In this document: positions 1 to 64,000 of the stretch, in pieces | How positions within the stretch are numbered: the first letter of the stretch is position 1 | Layout of the letters: each line of letters opens with the position of its first letter | Assembly: GCF_002572525.1 (NCBI RefSeq) | Contig: NZ_PDBS01000008.1 | Coordinates: 62,001-126,000 of the forward strand | DNA from: Natrinema sp. CBA1119 | GTDB taxonomy: Archaea; Halobacteriota; Halobacteria; Halobacteriales; Natrialbaceae | Direction: 5' to 3' | DNA length: 64,000 nt | Position numbers and translations under genes: made by a program | The notes under the pieces: model-generated | The model's input: only the letters and a program-made list of their open reading frames with translations | The model's database searches: none | What the model was told of the DNA's origin: nothing

Positions 1-808
1 TTCGCCGGAGATACGTGAAGAGGTCATGAACGCGTTCAGCTATGTCCAGCGAGTGCTCAAGGAGGTGGTCAACCGGGATTCCGGTCAAATAGGCCTTGCC
101 CTCGTGCTTGCAAAGGAAGAGTGCGAAGTCGAGGTCAACCGCGACATCTACATCTTCTTCCCCATCTCTTGAGATTTGGAACTTGTTGTCTGTCTGGGGG
201 ATTATCCGATTCCCGTGTTTGACTGCGTTATACGCGTTCTCGAACTCGAGATAGAAGTTCCCGATATCCTGTATCTGGCCGTCCAGTATTTCGGCTGACT
301 GCTCAACGAGGTCTTCAATCGAGTCTGCCGATAACTCGTCGAGATCTATCTGTTCTAACTGCTCTTCGTCTGCGTCCTCTGTGATGAATCGGTAGCCAAA
401 CAGCGATTCTAGGAGGTCTCGGTAATCGGCCTCGATATCATGGTCGCCCAAGTACTCCGCAACTTCTCCAGCGTTGAGTTTGGTGTAGAACGTCTTCACC
501 TCGCTTGGGTAGGTGGATATGAGATACTTCACTAAGTCTTCTCGTCCCTTGATGTAGGCGAGATAGTAGATACTGAATGCTTCCACGTACTGCATCACAG
601 ACTGGAAGATCTCGACCTTCGAGTGGACGAGGACCTCATCGTCTTTCCCGTCGGTATCTACCTCGACTCCCCGGTTGAGTTTCTGTTTGGAGTCCTGGAT
701 ATGGTAATAGAGGATATCAGGATCGTGGGCTAGGTCGATGAATTCCTCGGGAGTTCGGTCGTCTGATTCTGACGAGAACTCTATACTCCCAAGAAAGTCC
801 TCCGTCAT
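1..808 (-). CDS. Hypothetical acidic protein, C-terminus cut by window edge
   Basis: An open frame runs from an ATG at 808 leftwards off the window without a stop (about 269 codons visible). The protein is acidic, as is usual for haloarchaea, opens with MTEDFLGSIEFSSES, and is rich in aromatic and helical stretches, with no signal peptide, membrane segment or metal-binding motif that I can see. I do not recognise the family. A TATA-like TTTAAATA lies about 27 nt upstream of the ATG, which supports this start and a leaderless transcript. Confidence 0.75.
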   Translation of the reverse strand, partial: MTEDFLGSIEFSSESDDRTPEEFIDLAHDPDILYYHIQDSKQKLNRGVEVDTDGKDDEVLVHSKVEIFQSVMQYVEAFSIYYLAYIKGREDLVKYLISTYPSEVKTFYTKLNAGEVAEYLGDHDIEADYRDLLESLFGYRFITEDADEEQLEQIDLDELSADSIEDLVEQSAEILDGQIQDIGNFYLEFENAYNAVKHGNRIIPQTDNKFQISRDGEEDVDVAVDLDFALFLCKHEGKAYLTGIPVDHLLEHSLDIAERVHDLFTYLRR

Positions 809-828
809 ATTTGACGAGACGAGGAGGG

Positions 829-838
829 TTGTTTAAAT
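829..838 (-). promoter_or_regulatory. TATA box of the first gene
   Basis: Read on the minus strand, CTATTTAAAC is centred about 27 nt before the ATG at 808, the spacing seen for leaderless haloarchaeal promoters. Confidence 0.5.
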
Positions 839-1005
839 AGTTCCGCAAGGATGGAGTGACGCGTTGTCGAGACCAGCTCGTTCGTGTGTTTCTGGTCGTC
901 CCTTCCTTTCGAACATCCCTATTTCTGTAGACAAGCAAATTATTACCGTTTGGATTACACTAAATCCAAAGATAAATTTCATCGTGCCATAAAAACTAAG
1001 CTGAC

Positions 1006-1319
1006 CTATCGGTCCGGCCCACACCTGTGTTGCTGGATTCGTTCTGGCAATCCGACTTTCCCGCAGACTGGACATTCCTGTAACGGCGTCGGCGGCAGGT
1101 CGTTCCAGGCGTCCAGCGCGGCCTCTAACTGTGCTTCCACGATCGGCGAGTCGGTCGTGCGGCGGGCTTTGCGGAGGTGAATGCGAAGCCGTTCACGAAC
1201 GTCACCGAGTCACCGTACCCCTCGCTCGCGAGGACGGTTTCGGCTCCCTCGCCGGCCGCGATATCGGTCGTGTAGATGTACACATCGGTCGCCGTTCCCG
1301 CGCTGAGGTGTTGGGCAGC
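1006..1319 (-). pseudogene. C-terminal remnant of a CxxC zinc-finger protein, frameshifted and IS-disrupted
   Basis: Two minus-strand frames read together give a plausible protein end. The upstream frame reads through VYIYTTDIAAGEGAETVLAS to FVNGFAFTSAK; a frameshift then leads to a helical stretch and the tail ECPVCGKVGLPERIQQHRC before a TAG at 1006. The CPVC..C arrangement looks like a small zinc-binding tail. The 5' part is missing because the IS630 element starts at about 1317. I see no function beyond a probable zinc site. Confidence 0.45.
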
Positions 1320-2384
1320 TATAGTAGTAGTTAGAAATAGTTGCTCGTTTTGGGAATGGAGAGTTGATCAAGAGCGGTATCGATCGCTGTTGTGACCTCA
1401 GTAAGCGAGTCGAAGAATCGGTTGCTAAGTGCTGATTGTAATTGTCTCCAGCACTCCTCAACGGGATTTAGTTCTGGCGAGTATGCCGGCAACGTGACGA
1501 AGGCGAGGTCGTCACGGGCCGCCAGGTCCGTGACGGCCGATGCCTGGAAATACGGTGCTCCATCGAGCACGACGAGTAAGTCATCTTCGAATTCTTTGCA
1601 TAACGCGAGAATGAAATGTTTCGCGTGATCGGCGGTGACGTACTCGGTGAACCGTGAGAAGAAGCACTCGCCGTCTTCGGTAATCGCGCCAAGCAGACAC
1701 GTCCAGTCGCGTTGGCCAGAAAGTTCGACGCTCGGCCGCGTGCCGCGCGGAAACCACGCGGCACGCGGCTCAACCTGGACGGATTTCTTGGTCTGATCGA
1801 TGCAGACTACTGTGGCGTCCATCTCCGCTCGCTTTTTTTTGAGTACGTCGCGGAATTCTTCTGTGTCTGATTCCTCGGCTTCGGCGGCTGTACGGCGCGG
1901 TTTGTGGTAGCTCAATCCAGCTTCTTTGAGTAACCGGCGGCAACTCGGATAGGAGTACTCGACGCCGTAGGTTTCTTCAAGAAACTCCTGGACGAGCGCC
2001 GGCGTCCACGCCGGCGCGTCGATACCGACTTCCTCGGGAGGTTCGTGAACGGTTTGTTCAAACTCTTCTTGCTGTGTTCCTGAGAGCTTTCGTTTTCTCC
2101 CGGATCGATGAGCATCAGAGACGGCTTGCTCAAGCGGTTTGTCCGTATCGAGTCGCATGAGCCAGCTGTAGATCGTTCTTCGACCAGTGTCGTGCCACTC
2201 TGCAAGTTCGGTCTGCGTCAGGCCGTTCTTGTACGCAATCGCCGCTAACAACCGTTGTGTCGGCTTGTTTCCTCAACCTTGCCAAGGGCGTCTTGGAGTT
2301 CTTCGACGGAGATTTCGTCGAAATGGTCCATTGTCTATAGTGACAATCTACGGGCGGAAAGTTCTAACGGTTACTATAGCTGTA
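1317..2384. mobile_element. IS630-family element, about 1.07 kb
   Basis: The left end reads CAGCTATAGTAGTAGTTAGAA and the right end, reverse complemented, reads CAGCTATAGTAACCGTTAGAA, an imperfect terminal repeat matching at 18 of 21 positions. One transposase gene lies between them on the minus strand. A TA dinucleotide follows the right end, but none is visible outside the left repeat, so the exact boundary or target duplication is uncertain. The element interrupts the small zinc-finger gene to its left. Confidence 0.7.
1331..2331 (-). pseudogene. IS630-family transposase with one-base frameshift near the N-terminus
   Basis: The frame starting at the ATG at 2331 (MDHFDEISVEELQDALGKVEE) shifts within about 20 codons. 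The rest (306 residues from MLAAIAYKNG) is intact: an N-terminal helix-turn-helix (TQTELAEWHDTGRRTIYSWL), then the DDE core with D in VVCIDQTKK, D in LVVLDGAPY and E in SPELNPVEECW. Loss of one A in a GAGGAAAAC-like run (about 2268) explains the shift; with it restored the protein would be 333 aa, usual for the haloarchaeal family. The break may be inactivating or may be bypassed by slippage on the A-run. Confidence 0.8.
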
Positions 2385-2621
2385 AAAGTAGTGATTGACG
2401 GACATACTGTTTTAATCAGCAATTCTAACAGCTTCAGTCATTATCGAACCTAGTGATCAATAAGCACGTGTAGTGTACGCTGATTTCATGCTAAAATACA
2501 TCTGAATAATATAATTTCAGCAGAGCCAGATACATCTACTTTTCAGTTAGATAGTCATTCACAGTGCATCAGAGCATATATCCTACGTGATTATATTGGT
2601 CCAGTTATTTGTTATTGTATA

Positions 2622-2864
2622 ATGAACTCTCTTCCGCCCGAAATTCGTGTTCTCCACGTTGATGATGAACCAAATCTGGCAGAACTAACAGCGACGTTTC
2701 TTCATCGAGAAGATGATCGCTTTGCCGTCGAATCGGTGACAAATGTGACCGAGGGTCTAGAGACGTTCGCAGCAGGGGATTTCCACTGCATTGTCTCTGA
2801 CTACGATATGCCAGAACAGACCGGCATTGATTTTCTCGGCCCTGTTGAAACCCTCAGTAGATGA
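2622..2864 (+). pseudogene. Truncated response-regulator receiver domain
   Basis: The 80-residue frame starts like a haloarchaeal CheY-type receiver: VLHVDDEPNLAELTATFL carries the acidic pocket (DD), and SDYDMPEQTGIDFL carries the phosphoacceptor Asp (DYDMP). After GIDFL the homology stops abruptly and a stop follows, so the switch Thr/Ser and Lys of the second half and any output domain are lost. The sequence directly after the break (GTTGAAACCC, then GTGCTGAATACAGGGCGC) looks like an insertion-sequence end, which suggests that a former IS cut this gene. Confidence 0.65.
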
Positions 2865-2946
2865 TATATTTCGGTGGTCGTGCTGAATACAGGGCGCATC
2901 TCTTGCTCTCCATTTACGGTTGTACCTGGTGTAGCCCGAAAACGGG

Positions 2947-3738
2947 TTAGCGTTCTCCAGCTTGTACGTCGAAAGAGGCGGTAATCAGCTCGCCACCGGG
3001 CTTCGCCTGGAGGAAGAGACGGTATCCACCGGTGGTAGGGAATCGAACGGCGAATCGAACGATACCGTCTTCTGGGTTTGTCTCTTCGGGGTGAACGTGA
3101 AGATATGCGAGGTCACCGTCTCGAAGCGCTACGAGGTGGCCGAGTGCACCGAGATACGGATCGAGATGAGCGACGCCGCCTCCGCCCTGATGCACCTCGA
3201 ACTCGATATCGACAGTCTCACCCGCAGGGATCTGGTCTGATGAAAGTTCGACACTGTATCCCTGGACTGCGGCCTCTCGTGTGGTTTGCGGACGCTCTAC
3301 GTACTGAGCCGGCCCCGACGATAGTACATCTACACCGAGTGTCGTCGGCTGACCATCTACCAGGACGTCAACGAATGCCCGGTAAACGCCGGGATCGGGA
3401 AGGACCAACTCTACTGACCACGTCCCGTCGTCGGCCAGTGTCGGATGAAGATGCTGGAAACGCGTGAGGTCACGACGGACGAGAATCAAGTGAGCAAGCT
3501 GGTCATGCGTATCTTCGAACTCTGTGACCACGCCACCATTCTCATCGTGTATCTGGTACGTCCACTTGTGGGTTTTCCCCGGCTCCAATCGCGTCTCGGA
3601 TGCCTCAAGCTGGAGTTGATCTGCGGCGACGGTTAGTCCACCTGGGTGAGCATGACTACCCGCGTCAGTGTACCCGTGAGGAGCATCGTGACCGTGGTGA
3701 GTGACTGTGGACTCCGGATCGTGATTGTCGTTATCCAT
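2947..3738 (-). CDS. Histidine-rich, putative metal-associated two-domain protein (YtkA-like repeats)
   Basis: The protein has 263 residues from the ATG at 3738; an upstream ATG would add 17. The N-terminal 35 residues are His-rich (HHGHDAPHGYTDAGSHAHPGG). Two repeats of a beta-rich module follow, each with a hallmark HLHP/HVHP motif (RFQHLHPTLADDG and AYLHVHPEETNP) and a YRAFV/YRLFL strand. In bacteria and archaea such modules accompany copper or other metal handling, but I infer this only from the motifs. No transmembrane anchor is visible. It lies beside an integrase and between IS remnants, so it may be mobile cargo. Confidence 0.6.
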   Translation of the reverse strand: MDNDNHDPESTVTHHGHDAPHGYTDAGSHAHPGGLTVAADQLQLEASETRLEPGKTHKWTYQIHDENGGVVTEFEDTHDQLAHLILVRRDLTRFQHLHPTLADDGTWSVELVLPDPGVYRAFVDVLVDGQPTTLGVDVLSSGPAQYVERPQTTREAAVQGYSVELSSDQIPAGETVDIEFEVHQGGGGVAHLDPYLGALGHLVALRDGDLAYLHVHPEETNPEDGIVRFAVRFPTTGGYRLFLQAKPGGELITASFDVQAGER

Positions 3739-3882
3739 ACCCAATGTACGCCCGCCATCACCTACTGTCTTGTCCTGCTCGATTATCAACCAATAGAGCC
3801 GGAAACGACGAAATCAGGTCTCTTGGTGAATATATCCTCTCTATGCAGCACCGGGTGATCTACCAGAAGGGTGGTTGTTCGG

Positions 3883-4587
3883 TTATTTGTGGTGGACTCG
3901 ACGGAGTGCATCGGCGGTCGCGGTTCCGGATATCCGGATGTACTTCTGTGCAGTCGCCAGATCACTCCACCCCATCAGGGCCTGTAGCGGCACTGGGGCG
4001 ACGCCTTTGTACGCGTGGTAGCTGGCGGCGGTCGCTCGCAGACAGTGTGGATAGACACGACCTGGGAGATCAGCCTCGCTCGCGGCAGCCTGCACTCGTC
4101 TGTTAATTGTTGACCGTGAGCGGGGAAACGCATCATACCGGTTGGCGAAACGTTCGACACACAGTTCCAGCCGAAGCGAGAGATCGAACGGAATGAGTCG
4201 AGCCGAGGCGACAGTCTTTGGGTGCCACCGGGACGCGAGGGCATCTCCGATCGACAGATCATCGTTGTGGCCGACTTCCTGCCGAGCCTGTCGTCGGCAG
4301 TACCCGCACCGGCAGGGCTCATGTTGTGGGATGCGAATCGTCCGACGGTTCCAATTCACCCACGCAGTATGGAAATGTGCAATCTCGCCAGCGCGAAGCC
4401 CGAGTCGGCCTGCGATGAGACAGATGAATCGCGCTTCGAAATCGTGTGGCGCTGGAAGGCCTGAACACGCTTCCAGCAGGAGTTCGAACTGCCGGTCGGT
4501 GAGGACATCCTCGTGGGTGTGCCGAGTCGTGAGTGCTCGCCGGTGGCGATCTGCCCACTCAGTCGCGGGTTGGTTGTGATGAGACAC
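3883..4587 (-). CDS. Tyrosine recombinase / phage-type integrase
   Basis: This 234-residue protein carries the catalytic signature of tyrosine recombinases: Arg in GLRAGEIAH, H-x-x-R in YPHCLRATAASYH, and a C-terminal LMGWSDLATAQKYI with the nucleophilic Tyr. The usual N-terminal SAM-like arm-binding domain is mostly absent (only about 40 residues precede the core), and a CxCxxC-like cluster (PCRCGYCRR) sits mid-protein. It probably acts in site-specific recombination of this accessory segment. No attachment-site duplication was found nearby. There is no operon partner. Confidence 0.75.
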   Translation of the reverse strand: MSHHNQPATEWADRHRRALTTRHTHEDVLTDRQFELLLEACSGLPAPHDFEARFICLIAGRLGLRAGEIAHFHTAWVNWNRRTIRIPQHEPCRCGYCRRQARQEVGHNDDLSIGDALASRWHPKTVASARLIPFDLSLRLELCVERFANRYDAFPRSRSTINRRVQAAASEADLPGRVYPHCLRATAASYHAYKGVAPVPLQALMGWSDLATAQKYIRISGTATADALRRVHHK

Positions 4588-4918
4588 CCATAGCCGTCCT
4601 CATGCTGAGGAATTGGGAGTACCGCTAAGTTGTGCTGAATAGAGGGCGCGAATCGGTCACCGATGAAGATCGTGATTGGCGCTGCTAGAATCGGTAGAGA
4701 CACGGAGCTTGCTTACTCGCATTATTGCTGAGTATTCCAACCAAACAAGACAGTAGTATAGCGTGTCATAGAATACGTCTCACACCCTCTACCTGACGAT
4801 TATACAGCTCTCAATTCGCGTATGTGGCTGTAGTTTTGCCAGTCATTGATTTTGTTCAAGAGTTGTTTCTTGAACAATTCTTGTTGAGAACCATTGTATG
4901 ACACGCTCCAGTAGTAAC
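4588..4918. other. Intergenic, no gene seen
   Basis: This AT-richer spacer holds no convincing frame. GTGCTGAATAGAGGGCGC near 4629 resembles the IS-end-like sequence near 2881, so it may contain a decayed insertion-sequence end. Confidence 0.4.
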
Positions 4919-5049
4919 CTATGCGGGCGGGTCTGCGTTGTCACCAAATCCACTTCCATATGATTCGATGACTTCCGTAACGGTGACCTCATAAGCATCG
5001 TACCACTCTGTCCACCGCTGTTTCGCGTCTTTGTGTTCTGAATATGGCC
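4919..5049 (-). pseudogene. C-terminal fragment of an unknown gene, cut by an IS6 element
   Basis: On the minus strand an uninterrupted frame of about 42 codons reads YSEHKDAKQRWTEWYDAYEV and ends GSGFGDNADPPA before a TAG at 4919. It runs straight into the terminal repeat of the IS6 element at 5050, so its upstream part was lost. I do not recognise the family. Confidence 0.4.
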
Positions 5050-5738
5050 GTGTTTAGTTAAGCGTGAAAAGTGAGGCGGCACGATTTTGTGCTGGTCTAT
5101 GGCAAAAATCGACCGCCTCAACGGTTGTAGCGACTGGATCGATTTGAGTTTTGTGGAGCGAGAGCGGACACCGCGTCAGCTAATGGAGCTCGGTATTCGA
5201 CTCCACCTTGCTGGACTATCGCTTTCGAATACCGTTCGAGAACTCGAGAAGTTCGGTGTCGAGCGTTCGCGAAAGGCTGTTCACGATTGGGTACAGAAAG
5301 CTGATCTACAGCCAACAACTGATGCGAATCCGAATCACGTTGCGCTCGACGAAACCGTGATTCGAATCGATGATCACCAGTATTGGCTGTATGCTGCAGT
5401 CGATCCTGAAACGAACAGAATCCTCCATATGCGGTTATTTTCGACGACTACGACCGCATTGACTGAACGGTTTCTGCGAGAACTAATCGAGAAACACGAT
5501 GTCGAAGACGCTGTGTTTCTCGTCGATGGCGCACAACATCTCCAGACAGCACTCCGCCGACACGGACTCCGATTTCGATACGAAAAACAGGGAAATCGGA
5601 ACGCTGTCGAACGTATCTTTCGAGAGATAAAACGACGTACCTCTTCATTCTCTAACTGTTTCAGCCACGTCAAACCATCAACCGCAGAATCATGGCTCCA
5701 GGCCTTCGCTGTCTGGCAGAATGCTACAAACTAAACAC
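5050..5738. mobile_element. IS6-family insertion sequence (689 bp)
   Basis: The inverted ends GTGTTTAGTT (5050-5059) and AACTAAACAC (5729-5738) bound one plus-strand transposase. No 8-bp target duplication is visible, so the flanks may have been rearranged by replicative cointegration, which is typical of IS6 elements. It cuts a minus-strand gene on its left and probably the 5' end of the regulator on its right. Confidence 0.8.
5099..5734 (+). CDS. IS6-family transposase
   Basis: This 211-residue transposase starts at the ATG at 5099 (MAKIDRLNGCSDWIDLSFVE); a start 12 nt upstream is possible but adds no homology. The DDE triad is readable: D in VALDETVIRI, D in DAVFLVDGAQH and E in NAVERIFREIKRRT. 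The length is normal for haloarchaeal IS6 transposases, and this is the only intact IS6 transposase in the window. Two other IS6 copies (9492 and 43380) are decayed. Confidence 0.9.
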   Translation: MAKIDRLNGCSDWIDLSFVERERTPRQLMELGIRLHLAGLSLSNTVRELEKFGVERSRKAVHDWVQKADLQPTTDANPNHVALDETVIRIDDHQYWLYAAVDPETNRILHMRLFSTTTTALTERFLRELIEKHDVEDAVFLVDGAQHLQTALRRHGLRFRYEKQGNRNAVERIFREIKRRTSSFSNCFSHVKPSTAESWLQAFAVWQNATN

Positions 5739-5755
5739 GACCCCTGATAGGGAGG

Positions 5756-6391
5756 GTGGAAATAAGTCCTCCGCTGGGGCAAGTTTCTCTAGAAAGTGTT
5801 CCAGATATGGAGCTTCTTTTTGAGGATATCCGTTCGGCAGGGGATGAACCGTGGAAGATAATTGTATGGGCAATGGGCGACGACTTTGAAAAATACGAAA
5901 GTACACTCACTATAGGTCCAACGATTGATACTTATGATTGTCTAACAAAATTGCCAGAGAAACGTTTGTATGGGCTAAGGCTATCAGATGAGGGGCAACA
6001 CCAAACAATCCATACGGTTTCTGTAGAACACGACATAACGATTATTCGTCTTACTGCGACGGCTTACAAGGAAGAACTTTTAGCTCGATTTCCGTCACGC
6101 GATGCAGTTGTTCATTTGCGAAAGGCTTGTCTTGAACGGAATCGACGATTCGAATTGCTTAACCTCTATGAAGAAAAATCGGTAAAGAAGGATGGGGGCC
6201 TTGAAAGCCGATACGGTATTACGACCGGGCAAAAGGAGGCTCTTCTTACTGCTCTTGAAAAAGGCTATTTCAATGTACCGAGGGAAACAACAATGGATGA
6301 GATCGCTGAGGAACTCTGCATCTCTACATCCGCTCTGTCAACTCGGCTTCGGCGTGGACAGCAAGCACTGCTTCTCAATACATTAGCCTAA
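5756..6391 (+). CDS. Bacterio-opsin activator (Bat)-type HTH-10 regulator, 5' end probably truncated
   Basis: The last 70 residues match the haloarchaeal HTH-10 family: a linker (LESRYGITTGQKEALLTALE), then a winged helix with YFNVPRETTMDEIAEEL and the recognition helix ISTSALSTRLRRGQ. Family members are DNA-binding regulators that respond to sensors. The N-terminal part (about 140 residues) is a poorly conserved sensory region. The frame stays open back to the IS6 end only 17 nt upstream, so the native start was probably removed by that insertion. A HalOD1 gene follows 68 nt downstream in the same direction. Confidence 0.7.
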   Translation: MEISPPLGQVSLESVPDMELLFEDIRSAGDEPWKIIVWAMGDDFEKYESTLTIGPTIDTYDCLTKLPEKRLYGLRLSDEGQHQTIHTVSVEHDITIIRLTATAYKEELLARFPSRDAVVHLRKACLERNRRFELLNLYEEKSVKKDGGLESRYGITTGQKEALLTALEKGYFNVPRETTMDEIAEELCISTSALSTRLRRGQQALLLNTLA

Positions 6392-6459
6392 GGGGAGACC
6401 ATATAAACTCCGGAGAGGGTGAGGCCGATGAAATACAGACACCGACGTTTGACTATCAA

Positions 6460-6705
6460 GTGATGACACCGAGCTTGATACAGAACAAACCACCAGTAAA
6501 CGCAGTAACCGAAGCCGTAGCAGAAGCAACCGACAGTAACCCACTGGAACTTCCTCCGCTATACGACGCTATAGACCCAGACGCATTGAATACACTATTC
6601 AATGGATCCGAAACGAACATCCAAGTGCTATTCCAATACGCAGGTTTCGAGATAGTAGTACAAGATGGGGAGGTTGAGATAGAACCACTTCAGGGAGAGT
6701 TCTGA
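6460..6705 (+). CDS. HalOD1 output-domain protein
   Basis: This 81-residue protein is a stand-alone HalOD1 (halobacterial output domain 1): PVNAVTEAVAEATDSNPLEL, PPLYDAIDPDALNTLF and a C-terminal VLFQYAGFEIVVQDGEVEIE are in the canonical order. HalOD1 proteins are thought to act as small output or adaptor modules of haloarchaeal signalling; the biochemical role is unknown. It lies just downstream of the HTH-10 regulator and may be co-transcribed with it. Confidence 0.8.
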   Translation: MMTPSLIQNKPPVNAVTEAVAEATDSNPLELPPLYDAIDPDALNTLFNGSETNIQVLFQYAGFEIVVQDGEVEIEPLQGEF

Positions 6706-6954
6706 TTTTGAGGCTTCAGCACATAAGTGGAGGAGTTTATTGACATTCATTCTAACTGAATAGTCCTGTTGCTCACTTTGCTGATCATATTCAAGAACGT
6801 TAATAGACCATAATCCGCGTTAACCAAATATGAGTTCGTGCTGAATTCATGCCTTTTACTTATCACGCTTCCGTGGAAATAGCTTGGGTCTGATAGAATC
6901 CTCGTTGCTCGATAAGCACACGTAGTTGCCGTTCAGTACAGGCCGAGGAGTTAC

Positions 6955-7220
6955 CGCTGCCAGCATCCGCGAGCGAAGCGAGCGGTTTGCTACGAGAGAG
7001 CATCGCTCTCTCGTCACTGAGCCGAGCTTCGCTCGGCGAGGTCCAAAAGAGCGCTCTGCGCTCTTTTGAAGATCACGAAAGCGCGCTGAGCGCTTTCGAA
7101 CGACACCGCCGGAGCGGGCGAAGCCCGCGGAGGCGGCCTTTTTAGCGTAGATTTTTGCGCCGAGTGGTTCCGAACGAAGTGAGGAATCCCGAGGCGGAAA
7201 AAGGTACTTGCGCACACCTA
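6955..7220. repeat. Array of consecutive GC-rich stem-loops
   Basis: At least six back-to-back perfect or near-perfect hairpins are visible, for example GAGAGAGC-AT-GCTCTCTC, GCCGAGC-TTC-GCTCGGC, AAAAGAGCGC-TCT-GCGCTCTTTT and GAAAGCGC-GCTGA-GCGCTTTC, then GGGC-GAAG-CCCG. The short frames across it are very basic and do not look like haloarchaeal proteins, so I read it as non-coding. Similar GCTCGCTTCGCTCGC motifs recur at 19160-19200 and inside the MITE at 41411. Confidence 0.6.
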
Positions 7221-7537
7221 CGTAATGGATAGTTCACCATAACCTGGATGAAGAAAACCCTAGGAATTGTCCTCTACTCTTTCGAACGTTGCAGAGTGAA
7301 AAGGGGAAGTTAGCCCCTTGGTTCGCCGTCTAAGATCGTCCCAGCGGTGGTGGTGCTCACGGAAGCGAGTCCGCTCCTTGATCTACCTCCAGTACATAGT
7401 CAGCTACTGGAAGCAGATCATGACCAAGCATGTAACCAATCCACATAGTCGTTCGCCTCACGATCGCAAGCCACCTACGGGGGTAGTTATGTTGCTTGGA
7501 AAGAAACTCGGATGAGGAGCGGATCAGAGGCTATTGC
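7221..7537. other. Intergenic, possibly decayed coding sequence
   Basis: No gene can be supported. A minus-strand frame ending at 7357 (MWIGYMLGHDLLPVADYVLE) is protein-like but short, has no start of its own and lies directly downstream of the reductase gene, so it may be a remnant. Confidence 0.3.
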
Positions 7538-8338
7538 TTACAGATCAAGCCCGCCGTTGATGTCGATAACCTCACCGGTAATATAGCCCGATTCCTCGCT
7601 GGCAAGGTAGCGAACAAGCCCTGCAATCTCGCTCACGTGAGCGAACCGCTCAAGCGGGATATCCGCACGGAGATCGTCCTGAATCTCGTCCGGAATCGCT
7701 TCGACCATCTCCGTCAATGTGAAGCCGGGTGCGATACAGTTCGCCGTTGCTCCTGCATCCGCCAATTCGAGTGCGAGCGACCGGGTGAAGCCGAACAGCC
7801 CGCTTTTCGCCGCCGCATAGTTCGCTTGGCCGACGTTCCCCTGTTTCCCGATCACGCTCGAGATACTGATAACCCGTCCATCGTCGACGGTAGCTAAATC
7901 GTCGTAGAATGCCTTGGTGCAATTGAACGACCCGTGGAGGGAGACATCGATCACACGGTGCCAGTCCTCATGACTCATATTGGCGAGCGTGCAATCGGCT
8001 GTGATCCCGGCGTTGTTGACGAGGACGTCGATCGGCCCAAACGAGTCCTGAATTGCCTCGCGCATCGCATCGACCTCATCACGGTTCGTGACATCGGCTT
8101 GGACCGGATGGGCCGTTCCCTCGGTCTCAGCGTCCGTGATCACGTCAGCGACCTCGTGGGCGGCAGCCTCCGACGACCGATAGTTCACGATAACAGTTGC
8201 ACCGTGACGACCCAGTTCACGTGCGATCCCGCGTCCAATACCACATGAGCCGCCGGTGACGAGACACGTCCGGCCCGCAAGTGGTTGGCGAGACGGCTGT
8301 TCCAGTTCGGGTGGCCGCTCTTTCTGTTTGACACTCAT
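7538..8338 (-). CDS. SDR-family 3-oxoacyl/acetoacetyl-CoA reductase (PhaB/FabG-like)
   Basis: This 266-residue short-chain dehydrogenase should catalyse NAD(P)H-dependent reduction of a 3-oxoacyl thioester. It has the Rossmann dinucleotide motif TGGSCGIGRGIA (residues about 28-39), NNAG, the catalytic Ser in ISSVIGKQGN and YAAAK with Tyr and Lys. The 25-residue N-terminal extension and overall pattern resemble haloarchaeal acetoacetyl-CoA reductases that feed polyhydroxyalkanoate synthesis. No phaEC synthase genes are nearby, so that role is inferred. Its ATG overlaps the upstream stop by 4 nt (ATGA), making it the last gene of a three-gene minus-strand operon. Confidence 0.8.
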   Translation of the reverse strand: MSVKQKERPPELEQPSRQPLAGRTCLVTGGSCGIGRGIARELGRHGATVIVNYRSSEAAAHEVADVITDAETEGTAHPVQADVTNRDEVDAMREAIQDSFGPIDVLVNNAGITADCTLANMSHEDWHRVIDVSLHGSFNCTKAFYDDLATVDDGRVISISSVIGKQGNVGQANYAAAKSGLFGFTRSLALELADAGATANCIAPGFTLTEMVEAIPDEIQDDLRADIPLERFAHVSEIAGLVRYLASEESGYITGEVIDINGGLDL

Positions 8339-8931
8339 TGTTGTCGCTCCAGCAGGGGCTGCTGATCGTCCTGGGAATCATACGTGACGATCTCTCCTGT
8401 GTCTGTGTCGACTGCAGTAAGCCACTCGTCGACGGTGTATGTCCGCGCGGTGTCTGTCCGTAGCTGTTCCGTATAGGGGACAACTCCCTGGAGAGACGTT
8501 TTCTCCTGATCTTCCGCAGCGGCCTCGCCTTCGTAGAGTGCCAGCGCCACGATCGGGACACGTACGCGTTCACGCGGTTCGTCGGCGCTGATGCCGAGTG
8601 GCGACGAGGGAACCTCCTGTCGCCGGAACGCTGGCTCGAGCGTCACACCGTGTTGGTCGGCCCACCGCTCGAACTCGGCGATGAGCCCATGTCGTGTCGG
8701 CTTCCCTGTGTCGTCCGATTCGCCGACCGCATGGTGTTCCGGCGGCCACGGAACAATCTGACAGGTGCCAATCTGCCCGTGGTCGCAGAGTTGCTGCAGC
8801 CGTTCGACGATCGTGGTGATCGTCTCGGCAGTCGGTCCCGGAACAGCAGACCGTACGTAACAGGTAACCTGGAGGTCAGCCTGTGGACTGGTCGGGACGA
8901 TCGGTGATTCGGCGAACTTACCGGCTGACAT
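8335..8931 (-). CDS. Hypothetical protein between HTH and reductase genes
   Basis: The protein has 198 residues from the ATG at 8931 (MSAGKFAESPIVPTSP), chosen because it overlaps the preceding gene by only 14 nt; an upstream ATG would overlap by about 70 nt. It shows an alternating alpha/beta pattern (VTCYVRSAVPGPTAETITTI, then VPIVALALYEGE) without known motifs. I do not recognise the family. Tight coupling on both sides puts it in one operon with the small HTH protein and the reductase. Confidence 0.7.
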   Translation of the reverse strand: MSAGKFAESPIVPTSPQADLQVTCYVRSAVPGPTAETITTIVERLQQLCDHGQIGTCQIVPWPPEHHAVGESDDTGKPTRHGLIAEFERWADQHGVTLEPAFRRQEVPSSPLGISADEPRERVRVPIVALALYEGEAAAEDQEKTSLQGVVPYTEQLRTDTARTYTVDEWLTAVDTDTGEIVTYDSQDDQQPLLERQQ

Positions 8932-9133
8932 ACCCAGCCTCCGTCCAGTGGACGAGATCCATCTCAGCAAGCGACTCGAGGACAGCAAGGAGCGTCAGTT
9001 TCGGCAACCCCAGGAGTTGCTGGAGGTCAGTCGCTGTCGCGTCCTCCATGATGAGCAGGGCCAGATAGACCAGTTTGGCCTGTGGTGATACGAGTTTATC
9101 CGGTACCGCGATCGACTGTTCACTCGTGGACAT
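8918..9133 (-). CDS. Small helix-turn-helix protein
   Basis: This 71-residue protein starts at the ATG at 9133 (MSTSEQSIAVPDKLVSPQAK). Almost all of it is a winged-helix-like fold: LVYLALLIMEDATATDLQQL, the recognition helix PKLTLLAVLESLAEM and the wing LVHWTEAGYVSR. It probably regulates its own operon. A TATA box about 27 nt upstream supports the start over longer alternatives. Confidence 0.7.
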   Translation of the reverse strand: MSTSEQSIAVPDKLVSPQAKLVYLALLIMEDATATDLQQLLGLPKLTLLAVLESLAEMDLVHWTEAGYVSR

Positions 9134-9151
9134 CACGGCTAACTGCCACGT

Positions 9152-9163
9152 AGGCATATTTAA
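9152..9163 (-). promoter_or_regulatory. TATA box of the HTH-reductase operon
   Basis: GAATTTAAATATG, read on the minus strand, is centred about 25-27 nt before the ATG at 9133. Confidence 0.5.
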
Positions 9164-9491
9164 ATTCCGATGATATAAACAGGACCACAGTTGTCTATGA
9201 AACCACCCAATGGTACAGGGATAATTGGGCAATATTGAAGGAATATAAACTAGCTAAAGGTGGATACCTGACCCTTGATAACCTTACTCATAGACATTTC
9301 ACTCTGTATAGGATATCACCTTCTAATCAAGGAAAGCAGCTGCCTATGACACTGATTGCGGACGTGACCAGTACCAGTAGAATATTCTCTCTGTACAAAC
9401 AGCGATCACTCTCTCGAAAACCGATGAACTATTCCACGAGCTATCGAGACAAGGACTGGACACCTTGTTTGTTTCCGGCAGAGGATGGGTA
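9164..9491. other. AT-rich spacer, no supported gene
   Basis: The base composition is lower in GC than the neighbours. Plus-strand frames carry faintly protein-like pieces (DELFHELSRQGLDTLF near 9425-9470) broken by a frameshift and then cut by the IS6 end at 9492. This is probably a decayed gene, possibly of HalOD1 type, but the match is weak. Confidence 0.3.
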
Positions 9492-10172
9492 GTGTTAACT
9501 TAGACATGATTCCACCAGACGGCGTGGGCCTGAAGCCAAGTTTCTGCGGTGGCTGGATCGACGTGGCTAAAACAGTTTGAGAACGAAGAGGTTCGTCGTT
9601 CTATCTCACGAAAGATACGTTCGACCTGATTTCTATAGCCGTGTGGCTGAATGCGGTAGCTGAGCCCTTCTCGGCGAAGTCCACCGATGAGATCGTCGGC
9701 GTCATCGACGAGAAACACGGCATCTTTGATGTCGTGTTTCTCGGCCAGCTCAGTGAGAAATTCTCGCGCAATCGCGATCGTATACGTTGGAAACAGCCGT
9801 GAATGCAGAATTCGATTGGTTGCTGGATCAACTGCGGCATACAGCCAGTACTGTTCGTCATTGATCCGGATCGCTTTCTGATCGACCGCGACTCGATCCG
9901 GGCTCCCCCCACCTCTGGGCTGTAGATCAGCCTTCTGCACCCAGTTATGAACTGCTGTCCGACTGCGCTCGACACCCAAATCCTCGAGAAGAATAACTGT
10001 ATTCGAAAGTGATAGTCCTGCAGATGGTGGCGAATACCCTTTTCAATGATCGTACGGGGTGTCCGCTCTCGCTGCACAAACTCCAAGTCAATCCAGTCAG
10101 TAGATTCGGTGAGGCGGTCGGTTTCGGCCATGAGCATCCGAATCTTCGACCGCCTCATTCCTAAGTTAACAC
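9492..10172. mobile_element. IS6-family insertion sequence (681 bp), transposase decayed
   Basis: The perfect 12-bp terminal repeats GTGTTAACTTAG (9492-9503) and CTAAGTTAACAC (10161-10172) bound a minus-strand transposase. The flanking 8-mers (GATGGGTA and CACCAGCG) do not match, so no target duplication remains. Its right end cuts into a SWIM zinc-finger gene. Confidence 0.85.
9500..10131 (-). pseudogene. IS6 transposase inactivated by a frameshift
   Basis: The frame from MAETDRLTESTDWIDLEFVQ at 10131 shifts after about 35 codons (HHLQ). The remaining 159 residues are intact in another frame: VERSRTAVHNWVQKADLQP, D in VAVDQKAIRI, D in AVFLVDDADDL and E in NQVERIFREIERRT. One missing base around CTG-CAGGAC explains the break. 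Confidence 0.8.
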
Positions 10173-10341
10173 CACCAGCGAGAGCGGGAACACCTACACG
10201 GTCGATGTTGAGGCAGGGACGTGTACCTGCCCAGATTGGGAACAACGCCAGCCCACCGATGGTTGCAAGCATCTCAGACGTGTTGATCTCGAGATCCGAA
10301 CTGGGCTCACCCCCGCTCCGGATGGGACGTTCAATCGATGA
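10173..10341 (+). pseudogene. SWIM zinc-finger protein, 3' fragment
   Basis: Directly outside the IS6 end, a plus frame reads TSESGNTYTVDVEAGTCTCP, then DWEQRQPTDGCKHLRRVDLE, and stops at 10339. The CxC...CxH pattern (CTCPDW...GCKHL) is the SWIM zinc motif found in short haloarchaeal proteins. The N-terminal part is missing and was removed or displaced by the IS. Confidence 0.7.
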
Positions 10342-10462
10342 CAGTAGTTGAGAAGACAATTTCTTTATTCAGAGTTGCTCAGGGAACTCGCGTTCAGTAC
10401 AGGTAACAGAGTGAGCAGCTAGCTCGATCACTCAGAGCATCACGACAGACATACTCATCAGT

Positions 10463-11254
10463 CTAGCGACTCGGTTGACCATCTCTATCGCTCTTTTTTC
10501 TCTTCATATAAAGTTCCGTACTACCGAATAACACTAGACCCAAGGTTACGAACCACAGCACAATGGCTCCAAATGCAAACGGAAGAGAGGTAAACATCAT
10601 TACATAGGGGTAGATAAACGATGCTACAACAATTCCGAATCCACCCTTTGCAAATGAAAGTACTCGATTCGGATGGGTATGGTAGTGAAACGTAGTGAAC
10701 AGAATAAGGAATATGGAGTACAGTCCAAACAAGAACGCTTTGTGGAGAAAAACAAACATTTCATCAAGTGAAGAACCAGTAGAAAACGTTGCATCTGCGG
10801 TCCGGGTGAGATAGACATCGCCGTTGTCTTCTACAACACCATATTGCTCAGTACTGTCCGTCATGAAACCTCCTACTTCGACTTCTACCGTACGAGTCAT
10901 CTCAGATGGAAAATCTGGTGGTTCCGAGTACTCATTGCAAATAAGAAGAAAATCAGCACAGATATTGACCTGCCCAAGCTCTTGCCAGCCATCAGATTCG
11001 CTTATAGGATGCTCCTTTGACTGTTGGAATGCTTGCTGTGCGCTAGGCGAAAGGTCCTCTACAGGCGTTGGATTAGCTGTGCGGAGACTTGGAGACTCCA
11101 TAGTCTCGTTGAACGATTCTGTGGACTCGTGAGTAATCGCATACGATGAATCAGACTCGCTATACAGCGGGGCAAATGTACCGGGATAACCAATGCTCCC
11201 TATCATGAGAAGGATAACAAGCAATGGAAACAGAGGAATGGACCGGTTATTCAT
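10463..11254 (-). CDS. Hypothetical membrane protein with three C-terminal helices
   Basis: The protein has 263 residues from MNNRSIPLFPLLVILL (ATG at 11254); an upstream ATG would place charged residues before this hydrophobic start, so the shorter form is preferred. A signal-anchor-like segment occupies residues 8-24. An extracytoplasmic acidic domain follows with Cys pairs (VNICADFLLICNEY) and the motif EPPDFPSEMTRTV. Three membrane helices lie at about 180-255 (FLFGLYSIFLILFT and others), and the tail is KRKKSDRDGQPSR. The external domain faintly resembles the small protein at 13225 (LS..AQ..., C-rich, EYxE). Function unknown. Confidence 0.6.
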   Translation of the reverse strand: MNNRSIPLFPLLVILLMIGSIGYPGTFAPLYSESDSSYAITHESTESFNETMESPSLRTANPTPVEDLSPSAQQAFQQSKEHPISESDGWQELGQVNICADFLLICNEYSEPPDFPSEMTRTVEVEVGGFMTDSTEQYGVVEDNGDVYLTRTADATFSTGSSLDEMFVFLHKAFLFGLYSIFLILFTTFHYHTHPNRVLSFAKGGFGIVVASFIYPYVMMFTSLPFAFGAIVLWFVTLGLVLFGSTELYMKRKKSDRDGQPSR

Positions 11255-11399
11255 ATCATGTTCCTTAATTTCAATTGATAAGTATTTTCTGTTGTGAATT
11301 TGGGATGTCTTTTTCTCTACTAACCGCTCAGTTCGCATCTGTAGTTACCGTTCAGTACAGCGAGACAGTTCAGCAGAGAGGTGACGACAGTAGTTGCCC

Positions 11400-12005
11400 T
11401 CAGGCTCTAACTCGCGCGATCTTGCCGTCTCGTAGCCACGCCTCGTATCGGTCCATGAGTCCGCGTGAGTCGCGCAGGCGGAGCAACGTGTGCGGGAAAT
11501 CCCCCGGAAGCATCACGTCGAGAGTGTAGAGCGCTTCGTCGTCGAGACCGCCGTTCTCGCGGCGTGGCTGGACCAGCGTCTCACACTCCTTCCCGAACGC
11601 GGGCGCGTGGCCTGCCTGGTGGACGCGCAACACCTGCGGCGCGTTCGGGCACACGTACACCTCTTTTTCGAGCGTGTAGCCACGGAGACAACGCGTTTTC
11701 AGCCATACGCGCAGCCCGCGGACGAACGCCCCTGAGTCGATAGCTCGATCGGGGCCCCCGCCGGGGCCGTGGGGGGCGTCGAAGGCCTTGATGTACTGGT
11801 ACCAGTCGAGTTCGTACTCGCTGAGTGCGGGGTCGTCGCGCTCTTCAGTTCCGGGTCCGTCTCTTGCTGCCTGGATCGACGAGATGGCCCAGTGCCACAG
11901 CGACAACACGGCGATGGCGAGGCCACCGGCGAGGAGGACACCGATAGCCCGACACACGTCTCTGAACACTGCGCGAAGGGCGTTGCCCTCGGAGGGTGGG
12001 GACAT
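11400..12005 (-). CDS. Hypothetical protein with one membrane helix
   Basis: This 201-residue protein starts at MSPPSEGNALRAVFRDVCRA (ATG at 12005). One membrane helix, IGVLLAGGLAIAVLSLWHWA, is followed by an acidic, Trp-rich soluble part with a Cys pair and a C-terminal LRLRDSRGLMDRYEAWLRDG. It has high GC and typical haloarchaeal codon use. It is divergent from the formyltransferase gene, 55 nt apart. I do not recognise the family. Confidence 0.6.
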   Translation of the reverse strand: MSPPSEGNALRAVFRDVCRAIGVLLAGGLAIAVLSLWHWAISSIQAARDGPGTEERDDPALSEYELDWYQYIKAFDAPHGPGGGPDRAIDSGAFVRGLRVWLKTRCLRGYTLEKEVYVCPNAPQVLRVHQAGHAPAFGKECETLVQPRRENGGLDDEALYTLDVMLPGDFPHTLLRLRDSRGLMDRYEAWLRDGKIARVRA

Positions 12006-12060
12006 AGCTGCGCATTCGCAGCGGCTGGAATAGGCTTTGTGTCCACCGACCAGAAGATAT

Positions 12061-12864
12061 ATGCTCCTCAGGTTCTCTCCCTCGGTTGTGCGGGTCGTCC
12101 TGTTCACGAGTGCGGAACCGCTCTATCTTCCCAGGTACCTCCAGCCGCTCTTCGAGGCTCACGCCAATACTATCGACCAGGTCGTCATCGCCCCCTTCAA
12201 CGCATCCCCGGCTGAGCAACTACGCTCGCAGGCAGGCATGTACGGTGCCCGCGCGGGTATCCGGATGGCGCTTCGCTACGGATGGAGTCGGGCACTTGAT
12301 GCGTTGCCCGGGCAGGCCGCCCGTCGCGTCACCGGTCGGTATCACTCGGTTCCGGCGGTCGCGCGAACTTATGGCGTCCCCGTTGAGCGCATTCCCGACG
12401 TGAGTAACCCGGCGTTCGTCGAGTGTATGGAGGACCTCGCACCGGACCTTCTGCTCTCGATTGTGGCGGGCCAGCGACTTCCTGGGCCGGTGCTAGAGAG
12501 CGCTGACGACACAGTGAACCTCCACGGGTCGCTATTGCCGAAGTATCGGGACCGGGCGACCGCCTTTTGGCCGCTGTTCTACGATGACGACCGAACGGGT
12601 GTCACAGCACATCGTATGACCGAGCGCTTCGACGCAGGCCCGATTCTCGCCCAGCGGGCGTTCCCCCTCGACGACGCCGACACCGTCGATTCGGTGTTCC
12701 GTAAACTCGCCGAGGCAGGCGCCTCGCTCGGGGTCAAGTTGCTTGCCGCCTATCCCGAATTGCCAGTCGAGCGGCCCAACGAGACGATCCCGACAGACTA
12801 CCATGGGGTTCCGGGCCCCGAGGAGCGACGGCTGTTCTACGAGCGCGGCAACGCATTTCTTTAG
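12061..12864 (+). CDS. Formyltransferase-family protein
   Basis: This 267-residue enzyme has the 10-formyltetrahydrofolate-dependent formyltransferase core: VNLHGSLLPKYRD (catalytic Asn and His of the NxHxSLLP motif) and GVTAHRMTERFDAGPIL with the catalytic Asp. The N-terminal part VVRVVLFTSAEPLYLPRYL is the first Rossmann strand. It lacks the C-terminal tRNA-recognition domain of methionyl-tRNA formyltransferase, so it probably formylates an amino sugar or another small molecule. No sugar-nucleotide genes are adjacent to narrow the substrate. The ATG at 12061 keeps the first strand whole. Confidence 0.75.
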   Translation: MLLRFSPSVVRVVLFTSAEPLYLPRYLQPLFEAHANTIDQVVIAPFNASPAEQLRSQAGMYGARAGIRMALRYGWSRALDALPGQAARRVTGRYHSVPAVARTYGVPVERIPDVSNPAFVECMEDLAPDLLLSIVAGQRLPGPVLESADDTVNLHGSLLPKYRDRATAFWPLFYDDDRTGVTAHRMTERFDAGPILAQRAFPLDDADTVDSVFRKLAEAGASLGVKLLAAYPELPVERPNETIPTDYHGVPGPEERRLFYERGNAFL

Positions 12865-13021
12865 TGGCTCCTCTATGACCGATATGCGCCATGTGTCTTG
12901 CACGGGTACGAAAATATGATATCTTGGTATCAGGATTCACAGCGGTATCTATGCAGCTGTACTTATCGCGGGTTTCACGATTCCTTCTAAAGAGAGAAAC
13001 CATGCTACTATCTTCTGACAA

Positions 13022-13174
13022 TTACTCGATCAGAACAGTGAATTCGTCGTTAAATTCAACCGTCACAGTGTATCCAGCATACGGAAACTCGATCGTCCCG
13101 GTTCTATCATCAATGAATAGGTGAACAATTGGAGGGTTATACGATCCAAATGCCCCTTCTAAATAGACAGTCAT
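13022..13174 (-). CDS. Small protein (50 aa), unknown
   Basis: ATG at 13174, TAA at 13022: MTVYLEGAFGSYNPPIVHLF then IDDRTGTIEFPYAGYTVTVE and an acidic tail. The alternating hydrophobic pattern suggests a small all-beta fold. It is divergent from the 69-aa gene at 13225; the AAATATTGAA sequence between them lies about 25 nt from both starts and may serve as a shared TATA region. Unknown family. Confidence 0.4.
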   Translation of the reverse strand: MTVYLEGAFGSYNPPIVHLFIDDRTGTIEFPYAGYTVTVEFNDEFTVLIE

Positions 13175-13224
13175 TGATTATCATCGGAGAAATATTGAAG
13201 ACGTTCCAATTGATACTGTGTAGT

Positions 13225-13434
13225 ATGAGTCCAAGACTCACGCTCGAACCGGTTGACACTGTCCCCTCAGACTCCCAAGTATGCCACTACGACGAACTAA
13301 GTGAAGACGCGAAAGAAGAACTCCCTCTCCTCACAGTCTCTGATGATGTCTGTGTCGATGGATCAATTGCAAACGGGTTCCAGAACTGTGATCTCGTGAA
13401 GTACACCGACTACTACGAGGTCTCTGTTGTCTAA
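13225..13434 (+). CDS. Small haloarchaeal protein, unknown function
   Basis: The protein has 69 residues from MSPRLTLEPVDTVPSD. It has the pattern YDELSEDAKEELPLL, two Cys (VCVDG and FQNCDLVKYTDYYEV) and no membrane segment. The same type of small acidic protein is common in haloarchaea, sometimes as an extracellular module of membrane proteins; the domain of the protein at 10463 looks similar. It ends 4 nt inside the convergent PadR gene. Confidence 0.6.
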   Translation: MSPRLTLEPVDTVPSDSQVCHYDELSEDAKEELPLLTVSDDVCVDGSIANGFQNCDLVKYTDYYEVSVV

Positions 13435-13703
13435 TCGATAAACTGTTCCTCCCACCGCTGTCTGTCCTCAATTGCTTTCTCTCCCTTATCTGCAATTGCA
13501 TAGTAGTTCGTTCGCCTGTCGAGTTGCCCTTTCTCAACCAACTCCTTGTTGACGAGCGTGTCGAGGTTGGGATAGAGCCGTCCATGGTTGATATCGGCGT
13601 TGTAGTACTGTTCAACTTCGTCTTTGACGTCCTGGCCTGATGGTTGGTCTGCGCCTGCGATGACATACAACAAGTCGCGTTGGAATCCTGTGAGGTCGTC
13701 CAT
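13431..13703 (-). CDS. PadR-family transcriptional regulator
   Basis: This 90-residue winged helix starts at MDDLTGFQRDLLYVIAGADQ (a start 15 nt upstream is also possible). PadR hallmarks are SGQDVKDEVEQYY, GRLYPNLDTLVNKELVEKG and NYYAIADKGEKAIEDR. It acts as a DNA-binding repressor, usually of a neighbouring gene; the likely target here is unclear because the 3' neighbour is convergent. Confidence 0.85.
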   Translation of the reverse strand: MDDLTGFQRDLLYVIAGADQPSGQDVKDEVEQYYNADINHGRLYPNLDTLVNKELVEKGQLDRRTNYYAIADKGEKAIEDRQRWEEQFID

Positions 13704-13925
13704 TTTGTCGGGTTCCATTGAGGATAGTGTTTGTTATCCATCCGACATCATATTGTAAGCCCACTGTAGTTGCCAAATCTGGCGGCTCGGTTTCAGAATT
13801 TTTCTAAATAAAGAAACCGTGCTACCATCTACTGATACATTGCGAGTTGAACTGGTAGCTCGCTCGAGACGGTTTGTCGTCCCAGAGGGGTGCGGGGGCT
13901 CGACTGAAGCCCACTGCAGCAATCC

Positions 13926-14003
13926 ATGCGAACAACTGATGTAGCAACAGCGTCATCAGACGCGGAGACGACTCAGTTCCTGAAGCGAGGTATCGCCAGA
14001 TGA
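13926..14003 (+). CDS. Possible 25-aa leader ORF
   Basis: ATG at 13926, TGA at 14001: MRTTDVATASSDAETTQFLK then RGIAR. Its stop overlaps the next start (ATGA), which suggests translational coupling at the head of a string of tiny genes. It could be a remnant. Confidence 0.3.
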   Translation: MRTTDVATASSDAETTQFLKRGIAR

Positions 14004-14154
14004 CCGACGGCAACGCGTGTCGGATGCCGAATTGTTCGGCACTCACCCGTGATCGGGGAGGATACGCTGGCCGGTTCTGTTCGGACAGCTGTGAGTCCGG
14101 TACGACCACCTGCAGGCGGACGCTCGAGACGCGACTCAGGAGGCTACATCCTGA
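14000..14154 (+). pseudogene. Small zinc-finger protein with a frameshift
   Basis: The frame MTDGNACRMPNCSALTRDRG then YAGRFCSDSCE carries a CxxxxC...CSxxC zinc motif. After GAG a missing base shifts the frame; in the other frame RYDHLQADARDATQEATS reads to a TGA at 14152. That stop overlaps the next ATG by one base (TGATG), matching the coupling seen along this gene string. The gene may be broken, or the first frame could continue to 14200. Confidence 0.45.
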
Positions 14155-14354
14155 TGCTCGAGCAGATCGACCACCGTGGCAAGCGCTTCACGATCGATGA
14201 CGACGATGTCGTCGATGGCGAGAGAATCGACCGCTGTCGTCGGGCGGATCCCCTCGAACGGCAGGCCCAGCGAGAATTCCGCGAACTCGAGCGTGCGAAA
14301 GCGGTCGCTGGGCCAGCCGGTGCGAATCCCGACGTTGAGGTGCTCGACCGATGA
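14154..14354 (+). CDS. Small charged protein, unknown
   Basis: The protein has 66 residues from MLEQIDHRGKRFTIDDDDVV to GANPDVEVLDR; the stop overlaps the next ATG by 4 nt. Evidence for this strand is the coupling at both ends. A minus-strand frame across the same bases (IDDIVVIDREALATVVDLLE, ending 14136) also has haloarchaeal codon use and remains the main alternative. Confidence 0.4.
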   Translation: MLEQIDHRGKRFTIDDDDVVDGERIDRCRRADPLERQAQREFRELERAKAVAGPAGANPDVEVLDR

Positions 14355-14656
14355 CGCCAGACGAGCCCGATCCACAGGACGTCCCTGAGTTTGACCGAGC
14401 TCTCGGTGTCGACGATCCGGTTCCCGACTCGGAGGACGGTGATCAAGGGTATCACCCAGAACGTGGTGCCGTGGATGGTGGGCAGGTTCCCATCGACGAT
14501 CTGCACGAGGCACTCCTCAAGGCCGAACGTGCTCTCAGCGAGATCGATGAACAGCTCCCCGACCCACTGACGCTCAACAGTTCGCTCACCGAACTACGCG
14601 CTACTGCAGACGCGTATGCTCGGCTCGATTCTGAGCACCGCAACGGTGGGGACTAG
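14351..14656 (+). CDS. Acidic small protein, unknown
   Basis: This 101-residue, strongly acidic protein has a Pro/Asp-rich start (MTPDEPDPQDVPEFDRALGV) and a helical C-terminal half (LHEALLKAERALSEIDEQLP, then SLTELRATADAYARLDSEHR) that could be a short coiled coil. It is translationally coupled to the gene before it. I do not recognise the family; such genes are common on haloarchaeal plasmids near toxin-antitoxin loci. Confidence 0.55.
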   Translation: MTPDEPDPQDVPEFDRALGVDDPVPDSEDGDQGYHPERGAVDGGQVPIDDLHEALLKAERALSEIDEQLPDPLTLNSSLTELRATADAYARLDSEHRNGGD

Positions 14657-14828
14657 GTCGCCGTACGGAGCGTAGCCGCTCGAGATCTGTGACGACTGTG
14701 CCGTCCAAGAGCCTCCCGATCCCAACAAGCCGGATCACCACACCTACGATGAGTGTGGACTCGTCGTTAAAACGCTCGCCGCACTCACGCGGTTTCGTGT
14801 CGAGTTCGGGCATCTCGTGGATGAGTGA
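14657..14828 (+). pseudogene. Fragment of a CxxC protein
   Basis: Frame VAVRSVAARDL, then after a two-base shift CDDCAVQEPPDPNKPDHHTY and VVKTLAALTRFRVEFGHLVD, to a TGA at 14826. The CDDC and later Cys suggest a zinc-binding module. There is no start codon and the frame is shifted, so I treat it as a remnant. Confidence 0.4.
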
Positions 14829-14899
14829 CGCTCGGCCGAGTGAGGCTCACATCGTACACACGAAAACGGCTAAGTGCGTTGGCTCACAATGTACACATC

Positions 14900-15202
14900 A
14901 TGAGCACCGATAAGAAGCGCGTGCAGTTTCGGGCCCCCAATCGGCTCATCGACCGGGCCGACGCACTGGCCGCAGTCCTCGGGGAAGACCGAACAGACGT
15001 CCTCGTGACCGCGCTTCGGGAGTACCTCCAAGACGCCGCTCACGACGACGCACTCACCCAAGAGATCGCCACCGCCTATTACGACGACGAGATCACCTTC
15101 GATCAACTCAAAGCACTCGTCGGCGCCGAGGAGGCGGCAAACCTCCGAGTGTTGAAACAGCAGTTGGAGGAGGATTTCATCGACGAGGTCGCCGACGCAT
15201 AG
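14900..15202 (+). CDS. VapB-like ribbon-helix-helix antitoxin
   Basis: This 100-residue protein starts at MSTDKKRVQFRAPNRLIDRA (ATG at 14900). The N-terminal strand RVQFRAP and helices RADALAAVLGEDRTDVLVTA form a ribbon-helix-helix DNA-binding domain. The C-terminal acidic helix would wrap the toxin. It is followed with no gap by the PIN-domain gene, the classical order of a VapBC pair. It probably neutralises the toxin and represses the operon. Confidence 0.75.
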   Translation: MSTDKKRVQFRAPNRLIDRADALAAVLGEDRTDVLVTALREYLQDAAHDDALTQEIATAYYDDEITFDQLKALVGAEEAANLRVLKQQLEEDFIDEVADA

Positions 15203-15715
15203 ATGTCGCGGCTTATCGCAGACGCCTCTGCCCTCGTGAGTCTCGGGATCGTTACTGACGACGACCCCGATCCACTCGCACTCTGTCTCTCCCGGTACGA
15301 GGTCGTCGTCCCAACAGCGGTCATCGATGAAATCCAAGAGATCGCTTCCTACGATGACATCCATGGACACGCCGCGTCCGCCGTACTTGACCAAGCAGAG
15401 TCATTCACGACACAGTCGGTCGAACTCGATGCCGAGTTTCCACTCGATGACGGTGAGAACGCGGCGGTCACGCTCGCGAACGATCTCGATGCTGCGCTCT
15501 TCCTCTGTGACGAGTTCAACCAACTTGGCTTGATCCACGCCTCACTCGCTGATACCCGACTCGTCACGACACCGACGCTGCTCTCGGTTCTCGTTCGAAC
15601 TGAACACCTATCAGCTGCCGATGCGCGGCTGCTCCTCGATGAGATTAGCAACGCCCGTAGCTGGGGCGCGAACAGTTACGTGCAGCGAGCTCGCTCGTTG
15701 CTCGAAGAGCCCTGA
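15203..15715 (+). CDS. PIN-domain toxin (VapC-like ribonuclease)
   Basis: The 170-residue protein begins immediately after the antitoxin stop. PIN-domain acidic residues are visible: D7 in LIADASALVSLG, E in VIDEIQEIA, E in DDGENAAVTLA and D in ALFLCDEFNQLGL. They should bind metal and cleave RNA. The C-terminal helix LLLDEISNARSWGANSYVQR is typical of the longer archaeal subfamily. It forms a toxin-antitoxin module with the upstream gene and may stabilise the replicon. Confidence 0.8.
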   Translation: MSRLIADASALVSLGIVTDDDPDPLALCLSRYEVVVPTAVIDEIQEIASYDDIHGHAASAVLDQAESFTTQSVELDAEFPLDDGENAAVTLANDLDAALFLCDEFNQLGLIHASLADTRLVTTPTLLSVLVRTEHLSAADARLLLDEISNARSWGANSYVQRARSLLEEP

Positions 15716-15746
15716 CACCGTGGAGGATACTTCGAAGTGAACAGGA

Positions 15747-16076
15747 ATGCCCGATAACAACGCTCTCTACGACGTTCGTGAACGAACCAAGAATCCCGAG
15801 CACGCATCAGTTGACGATGTAGTCGAACTCGTGCTCGAACGCGCACAGCATCCCCGGACGGAGCACCGGGACGCGCATCTCGACGAGATGATGGCTACTG
15901 TCGTCGACAGGTACGGGACCGACTCCGTCCGAACCGTTATCCAACGTATCCTCGTTGACCACTACCCCTTTCGAACTGCCACGCACGACCTCGAGATGCG
16001 CAACGTAGATGGCATTCGTATCGGGACGGCAGCCGGCCAGTTCCTTACAGAATTGAACGCACAGGACGACGGTTGA
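15747..16076 (+). CDS. Hypothetical protein downstream of the toxin
   Basis: This 109-residue, mostly helical acidic protein (MPDNNALYDVRERTKNPEHA through DEMMATVVDRYGTDSVRTVI) starts 31 nt after the toxin gene in the same direction, so it may be co-transcribed. There are no recognisable motifs. Good haloarchaeal codon use supports it as a real gene. Confidence 0.55.
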   Translation: MPDNNALYDVRERTKNPEHASVDDVVELVLERAQHPRTEHRDAHLDEMMATVVDRYGTDSVRTVIQRILVDHYPFRTATHDLEMRNVDGIRIGTAAGQFLTELNAQDDG

Positions 16077-16222
16077 GACCGGTGTGAACGATTCGTGTCT
16101 CCAAGAGCGACACCGCAGCCGCCCGGTTTACGGCCATTCGAGGTCGTCTGCGCGACCGATGACTGCCTCTAGACCCGTACACTGGGACGCTAGAACCGCT
16201 ATGGCGTCCAAAACTACTCGGC

Positions 16223-17299
16223 TTAGTTAATACGGAACCGGAGGAGCGCTCCAAGGCCCCCGAATGCAGTATCGAACTGAGCACCTCGATCTGTGTCAGT
16301 CGACACAACGAGACACTCACCGCCTTGGTCAGTCGTCGCTGCCTCCAGTTCACGAATCTCCGCTGGTGGCCGTGCGTCGGAAACGAGAAGGACGTCGACT
16401 GCTCCATAGTCGAGGGCGGTTTGCGTTTCATCAGCTCCGTAGGCGACATCTCCACCCTGTCCCAGCGCCGCGAAGAATCGATCGAGAGCTTCCCGTTCCC
16501 GTCGGCGCTCAGCATCAGACAGTACGTCCTCGGCACGCTCAACGAGCTGCGAGAGACCCTGCTTGGTCGCGTACTCAATCGGATAGACGCCTAGTATGTG
16601 GTCCCGCAACTCGTGGTGGAGATAGTCACCCTGCTGGAACTCGTCGACGGTGATCGTCGTCCCGCCGAGGATGACGCCATCGACAGTGGGCTCATCGAGG
16701 AACGTCTGCTCGGCAGCGTCGGCGACCTGCTCGAAGAACTCGTGTTTCTGGCGGTCGCGCTCACGTTCGAATCGCTGCGCACTCTGACCGCCAGCACGGG
16801 ATTTTCCCATCACTTGGCTCTCGAAGGTCCGACTGGAAACGATGCGTTCGCCAGCGAGGCGACCGAGGGCGGCATGGCCCCGTTCGAGGACAACCAGACC
16901 GTACACCTCTGACGGGGTGAGCGCCTGCTCGACGGGGGTAGTCTCGAATTCAGCCGCACAGCGGTATAGCGAGACGTCGACGGGGACGTCGAGATCGTCG
17001 AAGACGGCATCCTGCAGCTCACCGTCGACGACACCAGCGTAGATGACAAGGCCGCTTGGTGGTGTCTCTTCGTACGCTTGGAGGAGGCGTCGGATGCGTC
17101 CGAGAGCGTCCTGGACGTGAGTTCGTGTCTGATCGGATTTGATGTTCGCAGCCTGTGCATATTCGCGGTCGATGCGCTCACGGACCGCATGGAGTGATTT
17201 GTCTGGCGGGACGGCCACGGTGATGAGCTCGGTGCCCTCGCCACGGTAGTTTGTGAGCTGGTCGATTCGATTGCGGAGTTCGTACTCGGTGGTCTGCAT
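16223..17299 (-). CDS. Short aRF1 paralogue (Vms1/aRF1-like peptidyl-tRNA hydrolase)
   Basis: The 358-residue protein starts at MQTTEYELRNRIDQLTNYRG (ATG at 17299). It has the eRF1/aRF1 N domain with a readable NIKS motif (AANIKSDQTRTHVQDAL), the central domain with AGGQSAQRFERERD (GGQ hydrolysis loop), and a C domain that ends AFGGLGALLRFRIN. Genuine haloarchaeal aRF1 is about 415 residues and carries a Cys-rich zinc insertion in the C domain, which is absent here. It could act in termination or in ribosome rescue. It stands alone and is probably plasmid cargo. Confidence 0.75.
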   Translation of the reverse strand: MQTTEYELRNRIDQLTNYRGEGTELITVAVPPDKSLHAVRERIDREYAQAANIKSDQTRTHVQDALGRIRRLLQAYEETPPSGLVIYAGVVDGELQDAVFDDLDVPVDVSLYRCAAEFETTPVEQALTPSEVYGLVVLERGHAALGRLAGERIVSSRTFESQVMGKSRAGGQSAQRFERERDRQKHEFFEQVADAAEQTFLDEPTVDGVILGGTTITVDEFQQGDYLHHELRDHILGVYPIEYATKQGLSQLVERAEDVLSDAERRREREALDRFFAALGQGGDVAYGADETQTALDYGAVDVLLVSDARPPAEIRELEAATTDQGGECLVVSTDTDRGAQFDTAFGGLGALLRFRIN

Positions 17300-18200
17300 T
17301 TGTCTCGGTGAAAGCGGCGTCGCTGCTCGATGAGAAGGCGATACACCCGCCGGCGCCGCTACCAACTACGAAAGAACAGAGCAAGCGCTCATCGTCCGCA
17401 CGTTCACCTGTTGCACCGGCGGTGTGTGGTGCATACTATGTCGTTCGTGACGGTGCAGGATAATGCTTCCGTCGAGACGGCAGGCGGTGGCCGAGAACGG
17501 ATAGAAAGCCCTCGGCCGCTCGGCATCCCGCGACCCACGCTGCGCTCCTCGTGCCTGTGGTGCTTGCGGAGTCGGGGACGTTCACGGCGCTCTGCGCCGT
17601 GAGCTCGGGAGACGTAGTCTCCCGGTGACCGAGACGGCCTCGCCCTTTCTGAGTCCACCAGGATGTCGGCTGTGTGACTGAGCGTCGAGCCCGGTTGAAC
17701 AGGTTCTTTGTTACGGCCCGCCCCGCTCGCCGCTTCCGCCCTCTGCGCCGCTCGCGACCGACCATTCCGGGCGTGCGGGCGCTCTACGCACCGCGAGCGC
17801 CCGTTCCGAGCTAAAATGTATGTGCCCTCGACGCCAGCGGGTATCCCCGTCGGTTGCGCCCCTTGCGGGCTTTCGCGTTCCAGCGCTTTGTGCCGCCTGC
17901 GCTGTCGCGCGCCGCCGTGTGGCGCGCGTTCTCGGCGACAGTCGCTCTGGACACGGTCCCACACATCGGGCCGGACACGAGCGGGCATATCCCGCTGGAC
18001 GCTTGCTCCGCGCGGGTCGGCGCGTGGTTCTGGTTGGGTGACCTTCCTTTGGCGCTCTCGCTCGCGCCCCAAGGGGCGCTCACGAAGGCGCGAGCGAGAG
18101 CGCGTAGATGGTTCTGTCGGGCATTGTCGTCGAAGAACCGCGATGTAGGAGCATCGCGGTGTCGGGCGCGTGAGCGCCTTCGGAATTTTGGAGAATTCCA
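17300..18200. other. GC-rich structured non-coding stretch upstream of an OB-fold gene
   Basis: About 900 bp have open frames on both strands, but the products are Arg-rich and basic, unlike haloarchaeal proteins, so I see no gene. The stretch is full of inverted repeats: a 16-bp perfect stem CGCTCTCGCTCGCGCC at 18053-18068 pairs with 18087-18102, ACCGCGATG/CATCGCGGT pairs at 18137-18160, and CGCGCGCC/GGCGCGCG near 17907-17930. It may be a long structured leader or an RNA gene. Confidence 0.5.
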
Positions 18201-19097
18201 ATGTCAAGTATCAACGTTACCACTGATGTAGTTTCAGTCGATGAACAGGCATTCGAAAAAGCGGACGAAGCGAAGGTCGATGAAGACGGCCTCGAGGTCG
18301 TCGATGAGACGCCGGAATTCCAGGCGACGGTGCAGATGGAGGTGCAGGCAAAGGTCGATGCGAACCACCCGGACGGGATGGTCGACACCAGTGAAGAGCG
18401 GATCTACGGTGCGACCCTCGAACAGGAAGAGCGCATTCGGGCGCGAGAGGCTGAACTGGAGCGCATCAGTGCCCAGGCGGAGATGGGGACGCAAGAAGGT
18501 CGGGAAAAGCGTACGCGAGACATCGCAGCGAAGCGGAGTGCTGAGTGGCGTGCAGAGTTCCAGAAGCGGGCGGCGAGCGTGGACCCGTGGGCGGACCCAG
18601 AGCGGGACGACCCTCGTGCAGAACTGACGCAGAAGCAGTTGGCGGCGGTGAACAAGCAGTCGATGCGGCTGGCGGAGAAGCTGGGTGGCTGGTCGCGAGC
18701 AGCGATTGGCCGGCGGCTGGGTGAAGCCGTCGTCGGTGGGAAAGACCTGATGAGCGCGGTCGTTGGGGTGTTCGAGGAGTTGCAGACGGCGCCGGGACAG
18801 GTAGTTCCCATCGGGATGCTCGAGGACGTCAATCGTAAAGAGGTGAGCATCGAAGGTACTGTGACGCAGTTGTGGGAGCCGTCAAGTTCAGCCATTTCTC
18901 AAGTGGGAATCATCGAAGACGAAAGTGGGCGAACGAAGCTGACGTCGTGGGTCGCAAGTGACCAACCCTGGATCGAGGAGGGCGAGCGTGTTCGCATTCA
19001 CGGGTCTGCGAAGAACTGGTACAACGGGCGCGTCTCGGTGGCTCTGACCGGCTGGACCACGGTCCACTTCCCTGAGCGCGGTCGGTGGTGGGAGTAG
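18201..19097 (+). CDS. OB-fold single-stranded-DNA-binding-like protein (RPA-related)
   Basis: This 298-residue protein has an acidic N-terminus, a long charged helical region (LEQEERIRAREAELERISAQ) and a C-terminal OB fold: VSIEGTVTQLWEPSSS, QVGIIEDESGRTKLTSW, GERVRIHGSAKNWYNGRVSV. The last pattern is typical of archaeal RPA-like ssDNA-binding domains. Similar genes are frequent on haloarchaeal plasmids, where they may assist replication or repair. The start at 18201 follows directly after the hairpin-rich region. Confidence 0.75.
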   Translation: MSSINVTTDVVSVDEQAFEKADEAKVDEDGLEVVDETPEFQATVQMEVQAKVDANHPDGMVDTSEERIYGATLEQEERIRAREAELERISAQAEMGTQEGREKRTRDIAAKRSAEWRAEFQKRAASVDPWADPERDDPRAELTQKQLAAVNKQSMRLAEKLGGWSRAAIGRRLGEAVVGGKDLMSAVVGVFEELQTAPGQVVPIGMLEDVNRKEVSIEGTVTQLWEPSSSAISQVGIIEDESGRTKLTSWVASDQPWIEEGERVRIHGSAKNWYNGRVSVALTGWTTVHFPERGRWWE

Positions 19098-19255
19098 CCG
19101 GTCGTCGCACCCTTCTTTTTGCTACGTGCCGGACCGACCCAAACCCCACCTCCCCGCCCTCCGCTCCGTGCTCGCTCACTTCGCTCGCTGCGCGCGCAGC
19201 CACAACCGTTCTTGAAAGCCAAGGGGCACCGATACGATTGCCAAGAAGCAGACAG
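19098..19255. other. Short spacer with hairpin
   Basis: It contains a GCTCGCTCACTTCGCTCGC-type palindromic repeat near 19167-19195, similar to the stem-loops at 6955 and 41470. No gene. Confidence 0.35.
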
Positions 19256-21461
19256 CTACTCATCGAAGCCGTGGGATTGGCGATGATATTTGAGATACTG
19301 TGAATTTGGATAATGTTGAGGGTTATCCGGGAGATGAAGTGATTCTCCGTGATGTCTACTGAACTCTCCATATCCGGGCACGGACTCCCAGTCACGAACG
19401 AGGATCTCGTAATCATCTGAAACAGCGATCCACCCCTTCTCAAACGCCCAATGATGGAGACGACACAATGCAATGCCATTCTGAAGGGTGTCAGGACCAC
19501 CATCGCTAACCGGTCGAATGTGGTGAGCCTCGACCTCCGGTAGTCCATCTTTGGTCTCTCGTCGCGCTCCACAGATGGCACATGTCCTATCATAAGCACC
19601 CCGCACCTTTTTCATAAATTCCCCATCTCGAACCGTACGTGTTGTAGAGGTGCGTCGCCGTGATACCCTCTCTGGTGGGTCATCGACATCAGACGGCTCA
19701 AATTCGTTCTCTATGGACTGCTGGTCCCTCGCTTCGTCCTTCCGTTTGTCTGTGGAGGCAGAGTTGGAATCCTCAATAGAGGTATCTTGGGAGGATCCTG
19801 AAGACAATGATGAACCAGTATCAGCAGACGCTGATTGATTCTTTCCGCCGACACCACTTTCAGAGGCGTCTCCAGCAGTAGCAAACCCTTCCTCCTCACT
19901 TGAGGTTGTGATTGAAGGTTTCTCATCGGAATCTTCACTGGTTGCCCCTGCTGGATATCCTCGCTCCCCTGGATCGTCGCTGCCAGTACCAGAATCTGTC
20001 TTGGATTCAGACCCAGTGCTTTCCTCAGCTGTTTCAGCAGAGTCTTCCTCAGATCTGCTCGAGGACTGTACTGCTGCCTGGATTGAGTGCCGATCGATAT
20101 CAAACGTATCGAGGAACGAGTTCAGGAACCGTTCACGTTTGCCGAGAGCACCTGATAGAATCGATTCCAATTCCTCTGCCGCCGATGCAGACAAGGATAG
20201 CTCATATGGGAGGCGCCGGGTGAAGGCCTGTAATGAGCTTGTTCCCTCGGTTCGTCGAATCGTATTTTCTGATCGATCCAAGTAGCAACGTACCTCGAAT
20301 TCTTCAGTTATCGGCTCTCCCTTTGTGGACAGATACTGGCACTCAATCGTTTCATGAACGATTACTTGGAAATCAGCAAAGATGTCGAGGAGTTCATCGC
20401 TTGCTTCCGTATTCTGATGAGCCGAACAGAAGCTGTAGGCAACAGTAAAAAGCTGCGAGAACTCTTCAGATTCGCAGACAGGGCCTTCCTCAGAAACAAC
20501 AACATTGTGACCCGTCAGCGACAGCGTCGTAGTGTCAGCAAGGTTCTCAAGCTCAAGCAGCTCCCACACCTCAGCGACTGTCTCGTTTGTATAATCCCTA
20601 CGGTCATACGGCTTCACGACCTCATCCGCGATATCTGAACGAAGATGCTCTCTGATGGTTTCATTGTCGCAGAAATAATCCAACTGATCAAGCGCCACCA
20701 ATTCATTTGACAGCGCCAACAGGCACTGATGGGACAATTTCTCCCGGACCTCTGCCTCAAGTCCCTGGAAAGAGGTTAGTTCAGAGGCCTCACTAACGAG
20801 TTTACGAACCGTTCGTCGCCAGACGACATCCCGATCGTCGTCATCATCCCAAGCTACATCGGCAAGAGAATCAAGATAATCCGAGATTTGTAGGGAACTT
20901 CGAACACCGACCGTATTGAACAGCTCCTCATACTTCCCGTACTCCGATTCGATTGAGACGATGTACGACCCTATGTCCTGACCATTCCAGACGACTTCAT
21001 CAGGCGACCTGAACTGCGGATTTTTATGCTCAAGATAGATGAACCGTGCATTAGATAGCGCCTCGTGTATTTTTTCTTCTATATCGGACCCAGCGTCCAA
21101 AAGTCCCTGCTGCAGGGTATCAAGCCGACTGGTCAGCTCCTGCCGGATAGTTGGCGGGTCAGCATCACCCCAAACGCTTGGCGCATTAGATAACTGTTCA
21201 AGGGTCACGTCAATGCCGAGCTTTGTCTTAACCCCAAGCGGATCAAGATAGGGACTGTCCGTTGAGGCAATATACATCTGTGGTGGCTGGTTCGCAGTCG
21301 CTGGATTTTCCACTAAGAGTGTTCGTGGTGGAGCAAGAGTCTCATCCTTTGTTAGACACCAAGATGTGTTTCGGAGTAGATCACCAAATGTCGAGTAACG
21401 ATCCGTCTGGGTCGGTTTCGCTCGATATGCACCACCCCTACCACGCTTTGTGACGTAGTAT

Positions 21462-22849
21462 CAGTACCTCACAAAGCCGGTTAGTTAGAACGTCTGCTTG
21501 CTGAAGGTGTGTTCAAGACCCAACAAGCAGACAATGAAATCCACGAAGACGAACTCCTTAACTTTCTCGTCAACCGGCTTGACGAGGAAGTTTCGCTCGG
21601 CCTTTCGAAAAACGCTGAAATAGATGCTGAGGTCATCTACGAGGTCCTCGTCGGCGCGTGCGCCGACGGGACCTCGGTCTCTACGTTATGTGGCTCTAGC
21701 GAGAACTCACCCGCAGCGAACACGATTCTCTATCATCTGCGGACGAAGTTCGAGCCGGAACGGCTCGAACGAGTGGCTAACACACTCCTTCGGCAGGATG
21801 TCGTCGAATTGCTCCCCGAGCAGGTGGAGGTCTGCGCAGACCTCCACCTGCGACCCTACTACGGTGACGAAGCCGACACAGACGGCCTCTACCACTCCGA
21901 GGCCAAGCGCGGAACCACCGCCTTCCACGCCTACGCCACACTCTACGCGCGTGTGAAGAACAAACGCTACACGCTGGCGGTGCGCCGTCTCGAAGACGGC
22001 GACACCGCCAGCAGCGTCCTCGCTGAGTTCCTCGGCGTCCTCGACGGCCTTGACACCGAAGTCAAGGCCGTCTACCTCGATCGCGGATTCTACGACAGCA
22101 AGTGTCTCACGTTACTCCAGACGCACAACTACGCCTACGTTGTCCCGATTATCCGGTGGGGTGAGACGATTCAGCAGGAACTCTCGGAAGGATGGAGTCG
22201 CGTCATCAACCACGACCTGACAGGGAAACTCGACGGTCACAGCTGGACCGTCGAGTTTCCGGTCTACATCGACTGTACGTACCTGAACGGACGGTACGAC
22301 GAGAACGGCGTGGCGCGTCACGGCTACGCCGCTGACGCACCGTTCATTGACACGCCACGCGACGCTCGATACCATTACTCGAAACGCTTCGGTATCGAGT
22401 CGAGCTATCGCTTGTCCGAGCAAACGATAGCGACGACAACAACGCGAGACGCGACGGTGAGACTGCTGTACGTCGTAGTAAGTCTGCTGTTGCAGAACGT
22501 CTGGCGGTATCTCCACCACGAATACGTGGCGACGCCCCGCCGAGGCGGGCGCCGCCTCTGGTGGTGGCCGTACAAGGAGTTTATCAATATGGTTCGACGG
22601 GCTGCGTGGACGGCCCTCGCGGTGCGTCGGGCCGTCCCCGCGAACCGGCCACCAGACGACCGGTTCCACCGGTAGTCACCGACCAGGAACGCCGCCTTGT
22701 GAGTGGCTACGCTGTCGCTGTCGGCGGCGGTCAGCCGCCGACGCGACAGCTCCGCCTTCGAACAGCGTTGTTCAACCGCTATCGGCGACTCATCACAACA
22801 GAACAGGTGACTCAGGTCAGGTGAACTGGCGATGCTTTGTGAGGTACTG
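21462..22849. mobile_element. ISH3-family insertion sequence (1388 bp) with 5-bp target duplication
   Basis: The perfect 16-bp inverted repeats CAGTACCTCACAAAGC (21462-21477) and GCTTTGTGAGGTACTG (22834-22849) are flanked by the direct repeat AGTAT (21457-21461 and 22850-22854). Length, repeat type and 5-bp duplication fit the ISH3 family. The intact duplication shows a simple, probably recent transposition into the large ATPase/HNH gene. Confidence 0.93.
21509..22675 (+). CDS. ISH3-family transposase
   Basis: This 388-residue transposase starts with GTG at 21509. The DDE catalytic region is visible: D in VCADLHLRPYYGDEADT, D in VKAVYLDRGFYDSK and E in RFGIESSYRLSEQT. It is full length and unbroken, so the element may still be active. 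A hairpin-rich 160 bp separate its stop from the right terminal repeat. Confidence 0.9.
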   Translation: MFKTQQADNEIHEDELLNFLVNRLDEEVSLGLSKNAEIDAEVIYEVLVGACADGTSVSTLCGSSENSPAANTILYHLRTKFEPERLERVANTLLRQDVVELLPEQVEVCADLHLRPYYGDEADTDGLYHSEAKRGTTAFHAYATLYARVKNKRYTLAVRRLEDGDTASSVLAEFLGVLDGLDTEVKAVYLDRGFYDSKCLTLLQTHNYAYVVPIIRWGETIQQELSEGWSRVINHDLTGKLDGHSWTVEFPVYIDCTYLNGRYDENGVARHGYAADAPFIDTPRDARYHYSKRFGIESSYRLSEQTIATTTTRDATVRLLYVVVSLLLQNVWRYLHHEYVATPRRGGRRLWWWPYKEFINMVRRAAWTALAVRRAVPANRPPDDRFHR

Positions 22850-25511
22850 AGTATAGGGGACGGTGGAGCTTTTCTTCGTAGTATCCCCAGTACTCCTGTA
22901 GCATCTGGTCAAATGCTTTTGCCCGGTCAAGTTCCGAATCCGTGTTCTCCGAAAATTGGTTCAGCACATCGCGGAACCAGTCACACGGTACATAGTCAGA
23001 GAGAGAATATCGGCGGTTCTGGGGAAACCATTGGTCTTTTGAACCGCCCTTCTTCCGCGAATCTGGGATCGACCAGTCCGCTTTCGTCGAGGCTTGAGCA
23101 AAATCAGAAAGCGACTCAACTAATTCCTCTTTGAGCGTATAGAATGCCCGGTCTCTTGTGGCTAGCTCCTTGACTGGAAGGTGCTCAAAAACACCACACT
23201 TGATGAGGAATTCCTTCCATCTCTCGGGCTGGCTCTCACCGGTGAGCGACACATACTCCTCTGAGATAAATGTCGCATCTAACCCATCAAGTACCCTCTC
23301 AAGACTGTATCCACCATCTGAAGAGGTGCCTTGCTCTCGGAAGTAGCCATCAGGTAAGAAAATATCGGATCTGGACGGGTTGCGATAGACAGTATCGTCA
23401 GCACCATCTCGAACACGGAACTTCAGATCGACATATTTCCTTGCAGTAGCCCACCGGTTTTTATTTGAGAAAATGTACTCTAAGTGAGTATCCAAAGTGG
23501 CGTCATCGGTGCTCTCTACACTATCAAACGCGTCGGCTACAATTTCCTCCAAGACGATCTCTGAGCCAATCGTCTCAGTCCCCAGGACTTGAGAATAGAA
23601 TTTGCGAGCTCCCTCAACTATTTCTGATGGCTTTGCGGGGTACTCCTCAGGTATCGAAGCAACATCAAGCTGGACTAATCGGAACTCGTCCTCAAATATA
23701 TCATATTCCTCTCTACCTCGTTTTGGGGGCAGTAACGGACTATCCTCAACTAGAGAGACAGCAATCCGTTTACCACTTTCAAGCGGAACTAATGGCGTCT
23801 TTTTGACGACACTCTCAAAGCCATTCCGAGCATCCGTCTTATCACTAAATGTGCTAAGATTCCTGTATTCATCATCCCAGTACTCCCAGAGAGCTGCAGC
23901 AAATACAAGAAGATGAGCAGTGCTTGCCCGAGAGAAGTCTTCACGAGCTGAATCTTCGCTTTGCTTCAACAGACTCTCGACCGAAACCTCCTCAATAATA
24001 CTACGACCACGTAGTGTGGAAAGCAACGATTCGTCCATCGATTCTGCAGGATATTCAACAGCCCTTCCAAGAAGATGCTTCACATCAGACTTGGTGAATA
24101 CATTTTCGACGTGGTATGTCGGTACGACAATAGCCCCAGGCCGATGGTATCCTCCATCCTGACCCGGGATTGAATCCTCATCGTTCAGCGCTTCCACAAC
24201 CGCATCTTTTGCGGCAGAAGTGTGATCCAATCCATATTTTTGCGATGGTAACAGCCGGAGATGGCCGACACGTTCAGCATTCAGATCCCGATAGTGCTCA
24301 ACGATCTTCCGAAACGTATCTCCAACACGATAAAGCAGCCACTGATTATACGCACCATCCCGCCAAGCTAGCGCTTTCCGGCTCGGTTCCAATAGAAAAT
24401 CCGCATGGATATCAAATGGGAATCCTGAACGTTCATCAGTTGGTAGGAAATTGAATAGATAGCACTCCTCCGCCTCAGAGAGGGGACGATGCTGGTCATC
24501 AACCTCAAAAGAGACCGTGACTGAAACCGGAGACTCTCGTATTGTCTCTATATCGTCTATCTGCCGGACCTCAGCCAGCTGCTCAAAAGCTTCGCCAGAG
24601 GGGGTATCATCCGTCCTAAAGACTAAACGCCGCTCGAATATACTATCATCCTTGTAGATGATTCGCTCAGGTGAATCAGACTTCGATTCCCGATGATAGA
24701 CAGTTGTGCTGTTTCCCTGTGTGACCTCAATCTGGGAAATGTTACGGAGATAGGTCAGAAGGCGATAAACCTCATCCAGACGATTTTGAAGCTCGTCATG
24801 CTTCTTTGAGGAAAGATCGTCCTTGAGTGGGAGTTCGATTTCAGTGCCATTGATCGGCTCAGCACCATCAAGGATTCTGGGTACGGTCAGCTGCTCAGCA
24901 TCGAACTCAAAGTGGAAGTATCCAGATCGGATCCGTGGATTTTCTGAGATGCTAAAAACCGACTTAAATCCAAGTCCAAAATGACCGATATACTCGGGAT
25001 CGTGCTTTGTACTTTCACCGGCTGCACAAAGTGTATCCACTTCCTCGGTCTTCACTGGTCGCCCATTATTCCGGATTCGAAGCATATCGTCCGTTAACTC
25101 AATCTGGACCGTGTCACAAGGTTCGACATCATCAGCATTCTGAATGAGCTCTGGGAGGACCTGGGCAGGGTGGTCTAGCTGTCGCTGAATATAATCGTGG
25201 AAACTCTGTGTTCGGTTTTGTCGACGCTCAAATTTATCCTCAACAACTCTGAGTTCTTTATCACGGATATCTTTCAGCAGTCTCTTGGCCTCCTCTGCTG
25301 AGTCAGGATGATCCGCGAGATGTTTAGGGTCCTTCAGTTGCAAGTTAGCAGTGTGTTGACTGTCTGCTGATAAAACCGTTGTCCACAGTACCGTTGTCAA
25401 TATCTGGTGTTTGCAAATACTACTGTTTCGCATAATGAAGCTGTAAAAGGAGAGCTAGTAAACCTCTCACTCGGCCTGTGAAAATGGCGTGATAGTCTGG
25501 AATTGTTTGTT

Positions 25512-25549
25512 AGCCCCTCAATGAATGAGGGGCTCGCTGTAATGGCGAG
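25512..25549. promoter_or_regulatory. Tandem hairpins upstream of the TFB gene
   Basis: AGCCCCTCA-ATGAA-TGAGGGGCT is a perfect 9-bp stem, immediately followed by CTCGC-N7-GCGAG. They sit in the divergent intergenic region 13-60 nt before the TFB start, so they could be an operator, a leader structure or a terminator. Confidence 0.45.
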
Positions 25550-25570
25550 TCTCCAGTAATCGTGAGCACA

Positions 25571-26494
25571 ATGACAATTAGAGATATCTACGGAACTTGC
25601 TTCGACGAAAATGTCCAGACAGAGTCAAGCAACCAATGCCCCGAATGCGACGGACGTGTAACTACGAACTCGGTCGAAACGGTCTGTGAGGATTGTGGCC
25701 TGGTCATCGAGGAAAGTCGAATAGACCAGGGGCCAGAGTGGCGAGCGTACGACGAGGACCAGCGAAAGCGGACAGGTGCTCCACTTACAGCGGCACGTCA
25801 TGACCGAGGGCTTTCGACCGAGATCGGTCGCGGGAAAGATGCGAACGGGAACGAACTCTCTGGACAAAAGCGCCAGCGGCTATGTCGAATGCGGCGGGAA
25901 CAGAATCGTGGTCGGTTCCAGTCGAAAGCCGAGCGAAATCTCGCACACGGCTTAGGTAAAGGTCGAAGAATCGCAAGCGTCCTTGAGCTTTCAGGTTCGG
26001 TCCGTGACCAGGCGTGTCAGCTGTTTCGGAGCGCTCAAACCGAAGGTCTGCTTCGAGGCCGATCAATCGAGGCGATCGCGGCAGCAAGCGTTTACGGGGC
26101 CTGTCGCTGTAACGGCCACTCACGGTTACTCGACGACGTCGTCGACGCGGCACGCGTTGAACAAGCGAGAATCACGAACGCGTACAAGACGGTGAATACA
26201 GAATTCGGACTGCCGACCCAGCCCGTTCGCCCTAGCGAATTCATCCCCCGGCTTGCATCAGAACTCGATGTTCCAGCGTACATCCGACAGCGAGCTCGGC
26301 GGTTGGCTGAACAGTCGGAATCGACAGGAGCAGTGTCGGGCGTCAAGCTATCTGGATTCGCAGCTGCCTGTCTGTACAAGGCGGGTCGCGAAGAAGGATG
26401 GTGGCTGACGCAGGCGGAAGGCGCTGCGGCGGCGAGCGTCACTGCAACGACCATCCGGTCGCATCGAGACACGTTAGAGGTGCAGGTAGCCTGA
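25571..26494 (+). CDS. tfb: Transcription initiation factor TFB
   Basis: This 307-residue TFIIB homologue starts at MTIRDIYGTCFDENVQ; a GTG 9 nt upstream is an alternative. The N-terminal zinc ribbon is CPECDGRV...CEDCGLVIEE, followed by the B-finger region (DQGPEWRAYDEDQRKRTGAP) and two cyclin repeats (AAASVYGACRCNGHSRLLDD and FAAACLYKAGREEGWWLTQA) ending in a helix-turn-helix. It recruits RNA polymerase to TBP-bound promoters. Haloarchaea use several TFBs with different promoter preferences; this accessory copy and the TBP at 40793 could form a replicon-specific pair. Confidence 0.92.
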   Translation: MTIRDIYGTCFDENVQTESSNQCPECDGRVTTNSVETVCEDCGLVIEESRIDQGPEWRAYDEDQRKRTGAPLTAARHDRGLSTEIGRGKDANGNELSGQKRQRLCRMRREQNRGRFQSKAERNLAHGLGKGRRIASVLELSGSVRDQACQLFRSAQTEGLLRGRSIEAIAAASVYGACRCNGHSRLLDDVVDAARVEQARITNAYKTVNTEFGLPTQPVRPSEFIPRLASELDVPAYIRQRARRLAEQSESTGAVSGVKLSGFAAACLYKAGREEGWWLTQAEGAAAASVTATTIRSHRDTLEVQVA

Positions 26495-26552
26495 CAATGC
26501 ACCTGTACAAGCACCGTTGGAAGGAATAGTTTCCTCAGGGAATTATTTGTTC

Positions 26553-27086
26553 ATGGGGTGCGTAGCACCCAGTATAACCGAGTCGTGGGACGACATCAAC
26601 GAGCAGGTCAAAGCGGACTGGAAAGAGGATACTACGCCATTCGAGCGGGTGTGCGAAATCGTTGAGCAAACCCACGACGGGCAGTCGGCAGCCGAGATCG
26701 ACGACCGCGCCCTCGTAAGCGAACCGACGGCACGTCGACACTGCAAGACGCTCGTGAACACGGACTTCGCCGAGACGGAGCAGGACGGCCAAACGACGCT
26801 GTACAAGCGAAACAGCGACCGGGTTTTGATATTCCGGATCCGCGAGCTTCGTGAGGAAGTCAATCGGCCGGAGTTGCTCGACAGCATCAAGGAAATGAAG
26901 GTCGAGATCCGGCGCTATGAGGACCGCTACGACGTGGTGTCACCCGAAGAGCTCAGCCAGCAACTCGACGCCGACGAGACGGAGGGCTGGGACGACCTCA
27001 CCGCGTGGCGAACGACGCGGCAGAACCTCGCCGTCGCCCACGCGGCACTTGCCTACGACGAGGCCAGACACCAGCTCGCTGTGTGA
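26553..27086 (+). CDS. Winged-helix protein (DUF7342-like), first gene of a two-gene module
   Basis: This 177-residue protein starts at MGCVAPSITESWDDINEQVK. An ArsR-like helix-turn-helix lies at about 40-85 (HDGQSAAEIDDRALVSEPTA, then RRHCKTLVNTDF), followed by a charged coiled segment. The next gene overlaps it by 4 nt (GTGA). This pairing recurs in haloarchaea and resembles antitoxin-toxin organisation; I regard that as inference. A start 36 nt upstream would add a hydrophobic stretch and is less likely. Confidence 0.65.
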   Translation: MGCVAPSITESWDDINEQVKADWKEDTTPFERVCEIVEQTHDGQSAAEIDDRALVSEPTARRHCKTLVNTDFAETEQDGQTTLYKRNSDRVLIFRIRELREEVNRPELLDSIKEMKVEIRRYEDRYDVVSPEELSQQLDADETEGWDDLTAWRTTRQNLAVAHAALAYDEARHQLAV

Positions 27087-27535
27087 GCGAGAACGGCCGA
27101 CCCGGCGAGTTCGGACCGATCTATCTCCCGGCGCTCCAGCGGATTCGTGACCTCTGGCTCGAGCTTGAGCCGGTAGTCGACGCAACCTCGTACGATGACG
27201 TCGTCGCACCCACGGAACTGCAGATCAGTCTCGGCGACGGTCTTGGAGGCGCCGACGCTGCGCGACTCGATATCCAGTGGAGCGAACTGGGGATGTATTC
27301 GTTTCATTACGTCGATAGCGAAGACGTCAACTGGCGATTCGATCGCCACCCGAATACACACTCACCCGAAATCCATTTCCAGCCTCCTTCCGAGGCCGCC
27401 ACGACGACAGCCGAACCGTCCTGTATCGACGTGACCGAGGTGTCACTCGTCACTCGTGCAGTCCATGCGATGTGGCGAGCAGCGTACGAGGACGATGACC
27501 TAGATCGGCTGAATAGTGCGTCAAACCCACCGTAA
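27083..27535 (+). CDS. Partner of the HTH protein, possible TumE-like toxin
   Basis: The 150-residue protein starts with GTG at 27083 overlapping the previous stop. An N-terminal helix (LPALQRIRDLWLELEPVVDA) is followed by strands including YSFHYVDSEDVNWRFDRHPN and HSPEIHFQPPSEA. The aromatic HYVDS...RFDRHP...HF pattern is reminiscent of TumE/DUF6516 toxins, though weak. Translational coupling to a DNA-binding protein supports a two-gene regulatory or toxin-antitoxin unit. Confidence 0.5.
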   Translation: MSENGRPGEFGPIYLPALQRIRDLWLELEPVVDATSYDDVVAPTELQISLGDGLGGADAARLDIQWSELGMYSFHYVDSEDVNWRFDRHPNTHSPEIHFQPPSEAATTTAEPSCIDVTEVSLVTRAVHAMWRAAYEDDDLDRLNSASNPP

Positions 27536-27728
27536 ATGACTACCGCGAAAGTCTATAAGGATCTCACCATTGAGACACGTAGCGGTATCCCGTCGCGCCC
27601 GTAGTATTGTTGATGCGGTACTACAACAGTATCGCGGCTTCTCTCAGAGCGAGAGCGTTCCGATCTGGAGCGAAAGCGAGATCGACACACCGGTTTTTCC
27701 CGCTCGCGCTGGAATACCGTCCACGCAC

Positions 27729-28541
27729 ATGGACGTAACCGAGGACATAGTTCGGGATGTCTGCACGGACGCGGTCTTCGAGCGCGGCGAACGATACCTT
27801 TCTGAGGGCCGTGTTCATGAGATTCACCGCGTCGACACCACCGTAACCGCCGTCGTGAGCGGCAGCCGTCAGTACGATGTCCGTGTTGACCTCGCCGCCG
27901 ACAGGTTTGCCCCGTGGTGCGACTGTCCATACGACGGGCCGGGAACGTGCAAGCACGTCGTCGCCGTGTTGCTTCGGTGTGTTGACGACCGTCCCCCAGA
28001 CGAAGGCGATCGACTCGATGCCGCACTCAACGGTGCCGATGCCGACGAGCTCCGCGCGTTCCTGCGTGAAGAACTCGTGATCGATGCGGACCTCCGCGAT
28101 CAATTTCTCGCCCATGCCGGTGGGTCAACGAGGCGGTCGGTCAGCGAACTTCGCACCTCGATCGATCGGCGGTTTGAGGAGACGAACCCTGAGTACGACG
28201 TCGTTTTCGAGCCGATCGACTTCACGGAGTGGTTTGATCTCGCGAACGAGTACCGCAAGCAGGAGCAGTACAGATCAGCGATGATCGTCTACCGGGCACT
28301 TATCGAGTCGCTTGACGACAACATGGAGCGCGTCGACGGCGCATACGACCACTTCTCGAGTGCGTTCAGACAGGCACTCGACGGGTACGTCGACTGTATC
28401 GTGGCCACGGAACGCGACGCCGACACGGTCACAGACGCCGTCGCATTCCTCGATGAGCGAGCGGCGTCGGGAACGCCGTTCCTCGCGGAACACTTCGAGC
28501 GGGCAGCGGCCGAGCTCCGAGAAAAGGTGGGCGAGTCCTGA
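27729..28541 (+). CDS. SWIM zinc-finger protein
   Basis: The 270-residue protein starts at MDVTEDIVRDVCTDAVFERG; the frame is open further upstream, but this Met begins the conserved FERGERYLSEGRVHEI region. The SWIM motif is WCDCPYDGPGTCKHVVAVLL (CxCx7CxH). A helical C-terminal domain follows (FDLANEYRKQEQYRSAMIVY, a TPR-like helix pair). SWIM proteins bind DNA or partner proteins; the exact role is unknown. It lies directly left of the first origin boxes. Confidence 0.75.
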   Translation: MDVTEDIVRDVCTDAVFERGERYLSEGRVHEIHRVDTTVTAVVSGSRQYDVRVDLAADRFAPWCDCPYDGPGTCKHVVAVLLRCVDDRPPDEGDRLDAALNGADADELRAFLREELVIDADLRDQFLAHAGGSTRRSVSELRTSIDRRFEETNPEYDVVFEPIDFTEWFDLANEYRKQEQYRSAMIVYRALIESLDDNMERVDGAYDHFSSAFRQALDGYVDCIVATERDADTVTDAVAFLDERAASGTPFLAEHFERAAAELREKVGES

Positions 28542-28562
28542 TTGAGTGTCCACACCCCTTCG

Positions 28563-28810
28563 TGTCCAGTGTCTTCTCATAATCTGCGAACCGAACTGCA
28601 CCCTACCCCGCTATGTCCAGTGTCTCGGATAGTTCAAGAGTAGCAGGACACCCCATCGTGTCCAGTGTCTTTACGGCCATTTCGGTACTCGGATGACTAC
28701 CCCAGTTTGTCCAGTGTCTCAGACTCCTCGAGAGTAGCAGGACACCCCACTCTGTCCAGTGTCCAAATCACCAGCAGGCAACAGAATATACCCCATTGTG
28801 TCCAGTGTCT
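28563..28810. other. Origin recognition boxes, downstream cluster of orc gene 1
   Basis: Six direct copies of TGTCCAGTGTCT (one ends TCC) start at 28563, 28614, 28659, 28709, 28753 and 28799, each preceded by a C-rich run such as ACCCCATT or ACACCCCATCG. A seventh, degenerate copy (TGTCCACTGTCT) lies inside the orc gene near 28869. Repeats of this type next to orc1/cdc6 are origin recognition boxes. Confidence 0.85.
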
Positions 28811-28818
28811 TTCGAGTG

Positions 28819-30036
28819 TCAGAGGTCCTGATCGAGACGCTGCTGAACGGCGTCGGTTACCCCCACCATGTCCACTGTCTCGTCGAGAGCTTCGAGTAGG
28901 AGATCGGGATTTGTGTCGAGAGCATACTCGTAGTACCGACCACCCGATTCACCTCTGTTCCGCTCTGTACGACTCGCAATCCCTAACATCGAAAGCTCGC
29001 CAAGATGGTCACGCATCCGTCGGGGAACGAGCGGGTCAACTGCAGCTCGACCACAGATAATTTCGTATCGATCCTGCACGTCACGCGCCCGAATCGGTGT
29101 ATCACCCTCTTCGTGTAACATCAGGAGGGCGTACAGCACGAGATGTCCCTGCTGGGTGAGACCAGCAACGCCGTCGACGATTCGACTCCGCTCGAGGGAC
29201 TCTCGAGCCTGGTCAACGTGGTCGACGGTTACCCGCGTGGCGTCCTGTTCAACAGCCACGTCCCCTGCTTCCATAAGCAGATCCAGACTTTGTCGGGCGT
29301 CTCCGGCGTCTTTAGCGCCGAACGCTGCACACTTCGCGATGACTTCATGCGGCACGACATCGTCGAAAAACGCGATATCAGCGCGTTGGCGAAGGATATC
29401 TCGGAGCTCATTCGCATTGTAGGCAGGGAACTGGAGTTCTTTTTCGCACAGGCTCGACTGGACTTTCGAACTCAGCGACTCGCGGAATTTGAAGTCGTTT
29501 GAGATACCGATGATTCCGACCTTTGATTCCTCCAGATTGCCGTTGGCTCGAGCGCGTGGGATCTGGTACAGAATTGAATCATCGTCGATGTGATCGATCT
29601 CGTCGAATACGATGATGACGGTGCTGCTGATCGCGTCGAGTTCCTCCCAAAGCCATTCGTTTACTTGTCGTCGGGGATATCCAGTCGGCTTCAAATGATC
29701 CTCTGGGTCGCGGAGATCGTTGATCAGTTGAATCGCGACCTGATAGCTCGTACTCAGATCCTCGCAGTTCGTACGGATAGTCATGAGATCGACATCGAAT
29801 TTAGCCGCGTCATCTTTGAGTTCCCGAAGGAGATAGCGCGTACAGGCGGTTTTCCCGACGCCGGCTTTGCCATAGAGAAAGATATTCGCAGGCTGATCGC
29901 CGTTGATGACGGGCTGCAGGGCCGAAATATATTGCTGTAGCTCTTCATCGCGACCGACAATCTCCTCTGGTTGGTAATCTTCCCGGAGGACATCTCGCTC
30001 CTGAAAGATATCCGTGTCAGGCTGGAACAAGCTCAT
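28819..30036 (-). CDS. orc: Orc1/Cdc6 replication initiator, copy 1
   Basis: The 405-residue initiator AAA+ ATPase has Walker A YGKAGVGKTACTRYLL, Walker B TVIIVFDEIDHID, sensor 1 VGIIGISNDFKF and a sensor 2/arginine region in GDARQSLDLLMEAGDVA. The C-terminal winged helix (TQQGHLVLYALLMLHEEGDT) binds origin boxes. It recognises the origin and loads the replicative helicase. It is surrounded by TGTCCAGTGTCT boxes on both sides, with an AT-rich tract upstream, the usual autonomous-origin layout in haloarchaea. Confidence 0.93.
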   Translation of the reverse strand: MSLFQPDTDIFQERDVLREDYQPEEIVGRDEELQQYISALQPVINGDQPANIFLYGKAGVGKTACTRYLLRELKDDAAKFDVDLMTIRTNCEDLSTSYQVAIQLINDLRDPEDHLKPTGYPRRQVNEWLWEELDAISSTVIIVFDEIDHIDDDSILYQIPRARANGNLEESKVGIIGISNDFKFRESLSSKVQSSLCEKELQFPAYNANELRDILRQRADIAFFDDVVPHEVIAKCAAFGAKDAGDARQSLDLLMEAGDVAVEQDATRVTVDHVDQARESLERSRIVDGVAGLTQQGHLVLYALLMLHEEGDTPIRARDVQDRYEIICGRAAVDPLVPRRMRDHLGELSMLGIASRTERNRGESGGRYYEYALDTNPDLLLEALDETVDMVGVTDAVQQRLDQDL

Positions 30037-30090
30037 AGTGATCTTGCCTTAGCGTGTTTGGGAACCAACATAAAACCACCGCGTCGAGTG

Positions 30091-30331
30091 TGTCCAGTGT
30101 GTCTAGTGTCCCGTTTCCTACCCCTCTCCCCCACCCCACTATGTCCAGTGTCTTCCCGGAATAGCAAGGGGGACTCCGTTGATGAAGAACTTTAAACGTT
30201 AGAAAAATTTAAGTTGTCTATCCACAAACTAGTCCGAACGGTAGCTAGCACAGTAGTGAGTGGATGGATTTCTTAGGTTGAAGTGACTACAACAGCTTTC
30301 CGATCAAACTGGCGCGCAAAGACACTGGACA
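30091..30331. other. Replication origin 1: upstream boxes and AT-rich unwinding tract
   Basis: Boxes TGTCCAGTGT at 30091 and TGTCCAGTGTCT at 30142 face an inverted copy AGACACTGGACA at 30320-30331, followed by TGATGGGGTGGG, the complement of the C-rich part of the box. Between them lies an AT-rich stretch (ACTTTAAACG and AGAAAAATTTAAG, about 30187-30212), a likely duplex-unwinding element. Inverted boxes around an AT tract upstream of orc are the canonical haloarchaeal arrangement. Confidence 0.8.
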
Positions 30332-30412
30332 TGATGGGGTGGGTGTGTCTACAATTACCGACTTCGAAAATCGGAATTGTGTCCCTAGTGTTTCGAGTTC
30401 TGCAAGGTACTC

Positions 30413-30498
30413 CTATAGCAGCCACTGAAACGATTCACACACTGATCGTACAGCTGCCGTTCGATCAGGCGTGCAATGACTTTCAGTGGCTACTATAG
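30413..30498. mobile_element. MITE, 86 bp, family 1
   Basis: The ends are CTATAGCAGCCACTGAAA (30413-30430) and TTTCAGTGGCTACTATAG (30481-30498), inverted at 17 of 18 positions. There is no coding capacity. The internal sequence (ACGATTCACAC...GTGCAATGAC) is shared with the longer element at 41411. It lies beside an orc remnant. Confidence 0.75.
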
Positions 30499-30507
30499 AC
30501 AGCCCGA

Positions 30508-30625
30508 GTTGAGACCGGATCGCATCCTTCCCAGTCACACAACACTTCGTAGGGTTCGCTAATCTTTCGTGTCCGCACAGGCGTCTCGCCACGCCCCTTG
30601 AGCAACATTAAAGCCCACAACACGA
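30508..30625 (-). pseudogene. Remnant of a third orc1/cdc6 gene (winged-helix part)
   Basis: The minus frame reads VLWALMLLKGRGETPVRTRK and ISEPYEVLCDWEGCDPVSTR, aligning with the winged helix of the intact protein (VLYALLMLHEEGDTPIRARD...YEIICGRAAVDPLVPRR). A stop interrupts it upstream and the MITE bounds it downstream. This indicates a former additional initiator gene. Confidence 0.6.
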
Positions 30626-30967
30626 GTCACCTGTCAGTCTGGAGTAGATGTCTCGAGAGACCGCGCTGGACGTGACGCTTGAGGACTACCTCAAGTCATC
30701 GGAATAGCTGATACACTGTTGGTATACCGCAGGTGTCGAATGAAACCTTCCACCAACTAAAGAAGTGAGAGAGAAGGCCCACACCCTGGGTGTCGAGTGT
30801 AAACTACTGAATTTATGCATTAAAACCGGTATATAGCCCACTCAGGAACCCGGTAGATGGAGCTCAAAGTCTGTTCTTTTCTGGCTGTGAACCCCGGCGG
30901 ATACATTTCGATACGATATGTGTTCTTTCGAAACCACTCTATTCTGAAAATGAGGGGGAGAGTCTGT
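30626..30967. other. Intergenic, small remnants only
   Basis: A short plus frame at 30648-30704 (MSRETALDVTLEDYLKSSE) matches the tail of the minus-strand pseudogene to the right (TDVTLTDYLES), so it is probably a duplicated gene end. Nothing else is supported. Confidence 0.35.
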
Positions 30968-31268
30968 TATGACTCGAGATAGTCCGTCAACGTCACGTCA
31001 GTGCAGGCTCTCGAGTTATCGTATTGTTCTCGTCTGCTGTCTTTGTTTCGTGGCAGTACATACACAGCCGCTAGAGACTCGACTCCTCGAGTGGGTAACC
31101 ACTGTCTACGATCCGTTCGATGCGATCGACCTCCGCAAGTAGCAAACGCCGGTGGCTGAGTTCCTCGATCGTGACATCGGCCGGGCACTGGGAGAAACCA
31201 TAGATCTCAAGTCCGTGTTTCCGGCTGCGTTTGCTGATTTTGATCAGCATCTGGCCCGTCTCGTTCAA
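30968..31268 (-). pseudogene. Decayed small protein gene
   Basis: The frame MNETGQMLIKISKRSRKHGL continues through CPADVTIEELSHRRLLLAEV to EESSL; after a frameshift AAVYVLPRNKDSRREQYDNS leads to TDVTLTDYLES and a TAA at 30968. The helix-rich first part is protein-like. Unknown family. Confidence 0.35.
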
Positions 31269-31499
31269 CCTGCCGCTCTCAGGAATGTACTTAGATGCTA
31301 AACTCAGTCAGTGCGACAGTGATGAGACAGTCATCTCTGTATTCGAATTCAGTCAGCCCCGGCACTGACCGCTTGATCGCATATAATTGTAGTACGACGG
31401 CGAGAACACTAGCGAGAAATTGCCGAGCAAGATTGGTGCCCCACTATTTCTAACAAGGACTACTCCCAATACTATAAGTGACTAGCCATACACAATCAA
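31269..31499. other. Intergenic, nothing seen
   Basis: No frame, repeat or structured element could be supported. Confidence 0.3.
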
Positions 31500-31615
31500 A
31501 ATGGAAGCTGCGCTCCACGTCGCCGCGGGGGTATGCGTTGAAATGCCCCGGGTGCTGAGACACCCGAAGCGTGGCTTCCAATCCCTTACCTGGGATTTGA
31601 AAGCCATGTTTCGCT
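31500..31615 (+). mobile_element. Hairpin-rich segment resembling an IS200/IS605 3' end
   Basis: Several short stems occur in series: CCCCGGG, GGGTG-CTGAG-ACACCC and AATCCC-TTACCT-GGGATT, within GCGGGGGTATGCGTTGAA and GAAGCGTGGCTTCCAATCCC contexts that resemble the right ends of haloarchaeal tnpB-bearing elements. No tnpB or tnpA is present, so this would be a solo end or non-autonomous remnant. The identification rests on recalled sequence similarity. Confidence 0.35.
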
Positions 31616-31703
31616 TACTTCTGGCGGGATATAAACGTCCCGCACGAGAGTTGTATCGCACTCAAGTAGCCGTCGACTCCAACAGTCACCGCTCGAGGTG
31701 GCC

Positions 31704-31856
31704 ATGAGCGAGAAGCAACAGTCAGAAGAGGACGGAAACTGGTCGCTACCGTCGTGTCCGCATTGTGGGAAAGCGGTGATGCTGGTCTACACACGCGGTC
31801 CGATGGACCATATCGCGTCGCCGTGTGGCTGTCGAGTAGCGTCGCCAGACCTCTGA
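31704..31856 (+). CDS. Small zinc-finger protein (50 aa)
   Basis: ATG at 31704, TGA at 31854. SLPSCPHCGKAVMLVYTRGP then SPCGCRV gives a CPHC...CGC zinc-ribbon-like site. In another frame right after the stop, SEKDSAIDAIETAVPHILDR then RDEGKQQ reads to a TGA at 31933, so the native protein may have been about 76 aa and a frameshift may have shortened it. Confidence 0.5.
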   Translation: MSEKQQSEEDGNWSLPSCPHCGKAVMLVYTRGPMDHIASPCGCRVASPDL

Positions 31857-32018
31857 GAAAGACTCGGCCATCGACGCGATTGAGACCGCCGTGCCACATA
31901 TTTTGGATCGGCGGGACGAAGGCAAGCAGCAGTGAAGACTATCTCTGATCGGACTCAACAATCAATTGGCTAGTTGCATCGTTCTTGCAAAGGAAACTTC
32001 AAACAGAAGGGGGTTCGG

Positions 32019-32673
32019 ACACCCCTCTATCGATGTGTTTCTGAGAGACGGTCTCTTACACATCGAAGAACTGCTTCGAGAAGACCGGATCGAACGGTGA
32101 AATACATCTCAGAGGTCAATTTTCGAGAGTAGGCGGGATCAGCTGCCAGGACACACACCGTTATCGAAGTGTGTCTCGGATAGTTGCTTTGGACGGTGTT
32201 TTCTCCGAAGGGGAGAAACAATCTGACTGAGAGATTCTGACTGAGAGATACTCAGGGATAAGGCGGCACAGACACCCCTCTATCGATGTGTTCTCACTGT
32301 GGGTATAGAAGTGATAAAACGACGAGTGACTGGAAGAATCGAGGCTTCTAACCAAGGGTTGAGACCGGTAACCGTGGAAAATTGGACAGAGAAGGACTGA
32401 GAGGGGCTATTTACTGGTCACTGTTTTCGAAGAGAATTGATGAATCTCATGATCAAGGCGTCGAACACATCGAACACTTCGATAGAGGTGTGTGTGAGTG
32501 TTGTTCTAGAAAGCTAGAAGAAGAGAAAGAAAAACATTGGAATGAATTACACCGATTTGCTAACCAATCAACTCTCTTCCGCGAGATCTAGCGATACCAT
32601 CGCTCTCGATCATTCAATCCCATCGATCGACCCCCTCCCCTTCGAGGCGTCGAACACATCGATAGAGGGGTGT
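32019..32673. other. Replication origin 2: second family of origin boxes
   Basis: ACACCCCTCTATCGATGTGT occurs directly at 32019 and 32272 and inverted at 32653 (ACACATCGATAGAGGGGTGT); a variant inverted copy (AACACTTCGATAGAGGTGTG) lies at 32473. The two orientations face each other around a 180-bp centre with AT-rich patches. The orc gene copy 2 follows. The box differs completely from that of origin 1. A short frame at 32382-32591 overlaps the boxes and is not accepted as a gene. Confidence 0.85.
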
Positions 32674-32841
32674 CTGTCTCAACACTCCCCTCTCTCATAA
32701 CACATCGTCGGCCGTTTTTACTACCTTGAGGGCTCGCCGTCTCAACTGGGTCAAATCGCCGGATATCATCCGTCTAATCGGAGAAATACACATCGACAAA
32801 GGTGGGCAACACTTTTGGTCCCACCCTGTATGGGTCACCGT

Positions 32842-34269
32842 ATGGATGACTTCGAGGATCCTCGAGATGAGGCGGGGACATCGAAGGACGAAACGATGGA
32901 GGAGGACATTTCCTCATTCGAGTCTTCAGCGCCTGAGATATCTTCATCCTCGAGTAACTCGCCGTCGACCAATGGTTCACAATCGATCGAGGATATGTTG
33001 CTGGAGTTCGATCAGCAAGAGGGACTCATTCGTGATCGGTCGCTTCTCGATCCGAATCACATCGTCGAAGAGGATCGAATCGTCGGTCGCGACGAACAAC
33101 TCCAGGAGGTTACGAAGATGCTCCGCGTCGCTCTCGGGGACAACCGTCCGCCGAATCTCTTTCTCTATGGTCCCTCGGGGACCGGTAAATCTCTCATCAC
33201 CAAAGCCGTTTGCAAGAACATTAGCGCGATCTGCGAATCACGTGACATTCGCTTCGGGACGATCGAAGTCAACTGCCAGGATCTCGACACCCTCGGCGTT
33301 GCAGTCTACGAACTAGCGAGTCGCGCTGCGGATGAAGCTCTCGTCGAGGTCGAGGTTCCGAAACACGGCGTCGCGACGAAGGAAAAGTGGGACGAACTTT
33401 ATCGGATCGTCAACAAGAACTTCGATTCAGCAGTGTTCGTCCTCGATGAACTCGATATGCTCGTCGGTCGACGGGACAAACAGGAGCCGGCGTTCTCCCG
33501 CCTCCTCTATCAACTGTCTCGAGCCGGTGCAAATAATGAACTCACTGCGCACGTCTCAGTCGTCGCGATCTCTAACGATACGAAGATGATGGAGTCCGTG
33601 GGGAGTCGGGCTCTGAGCTCCTTTACCCCCGAAGACGTCCACTTTGACGATTACGATGCGAATCAGTTGCAGTCGATTCTTCGTCGTCGACAGGACGCCT
33701 TCTATGACGACGTTCTTGACGAGGACGTCATTCCGCTGGCGGCTGCCTTCGCAGCGCAGACCCACGGCGATGCTCGCAAAGCGATCGATCTCATGCGCGT
33801 CGCCGGTGAACTCGCTGAACGCGAAGGTGACGAAGGTGTTCGTGAAGCGCACGTCCGTGAGGCGCAGGACAAAGTCGAGAAAAACCGCGTCCTCGAAGTC
33901 GTTCGAGGTATCAGCACACAGAAGAAGCTTTGTCTCTATGCGACGGCAGCTGTCGCTGCCGAAACGGACGATGAATCCGCACGTAGTACGACCGGCTACC
34001 GGGTGTATCAGTTCCTCACTGACGCGATCGAGGCCGACCAATATCACCAGGAGACCTACGTTAACAAGATGAAGGAGATGACGACATACTCTCTCGTCGA
34101 CTTCGAACGACGAAGCCATGGACCGAGTTCGGGGATGTTCCTCGAGTTCCAGTTCGGCGAGCGTCCCGAGACGATCCTCGAAACGCTTCGCGAGGACTCG
34201 CGTATCGACATGGTCTCCGGGGACGAAGTCTCGACCGTCGTCAAAGCACAGGTTAGAAACGAGAACTGA
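32842..34269 (+). CDS. orc: Orc1/Cdc6 replication initiator, copy 2
   Basis: The protein has 475 residues from MDDFEDPRDEAGTSKDET; nearby upstream Met/GTG codons are alternatives. A Ser/Glu-rich disordered N-terminus of about 60 residues precedes the AAA+ core: Walker A YGPSGTGKSLITKAV, Walker B AVFVLDELDMLV, sensor 1 VSVVAISNDTKMM and GDARKAIDLMRVAGELA. The C-terminal winged helix is less typical than in copy 1. Boxes of the second family lie upstream (32019-32673) and downstream (34312, 34469), indicating that this protein serves origin 2. Confidence 0.93.
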   Translation: MDDFEDPRDEAGTSKDETMEEDISSFESSAPEISSSSSNSPSTNGSQSIEDMLLEFDQQEGLIRDRSLLDPNHIVEEDRIVGRDEQLQEVTKMLRVALGDNRPPNLFLYGPSGTGKSLITKAVCKNISAICESRDIRFGTIEVNCQDLDTLGVAVYELASRAADEALVEVEVPKHGVATKEKWDELYRIVNKNFDSAVFVLDELDMLVGRRDKQEPAFSRLLYQLSRAGANNELTAHVSVVAISNDTKMMESVGSRALSSFTPEDVHFDDYDANQLQSILRRRQDAFYDDVLDEDVIPLAAAFAAQTHGDARKAIDLMRVAGELAEREGDEGVREAHVREAQDKVEKNRVLEVVRGISTQKKLCLYATAAVAAETDDESARSTTGYRVYQFLTDAIEADQYHQETYVNKMKEMTTYSLVDFERRSHGPSSGMFLEFQFGERPETILETLREDSRIDMVSGDEVSTVVKAQVRNEN

Positions 34270-34311
34270 GCCTCCGGTACTACCGGGAACCATCCGTCTG
34301 GATACGACACC

Positions 34312-34487
34312 ACACACCTCTATCGATATGTAATCGCTCGAGAGGGAGTGTCTAGTGCGGAATTTCTGGGGTTGTATCCACACGACGTTTGGAGGACTTC
34401 TTTCACTTATCATCCCGTATATAACCCATTGAATCTCTCAGAAACTGCAATCCTGTACGGTAATCACCACACCTCTATCGAAGTGTT
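34312..34487. other. Two downstream boxes of origin 2
   Basis: ACACACCTCTATCGATATGT at 34312 and ACACCTCTATCGAAGTGTT at 34469 are variants of the box found upstream of the same orc gene, in direct orientation. The rest of 34270-34546 holds no gene. Confidence 0.7.
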
Positions 34488-34546
34488 CTCTGTCGTCTCT
34501 AGTGGGGGATTCCACAACTTTCGAGGATGGAATTGATGTATGCCTT

Positions 34547-34812
34547 CTATTTCTTTACTGCTCGTGACGGCCACCGATTGGATCTTGGTTCGTGTCGCAC
34601 TCGGCGCGGACTCCGTCGGTTAGACGATGTCGGCATATCCCGTCGCAGACTTCCGTACTGGACTAGATCGAGCATCGCGACGTACGTCGTTCCTTCGTAG
34701 ACGACGATCCAATGACCCTTGCCATCGGTACTTGCGACCGGTTCGTGCTCGAAGAGCGTTTGGGCCATGCCTTCGAACGCCCCGTCGTCGGTCGAGGACG
34801 CATGACATCCTC
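34547..34812 (-). pseudogene. C-terminal gene fragment cut by an IS
   Basis: A minus frame from the IS end reads CHASSTDDGAFEGMAQTLFE, HEPVASTDGKGHWIVVYEGT and TYVAMLDLV before a low-complexity Arg/Ser-rich tail and a stop at 34547. It is protein-like for the first 55 codons. Its 5' part may lie beyond the other IS end (36185 onward), but I could not join a convincing frame. Confidence 0.4.
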
Positions 34813-36184
34813 CCCGGCGTGAACAGTAGTTGCCGATTCGACGCGACGGCCGAGCGAAGTCGTAGTTGATGAAGCGATTTGGATTGTGAAGCTGCGATGC
34901 TCTCGGCGATACAGAGATAGAAGGAGCGAAGAAACGCCGCCAGCACGGCGTTTCTGAGCGTTTCCACTCAGTTATGGCGTGCTGACCGATAAGTTCGGTC
35001 GGATCAATCAACCGCTATCCGTAGTCAGTCACAACGACGAATTCCTGGAAGAGACGCGTCGAGATCGGCGGTTTCTCTGGTATAGCACCAGCTGAGACAA
35101 GCACATTTGCGAGGATCCACAGATTGTACATCGCAACCGCGAACAGGAAGTAGAATAGCCGCACCGAGAATGTCGGCGACGACGTTCTTGGGAGAAAATC
35201 ACCGATCTGGCGATAGGAGGTTTCAATTCCCCAGCGGCGGCGGAACGCCGCCGCGTACGCTCTCGCCGACTCTGTCCTGAGTTCAAGGTTCGTCACGAAC
35301 CAGACGTGCTCGTCTTCGGTTGATCGATGTGGAACGGCAAATACAGTTACTGGAGCTGAAGCAGTTGGGTTACGCTTTCGTTGCATGAGATACTCATCGA
35401 CGACCGTCTCAGCGCCGGCGCTGAGACGGTCTTTCTTTCCTTTACTCGGGCGTGCACGGACGATGTAGTCGACGTCAAGCTGTTCGAGTTCTGTAACGAC
35501 GTGAACCTGATAGAAGCCCCTATCGAGGTAGACGTGTCTGACCGAGACGTACTCTCGTGCCGTTTCGAGCAGCGAGCGAACGGCTTCGCGCTTGGCGCGA
35601 AAGACGTTCGCCTCCAATGCCAGTACATCGAGTGTAAACCGCGTTCCTGGTGCAACGATACAGATCGTCGCAAAACAGTACGTTCGATTTGTTCCCTGAT
35701 CGGGATAGGTGATCAGGACATGGTCGGTGTCTGCGTCGCCGTAAAACCGCCACTGGTGGAGGTCTATAGCAACGTCAACACAGTCGGGTAAGAGTCGTTG
35801 TTTCCCGAGAATCTCGAAGAGACCGTCGCGGACGCCATCGAACTGGTCATCGATGGCGTCTGTCTCCAGATTTCGAAGATGATAGAGCAGTGATTTGGCG
35901 AGTCCGTTGCGAGCCGTCGACGTCACGTCGACTGGCTCGCCGTGGTTGAGCTGGCAGGTTTTCCCAGCTGTATTGGCGAACTCTTGTTCAAAGGCGGCAC
36001 GAGAGAGAGACTTCCAGAAAGTTCTCTCTCGTATAGCGCCCACTGGGTTTGATGTCGAAATCGAGCGCTGGATACACGACGGTAGAAGCTGCGCGACAGA
36101 CCTGTTTTGCTTCGGTCGTCTCGACCATAGCCACCCTACCAGCAACGCCGCAAATTAGGTTCGGCGTCTACTGTTTACGGCGGG
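34813..36184. mobile_element. ISH3/IS4-like insertion sequence (about 1.37 kb)
   Basis: The ends CCCGGCGTGAACAGTAGTTG (left) and, reverse complemented, CCCGCCGTAAACAGTAGACG (right) form an imperfect terminal repeat. A single transposase fills the interior on the minus strand; a strong hairpin AAACGCCG-CCAGCA-CGGCGTTT lies between its stop and the left end. No clear target duplication is seen. Confidence 0.7.
35015..36145 (-). CDS. DDE transposase (ISH3/IS4-like)
   Basis: The frame has 376 residues. Catalytic residues fit a DDE enzyme: D in DVAIDLHQWRFYGDAD, D in RHVYLDRGFYQVHV and E in RWGIETSYRQIGDF; the C-terminal hydrophobic stretch VRLFYFLFAVAMYNLWILAN is typical. The first 30 residues are basic and atypical, so the true start may be downstream. 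It shares the general plan of the transposase at 21509 but is not a close copy. Confidence 0.8.
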   Translation of the reverse strand: MLVGWLWSRRPKQNRSVAQLLPSCIQRSISTSNPVGAIRERTFWKSLSRAAFEQEFANTAGKTCQLNHGEPVDVTSTARNGLAKSLLYHLRNLETDAIDDQFDGVRDGLFEILGKQRLLPDCVDVAIDLHQWRFYGDADTDHVLITYPDQGTNRTYCFATICIVAPGTRFTLDVLALEANVFRAKREAVRSLLETAREYVSVRHVYLDRGFYQVHVVTELEQLDVDYIVRARPSKGKKDRLSAGAETVVDEYLMQRKRNPTASAPVTVFAVPHRSTEDEHVWFVTNLELRTESARAYAAAFRRRWGIETSYRQIGDFLPRTSSPTFSVRLFYFLFAVAMYNLWILANVLVSAGAIPEKPPISTRLFQEFVVVTDYG

Positions 36185-36598
36185 ACTCTCTCGCTGAATT
36201 AGGTAGATGCCAAATGCCAAGGGTGAGTTTATACTTCCTTCATTCTCTTCGTCTCCCGCAGCCATTCTTAGTAGAGAGAGTATTCCGAGGGCTACGACTC
36301 CATCCTCCGAAACTGTGCAATCGAGGAGGCTTGGAATATATAGCGTTTCGGAATTTATCGAATCGGTTACTCCGAAGTTCCCCGGTCGGATTGGACACTG
36401 GGGATGGTCGAACACCCTGCTCTCTGGTGAGGGCAACGAAGACCTCCTCGCAGTCGATTCCACCCAATTACCGGTACCAGGGAGAACGCTGCAGCGCTGA
36501 ATGAGTTCGTCGATTCCTGGAGAGTGGATCGTGACAAGCCTGTGGATCGGGGAGGTTCTCGAGGCTTCCGGTGCTGTAAATAGTACTTTTCATTAGTG
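36185..36598. other. Degenerate region, no supported gene
   Basis: Frames on both strands overlap with atypical composition. A minus frame (GVVALGILSLLRMAAGDEEN) could be the 5' remnant of the gene cut by the adjacent IS, but there is no good start or continuation. Confidence 0.3.
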
Positions 36599-36854
36599 GT
36601 CTGAATGAACTTGCTGCGTCAGGCAGTGGGGATGGCAGGCAGATTGTTGAGGCCCTATACAATGGCGAAATGAATCGCTTCCGCAGGGAGAGTGCGAACG
36701 AACTGGAGTATTCTCTGAAGAGAACGGGTACATCGAACCTCGTGATATACTGGATTACGGTCAAATTCGTGCCCAACTTATCGAGCGCTTCGTCGATGAA
36801 GGTCTCCCGCCACGAGGCAGACAGGACTGGGGAACTGCTTTTACGATTGAATGA
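36599..36854 (+). pseudogene. Frameshifted gene fragment
   Basis: LNELAASGSGDGRQIVEALY, NGEMNRFRRESANELEYS, then after a shift EENGYIEPRDILDYGQIRAQ and LIERFVDEGLPPRGRQDWGT to a TGA at 36852. Both parts are haloarchaeal-protein-like and helical. There is no start codon in frame. Unknown family. Confidence 0.45.
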
Positions 36855-37280
36855 GAACTGTTGCTTTCTTACCACTCTCAGACTTTCATGGTCAGCTAGC
36901 GACTGATTCCGAGATTTGTCATCAAAGGGATGAGGAGAGTAAGCGACAAATCACGACGCCTGAGCGAATGGATCTGTCCTGAAAGCGTACTCCAGTTACT
37001 CCTCGGAGAACAACGATATCCAGTACTGTTTCCCCTGACCTGTGGGACGTATCCAGACCATCAGTGACGCTTTCGCGGCGTTCGACGAATCCCGATTCGC
37101 TGGTGGGAGTGTTCCGACGGTTTCCCTCGAGTAGCGTGATATCGAGGCTCAGCTGGCGTGGATGTGCGTCTACCGAGTTCTGATGGACGGAGCTGTTCGA
37201 ATCGTCGTTTGGAAGGCCTAGCGGTGCCGACTTCGGCCGGGACGATGCCACCGGTGATCCGTCACGACTGGCTGGCTATT
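36855..37280. other. Intergenic, nothing firm
   Basis: Frames here have mixed composition and no recognisable features. It lies just before the partition repeat array. Confidence 0.3.
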
Positions 37281-37287
37281 GGAGATA

Positions 37288-37737
37288 CAATAGGTGGGGT
37301 AGCTACAATAGGCTCAATATGCTTGATAGGTGGTGGTGGTTCAATAGTCGCAATGTGTACAGTAGATATGCGCAATATAATGGATCAACTATGTTTGTTG
37401 GAGACGGTCGGCTATCTGAGGTGCCTCTACTGTGGTTCGTTCGATAGCTGGAATAGCTATAATCGGTGGCGAGCTAACAATAGGCACCTATCCTCCCACA
37501 CCTACTTGTTCTATCACACCTATCTTGCCTATCCTATCTATTATGGCTATTCTACCTATTGAACCTATTGGGCCTATCGTGTCTTTTGTAGGTGGTGGTA
37601 CTATCCTATCTGGCGTGCCTACTCTATCTACTGTCTCTTGAGTTGGCCTCGACAATCGGTGTTGGCTCCTACAATAGGTGCCTGAACTACCTTCCCTATT
37701 GGTCATATTTTACCTATTGTAGCTACTCCTCCTATTG
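37288..37737. repeat. Partition-type iteron array with 9-bp period
   Basis: On the left side CAATAG-like units recur at 37288, 37306, 37315, 37324, 37342, 37351 and 37360, all multiples of 9 bp apart. From 37501 nine consecutive 9-mers follow the pattern YCTATYNNN (CCTATCTTG, CCTATCCTA, TCTATTATG, GCTATTCTA, CCTATTGAA, CCTATTGGG, CCTATCGTG among them). Further CCTATT units lie at 37695, 37713 and 37731. Apparent reading frames here only reflect the repeat (Pro-Ile tripeptides). The position just upstream of parA suggests a centromere (parS-like) and operator. Confidence 0.8.
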
Positions 37738-37855
37738 TACCTCGAGTAGGTAGAATTAATATGATGGGGTGGAATGCATTCTTCACCAGCTGAAATAGGA
37801 GATATCAGAACAATAGGGGCCTATTCTGGCTCGCCTATGGCAGGTACATCCAACA

Positions 37856-38746
37856 ATGTCCGATACAACGACCGAGTCACGTGCCGTAAGCGTGGTTATT
37901 TTGAAAGGTGGCGTCGGCAAATCAACAACTTCGATGAATCTCGCGCGCCAGCTTGTAGAGCGTGGACGAACCCTCTACGCTGATCTCGATCCGAACGGTC
38001 ATGCAACGAACGGCCTCGGTTTCGAAGCGGCATACAACGGTGAGATCAATCTCGGTGACGTCATTCTCGAGGGCAACGCGACACCGCATGACTTGATTCG
38101 ATCGACCGATTACGGCTTCGACCTCCTTCCGTCTTCGAACACACTCGAGGATGTCGAAAAAGACCTTGCGGGCGCGATGCAGGGATCGGCTCGGATCAAA
38201 TCGAAGATCGTCGATCCGTTACTCGGTGACGAGTACGACTTCATCGTTTTCGACTGCCCGGCGTACCCGGGGATGCTCAATAACAACGCCCTCGTTGCGA
38301 CGGGGAACGTCGTGATCCCGATCGAACCGGGCTCGAGTGCGATCGGTGGCTACAAGCGAACGATGGAACGGTTGATCGAACCGGCCCGGGAGTACATCGA
38401 CGTCGACGTCCTCGCTGTCGTTCCGAACAAACTGTCCGATCGGATCGACCAACAGACCGAAGATCGGGAACTACTCGAGAACCTGAATACTGCGACCTAC
38501 GAGGTAAATCCAGGACAATCGTTACAGGAGGCGATCCCGAACTTCGCTCGGATTACGGCCGACGAGTTCGACGCGATCGACGCCGGCGAGATGGCTCCGC
38601 CAAAACCCGGTATCCGTCACCGATCGGCGCTGTCGCGATCACTGCAGCATAATCAACCGTTGCAGGATTACGACCCCGACAACGATCAGATCGACTTTTA
38701 CGAGGAACTTGCCGAAATAGTTGCCGTCGGAGGGGTCGAACGATGA
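37856..38746 (+). CDS. parA: ParA-family partition ATPase
   Basis: This 296-residue ParA/MinD-type ATPase has the deviant Walker A KGGVGKSTTSMNLA (residues about 17-30), the Walker A' ADLDPNGHATNGLG, and the Walker B region YDFIVFDCPAYPGMLNNNAL. It lacks an N-terminal helix-turn-helix, so it resembles the small ParA type; the partner would bind the centromere. It moves replicon copies apart using ATP-dependent nucleoid binding. It is coupled by a 4-nt overlap to the downstream acidic protein and flanked by CAATAG/CTATTG arrays. Confidence 0.9.
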   Translation: MSDTTTESRAVSVVILKGGVGKSTTSMNLARQLVERGRTLYADLDPNGHATNGLGFEAAYNGEINLGDVILEGNATPHDLIRSTDYGFDLLPSSNTLEDVEKDLAGAMQGSARIKSKIVDPLLGDEYDFIVFDCPAYPGMLNNNALVATGNVVIPIEPGSSAIGGYKRTMERLIEPAREYIDVDVLAVVPNKLSDRIDQQTEDRELLENLNTATYEVNPGQSLQEAIPNFARITADEFDAIDAGEMAPPKPGIRHRSALSRSLQHNQPLQDYDPDNDQIDFYEELAEIVAVGGVER

Positions 38747-39204
38747 GTAATCCGTTCGACGATCTCAAAGACGACGAGATGGACACGTCCGAGTCGGAAG
38801 ATCCGAACGACTCCGAGTCACGATCTGACTCGAATCGAACTGACAAACAACCGTCGGTAACGGAGTCCTCCGCCTCGAGTATACACGAGGAGTCTGCTTC
38901 AGAGACACCCGTGGAGGAAGAGAGCTCCGGCGCGACCTCGGATGAACCGCTATCGCCTGCAGAAACGGGACCGGCGTTCGAGTACAGTGAAGTGAAACAG
39001 AAGCCGTTCTACGCACGCACCGAGACGGTGAACCAATTCGAAAACGAGATTCGGATGACGATCGTTCCGACACTCGCCGAGGCCGGGCTGCTCGACGAAG
39101 AGACACGCGAAATTCACGATGCGGTCCTCCGCCTCGCAAACGAGCAGCCAGAACGGATCGCCGAACTCGTCCTCGAGGAACGACGACAGTCGGGGAGTCA
39201 GTGA
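38743..39204 (+). CDS. Putative centromere-binding partner of ParA
   Basis: This 153-residue protein overlaps parA by ATGA. The first 85 residues are acidic, Ser-rich and disordered; the C-terminal 65 (QKPFYARTETVNQFENEIRM, then LLDEETREIHDAVLRLANEQ) form a compact helical domain that could bind DNA or dimerise. There is no ParB nuclease-like motif. Operon position and the adjacent iterons suggest the adaptor of a plasmid partition system; this is inference from context. Confidence 0.7.
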   Translation: MSNPFDDLKDDEMDTSESEDPNDSESRSDSNRTDKQPSVTESSASSIHEESASETPVEEESSGATSDEPLSPAETGPAFEYSEVKQKPFYARTETVNQFENEIRMTIVPTLAEAGLLDEETREIHDAVLRLANEQPERIAELVLEERRQSGSQ

Positions 39205-39350
39205 GTTCGATGTGGCCGTATTCCTCATCGATTCGGTGCTGATCTGTGAACGTTTTCTCCGTCCTCGTAGTGATCGCTGGATCTCGAGCGATAATGGTTT
39301 GCAAAATGGGGCTCTCAACCTTTTTCTGTGAAGAATAGGTCCCTTAGGTT

Positions 39351-39417
39351 CAATAGGGTGTTGACGGCCTTGATGAAACGAATACAATAGGATGAATAGG
39401 TGCAATAGCTTAGGTAT
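39351..39417. repeat. Downstream partition iterons
   Basis: CAATAGGGT at 39351, then CAATAGGAT (39385), GAATAGGTG (39394), CAATAGCTT (39403) and TAGGTATCT: units 9 bp apart, the same motif as the upstream array. They lie about 150 bp after the ParA-partner operon, so the operon is bracketed by the repeat. Confidence 0.7.
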
Positions 39418-39849
39418 CTTGGATAGTAGAAAGGGTGTACGTCGTGGAAAGAATGGAGGTGAACCGCCTCGATCTGAAGTTCCGAGGCAGTTGACCGGCC
39501 GACAATAGAGTTCGCTCTGTGAGATCGAATGGGCGAATACACGAAGCAGGCGCGACTAGATGATTGACATATCCTGAACTCACGGAACGGTGTTGATACC
39601 AATCTGTAAATTATATTTCGATATATAATTCTGGGGCAGTGTGGTAGCACAGTTTCGGAGGATAGGTTAGTCGTGGGTCAAATCTCCGTTTATCGGTGAT
39701 TCCCATCGCCAATTAAGAGTCGGTCTCAAGCCCTGTCGACCAGTGTCACCGTATCGAAGCCGACGGCGTGAAGCGCGTAAATCTCCTGTCTGAAACTGCT
39801 TAGTAATTGACGGCGTCACCGTGGCCAGAATCGAACTCCATCCGTTTGA
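39418..39849. other. Intergenic, AT-rich palindrome only
   Basis: AATTATAT-TTCGAT-ATATAATT at about 39608-39630 is a perfect 8-bp stem. No gene is supported. Confidence 0.4.
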
Positions 39850-40143
39850 TCATGCTGTGTCCATGTCCAGCGTCTCTTGGAGAGGCTCGACACGAAACAC
39901 GTAATCCGCGTAACTGCCATCAAGATTCGCGGGACTCTCTTCGGCGGCATGCTCTTGACAGAGAACGGCCTCTGCCTCAACGGCACCATGCCCGGTTTCT
40001 TCCTGATATCGTTCGAGAACAATAAATATCGCCCTCTCGGTGCAGTCGCGACGGTGGCATTCGGGAAGCGAGTCCGGAACTCCGTCCTCGGGTCGGTTCT
40101 CGTCGTCTGCGTGCTTCTTTCGTCCGTTTTCCGTGTCTGCCAT
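39850..40143 (-). CDS. Small Cys/His protein
   Basis: The protein has 97 residues from MADTENGRKKHADDENRPED. PECHRRDCTERAIFIVLERY and EAEAVLCQEHAAEESPANL provide C-x4-C and C-x2-H pairs, a plausible zinc site. It is very acidic with good codon bias. Function unknown; such stand-alone mini zinc-binding proteins are common in haloarchaea. Confidence 0.65.
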   Translation of the reverse strand: MADTENGRKKHADDENRPEDGVPDSLPECHRRDCTERAIFIVLERYQEETGHGAVEAEAVLCQEHAAEESPANLDGSYADYVFRVEPLQETLDMDTA

Positions 40144-40287
40144 CCCCTTTTCTTAGGGAAGCAAGCGGGATAATGCTGTGTGGTCGTTCGTAATCTCGGA
40201 GAGACATACGCGCTTTGTGGTATCCATGATCGCTGACACTATCACTGATTGTGGATTTCAGCAAGGCCAGATATTGGTATCCTTCGG

Positions 40288-40629
40288 CTACCCGTCAGCA
40301 GCGACTATACCCCCGGCTGCAGGAGCAACAAAATCTTTACTAATATTAACCTTTGAACAAAAGGACTCAGAAATCGCGTCAGACACTCGCTGGCGAAGTA
40401 ACCTGACACTCGTCTGGTCAGCTACTATCTCTTCGATTTCGTTGAACGATGCTTCGACGCGCATTTGGACTTCGTCACGGACGTCTCGAACTGTCTCCGT
40501 GTCTTTACCTTCCGGATTCGTGAAATTCCACACACGAGACTCGACTCCGTACTGTTTGGGATTGAACTCCGCGACAGTACATCCCATTGTAATGATCTGA
40601 CTGAAGTCCACCTTCACGACGTGTCCCAC
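40288..40629 (-). pseudogene. C-terminal remnant of a low-molecular-weight phosphatase / arsenate-reductase-like gene
   Basis: The frame VGHVVKVDFSQIITMGCTVA then GVESRVWNFTNPEGKDTETV and RDVRDEVQMRVEASFNEIEE matches the second half of archaeal LMW-PTP/ArsC proteins (MGC, DP.GKD, R.IRDEI..RV). The N-terminal CX5R catalytic loop is missing and the upstream frame is unrelated, so it is a non-functional fragment next to the tbp promoter. Confidence 0.6.
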
Positions 40630-40757
40630 GGATTCCGACCGCAGGAACAAGTGGCAGACTCCAAACCGTACTCTCCCAATCCAGCGATGCGGTGCCGTGG
40701 GATTCCTCAGCGTACACTCCGAGGCGGATGCCAATCCGGCCAGAGCTAGTACGCAGG

Positions 40758-40775
40758 TTTATAAGCTTTAAATAC
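40758..40775 (+). promoter_or_regulatory. TATA region of tbp
   Basis: TTTATAAGCTTTAAATAC lies 20-35 nt before the ATG at 40793; TTTATAAG is at the usual distance for a leaderless start. Confidence 0.6.
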
Positions 40776-40792
40776 ATCTTTTTGAACGTCTT

Positions 40793-41353
40793 ATGGCTGA
40801 CCCGAAGGAATCCATCAACATCGAAAACGTAGTGGCGTCGACCGGCATCGGGCAGGAACTCGATCTCCAGAGTGTCGCAATGGACCTCGAGGGGGCCGAC
40901 TACGACCCCGAGCAGTTCCCCGGTCTCGTCTACCGCACCCAGAATCCCAAGTCCGCCGCACTGATCTTCCGTTCGGGGAAGATTGTCTGTACCGGCGCGA
41001 AAAGCACTGACGCCGTCCACGAGAGTCTCAATATCGTCTTCGACGAACTCCGCGAACTCCAGATCCAGGTCGAAGCGGACCCCGAGATCATCGTCCAAAA
41101 CATCGTCAGCAGCGCTGATCTCGGCCGGAACCTCAACCTGAACGCGATCGCCATCGGGCTGGGCCTCGAGAATATCGAGTACGAACCGGAGCAATTCCCC
41201 GGACTCGTGTATCGCCTCGATGAGCCGAAAGTCGTCGCCCTCCTCTTCGGCTCCGGGAAACTGGTTATCACCGGCGGGAAGAAGGTGGAAGACGCCAGTC
41301 AGGCCGTCGATGTGATCGTTACCCGCCTCGAGGAGCTCGGCCTGCTCGAGTAA
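40793..41353 (+). CDS. tbp: TATA-box-binding protein (TBP)
   Basis: The 186-residue protein has the two-fold TBP repeat: INIENVVASTGIGQELDLQS with YDPEQFPGLVYRTQNPKSAA, and VQNIVSSADLGRNLNLNAIA with YEPEQFPGLVYRLDEPKVVA; each repeat ends in a FxSGKxVxTGxKxxxDA segment. The C-terminal end is acidic as usual in haloarchaea. It binds TATA boxes and recruits TFB and RNA polymerase. It is an accessory copy; together with the TFB at 25571 it may direct a subset of promoters. Confidence 0.95.
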   Translation: MADPKESINIENVVASTGIGQELDLQSVAMDLEGADYDPEQFPGLVYRTQNPKSAALIFRSGKIVCTGAKSTDAVHESLNIVFDELRELQIQVEADPEIIVQNIVSSADLGRNLNLNAIAIGLGLENIEYEPEQFPGLVYRLDEPKVVALLFGSGKLVITGGKKVEDASQAVDVIVTRLEELGLLE

Positions 41354-41410
41354 CGCGGCTTCGTCCGTCGCTGAACCGTTTTGTTTGTACTGTTACCCGC
41401 TTTAGAAGTG

Positions 41411-41588
41411 CTACAGTAACAACTGAAACGAGTCACACCGACCGCACAGTTCGCGGTTCTCGCTCACTGCGCTCGCTCACGGCTCGCTTCGCTCGCCGTT
41501 CGCATCCCCGCGGTTCTCGCTCACTGCGTTCGCTCCGAACCGCGTTCACATCGTGCAATCGGGTTACAGTGACTTTCAGTTACTATCG
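41411..41588. mobile_element. MITE, about 178 bp, family 1 with palindromic insert
   Basis: The ends CTACAGTAACAACTGAAA and TTTCAGTTACTATCG are inverted apart from a 3-nt difference. The internal flanks (GAAACGAGTCACAC and CGTGCAATC...TGACTTTCAG) match the 86-bp element at 30413. The extra about 90 bp in the middle are GC-rich palindromes (GCGGTTCTCGCTCACTGCG and GGCTCGCTTCGCTCGCC). Confidence 0.65.
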
Positions 41589-41693
41589 GATCAGAGCCCG
41601 TTGTACAAGTACAGACGGAGGCGGTACCACGACGGCCATCTGCGAACGTAGTGAGCACTTCACGACTTGCCGACCAGACGAATCCCGGATGCG

Positions 41694-42020
41694 CTACGAT
41701 CCCGTTTCGATGAGTTCCGCTTCTCCGTACGTCTCGTCGACGGTAGTAACTCGAACTGTGGCCTCGATCGCTGCAATGTCTTCCTCGAGAAAGAGGATGA
41801 ATCCGCTCTCGGTTTTGCAGACGAGCGTTCCGTCGGATTTCTCATCGACGATATCGACGGCGACCTCCTCTCCGGGTTCGGGCTTCCCGCCGAGGGACTC
41901 CCCGCACCGCCAGCAGTCCGTTTCGTACTCTGCGGACCCTTCTGGGGCGTTGTTTGCGCCACATCGAGGCGTATCACACTTGATGAATGAGTCGTGTTTC
42001 CCTGGATGGTAGCGTCCCAC
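41694..42020 (-). CDS. Zinc-ribbon protein with TRAM/OB-like C-terminus
   Basis: The protein has 108 residues from a GTG at 42020, chosen because a CATATTTTTA TATA-like sequence lies about 27 nt upstream; an upstream GTG at 42065 would include that TATA. CDTPRCGANN and TDCWRCGESL form a four-Cys zinc ribbon. GEEVAVDIVDEKSDGTLVCK and VRVTTVDETYGEAELIE form a small beta-barrel like TRAM or OB RNA-binding folds. It possibly binds RNA; I do not know a specific function. Confidence 0.65.
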   Translation of the reverse strand: MGRYHPGKHDSFIKCDTPRCGANNAPEGSAEYETDCWRCGESLGGKPEPGEEVAVDIVDEKSDGTLVCKTESGFILFLEEDIAAIEATVRVTTVDETYGEAELIETGS

Positions 42021-42118
42021 GTCGCAACCGATGCCGGTAGTCCGTAAAAATATGCCGCTGATCACTTGGCGGAGGCGCCGATCCCGCGTTCCAGTGATCG
42101 TCGAGTAGGCACATCATC

Positions 42119-42388
42119 GTGAGAGCGACACGCCCAGCGACATCGATCAGTTACGAGTATGCGCACGCCTTGCTCCACTTCGATGTCGACGACGACACCG
42201 AGCGGTCGAAACGCGAGGTCGGGGCCGAAGCTGTCGCGTATGTCGTCGACCGATACCGCGGGCTCGACACCAGCGGGTCAGCGTTCTACCTGGCCGCGTG
42301 AAAGTCGGCCGATTCGGAGGTCATCCGAGATCGACTCGACCGGATCAATCGGACGGGAGAAGCACTAATCGAAGTTCTCCAAGGCTGA
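42119..42388 (+). pseudogene. C-terminal remnant of an ImmA/IrrE-type metalloprotease
   Basis: EYAHALLHFDVDDDTERSKR, EVGAEAVAYVVDRYRGLDTS and GSAFYLAA match the C-terminal half of plasmid-borne ImmA/IrrE (ArdC-associated) proteases. The active-site HExxH reads YEYAH (first His lost), and a TGA replaces the expected Trp after LAA; beyond it RDRLDRINRTGEALIEVLQG continues the family pattern. It is clearly non-functional. Confidence 0.65.
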
Positions 42389-42431
42389 ACCAGCGTCGGG
42401 AGGACCCTCGATCGGAGCGTTGGGGTGGCCG

Positions 42432-43298
42432 TTAGCCGCGGGACGTGGCTGACCCGACCGGCTGTCGTCGCCATACACTCGCGATCAGTCCGGACCCGAC
42501 GATGCCGATGAACGAGAACGCGAGGACGGTGGTAAGGACGTTTGGGTCCGAAAACCCGGTCGTCGCGATGAACAGCGCGATCGCCGCGTTTCGGGCGGCA
42601 GTCGTCGTCGCCAGCACCTCTCGGGTCTCTCGTGCTGGCCCACCGAGGGCGTACCCCAGCACCAACGACGCGCCCACGGCGACGGTCGAGAGCCCGAGCG
42701 TTCCCGTCCCGACGAGAGACACCATACTGTCGCTATAGACAACCACCAGCAACACAATCAGCCCGACGAACGTGTAGTCAGAGAGCCGCTGAATAAGGGT
42801 GTGTAGGCGGTCTACGAACCTTGTGAGGGCGAACGACAGTCCGAGCCCGAGCAGTAGCGGAACCAGCTGAATGCCCAGAACCATCCGTCCGATGGCGAGG
42901 GGATCGACGGCGACATCGCCAGGGAGCAACAGCAACAGGGAGACGGGAATCGTCACGACCGAGAGCATACAGAGGATCGCCATAAGGCCGCTCGCGAACG
43001 CTACATCGCTGTCGGAGACCTCTGCAAGTTTCGGGCCGAACGGTGCGCCAGGTGAGACCGCAAGCAGCACGATCCCGGCTGCGAACCCAGTCTCTACCGA
43101 GACCGTCCGAACGAGGAGATAGGCGATCAGCGGCACCACGACGAGGTTCACTACCAAGGATTTCGTCAGCAGCCGCCACTTCCTGAGCGCGTTGACGAGC
43201 TGGCTGAGGGACAGCTTTACTCCCATCGAAAACATCGTCGAGAGTACGAAGACAATCGTCACGAACTCGACGACCGTCTCTCCGGATGGCACTACCAT
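42432..43298 (-). CDS. SBF/BASS-family transporter
   Basis: The 288-residue membrane protein has about nine helices. The bile acid:sodium symporter family pattern is seen in FVLSTMFSMGVKLSLSQLV, in AGIVLLAVSPGAPFGPKLAE (the conserved Pro-rich crossover region) and in TTAARNAAIALFIATTGF (second crossover). It probably takes up or exports an organic anion with sodium at the cytoplasmic membrane. No enzyme gene is adjacent to suggest the substrate. Confidence 0.8.
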   Translation of the reverse strand: MVVPSGETVVEFVTIVFVLSTMFSMGVKLSLSQLVNALRKWRLLTKSLVVNLVVVPLIAYLLVRTVSVETGFAAGIVLLAVSPGAPFGPKLAEVSDSDVAFASGLMAILCMLSVVTIPVSLLLLLPGDVAVDPLAIGRMVLGIQLVPLLLGLGLSFALTRFVDRLHTLIQRLSDYTFVGLIVLLVVVYSDSMVSLVGTGTLGLSTVAVGASLVLGYALGGPARETREVLATTTAARNAAIALFIATTGFSDPNVLTTVLAFSFIGIVGSGLIASVWRRQPVGSATSRG

Positions 43299-43379
43299 TA
43301 CTTGTGGTTCTCACATATAGTTTGGATCTCGCCCATTTGCTTGCTGTGGTTTCAGATTACCGGCTCCCGGGAGGGCGCT

Positions 43380-44065
43380 GTTCAGATAAGGCCTGAAAAG
43401 CGAGCCGGTCTGAATTCTAAATGTCCATGCCGGAATTCAACCACTTCACCGGTGCTAGGAGCGGCATTCAATTAGATTTTGTGGAGCGTGAGGCGACACC
43501 GCGAGAGCTGATGTGATTGAGTATCCAGCTCCATCCCTCTGGACTATCACTTTCGGATACTGTCTCTGTCTTAGAGAGATTCGGTGTCAAACGAGCACGA
43601 TCGGCGATCCATAATTGGGTGCAGAAAGCTGATCTACAGCCGACAGCTGGAAAACAACCGGACCACGTTGCGCTCGACGAAACCGTGATCCAACTCGATG
43701 ATCAGCGCTACTGGCTGTACGCGGCTATCGATCCCGAAACCAACGAATTTCTCCACATCAAGGTCTAATCAACGCGCACAACTGCACTTACTGAGATGTT
43801 TCTCCGCGAACTCACAGAGAAATACGACATCGAAGACGCCGTGTTTCTCGTCGATTCAGCACCGTGGCTCAAAGCTACACTCCACCATCTCGGACTCCGA
43901 TTTCGATACGAAAAACACGGAAATCGGAACGCTGTCGAACGTCTCTTCTGAGAGATAAAACAACGCACCTCTAAGCTTTGAAACTGTTTTAGAAACATCG
44001 ATCCAGCAACCGCTGAAACATGGTTGCAGAGCTACGCATACTGCTGGAACCAGATAATCTGAACA
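43380..44065 (+). pseudogene. Decayed IS6-family element and transposase
   Basis: The ends TGTTCAGAT (43379-43387) and ATCTGAACA (44058-44066) still pair. The transposase (from MPEFNHFTGARSG at 43427) has stops after RELM, a frameshift after HIKV, a TGA after NAVERLF, and more stops near the end. Recognisable are IHNWVQKADLQPTA, D in VALDETVIQL and D in AVFLVDSAPW. Confidence 0.8.
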
Positions 44066-44150
44066 ATGACAATCTGGCAATACAACGGCTATGAACAACA
44101 GTAGCATACAAAAACGGGTTTGCTCAGACTGAACTACCGATAGTACAATA

Positions 44151-44735
44151 TCCAGCAACGGACAAGCTACACTGGCTCGATCGACTCGACACCGGCGAGC
44201 CGCTCGAGCGGTTTGCTACTAACATTCATAAATATGGTAGAAAACGGAAACACTCAGAAAAGGAGCAAAAGGGGTTCGAAGAAACTGTCCACAAATCACT
44301 CGGGGAAGTTGGTATCGACGTGACGGCGTTGATCCCGGCGCTCGTCCAGCAGTATCTTGTCGAACCAGATGATGTCGAATACTCACTTCCGAGTTGGCGA
44401 CGGCTACTCAAAGAAGTGGAATTGAGATAGCAAAATTACGCTGTACATCCGCCGAACCTGATGTTGACGTGTAAGAGACGCCCCACTCGAACCCAAAAAA
44501 CAGCGGAAAATGGATGTCACAGGAGCTTATATCGATCAACTCAAGAAATCTACCCACAAAGAGTCGCGTGAAACGTATCTCCTCCTCAGAATATGACTAT
44601 ACGTCGAATTATTCGCACAATTCGATTGGACCTTCTCAATCGGTTCTTTGCTCCCTTTCTGAACTTACAACAGCGATCGATACTGCTCTTATTCGACTCT
44701 CCATACCAATGGTGAGCAATCATCTTTCTTGGCTA
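44151..44735 (+). pseudogene. Decayed IS630-family transposase
   Basis: RKRKHSEKEQKGFEETVHKS, VTALIPALVQQYLVEPDDVE and YSLPSWRRLLKEVELR match the N-terminal half of the transposase at 1331; after a large deletion the frame resumes with SLSELTTAIDTALIRLSIPM near 44663-44710, the C-terminal end. The catalytic core is gone. Confidence 0.7.
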
Positions 44736-45293
44736 CTAGAGATCCTTCTCATGCTCTCGCTGAGTGGGCCTGCAAGCAGAAATTTAGTCCCAAGTTACGA
44801 CCTGCTCGCTCCTCCAACTGCGCTAACTAGATGGGGAGTCAACACCATATATATATATATATATATAGAATTCGAACAGTATCTAAAACCGAGAGACCAG
44901 CAAACTGGAGCTGGGTATTGAGTTTCATCAACAGTTGCAATCGTTGCTTTGCGCTCCACAAGAGCCGTGTCGAACTGGCCGATACGATGATTGAGGGATG
45001 CGTTTTCGAGCATAGACCACGTTGAAAACGTCACGCCTCACTCCGTGACACGTATTCGTGGGTGAGAACTCCCGCTCGCCCTCTACGTGCGGATCGCTAA
45101 CGAGTCCGCTACGGTCGGCTTTCAGCGTCGATCTCGGGATGGTTCCGGCTTGGGGCAGCACGTAGTGACTCCCCCGAGTCGTCGGCGAGAGCGCCGCCAA
45201 GAACCTGCTGGTGACGGGCCGCCACGTCGACCCGACGGTTTCGTGCGGTATCGCGGTCGAGCGATCGTCCCTCGCTCGGAGACGACGGTTATC
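44736..45293. other. Intergenic with (AT)n tract, no supported gene
   Basis: A 21-bp AT dinucleotide run lies at 44847-44867. Frames to the right have GC-rich codons but no recognisable protein; the region directly left of the acyl-CoA dehydrogenase remnant may be further decayed coding sequence. Confidence 0.35.
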
Positions 45294-45645
45294 TCACCGA
45301 TTGTACGGGAGGTACTCGCGACCGAACGTTTCGCGGGCGACGATGAGTTTCTGAATATGGGGTGCGCCGTCGGCGATCTGCTGGCCGAGTACGTCCTGGA
45401 GGCGTTTACCAATCCCGAAGTCGTCGGCGTAGCCGTAGTAACCGTGCAAGACGAGTCAGTCACGGACGGTGTCGACGGCGGCCTCCGGCGCGTACCACTT
45501 CGTCACGCTGCGTCTTTCGTGTGGAGTTCGCCCTCGTCGGCCTTCCAGAGCGTCTGGTAGGCTTTGAGCCGTGCGGCGTCGACTCGAGTCCTTCGATCAA
45601 CTCGAAGGCCGTCTGGATGGACTTTATTCGGCCATTGTTACCCAT
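45294..45645 (-). pseudogene. Chimeric remnant: IclR N-terminus joined to acyl-CoA dehydrogenase C-terminus
   Basis: From the ATG at 45645, MGNNGRIKSIQTAFELIEGL is the start of an IclR-family regulator. Within about 30 codons the sequence becomes, in shifting frames, LKAYQTLWKADEGELHTKDA and then GYYGYADDFGIGKRLQDVLG, QQIADGAPHIQKLIVARETF, GREYLPYNR, the characteristic end of an acyl-CoA dehydrogenase, with a stop at 45294. Both families recur intact at 49222 and 50460. Confidence 0.6.
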
Positions 45646-46187
45646 ACTCTCACATCAGAGTTTATCCTGATAAATGTTCCGGCATGCCCGGAATAGTTTC
45701 CGGAGATCATACGTTGTGCAGTACTTGTTGACATAACTGGGAGTAACGTACTACGGCCGGTATTCGGCGTTACAACTGGAGAAACGGGGATCAGTCGAAT
45801 ACAGTACGAGTCGATTCCGATCCGAATCGTTTGGACAATCTCGGAACGGTACTACTCTCGTTCTCTGCGATCGTTGTCTCACCGATCAAGTGCTGATCGC
45901 TGAAAATTCGATCCGGCTTTACCGGAACGCGCTTGCCAGATATGTCGACGTGACGGTGCCCGGTTGTGCCACGCTGGAATCGATCACCACTTCGAGGAGA
46001 TGTGTCCGTACGTGACGGTCCCACGACGTGAGCTCCCGCCACCGGAAATTTCCGAAGAGCCAAGCAGTATTCGAACGCTGACACCGGCCTGCTGCCAACA
46101 GGGGATTCCGAAGGTGGGTGAGACATCAACGGCAGGCCCGGTGTTTACGGGCTATCTTGGGAGATTTCGATCTCGAGATTGGATGGG
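45646..46187. other. Intergenic, no supported gene
   Basis: Frames are short, with mixed composition. It ends at the palindrome that opens the rdfA cassette. Confidence 0.35.
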
Positions 46188-46215
46188 TGAATAACAATAG
46201 TACTATTGTTATTCA
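46188..46215. promoter_or_regulatory. 28-bp perfect palindrome left of rdfA
   Basis: The half-site TGAATAACAATAGT is followed by its exact reverse complement (centre 46201/46202). It contains CAATAG in inverted pair, the same 6-mer as the partition iterons. It lies 110 nt before the rdfA ATG. The central 22 bp recur at 49027-49048 on the far side of the cassette. Confidence 0.85.
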
Positions 46216-46325
46216 TCCCCTGACTGCTGTACCCATGCCTCCGTTTCGGCAGCGGATGAGGACTGGGATACTGATGACCGCGTCCAATAGAAAGCCTAAT
46301 GATCCTTGAATACTGAGTTATCACT

Positions 46326-46934
46326 ATGGGAACGGGCGAAGATGCGAAACCTCGAACGAAAGTAGGGAAACTCATCGAAAAATATGATTTTGAGGGGATC
46401 GGTGATGAACTCGAGCGGATGTGGACGGCATCCGGAGACGAACGGAAAAGTCTACGGGAACTGGCAGCGATATTTAATAAGCGTCTTCTCCAGTCCAGGA
46501 TCCGGGGTTCGGAGATGAGTCGCCTTCGCACCGACAACGACGATATGTATCTCCAGCTCACGGGTGAGAAGGGGACGTCAGCCGACCAGACGCGGATCCG
46601 ACGACAACTAGAGCGTGAGGGAGTCGACGTTGAGACGCTTCAATCCGACTTCGTCTCCTACGGAGCGATCCGGTCGTTTCTGAAAGAAGAGCGAAGCGCT
46701 GAATACAATCCGAGCCAGAATCCCGTTGAACGGGATACGGATAGCATCCAACAACTTCGCAACCGGACGATGTTGGTTACCGAGACGAAACTGAACGGAC
46801 TGGTGGAGAACGATCACATCGAACTCGGCTCTTACGAAGTTACGGTTGATATCAACGTCTTTTGCGAGGAGTGTGGCCGTCAGTTCGATGTTATAGATAT
46901 TCTCGAGCAAAAGGAATGTGACTGTAAGAAATAG
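46326..46934 (+). CDS. rdfA: RdfA-family protein (rod-determining factor A)
   Basis: The protein has 202 residues. Family pattern: KVGKLIEKYDFEGIGDELER, SLRELAAIFNKRLLQ, a central REGVDVETLQSDFVSYGAIR, and a C-terminal zinc-ribbon-like VDINVFCEECGRQFDVIDIL...CDCK. In Haloferax volcanii RdfA affects rod-cell formation, and homologues are often next to SMC-like genes, as here (gene 2 starts about 100 nt downstream). The C-terminal Cys cluster and helical N-terminus suggest a nucleic-acid or protein adaptor. The exact biochemical role is not established. Confidence 0.8.
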   Translation: MGTGEDAKPRTKVGKLIEKYDFEGIGDELERMWTASGDERKSLRELAAIFNKRLLQSRIRGSEMSRLRTDNDDMYLQLTGEKGTSADQTRIRRQLEREGVDVETLQSDFVSYGAIRSFLKEERSAEYNPSQNPVERDTDSIQQLRNRTMLVTETKLNGLVENDHIELGSYEVTVDINVFCEECGRQFDVIDILEQKECDCKK

Positions 46935-47034
46935 ACAGCTGCCGGTAAGTTGACTCCTGTCGCGTCGCTGATCAGCGGGAGTCTATCGTATCGACCGAAG
47001 GGTTTATTGTATGTTGTAGTATATGATTTCAGTA

Positions 47035-48969
47035 ATGAGTGTTGAACAACAGAAGCGAGACGTTCAACTAGCCGTGGAACAGATCGGCGGAATCGAGAAT
47101 ACGTCAGTGACGTTTTCTCCCGGCGTAACACTCCTCGTCGGGCGAAACGCGACGAACCGTACATCACTTCTTCAGGCCGTAATGGCTGCCCTCGGAAGCA
47201 ACGACGTTTCGGTGAAGGGGGACGCGAACGAAGCGACCGTCGAAATGAATGTTGGGGAGGATACATACCATCGATCACTCAAACGCACAAACGACCACAT
47301 CACGGCCAGCGGCGAACCGTACCTTGAGGACTCGACGCTGGCGGACCTCTTCGCATTCTTACTGGAATCGAACAAAGCCCGTCGTGCCGTTGCGAACAGC
47401 GACGACCTTCGGGAGATCATTATGCGACCAGTCGACACCGACGAGATTCAAGCCGAGATCGAACGGCTCGTCCAGCGACGTCATGAAGTCGACCAGGAAC
47501 TCGATGAGATCGAATCACTCAAACAGCAACTGCCGTCGCTCGAGGAAGAGCGGACGAGTCTCCGAGACCGTATCGAAGACATTCAGGCGGAACTCGCCGA
47601 CAAAGAGGCGGAACTCGATTCTCGCGATGCCGACCTCGAACAGACCCGCGAGGAGAAAGCGGAACTCGAAGAGAAACTTTCGACCCTCCGTGACAACCGT
47701 TCGACGCTGGAGACCATTCGATACGATCTGGAGACGGAACGGGACAGTCTCGACTCGCTCCAGTCTGAAATGCAGGAACTCGAGACGGAGTTGGCCGAGC
47801 TTCCGGAGACCCCGGTCGGCGAGATCGACGAATTAGAGTCGCGTATCGATCGACTCCGAGCGCAGAAGCGACAACTCCAGTCCGAAATCAGCGAATGTCG
47901 GAGCGTCATTCAGTTCAACGAGGATATGATCGGGGAGACGGATACGGAGCTGTCTGCCGCCCTCGGTTCGGACGGGCCGGTCACGGACGAACTCCTCCCC
48001 GAAGAGACGACGACGTGTTGGACGTGCGGGACCGAAGTCGATGTCGAGCAGATCGAAGCGACGGTCGACCGACTCCGAGAGTACTCCCAGCAGAAGAGCC
48101 AGGAGTCAAACGAAATTCAAGACGAGTTAGATACGTTGAAAGAGGAGCGCCGTGAACTCCAGCAACAACAAAGCCGTCGGGAAGACGTCCAGCAGCGTCT
48201 GACCGAACTCGACCGCGAAATCGAAGCGACGGAGGACGAAATCGAACAGTTGACCGACCGGAAGGAAACGATTCGAACCGAGATCAGCGAGGTCGAGAGT
48301 GAAGTCGAAGCGTTGGAGAACGACTCCTACGAGGAGATCCTCGACCTCCACAAGGAAGCGAATCAACTGGAGTACGATCTCGGGAAAGTCGAGGGGAATC
48401 TGGAGGGGGTCGAAGCCGAAATCCAGGAGATCGAAGCGCGGATCGACGAAGAAGACGAACTCACAGAGAAACGGGAAGCGCTCACTGACGACATTTCCGA
48501 ACAGCGAACGAAGATCGATCGCATCGAACAGCAGGCCGTCGATGAATTCAACGAGCACATGGACACCGTGCTAAACCTGCTCGGTTACGATAATCTCGAT
48601 CGAATCTGGATCGAGCGGGTCGAACGGGAAGTCCGCGAGGGGCGTCGGAAAGTGACCAGGAGCGTGTTCGATTTGCACGTGATCCGCCAGACGGAGAACA
48701 ACACGACCTACGAGGATACGATCAATCACCTCAGTGAGAGCGAACGGGAAGTGACCGGATTGATCTTCGCACTCGCCGGCTATCTGGCCCACGAAGTGTA
48801 CGAGACCGTCCCCGTCATGATTCTGGACTCTCTGGAAGCGATCGACTCCGAACGGATCGCGGAACTGGTCGAGTACCTGTCCGACTACAGCGATTACCTC
48901 GTGGTAGCGCTCTTACCGGAAGACGCGGTGAGTCTCGACGACGAGTATCAGCGGATATCGGAAATCTAA
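47035..48969 (+). CDS. Archaeal SMC-related coiled-coil ATPase
   Basis: The protein has 644 residues from MSVEQQKRDVQLAVEQIGGI. Head part 1 has a divergent Walker A (LLVGRNATNRTSLLQAV, with NRTS instead of GKST). Long coiled coils span about 120-300 and 350-510; a CWTCG zinc-hook motif is at the apex (about residue 325). Head part 2 has a signature-like LSESEREVTGLIFALAGYL and Walker B VPVMILDSLEAIDSERIAEL. It resembles Rad50/SMC-type DNA tethers. It is adjacent to rdfA and framed by two palindromes. It probably organises DNA or chromosome/plasmid structure in concert with RdfA. Confidence 0.85.
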   Translation: MSVEQQKRDVQLAVEQIGGIENTSVTFSPGVTLLVGRNATNRTSLLQAVMAALGSNDVSVKGDANEATVEMNVGEDTYHRSLKRTNDHITASGEPYLEDSTLADLFAFLLESNKARRAVANSDDLREIIMRPVDTDEIQAEIERLVQRRHEVDQELDEIESLKQQLPSLEEERTSLRDRIEDIQAELADKEAELDSRDADLEQTREEKAELEEKLSTLRDNRSTLETIRYDLETERDSLDSLQSEMQELETELAELPETPVGEIDELESRIDRLRAQKRQLQSEISECRSVIQFNEDMIGETDTELSAALGSDGPVTDELLPEETTTCWTCGTEVDVEQIEATVDRLREYSQQKSQESNEIQDELDTLKEERRELQQQQSRREDVQQRLTELDREIEATEDEIEQLTDRKETIRTEISEVESEVEALENDSYEEILDLHKEANQLEYDLGKVEGNLEGVEAEIQEIEARIDEEDELTEKREALTDDISEQRTKIDRIEQQAVDEFNEHMDTVLNLLGYDNLDRIWIERVEREVREGRRKVTRSVFDLHVIRQTENNTTYEDTINHLSESEREVTGLIFALAGYLAHEVYETVPVMILDSLEAIDSERIAELVEYLSDYSDYLVVALLPEDAVSLDDEYQRISEI

Positions 48970-49026
48970 CGGCCCCGGACTTCTCTCACGTGGCCGAATA
49001 TTGCGATAGCCGGGACCTGGATTAGA

Positions 49027-49048
49027 ATAACAATAGTACTATTGTTAT
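49027..49048. promoter_or_regulatory. 22-bp palindrome right of the SMC-like gene
   Basis: The half-site ATAACAATAGT is followed by its exact reverse complement (centre 49037/49038), identical to the central 22 bp of the palindrome at 46188. It lies 57 nt after the stop of the SMC-like gene. Confidence 0.85.
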
Positions 49049-49221
49049 CCCCTACTGTCGATCACCGATAGCATTCACAGATCGACGTATATAGTTCGGC
49101 GAGCTACGACATCGACAGGAAGCGAGGACGGTGACTCTATCGATACGAGTAGCGGGGAGAATCCCCACAGGAGTTGCTGTGGTCGTCATCGGGGAGAGAG
49201 CAAACGGGACGATCTGGCGGC

Positions 49222-49986
49222 TCAATCCGAGTACACGATTTCTAACTCCAGTTCGTTTACCGTGGCCAAGAGGAGATCTGGGAGTTTTTCGCGGAGAAAA
49301 TCGCCTTTCATCCGTTTGGCTGGGCCGGAGATCGTCAGTGCACCGAGAACGCTGCTGTTTGGATCTCGTACGGGCGCAGCAACTGCGTTGCTTCCTTCGT
49401 AGTGTTCCTCAATATTGTATGCGACACCGGTTTCTCGAATGGTCTCGAGTTCTTCGAACAGGGATTCCTCAGTAGCGATGCTGTGCTCCGTGGCGGCGTT
49501 GAGCCCGTGTTCCTCAATGATCTCATGTACTCGATCGTCGGAGAGATAGGCGAGAATCGCTTTTCCCGCTGCTGTGACGTGAAGCGGGAAGTCCGTTCCT
49601 TTTCCAGTAAACGTCTCCACAGCGAGATTCCCCGTTCTCGTATACACGTATCGACCGCGACCGTGCTCTTCGATGACGAAGTGAGTGCGACCACCGGTTT
49701 CCTCAGCAAGGGACTCAACCCGCGTTTCGGCTTTTCGATATGCTGGTTTTCGGCGTCGTGTGTATTCTCCAATATGGAGATATTCCATGCTCGGATAGTA
49801 CAGGTCACCCTCTTTGATCACGTACCCCTCGTCTAACAACGTCTGGAGGTGTTTGTGTGAGGTGCTCGGAGCGATATCGAGTTCGTTTGCAATTTCCGTT
49901 ACACGCGCCCCATCCCGTCTTACGAGTTCTTGAACGACGCTGAGGCTAATCCCGACCGCGTTAATCTGTTGCCGGTTGTTTGCCAT
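49222..49986 (-). CDS. IclR-family transcriptional regulator
   Basis: The protein has 254 residues from MANNRQQINAVGISLSVVQE. The N-terminal winged helix is ARVTEIANELDIAPSTSHKH...LLDEGYVIKEG; the C-terminal IclR effector domain contains FPLHVTAAGKAILAYLSDDR and GVAYNIEEHYEGSNAVAAPV (effector pocket). It probably controls the catabolic genes that follow, acting on a pathway acid. An inverted repeat between its TATA box and start suggests autoregulation. Confidence 0.88.
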   Translation of the reverse strand: MANNRQQINAVGISLSVVQELVRRDGARVTEIANELDIAPSTSHKHLQTLLDEGYVIKEGDLYYPSMEYLHIGEYTRRRKPAYRKAETRVESLAEETGGRTHFVIEEHGRGRYVYTRTGNLAVETFTGKGTDFPLHVTAAGKAILAYLSDDRVHEIIEEHGLNAATEHSIATEESLFEELETIRETGVAYNIEEHYEGSNAVAAPVRDPNSSVLGALTISGPAKRMKGDFLREKLPDLLLATVNELELEIVYSD

Positions 49987-50017
49987 AGTGGCCAATGGAA
50001 GGGCCACTATATAAAAT
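49987..50017 (-). promoter_or_regulatory. TATA box plus operator-like inverted repeat of iclR
   Basis: ATATAAAAT (50010-50018 region) is centred about 27 nt before the ATG at 49986. Between them AGTGGCC (49987-49993) and GGCCACT (50002-50008) form a perfect inverted repeat with 8-nt spacer, positioned to block initiation when bound. Confidence 0.6.
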
Positions 50018-50459
50018 TCATGCCTGGGAAAGCATCTAACACTCATTCATGCATGGTGAATCAATTTGTATTTCTTAGTCTGTGAGAACGCTCTGTGACG
50101 ATAGTCGCAATCCCTCCCTTGTTATGCGAACTCATGACGCATGTTATAGTAAGCGGATTTATATAATTTCTTCTCTAGAAATCGTGGATTTTACCGGGAA
50201 ATTTCTGACCGGCGAATCCGCACAATTGGCATAGTACGTCGTTATCTGGGCTTATCATTCACAGATGGGTTCTTCCTACATGAATATTGTATAATAGCTG
50301 TTGAAATTAGCGTATTAATACGGTATACTGCCACACATGCAGTTTCCGAGAGCGAAAACGGTCACACAGCAATTACCGTGTAAAATCACATCAGTTGGTG
50401 TTCGAAACTGTGGTCGCCGCTACCACAACTCTCATAGTCCGTTACCGCAATCGTGCAGT
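50018..50459. promoter_or_regulatory. Divergent control region between iclR and acyl-CoA dehydrogenase
   Basis: About 440 bp, AT-rich for this window, with TATA-like GGATTTATATAAT near 50156 and GTATTAATACGG near 50313. An open frame with an ATG at 50337 runs into the dehydrogenase but adds a Cys- and His-rich stretch not seen in the family. No separate gene. Confidence 0.5.
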
Positions 50460-51587
50460 ATGGACTTTCACCTGACTGATGAGCAGCAGTTAGTGTATGA
50501 GACTGCGTCCGACATTGCGGAACAGGAGTTCGAAGCCGACGCATTCACGTGGGAAGACGAGTTTCCGGCCCCAAACCAGACCGTTCTCGCGGAACAGGAA
50601 CTTCTCGGTATTGGGCTTCCGAGAGAGTACGGTGGTGGCGGTTACTCACCTATCGAAGTGTTGCTCGCTCAGGAAGCCGTCGGCCGAGTCTGCCCGGATA
50701 CCGCACACATTCTGTCGCGGTCGTCAATGGGACCGCCTCGAGTCATCGCCGAACTCGGGAGTGACTACCTGAAGGAAAAATATCTCCCGCGTGTCTGTGC
50801 CGGCGATGCGATTATCTCCGTCGCGATCTCGGAATCCAGGGCTGGATCCGATGCGGGGAACATGCAAACGAGCGTCGAGTATGACGGTGATCAGCTCGTC
50901 CTCAACGGAAGCAAGATGTGGGTAACGAAAGCCCAACAGTGCGCTGCGTTTCTCGTCTACGCTCGCTTCCCCGACGATAACATCGGTGCCATCGTCGTCG
51001 ACAAGGATACTGATGGCCTCTCGCTCGACGATGGGACGACGAACATGGCGGGACACGTCCAGAACGAACTGTATTTCGACGACTGCCGCGTTCCGGAAGA
51101 GCAGGTTCTGGTCCACGAGAAAGAGGCGTTCAAGGAACTGATGATCGAGTTCAACGTGGAACGTTGTCACAACGCGATGATGTGCGTCGCGTGTGGGTTG
51201 AACGCCTTCGACAAGGCTCTCACGTACGCAAAGGAGCGAGAACAGTTCGGACAGCCGATCGGCGATTTCCAGGGTATCGAGTGGAAACTTGCGGACATGG
51301 CGATCGACCTCGAGGCAGCGCGCCTTCTCATATACAGGGCGGCGGCCAACGCACAGGACAGCGATCCGTCGCGTCTCGAGACGTCGATTGCGAAGGTCAA
51401 AGCCAACGAGGTCGGTCAGCACGTCGTCGATGAGGCGCTCCAGATTCACGGGGCGATCGGCTATATGCAGGATTCGCCGCTCGAGTACATGTACCGGTGG
51501 GTCCGCGGATGGAAGATCGCCGGCGGGACGGTCGAGGTCCAGCGGAACGGAATTGCCAGCTACCTCAAGAAATACGGTCTCGAGTAA
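50460..51587 (+). CDS. Acyl-CoA dehydrogenase
   Basis: The protein has 375 residues from MDFHLTDEQQLVYETASDIA. FAD-dependent alpha,beta-dehydrogenation is indicated by ISVAISESRAGSDAGNMQTS (FAD-binding motif), WVTKAQQCAAFLVYAR, REQFGQPIGDFQGIEWKLAD and the C-terminal HGAIGYMQDSPLEYMYRWVR. In the C-terminal YEGT-type motif the usual Glu is absent (IAGGTVEVQRNGIA), so the catalytic base may lie in the G-helix as in isovaleryl- and long-chain enzymes. It is the first enzyme of the island; the substrate may be a branched or dicarboxylic acyl-CoA. Confidence 0.9.
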   Translation: MDFHLTDEQQLVYETASDIAEQEFEADAFTWEDEFPAPNQTVLAEQELLGIGLPREYGGGGYSPIEVLLAQEAVGRVCPDTAHILSRSSMGPPRVIAELGSDYLKEKYLPRVCAGDAIISVAISESRAGSDAGNMQTSVEYDGDQLVLNGSKMWVTKAQQCAAFLVYARFPDDNIGAIVVDKDTDGLSLDDGTTNMAGHVQNELYFDDCRVPEEQVLVHEKEAFKELMIEFNVERCHNAMMCVACGLNAFDKALTYAKEREQFGQPIGDFQGIEWKLADMAIDLEAARLLIYRAAANAQDSDPSRLETSIAKVKANEVGQHVVDEALQIHGAIGYMQDSPLEYMYRWVRGWKIAGGTVEVQRNGIASYLKKYGLE

Positions 51588-51740
51588 CTGCTGTACGCTC
51601 CGGGATAACTCGGTGGGAGACGGCCTCCGGACGAGGTCCTAAATTCTCGAGCGGAAACGGTCGTCGCTATCGTGGGTGGGCTGTGGTTCCGTATTCGATG
51701 CGATAGGTGGATAGCTGGATGACAGCGCAGCGACGAGCCG

Positions 51741-53108
51741 TTACAGGGATTCCGTGAACGTCGCGACCGAATCGTACTCGGTAATCGAGAACGCGTTCTC
51801 GATGATCGTCTCTCGTTGCGCTTCGGAGAGGGCTGCGCCGGTGATGTCGTGGAACTTCTCTTCGATCTGCTCCCGCGAGAGCGGTTTCTCGGGGGCACCT
51901 AACGGATATTTCACGACCTCCTCGTACTGTTCGCCGGAGTGCAGCGTCACGACCACGCGTGCTGGTCGCGTCTCCGGATAGATCGCCTCCATCTCGTCGG
52001 TTTTGACTACGTCGACGTTGTCGATGAGCGCGTTAATCTCCGGATTGTCCGCGTTCGACGGGTCGAACTGAGCGAGTTTCGCCGATCCCGTGACGAGTGC
52101 GACCGCGACTCCGTACGGGATACTCATCTGCGTATCGAGCAGATTCTCGACCGTCTTCTTGTCGTGATGCGACGCGGTCCCGTACGTTTCGACCCGGATC
52201 GACTCGACGTCGGCCGCCGTCACTCCCTCGTCACGAATCGTCTGTACGGCCTCGATCGGACCGTGAATATGGCGACAGCATGGGAACGCCTTCAGGTAGT
52301 TTTCGGTCACCGAGAACGGGTCGCCCAGGTTCTCGAACGGCTCGAGATCGTACTCGTCGGTGAACGCTCTCGCGAATCCGTCTTTTCCCTCGATGATCGT
52401 GTCCGGTCCGTCGAACCCGGTTGCGGCGAGTTCGCCGGCGAGAATGCCGGCCATTGCGGCTCGTCCCGGGTGGAACCGCTTGGCCATCGATCCCTTTTCG
52501 AGGAACTCGAAGAGCCCTCCCGCCTGCGTCCCCGCCAGACCGATGGCGTGAGCCGTCTCCGTCTCGTCGAGATCGAGAATGCAACTCACCGCCGCAGCGG
52601 CCCCGAAACAGCCACACGTTGCCGTCGCATGAAAGCCCCGTTCGCGGTGAGAGGTCTGGACGGACTTTGCGGTCTGTACCATCCCTTCGTATCCAGCGAC
52701 GATGGCAGTGATGAGTTCCGTTCCGGACGCGTTCGTTTTCTCAGCGGTGGCGAGTGCTGCCGGAATGACGGCACTCCCAGGGTGCCCGGCAGCACTTCTG
52801 TGTCCATCATCGACGTCTAACGCGTGAGCGAGCGTTCCGTTGGCGAGCGCTGCGAACTGTGCGGGCGGAGCGCTCTCGTTACCGATGACCGTCGCTTCGC
52901 CGCTATCGTACTGGTCGACGTAACTGAGAATGCGCTCTCCCGGCTCGGTATCGATCCCTGCATATGCCGCCGCGAGCGTGTCGACGAGCGCCTTTTTCGC
53001 CGCCTCGATCACCTCGTCGTCTAACGACTCGTACTCCAGGCCGGTACAGAACTTCGCTAACCGAACCGTTTCGCCGTCTTCGTGGCGTTGCTGGGTATTC
53101 TGTCCCAT
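51741..53108 (-). CDS. MmgE/PrpD-family protein
   Basis: The protein has 455 residues. MmgE/PrpD enzymes dehydrate or decarboxylate hydroxy-tricarboxylates (2-methylcitrate dehydratase, cis-aconitate decarboxylase). Family features: ALVDTLAAAYAGIDTEPGER, HALDVDDGHRSAAGHPGSAV, SMAKRFHPGRAAMAGILAGE and KAFPCCRHIHGPIEAVQTIR. A TATA box (AAGTTATAAAGG, minus strand) is centred about 27 nt upstream of the ATG. It is transcribed against its neighbours but functionally grouped with the tricarboxylate transporter. Confidence 0.88.
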   Translation of the reverse strand: MGQNTQQRHEDGETVRLAKFCTGLEYESLDDEVIEAAKKALVDTLAAAYAGIDTEPGERILSYVDQYDSGEATVIGNESAPPAQFAALANGTLAHALDVDDGHRSAAGHPGSAVIPAALATAEKTNASGTELITAIVAGYEGMVQTAKSVQTSHRERGFHATATCGCFGAAAAVSCILDLDETETAHAIGLAGTQAGGLFEFLEKGSMAKRFHPGRAAMAGILAGELAATGFDGPDTIIEGKDGFARAFTDEYDLEPFENLGDPFSVTENYLKAFPCCRHIHGPIEAVQTIRDEGVTAADVESIRVETYGTASHHDKKTVENLLDTQMSIPYGVAVALVTGSAKLAQFDPSNADNPEINALIDNVDVVKTDEMEAIYPETRPARVVVTLHSGEQYEEVVKYPLGAPEKPLSREQIEEKFHDITGAALSEAQRETIIENAFSITEYDSVATFTESL

Positions 53109-53130
53109 GGGTACTACATCTACTGCTCGC

Positions 53131-53140
53131 CTTTATAACT
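53131..53140 (-). promoter_or_regulatory. TATA box of the MmgE/PrpD gene
   Basis: AGTTATAAAG on the minus strand, centre about 27 nt from the start at 53108. Confidence 0.55.
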
Positions 53141-53264
53141 TTACCCAGGGATCGGTGGTGTACCAGTCCCGCACACGACTGCGGTATCCGCGGCGTGTCC
53201 GTTCGGACTATCTTACTCTCTGAATGGACGATTCGGTGAAATGCGACGGGGAGACAGAGGGAAA

Positions 53265-53274
53265 GTACATATAT
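53265..53274 (+). promoter_or_regulatory. TATA box of the CoA-transferase gene
   Basis: GTACATATAT is centred about 27 nt upstream of the ATG at 53298, supporting that start. Confidence 0.5.
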
Positions 53275-53297
53275 CTTCGTCAGATACAGAGTGGTGT

Positions 53298-54488
53298 ATG
53301 TCACAACCACTGGACGGTGTTCGAGTCCTCGATCTCGGGCAGATCTATCAAGGTGGCTACAGCGGACTCCTCCTGTCGTTTTTAGGGGCCGATGTAGTCA
53401 AAGTCGAGCCGCCGTGGGGGGAGAACGTCCGGACGCGAAGCGAGGACGGGAAACCCCCACAGTACCAGTTCATGAACGCGACGAAACGGGGGATCACGCT
53501 CAATCTCAAGTCCCAGGAGGGAAAAGAGACGCTCAAGGACCTCGCCGCCGAAGCGGACGTCCTTCTCGAGAACTTTGCAACCGGGAAGATGGACGACCTC
53601 GGCGTTGGATACGACGTGCTCCGCGAGGTGAACCCCGCTCTCGTCTACGCACACGGATCCGGTTACGGCGACGACGGGCCATATGCCGAGTACCCGGCGA
53701 TGGATCTGACGGTTCAGGCGATGAGCGGCGCGATGCATACCACCGGCTACTCGGATCAGCCGCCGGTGAAGGCCGGTCCGGCGATCTCCGATTTCATGGG
53801 TGCGCTTCATCTCGTCGTCGGGATCGTCAGTGCGCTCTTCGAGCGCGAGTCGACCGGAGAGGGACAGTACGTCGAAGTCGGGATGTTCGATACCATGTAC
53901 CCGACGCTGGCGTCGCCGGTATCCTCGATAGTCGATCAGAACGACGCACCCCCGCGTACGGGTAACAAACACTCCGGCCTGGCCATTGCTCCGTACAACA
54001 CGTACGAAGTCGAAGACGGGCACGTTGCTATCATCTGTATCTCCGAGCGCCACTGGGACGAGCTGACCGAAGTCATGGGGCGGCCGGAACTGTCGGACGT
54101 AGAGAAGTACTCGTCGAAGGCCCGTCGAGCAACGCACATCGAGGAAGTCGATGGCTACGTCGAAGAGTGGCTGGACGGGAAAACCAAGGACGAAGTGATG
54201 GAAATTCTCCTGGAGGCCAACGTGCCGAGCGCTCCGGTCAAAACGGTCGAAGAGATCATCGAAGATCCACACCTCGAGCACCGAAACATGATCAAACGCC
54301 TCCCGAACCAGACGGACGGGACGGACGAAATACCGGTGCCCGGCATGCCGATCAAGTTCTCGGACGCTGACGAACCGGATATTGAACGCGCTCCGTTTCT
54401 CGGCGAACACACCGACGAGATCCTCGCCGAGATCGCGCGCTACTCGGACGAAGAGATCGAGCAACTGAGAGAGAAGGACGTCATTTGA
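53298..54488 (+). CDS. CaiB/BaiF (class III) CoA-transferase
   Basis: The protein has 396 residues from MSQPLDGVRVLDLGQIYQGG. Class III CoA-transferase marks are LLSFLGADVVKVEPPWGENV, ATKRGITLNLKSQEGKETLK, YDVLREVNPALVYAHGSGYG, and MDLTVQAMSG with the catalytic Asp (YPAMDL). It transfers CoA from a donor thioester to a carboxylic acid, so it probably activates the imported substrate. A TATA box supports the start. The enoyl-CoA hydratase gene follows 73 nt downstream. Confidence 0.9.
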   Translation: MSQPLDGVRVLDLGQIYQGGYSGLLLSFLGADVVKVEPPWGENVRTRSEDGKPPQYQFMNATKRGITLNLKSQEGKETLKDLAAEADVLLENFATGKMDDLGVGYDVLREVNPALVYAHGSGYGDDGPYAEYPAMDLTVQAMSGAMHTTGYSDQPPVKAGPAISDFMGALHLVVGIVSALFERESTGEGQYVEVGMFDTMYPTLASPVSSIVDQNDAPPRTGNKHSGLAIAPYNTYEVEDGHVAIICISERHWDELTEVMGRPELSDVEKYSSKARRATHIEEVDGYVEEWLDGKTKDEVMEILLEANVPSAPVKTVEEIIEDPHLEHRNMIKRLPNQTDGTDEIPVPGMPIKFSDADEPDIERAPFLGEHTDEILAEIARYSDEEIEQLREKDVI

Positions 54489-54561
54489 ATCGGCGATCGA
54501 ACTGCGGCGCGAGGCAGCGCTCCGATCGAAACGCACCACAGAAGGAATCTGAACGACACTC

Positions 54562-55353
54562 ATGACACAATTTGACAAAATCGAGTACTCGGTGACGGAC
54601 GAACGAGCGGAGATCGTCTTCGATAGGCCCGACGTTCTGAACGCGTTCGACGCGCAGATGTTAGAGGAGATAACCGAGGCGTTGTACGAGGCGATGACCG
54701 ATCAGGCGGTCAGCGTCGTCTTGCTCACCGGAAACGGCCGCGGCTTTTGCAGCGGTGCCGACGTCAGCAACATGGACGGCCGCGATGACCGAGACACGCC
54801 GTGGGACTACCGAGCGCATCTCGGAATGGTCCAGAACGTCGTCCGACTGCTCTATAACGGGGAGAAGCCGACGATCGCGGCGATCAACGGACCCGCGATC
54901 GGTGCCGGATGCGATTTCGCACTCGCCTGTGACCTCCGAGTGGCCAGTGAGGAAGCCGTCCTTCGGCAACAGTTCGTCAACATCGGTCTCGTGCCCGGTG
55001 ACGGCGGCGGGTGGCTCCTCCCTCGTCTGATCGGAGAGAGCAAAGCGAAAGAGTACCTGTTGACGGGGAAGGACATCACACCCGAGGCTGCACTAGCGGA
55101 CGGACTCGTCGTCGACGTCGTCGAGGACGGAGAAACGCGTTCCACCGCACGCGAACTCGGCAACGACATCGCCGCGAAGCCAAGGACCGGTGTTCGCGGC
55201 ACCAAATCGCTCGTAGACGTTTCTCAATCGTTCGAGGAGTACACGCAAGCGGCGTTCGAGCGACAGTGGGAATGCGTCAACGACGCGGAGCATTCCGAGG
55301 CCGTCGCCGCTATGCGCGAGGGCCGAGAGCCCGATTTCGACCGGGAGGAGTGA
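54562..55353 (+). CDS. Enoyl-CoA hydratase/isomerase family protein
   Basis: This 263-residue crotonase has oxyanion-hole segments FCSGADVSNM and NGPAIGAGCDFALACDLRVA, and SKAKEYLLTGKDITPEAALA with one of the two usual glutamates (KEYLLTG). The other Glu, expected shortly before GLVPGDGGG, is replaced (QQFVNIGL), so the reaction may be isomerisation or another crotonase chemistry rather than classical hydration. Part of the IclR-linked island, between the CoA-transferase and the transporter genes. Confidence 0.85.
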   Translation: MTQFDKIEYSVTDERAEIVFDRPDVLNAFDAQMLEEITEALYEAMTDQAVSVVLLTGNGRGFCSGADVSNMDGRDDRDTPWDYRAHLGMVQNVVRLLYNGEKPTIAAINGPAIGAGCDFALACDLRVASEEAVLRQQFVNIGLVPGDGGGWLLPRLIGESKAKEYLLTGKDITPEAALADGLVVDVVEDGETRSTARELGNDIAAKPRTGVRGTKSLVDVSQSFEEYTQAAFERQWECVNDAEHSEAVAAMREGREPDFDREE

Positions 55354-55478
55354 TGGCTACCCTGTGACGACGGCGCTCGAGGGGACGAGAGCGCCGTTCC
55401 CGGGATCAAACGTACTACCGACACGAATAGCTGACAGGTCTCGTTTTATTGTCTATTTATCACTGGGGATAAGTCATC

Positions 55479-55490
55479 TTTATATATTAT
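55479..55490 (+). promoter_or_regulatory. TATA box of tctC
   Basis: TTTATATATTAT is centred about 27 nt before the ATG at 55511. Confidence 0.6.
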
Positions 55491-55510
55491 TAGGCATATG
55501 GTCTCTGTGT

Positions 55511-56521
55511 ATGGCAGACAACCACAAGAGAAGTCGACGGGACGTTCTCAAATACGGTGGGGTATCGATTGCGGGTGCGAGTATCGCTGGCTGTCTCGGT
55601 CGCGATGGTGACGGTGAATATCCGAATCAACCGATCCGGATCGTCGTTCCGTTCTCGGAGGGTGGCAGTACCGATACGTACGCTCGACAGCTCCAACCGG
55701 CCCTGTCGGACGAACTCGGTGTCGAGATCCAGATCGAAAACGTTCCCGGCTCAGCGTCGCTCCGCGGTGCACAGGAGGCGTTCACCTCCGATCCGGACGG
55801 CTACACGTACCTGATGATGAATCCGCCGTCCACGCCGCTGTCCACGATTATCAACGAGACGGACTGGGATATCACCGAGATGAAGGGAGTCGCCACGTAC
55901 GAGAAGACGGCGATTCTGGCCGTTGCGAATCCGGAACACGAAATCGAGGACTTCGAGGACCTCGTCAGCCGCTACTCCGGCGGGGAACTGAGCCAGTGGG
56001 CCGGCCAGACGGTGGGGAGCTACTACCACGTCGCATCACTGTACATGCGTCAGGCCTACGATCTCGATTTCGACGATTACATCGGGTACGAAGGAAACGG
56101 ACCAGCCACGCAATCCATCGTCTCGAACGAGAATCCGGCCGGTATCTCGTCGTCGGGTGCGACGCAGGGATTCACTGAAGACGATCGACTCGAGGTCGTC
56201 GTCCAGCTCGGGAGCGCCGGAACTCCCGCCTATCCGGACACGCCGACGCTGACCGATCTCGGATACGACGACATGGACTTCCTCGGAAACCTCACTCGGA
56301 CGTTCGCTGCGCCGCCGGAAACGTCGGACGAGAACATCGACACGTTCTCGAGCGCAATCGAAAGCACTCTCGAAGACGACGAAGTCCAGAGTTGGGGCGA
56401 GGAGACGGGAGCTAACTTCGTGTACGAAGGTCCGGATTCGACGGATCAGCTCATCAGTGACGTCGTCAACACGGTTGACGAAGAACTGGACGTCGAAGCC
56501 ATCCGCGAACAGATCAACTGA
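55511..56521 (+). CDS. tctC: TctC-type substrate-binding lipoprotein (TTT transporter)
   Basis: The protein has 336 residues. The N-terminus carries a twin-arginine signal (KRSRRDVLKYGG) and a lipobox SIAGC, so it is probably Tat-exported and lipid-anchored outside the membrane. The mature part has the TctC/Bug pattern: YPNQPIRIVVPFSEGGSTDT, ARQLQPALSDELGVEIQIEN and GLAG-like substitution SAGTPAYPDTPTLTDLGYDD. It binds a (poly)carboxylate for TctAB. The start is fixed by the TATA box and the signal peptide; longer versions would disrupt the signal. Confidence 0.88.
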   Translation: MADNHKRSRRDVLKYGGVSIAGASIAGCLGRDGDGEYPNQPIRIVVPFSEGGSTDTYARQLQPALSDELGVEIQIENVPGSASLRGAQEAFTSDPDGYTYLMMNPPSTPLSTIINETDWDITEMKGVATYEKTAILAVANPEHEIEDFEDLVSRYSGGELSQWAGQTVGSYYHVASLYMRQAYDLDFDDYIGYEGNGPATQSIVSNENPAGISSSGATQGFTEDDRLEVVVQLGSAGTPAYPDTPTLTDLGYDDMDFLGNLTRTFAAPPETSDENIDTFSSAIESTLEDDEVQSWGEETGANFVYEGPDSTDQLISDVVNTVDEELDVEAIREQIN

Positions 56522-56610
56522 GTCGACGTAGCGCTTCGAAACTGGATACAGGATCGATCGTTGGAATTGGATCGTGTACCCATTTTCCCCGAACGCGGTA
56601 TCGAACGATA

Positions 56611-56620
56611 AGCTATATAT
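56611..56620 (+). promoter_or_regulatory. TATA box before tctB
   Basis: AGCTATATAT, centre about 32 nt upstream of the Met at 56648 and only 17 nt before the earlier Met at 56633, which favours 56648 as start. Confidence 0.45.
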
Positions 56621-56647
56621 CCGTAACTACGCATGGTGTTACCAGAC

Positions 56648-57232
56648 ATGGAATTGAAAGGTGGAATGAACATATCAGAAAGGAGCATTGATTACGCAAT
56701 TAACGCACTGTTCCTGGCCCTCGCGATATACGCGTTCGTCGAATCGTTCTCGTTCACCCAATCGGCCCAAGTGTGGCCGCGAAACGTGAGCCTCTTCATG
56801 ATCATCGGGGGGACGATCCTCCTTTTCAGAAGCTACCTGCCGGCGGTGGTGAAACCGATCGTCGAAGACAAATCGTTTTTCGATGGCAACGAGAGTCAAG
56901 AGATCGCGGACGAGGTCACCGGCGAGGAGGGAACAGAAACCGACTCCGAAGACGCGGCAGACGAACAGGACAGTCAGAGCATCGGTCGATACCCGATAGA
57001 TAATTCCGTGTTCACGGCGGTGAGCATGCTCGGCTATATCACGCTCGGGTTCGCGATCGGTCTGCTCTGGGCGACGCCGATATTCGTCGCCCTCTACTGC
57101 TGGTGGTTCCAGAAACCGTGGTACCTCATGGGAATCCTCTCGGTCCTCGGGTTCGCGGTCGCGTACGGGTTCTGGGATCTGCTCTATCTCCCGATCGATC
57201 AGGGAGCGCTCACGGAGATGGTACTCGGATGA
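56648..57232 (+). CDS. tctB: TctB-type small membrane subunit
   Basis: The protein has 194 residues from MELKGGMNISERSIDY (an ATG 15 nt upstream is possible). There are four membrane helices, at about 15-35, 45-60, 120-140 and 150-185 (AINALFLALAIYAFVE, VSMLGYITLGFAIGLLWATP and others); an acidic loop of about 55 residues sits between helices 2 and 3. It is the small subunit of the tripartite tricarboxylate transporter, assembled with TctA. Its stop overlaps tctA by 4 nt (ATGA). Confidence 0.82.
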   Translation: MELKGGMNISERSIDYAINALFLALAIYAFVESFSFTQSAQVWPRNVSLFMIIGGTILLFRSYLPAVVKPIVEDKSFFDGNESQEIADEVTGEEGTETDSEDAADEQDSQSIGRYPIDNSVFTAVSMLGYITLGFAIGLLWATPIFVALYCWWFQKPWYLMGILSVLGFAVAYGFWDLLYLPIDQGALTEMVLG

Positions 57233-58728
57233 GTTTGCACGAACCGATCCTCGCGGGTCTCGAGATCCTGTTCAGCTGGCCGACCATCGGCTGGATGGTT
57301 CTCGGCGTTGTCATCGGCATCGTCATCGGTGCGCTGCCGGGGATGGGCGCCTCGCTCGGCATGGCGATCGCGCTCCCGTTGACCCTACCGTTGCAATCGG
57401 TCAACGCGCTCATCCTCCTCGTGGGGATTTACAGCGGCTCGATGTACGGTGGCAGTATCGCAGCGATTCTCATCAACGTCCCGGGGACGGCCGGCTCCGC
57501 TGCGACCACATTAGACGGCTATCCGCGCTCGAGAATGGGTGAGGCCAAGAACGCGATCGCGATTTCCGCCACCTCGTCCGCGATCGGGGGGACGTTCAGC
57601 CTGATTACCCTGCTCTTGCTGATGCCGATCCTGATCGAGGTCGTGTTGCTCTTCCAGACCCCCGAGTACTTCGCCGTCGCCGTACTGGGTCTCTCGCTGA
57701 TCGTCGTCGTCGCTCGCGGGTCCATCGTGAAGGGGATCCTCTCGGGTGCGTTCGGCGTCCTCCTCGCGACTGTCGGTATCGCACCGATGACGCCGACCCA
57801 GCGGTACACCTTCGGGAGGTTACAGCTAATGGACGGCCTCGACTTCATTGCGATCCTGATCGGTCTGTTCGCGATCGCCGAGATGATCAAACTGGCGTCC
57901 GAAGGAACGATCGCGAAGAACGACGTCGATATCAGCGGAAACACCGTCAGCGGGATAAAGGAGGCGCTGTCGAAACCGGTGACGATGATCAAATCGTCGT
58001 ACATCGGAATGCTCGTCGGTGCGATCCCCGGTGGGGGTTCGTCGGCCGCGAACTTCCTTTCGTACGGTGAGGCGATGCGCTCCTCGTCGAACCCCGACGA
58101 ATTCGGGGAGGGCTCGACGGAAGGACTCGTCGCGTCCGAGGCGTCTAACAACGGCACGATCGGCGGCTCGATCATTCCGACAATCTCCTTCGGAATCCCC
58201 GGAAGCGGAGCGACCGCGGTGTTGCTCGGCGGCCTCCTGATGCACGGCCTCCGGCCGGGTCCGCAGCTGTTCGAGGCCCAGGCGGGGACGACGTACGCGA
58301 TGTTGCTCTCGATCCTCGTCGGTAACGTCGTCATCCTCGCTGTCGGTTTGCTGCTCATCACGCGTGCGAGCTACATTACCAAAATCTCGACGACGACCAT
58401 CATCCCGATGGTCATCGTCCTCTCGTCGCTCGGTGGAATCGCGCTCCGGTCGAACTGGGTAGACGTCGTGACCGTATTCCTGCTGGGCGTCCTGGGATAC
58501 TGGATGATGCAGAGTAACTACTCCGTGATCGCGTTCGTCTTGGGAGCGATCCTCGGTCCGATCGCCGAGGAGAACTTCATCCGATCGCTCCAGTTATCGG
58601 ACGGATCGTACATGATCTTCGCGACGCGCCCGATCACGGCAACGATCCTCTTGGCGGCGTTCCTCATACTCTTCGGCCCCATCCTGAAGCAGTTATACGA
58701 ACGCACGTCGGGAGCGATCACCTCCTGA
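57229..58728 (+). CDS. tctA: TctA-type large membrane subunit
   Basis: The protein has 499 residues from MSLHEPILAGLEILFSWPTI. There are about 11-12 helices. TctA signatures are GALPGMGASLGMAIALPLTL near the N-terminus and VGAIPGGGSSAANFLSYGEA in the middle, plus GIPGSGATAVLLGGLLMHGL. It forms the ion-coupled permease channel of the TTT system with TctB and the binding protein TctC. It is translationally coupled to tctB. The length is normal for the family. Confidence 0.92.
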   Translation: MSLHEPILAGLEILFSWPTIGWMVLGVVIGIVIGALPGMGASLGMAIALPLTLPLQSVNALILLVGIYSGSMYGGSIAAILINVPGTAGSAATTLDGYPRSRMGEAKNAIAISATSSAIGGTFSLITLLLLMPILIEVVLLFQTPEYFAVAVLGLSLIVVVARGSIVKGILSGAFGVLLATVGIAPMTPTQRYTFGRLQLMDGLDFIAILIGLFAIAEMIKLASEGTIAKNDVDISGNTVSGIKEALSKPVTMIKSSYIGMLVGAIPGGGSSAANFLSYGEAMRSSSNPDEFGEGSTEGLVASEASNNGTIGGSIIPTISFGIPGSGATAVLLGGLLMHGLRPGPQLFEAQAGTTYAMLLSILVGNVVILAVGLLLITRASYITKISTTTIIPMVIVLSSLGGIALRSNWVDVVTVFLLGVLGYWMMQSNYSVIAFVLGAILGPIAEENFIRSLQLSDGSYMIFATRPITATILLAAFLILFGPILKQLYERTSGAITS

Positions 58729-58819
58729 CGATTCCGCGCTGCTAACAGCTTTTCTTTCCGTCGAAACCGAACGCCAGTATATCGCTCCGACCGTTGTACT
58801 GCCACTTGCACAGTACCCA

Positions 58820-58830
58820 TCGGATTTATC
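58820..58830 (+). promoter_or_regulatory. TATA-like box of the LLM oxidoreductase gene
   Basis: TCGGATTTATC is centred about 27 nt before the ATG at 58854. Confidence 0.4.
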
Positions 58831-58853
58831 GGGGTGCGAGCGAAGGAACAGGT

Positions 58854-59864
58854 ATGAAGTTCGGCTTGCACCTGTTCGGACACCACACGAAATCGGAATC
58901 GCCCGCACGGAACTTCGAAACCGTCATCGAGCAAGTAGAGGCCGCTCGAGCGGCGGACTTCGACCTCCTCTGGACTGGACATCACTACCTCAGTGCGGAG
59001 AACCAGAAGTTCCAGGCCGTCCCAGCCCTCGGCCGGATCGCCGCGAGCGCGGGTGAGATGCACATTGGAACGTCGTTTTTGCTCCCGTTGCACCATCCGA
59101 TCATCGTCGCGGAACAGTTCGCAACGCTCGATGCGATAACGGGCGGTCGGATCATCTTCGCCCCGGTGATGGGCTATCGAGACAAGGAATTCGATTCGCT
59201 GGGGATCGACAAGTCCGACCGTCTCGGACGGCTCATCGAGGGGGTTCAGATCATCAAGCGCCTCTGGACGGAGGACGACGTCTCGTACGATGGCAAGCAC
59301 TTCCAGTTCGAGGACGCGACGATCGAGCCGAAACCCGTCCAGGACCCGCGCCCACCGATCTGGATCGGCGGCAACAAGGACAAGGCCATCGAACGAGCGG
59401 GGAAACTCGGTGACGTCTGGGTTGCCAACCCTCACGAGGACGAACCGACGATCGCCCGCCAGGTCGAAATCGCGGGCGAACCGAGCGGTGACGGTTATCA
59501 CGGCGTGATGCCCGCTCGGCGCGACGTGTTCGTCGCCGAGACGGACGCCGAGGCCCTCGAGATTTATGGCCCGGAGATCAAGAAGTACTACGACTGGTAC
59601 GCCCAGGAGGGGCAGGCCGAGGCCATGGAGAACCCCGACGCCCTCGATCAGCGACTCGACGATCTCAAGGAGGAGCGATTCATTATCGGCTCCCCGGAAA
59701 CCGTTACGGATCGCCTGGTCTCCCTCCAAGAGGATGTCGGATTGGATTGCGTCCTGATGGGGATGCACCGCCCGGGCGTGCCACACAGCGACGTGTTGCG
59801 TTCGATCGAACTGGTCGGCGATGAGGTCATCCCGGCCGTAACCGATCGGCTGGCGACCGAATAG
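58854..59864 (+). CDS. Luciferase-like (LLM class) flavin-dependent oxidoreductase
   Basis: The protein has 336 residues from MKFGLHLFGHHTKSESPARN. TIM-barrel luciferase-like features: DLLWTGHHYLSAENQKFQAV, MHIGTSFLLPLHHPIIVAEQ, GRIIFAPVMGYRDKEFDSLG, RPPIWIGGNKDKAIERAGKL. Family members use F420 or FMN for oxidation or monooxygenation. It may act on a side chain of the island's substrate. It is monocistronic-looking, 125 nt after tctA, with its own TATA-like box. Confidence 0.87.
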   Translation: MKFGLHLFGHHTKSESPARNFETVIEQVEAARAADFDLLWTGHHYLSAENQKFQAVPALGRIAASAGEMHIGTSFLLPLHHPIIVAEQFATLDAITGGRIIFAPVMGYRDKEFDSLGIDKSDRLGRLIEGVQIIKRLWTEDDVSYDGKHFQFEDATIEPKPVQDPRPPIWIGGNKDKAIERAGKLGDVWVANPHEDEPTIARQVEIAGEPSGDGYHGVMPARRDVFVAETDAEALEIYGPEIKKYYDWYAQEGQAEAMENPDALDQRLDDLKEERFIIGSPETVTDRLVSLQEDVGLDCVLMGMHRPGVPHSDVLRSIELVGDEVIPAVTDRLATE

Positions 59865-60239
59865 CGGCATACCGAGCCCGCGCAGTAGCGGTTCCCGTCT
59901 CCCGTCAGAAGACCCGATGGACGAGTTCCGACAGACAGACGACTGAGGGAACGTCCGTTATCGAAGTTCTCGATCCGACCGGAAACGGTGCCGCTTCCGC
60001 TCGTAAAATCACGCCTCGGTCGGAGCGGCTTGCGGAGCATCTCGAGTCGAGCGGCGCTCGGTTCGCTCGACGACTCGAAGCGTAACGCGAACCCGTTCCC
60101 GAAACTGTGGCCCGCACTCGACTGGGTCACGAGCCGGCACTCTGACGACACGACCTGTCGGAACCACCGACCGGCCGAATGACGCCGGATACCCCCAGAG
60201 AGGGATAACAGTAATAACGGTTCAGAGTATACAACGAGT
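59865..60239. other. Intergenic, nothing supported
   Basis: The short frames here are Arg/Ser-rich and non-acidic, unlike haloarchaeal proteins. A weak TATA-like AGTAATAACGG lies about 27 nt before uspA. Confidence 0.4.
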
Positions 60240-60665
60240 ATGTCAATACTTGCGGCAGTTGATCAGTCAGATCGTTCCGAATTCGTCGTCGAAGAAGCGG
60301 CGAAGCTTGCTCGAGCGTTCGACGAAGACATTCACGTTCTCCACGTGCTCAGCACCAGCGAATTCGTGAGTTTGGAACGGACCAGCGTCGAGAACGAAGA
60401 TCAGGGACTCGAGGTCGACGAAGTACGGGAGGTGGCCGCAACGATCGCCGACGAAACCGCACAGGGCCTCGATCAGCGTTACACACCGGTCGGGCTCGTC
60501 GGCGACGCTTCGAAGGAGATCCGCCGATACGCGACCGAACAGGACGTCGAGTACATCGTGTTGAGCCCGCGAAAGCGATCACCGACCGGAAAGGCCATCT
60601 TCGGTAGCGTCGCACAGGACGTCATCATCAACGCGACACAGCCTGTCGTCACAGCCAGGGAGTAG
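60240..60665 (+). CDS. Universal stress protein (UspA family)
   Basis: This 141-residue Usp domain begins ILAAVDQSDRSEFVVEEAAK, contains VGLVGDASKEIRRYATEQDV and ends with the ATP-binding pattern SPTGKAIFGSVAQDVI (G-2X-G-9X-G(S/T) type). It is a nucleotide-binding stress protein; in catabolic islands Usp genes are common passengers. It is followed 26 nt later by the thioesterase gene in the same direction, so they are probably co-transcribed. Confidence 0.9.
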   Translation: MSILAAVDQSDRSEFVVEEAAKLARAFDEDIHVLHVLSTSEFVSLERTSVENEDQGLEVDEVREVAATIADETAQGLDQRYTPVGLVGDASKEIRRYATEQDVEYIVLSPRKRSPTGKAIFGSVAQDVIINATQPVVTARE

Positions 60666-60691
60666 CCGTCGTCGATTTCACATCCTGATCC

Positions 60692-61105
60692 ATGAACACG
60701 TCCTACACGTACGAGCCGTCGGTCCGCCTTCGAGATCTCGATCGCAACGGACACGTCAACCACCCGGTTTACGCCGCGTACCTCGGCGAAACGCGAGCCG
60801 CGTATTACCGCGATGTCCTCGAGGAGGACCTCAGCGAACTCGACACTGTGATCGTCCACATCTCGATCGATTTCGTCGAGTCGATCGAATACGCGGACTC
60901 GATCACCATTGATGTGGCCGTCACTGAAATCGGCACCTCGAGCCTGACGATGGAGTACGAAATCCGCCATGACGACGGAACGATGGTCGCGACAGCGAAG
61001 ACGGTACAGGTCCGGTATGGCAACGGCGGTGCGGAATCCGAGGCGATACCTGACACCTGGCGGCACGCGATCCTCGACTACGAGGACCGGGACGTATCGC
61101 GTTGA
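60692..61105 (+). CDS. Acyl-CoA thioesterase (4HBT hotdog family)
   Basis: The 137-residue hotdog protein has RLRDLDRNGHVNHPVYAAYL, the 4-hydroxybenzoyl-CoA thioesterase-type active-site segment with the catalytic Asp (D-x-x-GHVN), then IDFVESIEYADSITIDVAVT and MEYEIRHDDGTMVATAKTVQ. It releases CoA from an acyl thioester, which may recycle CoA or end the pathway. Probably an operon with uspA. Confidence 0.88.
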   Translation: MNTSYTYEPSVRLRDLDRNGHVNHPVYAAYLGETRAAYYRDVLEEDLSELDTVIVHISIDFVESIEYADSITIDVAVTEIGTSSLTMEYEIRHDDGTMVATAKTVQVRYGNGGAESEAIPDTWRHAILDYEDRDVSR

Positions 61106-61256
61106 TGGGCCCCGAATCGCCAGTTTCGCTGACCGGGGCCGTCATCGCCGGATCGAATTCGCCGTTCCGTCTCGTGGCGTTCTCGGCAATATTTTCTAGG
61201 TTGAGTGGTTTCATGGCACCCAGTAGGCAACAGTAAGCAGGTGCCCAACAGTAATT

Positions 61257-62462
61257 GTGAATCCCGTTTCGAACATTCGGCAGACGCTACGAATCCTCTG
61301 GAGTGACGGCCGCGGGATCGTCCTCGTCACGATCGCCACTGGCTGGTTCTTCTCGCTGGGGGTTCGGATGGTGTACCCGGTGTTACTTCCGCACATTCGA
61401 ACGACGTACGGAATGGATCTCTCGACGGCCGGATTGCTCTTGACCGCGCTCTGGCTCGCGTACGCGATCGGTCAGCTCCCGGGCGGCGTGTTAGCCGATC
61501 GAGTCGGCGAGGGTCGGATCATGATGATCAGTTCCCTCGTCTCGGTCGGGATGATTCTGCTGATCGTCACCGCCCAGTCCGTGTTCGTCCTCTTCGTCGC
61601 GACGATTCTCTTCGGGCTGACGACCGCGTTATACGGGGTCGCACGGTTCACGTCGTTATCCCACCTCTATCCGAAACACGACGGCGCTGCGATCGGCATG
61701 ACGATGGGTGCCGGCGATATGGGGAACACGTTACTCCCCCCGATCGCCGCGTTCGTTGCGACGGCGTTCGCGTGGCAGTACGGGCTCGGAATGGCCGTGC
61801 CGATGTTCGCTCTCACCGCGATCGGACTCTGGTACTTCGTTCCGTCGAAGACGTCCGAGACGACGGCAGTCGACTCCGTTTCGATCGAAACGGGACGCTA
61901 CATCCTCTCGGAGGTCATGCGACCGTCGATGCTCGTGATGGCGACGATTCAGATCCTCGTCTATTGCGTCTGGCAGGCGCTGACCGGGTTCTATCCCACC
62001 TACCTCATCGAGATAAAGAACTTCCATCCAACTACCGCGAGCGCCGTCTTCGGGTTCTTCTTCGCCCTCGGCGTCGTCATCAAGCCGCTCTCCGGGACTG
62101 CCTACGACCGATTCGGTGCCCAGAAACCCCTTCGGGCGATGCTCATCGCGCTTATGGCGGGGCTGATTGCACTCCCGCTCGTGGACGGGTTCTGGGGCAT
62201 CGTTCTCGTGACGATCCCTCTCAGCGGCGTTCTGGGCTACAGTGCGATTACGCTGACGTTCATGACCGGTGGATTACCCCAGGACATACAGAATACCGGG
62301 CTGGGAACGCTCCGCACGACCTATATGGCGGTCGGGGCGCTCAGTCCCACGTTCGTCGGAACCCTCGCGGACTGGAACTACTTCGACGAGGCGTTCTTTC
62401 TGCTGGCGGGACTGACGGGAATCGCTCTCGTCGTCTCCCTTCGGATCACGGCCGACTACTGA
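61257..62462 (+). CDS. MFS transporter
   Basis: The protein has 401 residues from a GTG at 61257 (VNPVSNIRQTLRILWSDGRG). There are twelve predicted helices. The MFS loop motif between helices 2 and 3 is GGVLADRVGEGRIMM; SGTAYDRFGAQKPLRAM is the matching loop in the second half. It probably moves an organic acid with protons. It is encoded within the catabolic island, so it may be a second uptake or efflux route for the same class of substrate as TctABC. Confidence 0.87.
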   Translation: MNPVSNIRQTLRILWSDGRGIVLVTIATGWFFSLGVRMVYPVLLPHIRTTYGMDLSTAGLLLTALWLAYAIGQLPGGVLADRVGEGRIMMISSLVSVGMILLIVTAQSVFVLFVATILFGLTTALYGVARFTSLSHLYPKHDGAAIGMTMGAGDMGNTLLPPIAAFVATAFAWQYGLGMAVPMFALTAIGLWYFVPSKTSETTAVDSVSIETGRYILSEVMRPSMLVMATIQILVYCVWQALTGFYPTYLIEIKNFHPTTASAVFGFFFALGVVIKPLSGTAYDRFGAQKPLRAMLIALMAGLIALPLVDGFWGIVLVTIPLSGVLGYSAITLTFMTGGLPQDIQNTGLGTLRTTYMAVGALSPTFVGTLADWNYFDEAFFLLAGLTGIALVVSLRITADY

Positions 62463-62493
62463 CGACGACCGATCGTTCGCGCCCGTCTCGCGA

Positions 62494-63663
62494 TCACGCG
62501 CCTTTCAATCCGCTGCCGGTCAACGGGAGAACGACGTCATCGTCCGGATCGAGTTTCCCCATCGTTCGGTATCGCTCGAGCGCCGCGAGTACGCTGGCGG
62601 ATGTCGGCTCGACGTAGAACCCGTTTCGATGGAGCCGCTCGAGCGCCCGTTCGACCGCCGATTCCGTGACGGCGATCGCGTCGCCGTCCGTCGCTTCGAT
62701 CGCCGCGACGAGCTGTCGCTCTCGAGCGGGACGCCGAATCTGGATGCCGTCGGCCAGCGAGTTACGCCGGGCGGAGCGGTCGTGGAACCGATCGGCGATC
62801 GGGGCGTATCCGGCCGCCTGTACGCCGAACAGTTTCGGTACCCGATCGATCCAGCCGGCCCGGAGCAACCGTTCGAACCCCCTGTAGAGGCCGAGAAAGA
62901 GCGTCCCGTGTCCGATCGGCGAGACGATCGCGTCCGGAACATTCCAGTCTCTCTGTGCCGCGATTTCGAGCGCCGCAGTCATCGTTCCGGCGTAAAACGC
63001 CGGCGACCAGGCGTGGCTCGCGTACCACGCGTCGCCGTTCTGTCGCGTGTCGTGCCCGTTCAAATCGGCCGAATCGGGTCGCGTCTCGCCGACGGCGTCG
63101 AGGCAGGCGCTGGTCACGTCGCTTCGAGAACCGGGCACTTCGATGACGGTCGCCCCGACGCGCTCGATCGTCTCACGCTTGCTTGCCTTTACGCCGGCCG
63201 GGACGTAGATCTCCGCGTCGATACCCGCTCGAGCGGCGTAGGTTGCAATCGCCGAGCCGGCGTTCCCCGAGGAGTCGTCGACCACCGTGTCGACGCCGAG
63301 TTCGACGGCTCTCGAGACGATCGTGGTCGCACCGCGATCCTTGAACGATCCCGTCGGAAAGACGTACTCGAGTTTGCACTCGACGCCGAACTCCGGGACG
63401 TCGACGAGCGGCGTGAACCCCTCGCCGAAGCTCGTGTGCCGCTCGATCGGGATGAACTCCTCGAACGCCCAGAGCCCCCGTCGGGTCTCGAGCTCTCGGA
63501 ACGTGGGACGATCGCCAGCGGGTAGCGGCAACTCCGCGAAATCGAGCGCGTGACCACAGCGACAGCGCCACGGAACGTCGGCCGTCGCGGCGTACTCGGT
63601 CCCGCAGGCGCGACAGGTGAGCCCGACCGGGCGGTCGTTTCGATTTGAGTTCTCGGAAGACAT
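62494..63663 (-). CDS. Threonine-synthase-like PLP enzyme
   Basis: The protein has 389 residues from MSSENSNRNDRPVGLTCRAC. The N-terminal zinc-ribbon-like CRACGTEY...WRCRCGHALDF is typical of archaeal threonine synthase-like proteins. The fold-type II PLP core has PTGSFKDRGATTIVSRAVEL (Lys binds PLP), DDSSGNAGSAIATYAARAGI and a C-terminal PLTGSGLKGA. It could be a threonine synthase paralogue or a lyase acting on a related amino acid; without the genomic copy for comparison the reaction is open. It is convergent with the MFS gene. Confidence 0.85.
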   Translation of the reverse strand: MSSENSNRNDRPVGLTCRACGTEYAATADVPWRCRCGHALDFAELPLPAGDRPTFRELETRRGLWAFEEFIPIERHTSFGEGFTPLVDVPEFGVECKLEYVFPTGSFKDRGATTIVSRAVELGVDTVVDDSSGNAGSAIATYAARAGIDAEIYVPAGVKASKRETIERVGATVIEVPGSRSDVTSACLDAVGETRPDSADLNGHDTRQNGDAWYASHAWSPAFYAGTMTAALEIAAQRDWNVPDAIVSPIGHGTLFLGLYRGFERLLRAGWIDRVPKLFGVQAAGYAPIADRFHDRSARRNSLADGIQIRRPARERQLVAAIEATDGDAIAVTESAVERALERLHRNGFYVEPTSASVLAALERYRTMGKLDPDDDVVLPLTGSGLKGA

Positions 63664-63765
63664 GATGAAGACAGTCGAGACAACGAGCGACTGCACCCTA
63701 TAATTTCGGTGTCGATAGCCGCGTTCACTGATTCGCCGGTGCCACGAGCGGTGGAGTCCGTCCGA

Positions 63766-64000
63766 TCAGTAGCCGGTGACAGTGCCGTCTTTGCGCGGTT
63801 CCGTTGCGCCGGACAGCGTCTCCCCCCGTTTCCGGACGATCTGTGCCCCGCCGAACATCGACGGCGGGAGGACGCCGACGTCGTGGCCCTTCCGGGCGAG
63901 TTTCGTCTGATTCGGGAACCGCTCTTCGACGCCGAGCGTTCCCGACTCTCGGTACCGCCATCGCGGCGCGTCAAGCGCCGCCTGCAGCGGCAGGTCGTAA
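63766..64000 (-). CDS. Gamma-glutamyltransferase, C-terminal part (cut by window edge)
   Basis: 78 codons are visible. LPLQAALDAPRWRY, EERFPNQTKLARKGHDVGVL, PPSMFGGAQIVRK and SGATEPRKDGTVTGY match the small-subunit end of gamma-glutamyltransferase/glutathione hydrolase-like proteins (Ntn hydrolases). The catalytic Thr and N-terminal subunit lie outside the window. In haloarchaea the substrate could be gamma-glutamylcysteine or another gamma-glutamyl compound. Confidence 0.8.
   Translation of the reverse strand, partial: YDLPLQAALDAPRWRYRESGTLGVEERFPNQTKLARKGHDVGVLPPSMFGGAQIVRKRGETLSGATEPRKDGTVTGY

Follow-up and report, generated by a model that had tools for sequence, protein, structure and literature searches.

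RESULTS

An ISH3-interrupted gene in a plasmid cargo slot

The window, meaning the whole 64,000-nucleotide stretch of Natrinema sp. CBA1119 DNA that was analysed, holds one reading frame at 19256-25433 (minus strand) that is cut by an insertion element at 21462-22849. The locus comprises the following features:

18201-19097, plus strand: OB-fold RPA-like gene, a conserved plasmid neighbour bounding the slot (similarity ends at 19207)
19256-25343, minus strand: ISH3-interrupted tmtA-HNH gene running from a probable TTG start (25343) to its stop (19256), 1564 aa if uninterrupted
22855-25343, minus strand: N-terminal half of this gene, with the GHKL ATPase and transducer as well as some of the core
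23981-25238, minus strand: HSP90/GyrB/Topo VI-B-like ATPase plus transducer, residues 66-485 of the 1594-codon reading, predicted from an AF2 model of the intact relative
22850-22854: target-site duplication AGTAT, right copy
21462-22849, plus strand: ISH3-family insertion sequence (IS) of 1388 bp, 89.6% identical to ISH27-2 of pNRC100
21457-21461: target-site duplication AGTAT, left copy
19256-21461, minus strand: C-terminal half, with the remaining TmtA core, an acidic Ser-rich linker and the HNH nuclease
19663-20083, minus strand: linker (22% Ser, 24% Asp+Glu) of low sequence conservation, which NOV_C-type relatives have as well
19256-19662, minus strand: HNH_2 nuclease domain of TagI/McrA type, His-Asn-His motif in EAHHIRP, QNGIALC and LHH
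25562-26494, plus strand: TFB (TFIIB-type) gene, the conserved plasmid neighbour that flanks the slot at its opposite end (similarity begins at 25505-25517)

Scripted excision of the IS and one AGTAT copy joined 19256-21461 to 22855-25433 in a single frame of 1594 codons that contains no internal stop. The joined protein is colinear with its intact counterpart in Halorubrum hochsteinianum (1561 aa, WP_008580622.1), which is encoded on plasmid NZ_CP098416.1 (87883-92568) and annotated just as 'HNH endonuclease'; the two are 64% identical along their full length (1568 columns), with no break at the junction. An in-frame join by chance was ruled out by this homology across the junction, and two independent genes were ruled out because the intact relatives, including a second one that is 57% identical along its full length (G311, L120), are single genes. 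The first-pass annotation had proposed one gene split by an IS, and both this proposal and the in-frame join of its halves held; its C-terminal half stopped at 21456, but that half reaches 21461 when one copy of the repeat is kept. The outcome that would have refuted it, homologues always occurring as two separate genes, did not occur.

The length of 1594 aa, counted from an ATG at 25433, had to be revised. In the near-identical sequence of Halobacterium sp. DL1, the ATG equivalent to 25433 is followed by TGA as codon 2, while the start that RefSeq annotates for the intact gene of H. hochsteinianum falls, in the alignment, on a TTG at 25343. These alignments argue against ATG 25433 and for a start that is probably the TTG, with a predicted product of 1564 aa instead. 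Relative to H. hochsteinianum, both halves show far fewer amino-acid-changing than silent differences, the latter being near saturation, and the linker alone is loose. The split frame suggests that the IS insertion would have caused loss of function.

All of the features of ISH3 membership are present in the element: a family transposase (21509-22675, plus strand; NCBIfam transpos_ISH3, 378 bits against a cut-off of 225), terminal inverted repeats (16-bp perfect ends) and a 5-bp target duplication. The same genome carries five full, 100% identical copies on four contigs and each of the five is flanked by its own perfect 5-bp repeat, which indicates that the element moved recently.

The gene exactly fills the interval between the RPA-like and TFB genes (19208-25505), which is a variable cargo slot, and its own neighbours are plasmid-backbone genes and not a defence island. 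Five other plasmids with both neighbours carry different cargo, such as a PD-(D/E)XK enzyme or a HEPN protein, and an HNH-repeat protein is another occupant. In Haloterrigena alkaliphila, an LmuB-like (Lamassu) ATPase lies beside TFB, where the RPA side is not conserved. On a plasmid of Halobacterium sp. DL1 (L072 9001-13744), the slot retains a tmtA remnant of 157 aa with 98.7% protein identity; nothing else of the gene survives, and next to the remnant comes a 4.3-kb segment with inverted ends on which ABC-transporter genes lie. For the slot of N. bangense, the presence of a tmtA remnant with HNH was considered and rejected, as tblastn gave no match. The slot offers a handle for finding cargo, defence genes included, on haloarchaeal plasmids. 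Elsewhere in the window lie a plasmid-borne paralogue of the archaeal release factor with eRF1 domains 1-3 (16223-17365, minus strand), an archaea-specific SMC-related protein (ASRP; 46326-48969, plus strand) preceded by a short ORF that is perhaps RdfA, and a two-gene unit (14825-15715, plus strand) whose second gene weakly matches PDC-S70 of PADLOC and which may be a toxin-antitoxin pair.

The joined protein belongs to the TmtA family

The best family match of the joined protein was the PADLOC TmtA (Tiamat) profile PDLC03968 (E = 1.4e-170), with residues 36-1465 aligned to positions 26-1349 of the 1486 in the profile, which had no matches in 14 control genomes. A SACS domain was found by Pfam below threshold, the NCBIfam P_loop_sacsin model (sacsin N-terminal domain) scored 79 bits against a cut-off of 50, and a profile built from 20 relatives retrieved sacsin and HSP90-family structures. 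The expected ATPase motifs comprise the N box (ELIQNADD), a glycine-rich GHFGLGFKS and GTEIELPLK. The Asp of the HSP90 DTGIG motif is replaced by Asn, as in sacsin, so ATP binding may be weak.

For the intact relative, residues 1-1190 were modelled with AF2 (mean pLDDT 74.5) and the model was compared with known structures using VIA. Residues 37-453 matched HSP90, GyrB and Topo VI-B with Z scores of about 16 (rmsd 4-5 over about 270-290 residues), and the sacsin SR1 fold was matched with a Z score of 14.8. The first three matches suggest that the ATPase comes with its transducer, and the first ~450 residues are thus predicted to be a complete HSP90/gyrase-type ATPase module. The C-terminal model was poor (mean pLDDT 47) and gave no significant match in Foldseek and VIA searches. 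The middle ~850 residues have no assigned fold.

At the other end of the protein, Pfam identified an HNH_2 domain (E = 9e-11) whose sequence matches in the PDB were TagI and McrA only; the NCBIfam PT-DNA_restrict model also matched this tail, below its cut-off. HMM searches with the joined protein and structure searches with the intact relative, of the kind recommended beforehand, agreed with the sacsin/HSP90-like ATP-binding N-terminus, the acidic Ser-rich linker and the C-terminal HNH nuclease of the first-pass annotation, and the intact single-gene relatives confirm that ATPase and nuclease are truly fused. Its 'about 1000 uncharacterised residues' did not survive, since they are TmtA-family sequence, of which the first third forms the GHKL transducer.

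A nuclease swap on a conserved core

Relatives at E <= 1e-30 are patchily distributed, occurring in 17 of 391 genomes of the class. In this sample of haloarchaeal genomes, from which the counts of tail types are also drawn, the other TmtA-like tails that were scanned all carry NOV_C (DUF3883, PF13020; seven of seven, one just under the cut-off), a domain of PD-(D/E)xK type, with an ExK motif, and three proteins carry HNH in its place: those of the window, H. hochsteinianum and G311. When viral contigs were scanned with the C-terminal half, no relative was found.

A tree of the core with 24 rows places the HNH trio in one clade (support 100/100), and its sister pair and the next group out are NOV_C types. 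As the HNH clade is nested inside NOV_C types, NOV_C is most simply ancestral, and a single event replaced one nuclease by the other in a common ancestor of three or more haloarchaeal genera. Both sides of this swap have the acidic Ser-rich linker. Compared with that of the window, the HNH domains of the three TmtA proteins show 67-68% identity, against at most 55% for stand-alone HNH proteins, the nearest of which in haloarchaea, own genome included, are fused to MTaX1 or SRA. The genome of CBA1119 itself encodes two stand-alone HNH proteins of the TmtA-tail type (L063 9191-10453 and L064 8945-10468), and the former is MTaX1 plus HNH by Pfam.

Both intact HNH relatives lie among restriction/modification genes. 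The H. hochsteinianum gene adjoins genes for a 482-aa protein, a type II m5C methylase, an HhH-GPD/nicking-type protein and a helicase with Mokosh-like similarity, while that of G311 adjoins a DUF1156/HmaB-type methylase, an HmaC-like protein and a DUF262 GmrSD/type IV-like enzyme. These contexts, together with the family match to TmtA of the Tiamat antiphage system, support the defence role proposed at first sight; housekeeping surroundings of intact homologues, which would have refuted it, were not found.

A further genome (G392, L126 7049-10314) has a TmtA broken into two overlapping ORFs, probably by a frameshift, and additionally holds an intact NOV_C-type TmtA. The decay in DL1 and the split in G392 fit dispensability and cost alike, without separating them. 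Silencing of the window gene on account of its cost, and its reversal by precise excision, would be conjecture.

DISCUSSION

We consider it probable that a recent ISH3 insertion broke a Tiamat-like antiviral gene of the TmtA family carried on a plasmid, and that the intact protein was most likely an ATP-gated nuclease. Dimer gating, DNA as the target and an antiviral effect are what we infer for it. The HSP90/gyrase-like GHKL module and its transducer would dimerise and close upon ATP, and sensing of a viral cue or clamping of viral nucleic acid would fall to the large core; this would free the HNH domain on its flexible acidic linker, or bring it into place, for DNA cutting. That the nuclease type changed on a core that stayed conserved suggests that the tail is the effector. 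Two surveys list Tiamat among systems of unknown mechanism (PMC12926258, PMC10482375), and a natural nuclease-for-nuclease swap at one position predicts that the ATPase core is the gate and the tail is the DNA-cutting effector. Since the replacement by a bona fide HNH nuclease took place once and on the same ATPase core, we lean slightly towards NOV_C being itself the killing nuclease and Tiamat being an ATP-gated platform with exchangeable nuclease effectors, both forms of which occur in haloarchaea. The three HNH-type proteins, one IS-split and two intact, permit a direct test in this group.

The same nuclease might instead belong to a modification-dependent (type IV) restriction enzyme, with the HNH domain cutting foreign modified DNA, the TmtA core acting as a new sensor of base or backbone modification and the ATPase in a regulatory role. 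The TagI/McrA/PT-dependent group to which the domain belongs, the SRA or MTaX1 fusions of its closest stand-alone haloarchaeal relatives and the DNA methylases that adjoin the intact relatives would all suit such an enzyme. We nevertheless regard it as unlikely, because the core is common to NOV_C-type TmtA proteins, which have no known modification dependence, and the Pfam scan of the joined protein found no SRA, sulfur-binding or other modification reader, although ~850 core residues have no assigned fold.

The fold of the N-terminal region, equal to that of HSP90, GyrB and sacsin, would also be expected of a chaperone-like or repair protein with a housekeeping rather than a defence function, but the patchy distribution, the plasmid location, the position in a cargo slot and the defence neighbours of the relatives make this very improbable. 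We give equally little credence to a split gene that still works, with the halves made separately (the C-terminal half from a GTG at 21313 or an IS-borne promoter) and then assembled. Neither half contains other stops, which would accord with such an arrangement; however, with five identical IS copies bearing intact repeats, the insertion may be so young that there was no time for either half to decay. In addition, the insertion falls inside the core and not at the linker, and the intact relatives are all single genes.

The preferred reading, a Tiamat-like ATP-gated nuclease, can be set beside several known systems. MORC and paraMORC GHKL proteins have been linked to restriction systems (PMC2292703), and the closest tested precedent is VcSduA, a Shedu protein with a GHKL ATPase (paraMORC3), in which mutating either the ATPase or the nuclease abolishes defence (PMC12137116). 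It likewise combines an N-terminal GHKL ATPase with a C-terminal nuclease in one protein, but the nuclease is a PD-(D/E)xK DUF4263 domain and the TmtA core is lacking; Pfam and PADLOC scans of the joined protein found neither DUF4263 nor a family relation to VcSduA. TagI/McrA/ScoMcrA-type modification-dependent enzymes have an HNH domain of the same kind, whereas their own N-terminal readers (SRA, sulfur-binding) are replaced here by a 1300-residue ATPase core. Sacsin and plant NO VEIN, the namesake of the NOV_C domain in other TmtA proteins, share the SACS-type ATPase domain, but are eukaryotic proteins without a defence role. Tiamat itself, which was reported in 20 of 382 complete archaeal genomes according to a statement in PMC13321033 citing Millman et al. 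2022, is likewise a single-gene system, and its ATPase and core are matched across the full profile, although the window protein has a C-terminal HNH_2 domain where Tiamat usually has NOV_C/DUF3883. NOV_C is usual but lies outside the profile-based definition, and we file the protein as a TmtA family variant, not as canonical Tiamat: the ATPase and core already constitute a known defence family, and what is new here is the HNH tail.

Follow-up and report, generated by a model that had tools for sequence, protein, structure and literature searches.

A 9-bp lattice of two-fold symmetric boxes flanks a haloarchaeal parA operon and is a probable centromere

What is a strictly 9-bp repeat doing on both sides of a parA operon in Natrinema sp. 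CBA1119? The window, that is the whole 64-kb stretch of DNA analysed, covers positions 62001-126000 of contig C8 (529308 bp) in a genome of 5.06 Mb and nine contigs; judging by its size, C8 is probably a plasmid or secondary replicon. Here 36 CTATY/RATAG units flank an operon of parA and a small partner gene, at 37276-37825 and 39334-39508 (Table 1), a span wider than the limits given in an earlier sequence-only reading. That reading had described nine consecutive YCTATYNNN 9-mers, and nine tandem 9-mers are indeed present (starts 37501, 37510 and so on to 37573; end 37581): seven follow the consensus strictly, while the first reads CCTACTTGT and the unit at 37546 starts with G, and the CTATY core is found in eight. 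Units which it called CAATAG do lie at 37288, 37306, 37324, 37342 and 37360, in 18-bp steps, but the third is TGATAG and the fifth CAGTAG; likewise three lie at 39385, 39394 and 39403, in 9-bp steps, but the middle one is GAATAG. The CAATAG-type units run opposite to the CTATY 9-mers, as it had claimed. CCTATY has 12 of its 22 occurrences in the 64 kb within 801 bp, and CAATAG 10 of its 17 within the same 801 bp.

Table 1. Coordinates of the array, the par operon and neighbouring or related features (window positions, unless contig positions are indicated).
Feature	Coordinates	Strand	Description
Array block 1	37276..37370	.	mostly RATAG; 18-bp and 9-bp steps; all dyad phase 6.5 (mod 9)
Array block 2	37407..37605	.	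minus and plus units, mostly on one lattice, phase 7.5; includes the nine tandem 9-mers
Array block 3	37606..37754	.	both orientations, mostly on a half-unit-shifted lattice, phase 3.5
Array block 4	37790..37826	.	contains the conserved palindrome AATAG-N4-CTATT (37812-37825), ~30 bp before the parA ATG
parA	37856..38746	+	296 aa; deviant Walker A KGGVGKST; without N-terminal DNA-binding domain
partner	38743..39204	+	153 aa; N-terminal MSNPFDDL, acidic linker, C-terminal ~70-aa helical domain
Downstream array	39334..39508	-	seven RATAG units; three consecutive at 39386/39395/39404
orc1/cdc6 gene	32815..34269	+	neighbour, outside the par unit
orc1/cdc6-type ORF	28819-30036	-	flanked by TGTCCAGTGTC repeats at 28540-28850 and 30090-30150
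L082	456632-461883 (contig C8, genome G000)		
L071	507151-512528 (contig C8, genome G000)		

Autocorrelation, which the sequence-only reading had proposed as a measure of the period, placed identity at lag 9 at 9.4 s.d. above dinucleotide shuffles, and the mean over lags 9, 18, 27 and 36 at 13.8 s.d. above them. When the 64 kb were scanned in 635 intervals, the five top-scoring ones all fell in 37101-38000 (robust z 7.9 to 12.7) and the sixth and seventh adjoined them at 36901-37500 (z 3.6 and 4.7); no comparable 9-bp period was seen elsewhere in the window, where the best other value was z = 3.4. Since 9 is a multiple of 3, a coding origin of the period was checked. Coding controls scored too high with our first statistic (median 3.6, maximum 9.8), which was replaced for that reason by a corrected one, a contrast of lags 9/18/27/36 with the other multiples of 3, on which alone the locus counts below rest. 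Across the whole 5.06-Mb genome, a pattern of four tandem units with at most two mismatches gave 28 matches, versus 6 for the reversed control pattern, confined to this locus, one further site on C8, the two copies, on contig C6, of a related operon, and a single place on contig C1. The array first noticed at this locus is confirmed, and it is larger than had been reported.

The earlier description caught the periodic units and missed three things: that the unit is two-fold symmetric, that further arrays lie at a distance, and that a palindrome is conserved before parA. In the clade of this locus (clades were drawn by ParA similarity) the de novo motif, AgcTA...TAgcT, is palindromic and amounts to TAGCTANNN repeated, and CTATY and RATAG are two asymmetric forms of a TAGCTANNN-type box. 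This symmetry explains the spacing on both strands: in 24 pooled loci same-strand neighbour gaps were multiples of 9 in 81/111 and 130/162 cases, minus-to-plus gaps were 0 or 5 mod 9 in 52/69, and the commonest plus-to-minus value was 4 mod 9 (16/51). Over 46 own-clade loci, 597 of the 686 neighbour gaps were 0 mod 9, 63 were 4 or 5, and 26 took other values. At the Natrinema sp. locus, plus and minus units keep to a single dyad phase over ~190 bp, and the phase is mostly 6.5 (37276-37370), 7.5 (37407-37605), 3.5 (37606-37750) and 7.5 again before parA; the first of these changes amounts to one base and the last two to half a unit. Flips of orientation do not interrupt the lattice, since the box has two-fold symmetry.

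Of the 46 own-clade loci, 44 have a palindrome RATAG-N4-CTATY (one free base allowed per arm) no more than 75 bp from the start of parA, and its end is mostly 21-31 bp ahead of that start; none of 506 coding control windows has one. Such a site, in an array that stops ~30 bp short of the parA ATG, is what would be expected if the array were a large operator only, through which the partner represses parA cooperatively, with no centromere role. We think this unlikely: the array is ~550 bp long and has a downstream part here, it is linked to a ParA ATPase, and further arrays without an adjacent parA lie 4-250 kb away among the matches listed (see below).

ParA matches Pfam AAA_31 (E 2.7e-29) from residue 9 of 296, and its nearest solved structures in a PDB search are ParA/Soj proteins. 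The operon had been called a partition-type operon, and this stands: the ParA is real, and ParA, partner and array travel together through Halobacteria. The partner adjoins parA across loci, mostly with an ATGA overlap, and keeps one plan, with an FDDL-like N-terminus, an acidic linker of variable length, and a C-terminal YxR-containing segment followed by helices (at this locus, KPFYAR and three helices). Its N-terminal motif is NPFDDL in 55/121 loci; DPFADL, NRFAGL, FDLG-P, MxFDDL and others also occur. In one locus (L183) the linker contains long internal repeats, and the gene has a 9-bp periodicity of its own in coding DNA. That the partner lacks ParB motifs was borne out, as no Pfam family, and hence no ParB family, matches the partners, and a ParB/Srx-type domain was absent from them in the Pfam search. 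Pfam, NCBIfam and PHROGs gave just weak, mostly low-complexity matches, and PDB profile searches gave nothing useful. At 38960-39010 a partner stretch, GPAFEYSEVKQKP, resembles GRPFSYSEVSQRP of TFIIE-alpha (E 0.021); the acidic linker and a GPxFxYSEVxQxP stretch account for the likeness, which is probably due to chance.

AlphaFold models the own-type partner domain as an extended segment followed by helices 28-48, 56-69 and 71-86 (pLDDT 87), and a distant-clade partner with the same order of elements (pLDDT 83). Neither model had a significant match by Foldseek against PDB and viral models or by VIA-align; 6gyg (Reg576), which we take to have a ribbon-helix-helix fold, was among the Foldseek matches only at E 8.2. 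In ribbon-helix-helix proteins the strand forms in the dimer only, and the predicted partner structure is compatible with a monomer of this fold. The 153-aa partner is the probable array-binding protein.

We then asked how widely the period is kept. The partner family is present in 74 of 125 genomes of the family Natrialbaceae and, by profile search, in 200 of 391 genomes of the class, with a parA match beside it in 123 of 126 non-duplicate loci examined. For the array test 129 loci were taken, and 121 remained after eight rows were dropped as duplicates (L122, L126, L127), for lack of a parA match (L090, L094, L186) or for short upstream sequence (L048, 137 bp; L091, 149 bp); L001-L005, L009, L013, L015 and L017-L047 were left out, most being the same as, or shorter versions of, loci used. 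By motif-free autocorrelation, lag-9 periodicity upstream of parA exceeded 95% of controls in 113/121 loci and topped the highest of all 198 controls (123 parA-coding and 75 far-upstream windows) in 88/121. The upstream sequences are mostly dissimilar, forming 102 clusters at 80% identity over 300 bp, of which 94 were positive; at 70% identity 80 of 88 clusters were. Among periods of 4-15 bp, 9 bp rose above 0.03 in 107 of the 121 loci, 6 bp (which shares lags 18 and 36 with the 9-bp period, in part only) in 14, 15 bp in 7, 12 bp in 5, and the others in none. Eight of the 121 loci gave no upstream 9-bp signal. In L082-L085 and L073 the match to parA is partial or doubtful; in L180, L183 and L195 ParA and partner look intact, with no clear 9-bp signal in 620 bp upstream. 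Named plasmids with the system include pHTUR02 and Halobacterium pNRC100; in pNRC100 an unbroken run of seven 9-mers, most of them CTATTC-type, lies upstream of the ParA gene. A tblastn search with ParA alone matched 137 plasmid records (E up to 1e-20). Since some loci are on multi-megabase contigs (e.g. L055, L058, L063, L064, L118, L123), the system is either not confined to plasmids or sits on integrated ones.

While the period is kept, the motif changes. By clade it is CTATT[G] (the clade of this locus), CTATTC, AGCTAAG-type, ACNGTGTAC or ATAATGTAC-type, and in every clade same-strand neighbours of the de novo motifs lie 0 mod 9 apart. The AGCTAAG clade (clade C, 5 loci) has a second, about equally common same-strand class at 5 mod 9 (14/40 and 16/34, versus 19 and 16 at 0). 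That spacing stays constant where motifs have changed in distant relatives suggests that a fixed scaffold of protein sits on the DNA. It also argues against a satellite produced by replication slippage with no bound protein, a known general route to tandem arrays that we regard as very improbable here: spacers vary freely while cores are kept, the spacing is often 18 or 27, both orientations occupy one lattice, and diverged loci show the 9-bp step again with other motifs. The partner's xxY-x-R segment differs by clade together with the core, P[FL]YAR-type segments occurring mostly with TAG/CTA motifs and TVYVR and GFYVR with GTAC-type motifs. This covariation, weak with seven groups, suggests that the partner reads the array core, and so speaks to the same degree against an arrangement in which ParA itself or a host protein binds the array and the partner is an ATPase activator. 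No DNA-binding fold can be assigned to the partner, which favours that arrangement; ParA, for its part, is without an N-terminal DNA-binding domain, and we give another binder only a small chance. Cooperative, filament-like binding by a small adaptor, as the sequence-only reading had put it, is consistent with a lattice kept across flips and a period kept despite motif change, and the partner would be that adaptor.

Near the par operon are two orc1/cdc6 genes and genes for a TATA-binding protein (40793-41353; Pfam TBP, E 3e-61), a TRAM-domain protein and a DDE transposase. As orc1/cdc6 genes also lie near parA in pNRC100 and pHTUR02, the array might be a replication origin whose iterons serve Orc1/Cdc6 or another initiator. 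Haloarchaeal ORBs are described, in the part of PMC3528665 available to us, as G-rich repeats beside orc1/cdc6. ORB-like TGTCCAGTGTC repeats of this kind flank another orc1/cdc6 ORF in the window, at 28.5-30.2 kb, and the region 28540-30150 has, from its sequence, the look of an ordinary haloarchaeal origin of the ORB type. Array units are CTATY and not ORB-type, their motif differs between parA/partner clades, and linkage to orc1 was not borne out as a rule, orc1 being found in just 5 of 14 longer loci (with limited flanks). An origin is therefore quite unlikely, and the earlier term "iteron arrays", in its replication sense, is unlikely to apply with ORB-like repeats beside an orc1/cdc6 ORF ~7 kb away.

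Arrays also occur at a distance from the operon. One in this genome, at C8:154871-154938, has seven units and is situated upstream of unrelated genes, 54 kb away from the operon. A scan of the 125 Natrialbaceae genomes, in which the reversed control pattern was rare overall, gave at least 59 array clusters; among those listed, 27 are within 3.5 kb of a partner gene, 13 are distal on a partner's contig (in at least nine genomes), and 19 are on contigs without a partner, several of these resembling coding repeats. The distal arrays listed are 4.5 to 248 kb from the partner along the contig, plus two at 493 and 634 kb, distances that would be shorter round the circle if those contigs are circular. 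A large array near a contig end (G020 C3 36780-37210, L212) had no parA or partner in the stretch read. A downstream array was rejected as a general feature, only 12 of 120 loci exceeding the 99% control. C8 also carries a second par operon of the AGCTAAG-type clade and a decayed third copy (L082, L071; Table 1), and the 77-kb contig C6 carries a clade-B par operon twice (L004, 33919; L005, 49500), with the same array pattern in both.

Among known systems the closest in layout is delta/omega/parS of Streptococcus plasmid pSM19035, a type Ib ParABS system whose ParA (Orf delta-prime, 2oze, E 1.1e-7) belongs to the same family as the one here. The accessible part of PMC9499535 describes 7-bp WATCACW heptads, 7-10 per site, contiguous, asymmetric, in both orientations and overlapping promoters, and a plasmid with several parS sites, where dimers bind one to a heptad and at least four contiguous heptads are needed for full ParA activation. 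The haloarchaeal system likewise has a small partner and short contiguous asymmetric repeats in both orientations, and shows the type Ib traits of a ParA without N-terminal DNA-binding domain, a small adjacent partner and repeated centromere-like sites at the operon. Unlike the heptads as described there, its boxes are 9 bp, number dozens at the operon and often skip one or two positions; moreover parA and partner share one operon, and the partner has a long acidic linker. We found no sequence relation between the two partners, and a 7-bp, heptad-like period occurred in 0/121 loci versus 9 bp in 107/121. By analogy with the heptads, the haloarchaeal arrays may be read as a block.

SegAB of Sulfolobales is also archaeal, and SegA (presumably the protein of 7dut) is related to the haloarchaeal ParA (E 1.8e-10). 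In the portions of PMC12284271 and PMC9178275 available, sites lie upstream of segAB and SegB is a ribbon-helix-helix protein forming a superhelix on DNA; its site, the 13-bp palindrome TCTAGASTCTAGA, occurs dispersed across the chromosome (PMC12284271), and those portions describe no 9-bp array. The 13-bp TCTAGASTCTAGA sites are not among our de novo array motifs, which differ from the SegB motif as given there, and partner profiles A1, A2 and A3 matched no SegB chain in the PDB (assuming that SegB is present there) at E up to 10. Plasmid pNOB8, as far as the available text of PMC5120986 goes, uses three proteins, AspA-ParB-ParA, with winged-helix AspA on a 23-bp palindrome; it shares an archaeal plasmid, a ParA and a DNA-coating adaptor with the haloarchaeal system, which has two genes and a 9-bp array. 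The stbDR repeats of R388 are 9-bp direct repeats in the promoter region, needed for plasmid stability, which is independent of the ParA-like StbB; being spaced by 2 bp they give an 11-bp period, versus 9 bp in haloarchaea (PMC3098194, accessible part). Met boxes offer a further parallel: MetJ binds tandem symmetric short boxes, one ribbon-helix-helix dimer each, with contacts between neighbours. MetJ is a metabolic repressor and its boxes are 8 bp, unlike the 9-bp haloarchaeal array. No description of this array or partner was found in the open-access literature searched, and the suggestion of a distinct haloarchaeal partition type is supported as a variant.

We therefore propose, with a probability of about 0.78, that the array is the parS-like centromere and operator of a haloarchaeal ParA partition system, coated by the partner and working like omega on the pSM19035 heptads. 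The partner, probably a ribbon-helix-helix-type dimer, would bind one 9-bp box, idealised as TAGCTANNN. Adjacent dimers would be packed at a constant interval of 9 bp (9/10.5 of a turn). As each step lags a full turn by ~51 degrees, the dimers would form a left-handed superhelix around the DNA, with roughly seven of them per turn, and half-unit shifts would start a new lattice. The coated array may recruit and activate ParA through the conserved FDDL-type motif at the partner's N-terminus, carried on the flexible acidic linker, and ParA would then move or tether the plasmid on the nucleoid, keeping it stable. Distal arrays on the same replicon would be extra partition sites, and the terminal palindrome beside the parA start an autorepression site through which the partner represses its own operon. 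A broader reading, which we put at somewhat less than even odds, is that this is an undescribed, class-wide centromere family whose invariant is the 9-bp lattice: a partner of a new family would form a continuous superhelical coat through orientation flips, maybe on two half-unit-offset lattices, clade-specific cores would define incompatibility groups among the plasmids of one cell, and distal arrays would gather large replicons, including some chromosomes.

The system bears on the question of how the numerous large plasmids of polyploid haloarchaea are distributed at cell division. It gives this question named, testable parts, namely an ATPase, a partner belonging to no known family and a centromere recognisable by spacing alone, also on Halobacterium pNRC100. 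In the Natrinema sp. genome, three or more clades of par operon with different core motifs sit in one cell, which opens specificity and plasmid compatibility to direct study. That the period is kept despite sequence change is unusual, clean evidence for a protein lattice on DNA.

Follow-up and report, generated by a model that had tools for sequence, protein, structure and literature searches.

The locus and the question it raises

What do RdfA and the SMC-like ATPase encoded beside it act on in haloarchaeal cells? RdfA and Sph3 of Haloferax volcanii (HVO_2174/HVO_2175), whose genes are usually adjacent, are needed for rod formation and motility (PMC10869688), and Sph proteins affect gene conversion and cell shape (PMC11276520). 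The target of RdfA and of these Sph/ASRP proteins is the gap addressed here, on the basis of a Natrinema locus at which a pair of the same two families, likewise encoded by adjacent genes, lies between two copies of one palindrome. The window, meaning the whole 64-kb stretch of DNA that was analysed, belongs to a 529-kb replicon of a haloarchaeal genome of 5.06 Mb, and contains the following features:

46188..46215, no strand: left dyad, a perfect 28-bp palindrome of the TAACA class with the core TAACA-N4-TA-N4-TGTTA, upstream of rdfA
46326..46934, + strand: rdfA, rod-determining factor A family, 202 aa (PF21811, E 5.5e-65), the predicted reader of the dyad
46629..46691, + strand: predicted helix-turn-helix of RdfA, helices 102-108 and 112-122 (AlphaFold2 model and class-separating columns)
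47023..48969, + strand: ASRP, an Sph-type SMC-like ATPase of 648 aa (NF045487, 676 bits against a cut-off of 300)
49027..49048, no strand: right dyad, a 22-bp palindrome situated where the 3' ends of ASRP and the IclR-family gene face each other
49222..50046, - strand: IclR-family transcription regulator (PF01614, E 8.1e-34)
50337-51587, + strand: acyl-CoA dehydrogenase (Pfam)
51741-53108, - strand: MmgE/PrpD (Pfam)
53241-54488, + strand: CoA-transferase III (Pfam)

The 22-bp palindrome ATAACAATAGTACTATTGTTAT occurs at 46191-46212 and at 49027-49048 of the window sequence. Its left copy extends to a perfect 28-bp palindrome (TGAATAACAATAGTACTATTGTTATTCA), and 24 nt are identical between the two. 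Both copies are thus present where the sequence-only reading had placed them, and their position outside the rdfA and SMC-like pair is confirmed, with the genes assigned to RdfA (PF21811) and ASRP (NF045487). The left palindrome lies 110 bp before the rdfA start, ASRP begins 88 bp downstream of rdfA, and the right palindrome follows the ASRP stop by 57 bp. The RdfA assignment is firm (219 bits against a cut-off of 27, with the full profile covered, 1-195 of 195), and four zinc-ribbon-like cysteines (C180, C183, C198 and C200) are invariant in the alignment. Beside the right palindrome, and pointing toward it, lies an IclR-family gene that the sequence-only reading had not mentioned; the catabolic genes at 50337..54488 are putative targets of this adjacent regulator.

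No further copy at up to 3 mismatches was found in the 64-kb window, where shuffling expects 0. The rest of the Natrinema genome holds one additional copy at 3 mismatches, located 33 bp 3' of a second, stand-alone rdfA, which an IclR gene also adjoins. The same genome also has a sixth rdfA, a degenerate fragment interrupted by an internal TAG (L014, G000:C1:3635546-3635821). The window additionally carries a TATA-binding-protein gene (40793-41353) whose N-terminal sequence is the same as that of L012:347-907, near a chromosomal rdfA-ASRP pair, so that a duplicated TBP adjoins two rdfA loci.

The nearest relative of the window cassette is found on plasmid pHTUR01 of Haloterrigena turkmenica (L112, NC_013744.1 681893-695833), with an ASRP 84% identical and a comparable catabolic setting. 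This cassette is placed between two catabolic clusters, each with an IclR gene; its rdfA-side dyad alone is intact, and a 4-mismatch remnant lies beyond ASRP.

A conserved dyad at rdfA loci

Among 391 Halobacteria genomes, copies at up to 2 mismatches vary mainly at six inner positions, which reduces the palindrome to ATAACA-NNN-GTAC-NNN-TGTTAT, and among 14 rdfA loci retrieved through similarity of the protein, 13 had the element at up to 3 mismatches. A motif-independent test covered 80 rdfA loci in 47 genomes out of a 59-genome sample; since selection ran down a ranking by RdfA score, the most divergent RdfAs are poorly represented. When all 5-mer half-sites separated by a 10-bp spacer with a TA centre were counted, TTACA (25) and TAACA (21) stood out, the next best 5-mer reaching 2. 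The general element is an intergenic dyad of 20-22 bp, TWACA-N4-TA-N4-TGTWA, of which the window palindromes are one instance. It occurs outside genes and within 450 bp of the cassette at 50 of the 80 loci, about 30 being without it, and a control with reversed half-sites gave 0/80. The sequence-only reading had asked whether palindromes would be absent at orthologous loci, and the dyad class proves to be present at most of these unselected ones.

The strict form RTAACANNNGTACNNNTGTTAY detects only the TAACA class with a GTAC core, and genome counts based on it consequently understate the element. Even so defined, TAACA copies near rdfA exceed the genome-wide density roughly 50-fold (16 observed, 0.31 expected, P 2e-22). 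Usually the dyad is found on a single side of the cassette, either 5' or 3'. Bracketing of the gene pair, which the same reading had emphasized, thus holds in the window but fails as a general rule, since dyads on both sides were seen at only 4 of the 80 loci (L150, L151, L186 and L199) and at the motif-selected L100 and L108. In three genomes (G036, G037 and G049) the centre of the TAACA dyad is often (C/A/T)TAA and not GTAC (L137 and L152; IclR loci L271-L278). This alternative centre, shared by the rdfA and IclR loci of one genus, is possibly a second layer of specificity.

Palindromes at a cassette boundary could also be the ends of a mobile element (a MITE or the cassette itself) or transcription-terminator hairpins, and their perfect symmetry in the window and frequent position 3' of genes would suit such an origin. 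However, single sites are the norm, and the half-site class co-varies with the RdfA lineage, as described below. The hairpin or terminator form was rejected because the inner N positions are non-complementary in most copies, which leaves no stable stem. The explanation as a whole is regarded as very improbable.

The motif shared with the partition arrays

Each palindrome contains the 6-mer CAATAG, which is common to the 9-bp-spaced arrays around parA, and from this the sequence-only reading had derived a link to the partition iterons and a possible role as secondary centromere sites of the ParA system of the replicon. The 6-mer is literally shared, but within the dyad it covers variable positions, and 0/59 related dyads at other rdfA loci contain it, so the similarity carries no weight. 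Moreover, this element also stands beside IclR and rdfA genes on chromosomes, without any involvement of parA, and beside IclR-family and catabolic genes. The centromere explanation accordingly retains almost no probability, and the iteron reading was set aside as coincidence, the dyads having no parA-array unit as a conserved part.

The arrays themselves (CAATAG/CCTAT with approximately 9-bp phasing) occupy 37240-37860 and 39300-39560 of the window, on both sides of parA (37856-38746), whose 153-aa partner ORF has no Pfam match. Together, parA, the arrays and this ORF likely form an archaeal partition system, the ORF being its putative adaptor.

Dyads beside IclR-family and catabolic genes

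Many strict copies adjoin IclR-family genes without rdfA; in one genome (G368), about 9 of 10 copies are close to an IclR gene. The strict form was found at up to 2 mismatches at 23 of 40 IclR loci from four genomes. At 30 IclR loci taken one per genome and unselected for the motif, the exact general dyad occurs at 16 (control 0) and, with up to 1 mismatch, at 21 (control 2 hits). Copies with neither rdfA nor IclR nearby adjoin catabolic genes (mandelate racemase/enolase type, lactate permease, FAA hydrolase, LUD and MalK-type ABC), and on pHTUR01 one such copy is located at methylmalonyl-CoA mutase. On pHH400 of Haloarcula hispanica, a dyad at 157322-157343 follows by 12 bp the IclR gene of a sugar-alcohol cluster. 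Judged from its product and neighbours, this gene is taken to be mscR, whose product activates the use of sorbitol and mannitol (PMC11519228).

These positions make it conceivable that the dyad is an ordinary IclR-family operator, that the rdfA/ASRP cassette is one of its regulated targets, and that the window palindromes belong to the IclR protein of 49222-50046. IclR proteins are dimeric winged helix-turn-helix regulators with palindromic sites, and the operators of bacterial group 2 (TGRAACA-N1-2-TGTTYCA) resemble the dyad in their AACA and TGTT half-sites and in their placement by IclR genes (PMC8222616). The dyad half-sites are nevertheless 10 bp apart, a spacing about 8 bp longer than in group 2. 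Dyads lie 3' and 5' of IclR genes in a ratio of 41:19 and show no promoter preference, their distribution being like that of intergenic sequence, and more than half of the first-pass rdfA loci with TAACA-type sites have no IclR gene within 4.5 kb. The distribution of half-site classes, considered below, also speaks against such an operator.

RdfA and IclR are co-inherited. RdfA is encoded in 50 of 59 genomes and IclR in the identical set of 50 (these being the only two families compared), while both are missing from the same nine genomes, which belong to six genera (Fisher P 8e-11, or 9e-7 with one genome per genus and state). Of the genomes sampled from genus g30, four possess the two families and four lack both. 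The sole IclR gene of G043 and of G018 adjoins the sole rdfA, and the single IclR call of G008, which stands at the cut-off (24.1 bits against 24), is also near an rdfA. Overall, 23 of the 80 rdfA genes have an IclR gene no more than 4.5 kb away, where 1.4 are expected (P 1e-21).

Two further observations concern this neighbourhood. L099 (G303:C2:3413000-3430000), a close relative of the L011 locus, retains the IclR gene (89% identical) and the dyad, but no rdfA was detected in the interval, which may reflect natural loss of that gene. At L176, L177 and L184, rdfA-ASRP cassettes with TTACA dyads have nearby genes for strongly diverged IclR-like proteins that score at the family cut-off.

Half-site class follows the RdfA and ASRP lineages

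The dyads fall into two classes, TAACA (TA) and TTACA (TT), and an operator should vary with the lineage of the protein that reads it. On the ASRP tree the class changes once across 40 labelled loci (shuffled mean 13.6, minimum 10), and on the RdfA tree three times across 53 (shuffled mean 18.2, minimum 11). On the IclR tree, 18 changes were counted across 59 labelled loci against a shuffled mean of 18.8, which is no better than chance. Paralogues within one genome match their own RdfA clade, as in G028 (L146 TT, L187 TA), G032 (L145 TT, L185 TA) and G013 (L182 TT, L125 TA), and three labelled loci deviate in the TA/TT comparison (L124, L169 and L013).

The class of a genome's RdfA also predicted the dyads at its IclR genes in newly collected loci. 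In the TA-only genomes G037 and G049, where the sole RdfA belongs to the TA clade, these dyads were TAACA in 7/7 cases, and in the TT-only genome G026, with an RdfA of the TT type alone, they were TTACA in 9/9. Over single-class genomes the split is 7:0 against 0:21 (Fisher P 8e-7, for sites that are non-independent within a genome and with the two TA-only genomes drawn from one genus). In the window genome, strict-form TAACA copies stand at two rdfA loci whose proteins carry Y112 and R116, and the dyads at other sampled IclR genes are TTACA. The trees and the genome test together indicate that many unrelated IclR paralogues of one genome share a single class, which is set by RdfA/ASRP. Because of these results, the IclR operator, previously the leading view, was demoted and is now considered unlikely.

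Since the class agrees equally well with ASRP and with RdfA, either protein could be the reader, and agreement at the level of the genome needs only a reader that travels with the cassette. Reading by ASRP itself, which is favoured by the perfect separation of classes on its tree, or by a third protein co-inherited with RdfA and ASRP, is nonetheless judged improbable. The class-separating columns of ASRP are scattered, whereas the top two of RdfA lie on one predicted recognition helix, and dyads also accompany stand-alone rdfA genes without ASRP (L011, L164 and L191).

A predicted recognition helix in RdfA

The AlphaFold2 model of RdfA (mean pLDDT 91.7) contains helices at 85-97, 102-108 and 112-122, a layout predicted to be a helix-turn-helix in which 112-122 would serve as the recognition helix. 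The two columns of about 200 in RdfA that best separate the classes, 112 and 116, are one helical turn apart on this helix. At TAACA loci, Y112 occurs in 26/27 proteins and R116 in 27/27; at TTACA loci, H112 occurs in 26/26, with H or Y at position 116 in 24/26. A wider look at loci first scored as dyad-less revealed dyads at L135 and L153 (H/H, TT) and at L156 and L180 (Y/R, TA), all in line with this pattern.

The site thus co-varies with its proposed reader along one main phylogenetic split. Because the classes amount to nearly a single split, support for residues 112 and 116 comes from their location on the helix and not from repeated independent switches; outside the TA clade, L194, L196 and L012 have Y/R, and a dyad was found at none of them. 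A comparison of the RdfA model with PDB folds gave no match below E 1.3, TetR-type helical regulators being among the insignificant hits, and a profile search of PDB sequences returned no solved relative. RdfA is for these reasons not assigned to ParB or MatP.

RdfA as the proposed reader and its relation to known systems

The palindromes are proposed to be recognition sites of RdfA, which would act with ASRP both at the cassette encoding the pair and at IclR loci. This reading, drawn from comparison of sequences, is given a probability of roughly two in three. RdfA would bind the dyad as a dimer, with one helix-turn-helix per half-site, and residues 112 and 116 would choose TAACA (Tyr, Arg) or TTACA (His, His/Tyr). 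At its own cassette, RdfA may work with the SMC-like ATPase ASRP in feedback or as a boundary. The two proteins may also act at IclR genes and the catabolic targets of these, where they would probably bridge the DNA or constrain it, in which case IclR-type regulation in haloarchaea would depend on RdfA/ASRP and the rod-shape phenotype of Haloferax would be one output of that regulation. That dyads occur on either the 5' or the 3' side and show no promoter preference fits a structural role such as bridging or a boundary better than a plain operator, although such a fit is not proof.

Not all parts of this proposal are held equally. The action of ASRP at the dyads, and a requirement for dyads in IclR-dependent regulation, are put forward with less confidence than RdfA as a dimeric reader. 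Among the roles named by the sequence-only reading, a site for RdfA or the SMC-like protein is the best-supported option; SMC loading or looping is at most inferred. A broader idea, with the odds against it, is that RdfA-ASRP is a site-directed SMC-type machine needed for the haloarchaeal use of IclR regulators of bacterial origin. RdfA would dock beside IclR genes and their targets and ASRP would bridge or loop the DNA, and IclR control, carbon use and cell shape would then depend on local chromosome architecture.

Sequence-specific proteins that direct an SMC-type ATPase through short palindromes are represented by ParB-parS with SMC and MatP-matS with MukBEF, whose sites occur near the gene of the reader and elsewhere. 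If the proposal is right, RdfA and ASRP would by analogy work alike. RdfA is, however, unrelated to ParB and MatP in sequence, and its sites mark IclR-type loci and not the origin or terminus.

Within the archaea, ClsN is a marker of weakly transcribed chromosome regions in Sulfolobus, and the survey that treats ClsN and Sph proteins as ASRPs, the group to which the window ATPase also belongs, gave neither a flanking-gene consensus nor a recognition site (PMC9389158); the present proposal includes a recognition site as well as a reader partnered with the ATPase. The study of RdfA and Sph3 in Hfx. volcanii describes neither a DNA site nor binding to DNA nor a connection with IclR, a word that it does not contain (PMC10869688). 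More generally, no link of RdfA with IclR or with DNA binding was found in openly readable papers. The patterns described above suggest a connection between two previously unconnected processes. CsmR of Hfx. volcanii, whose regulon includes rdfA and sph3, likewise recognizes a palindromic site, TATCA-N4-TGATA (PMC13286277), but its half-site and spacing differ and it is unrelated to the TWACA dyad.

Should the reading hold, RdfA would be a DNA-binding protein, an archaeal SMC relative would gain a recognition site, and carbon regulation would be linked with chromosome organization and cell shape. The dyad, the predicted two-residue helix code and the complete co-inheritance with IclR make the proposal directly testable in laboratory strains.
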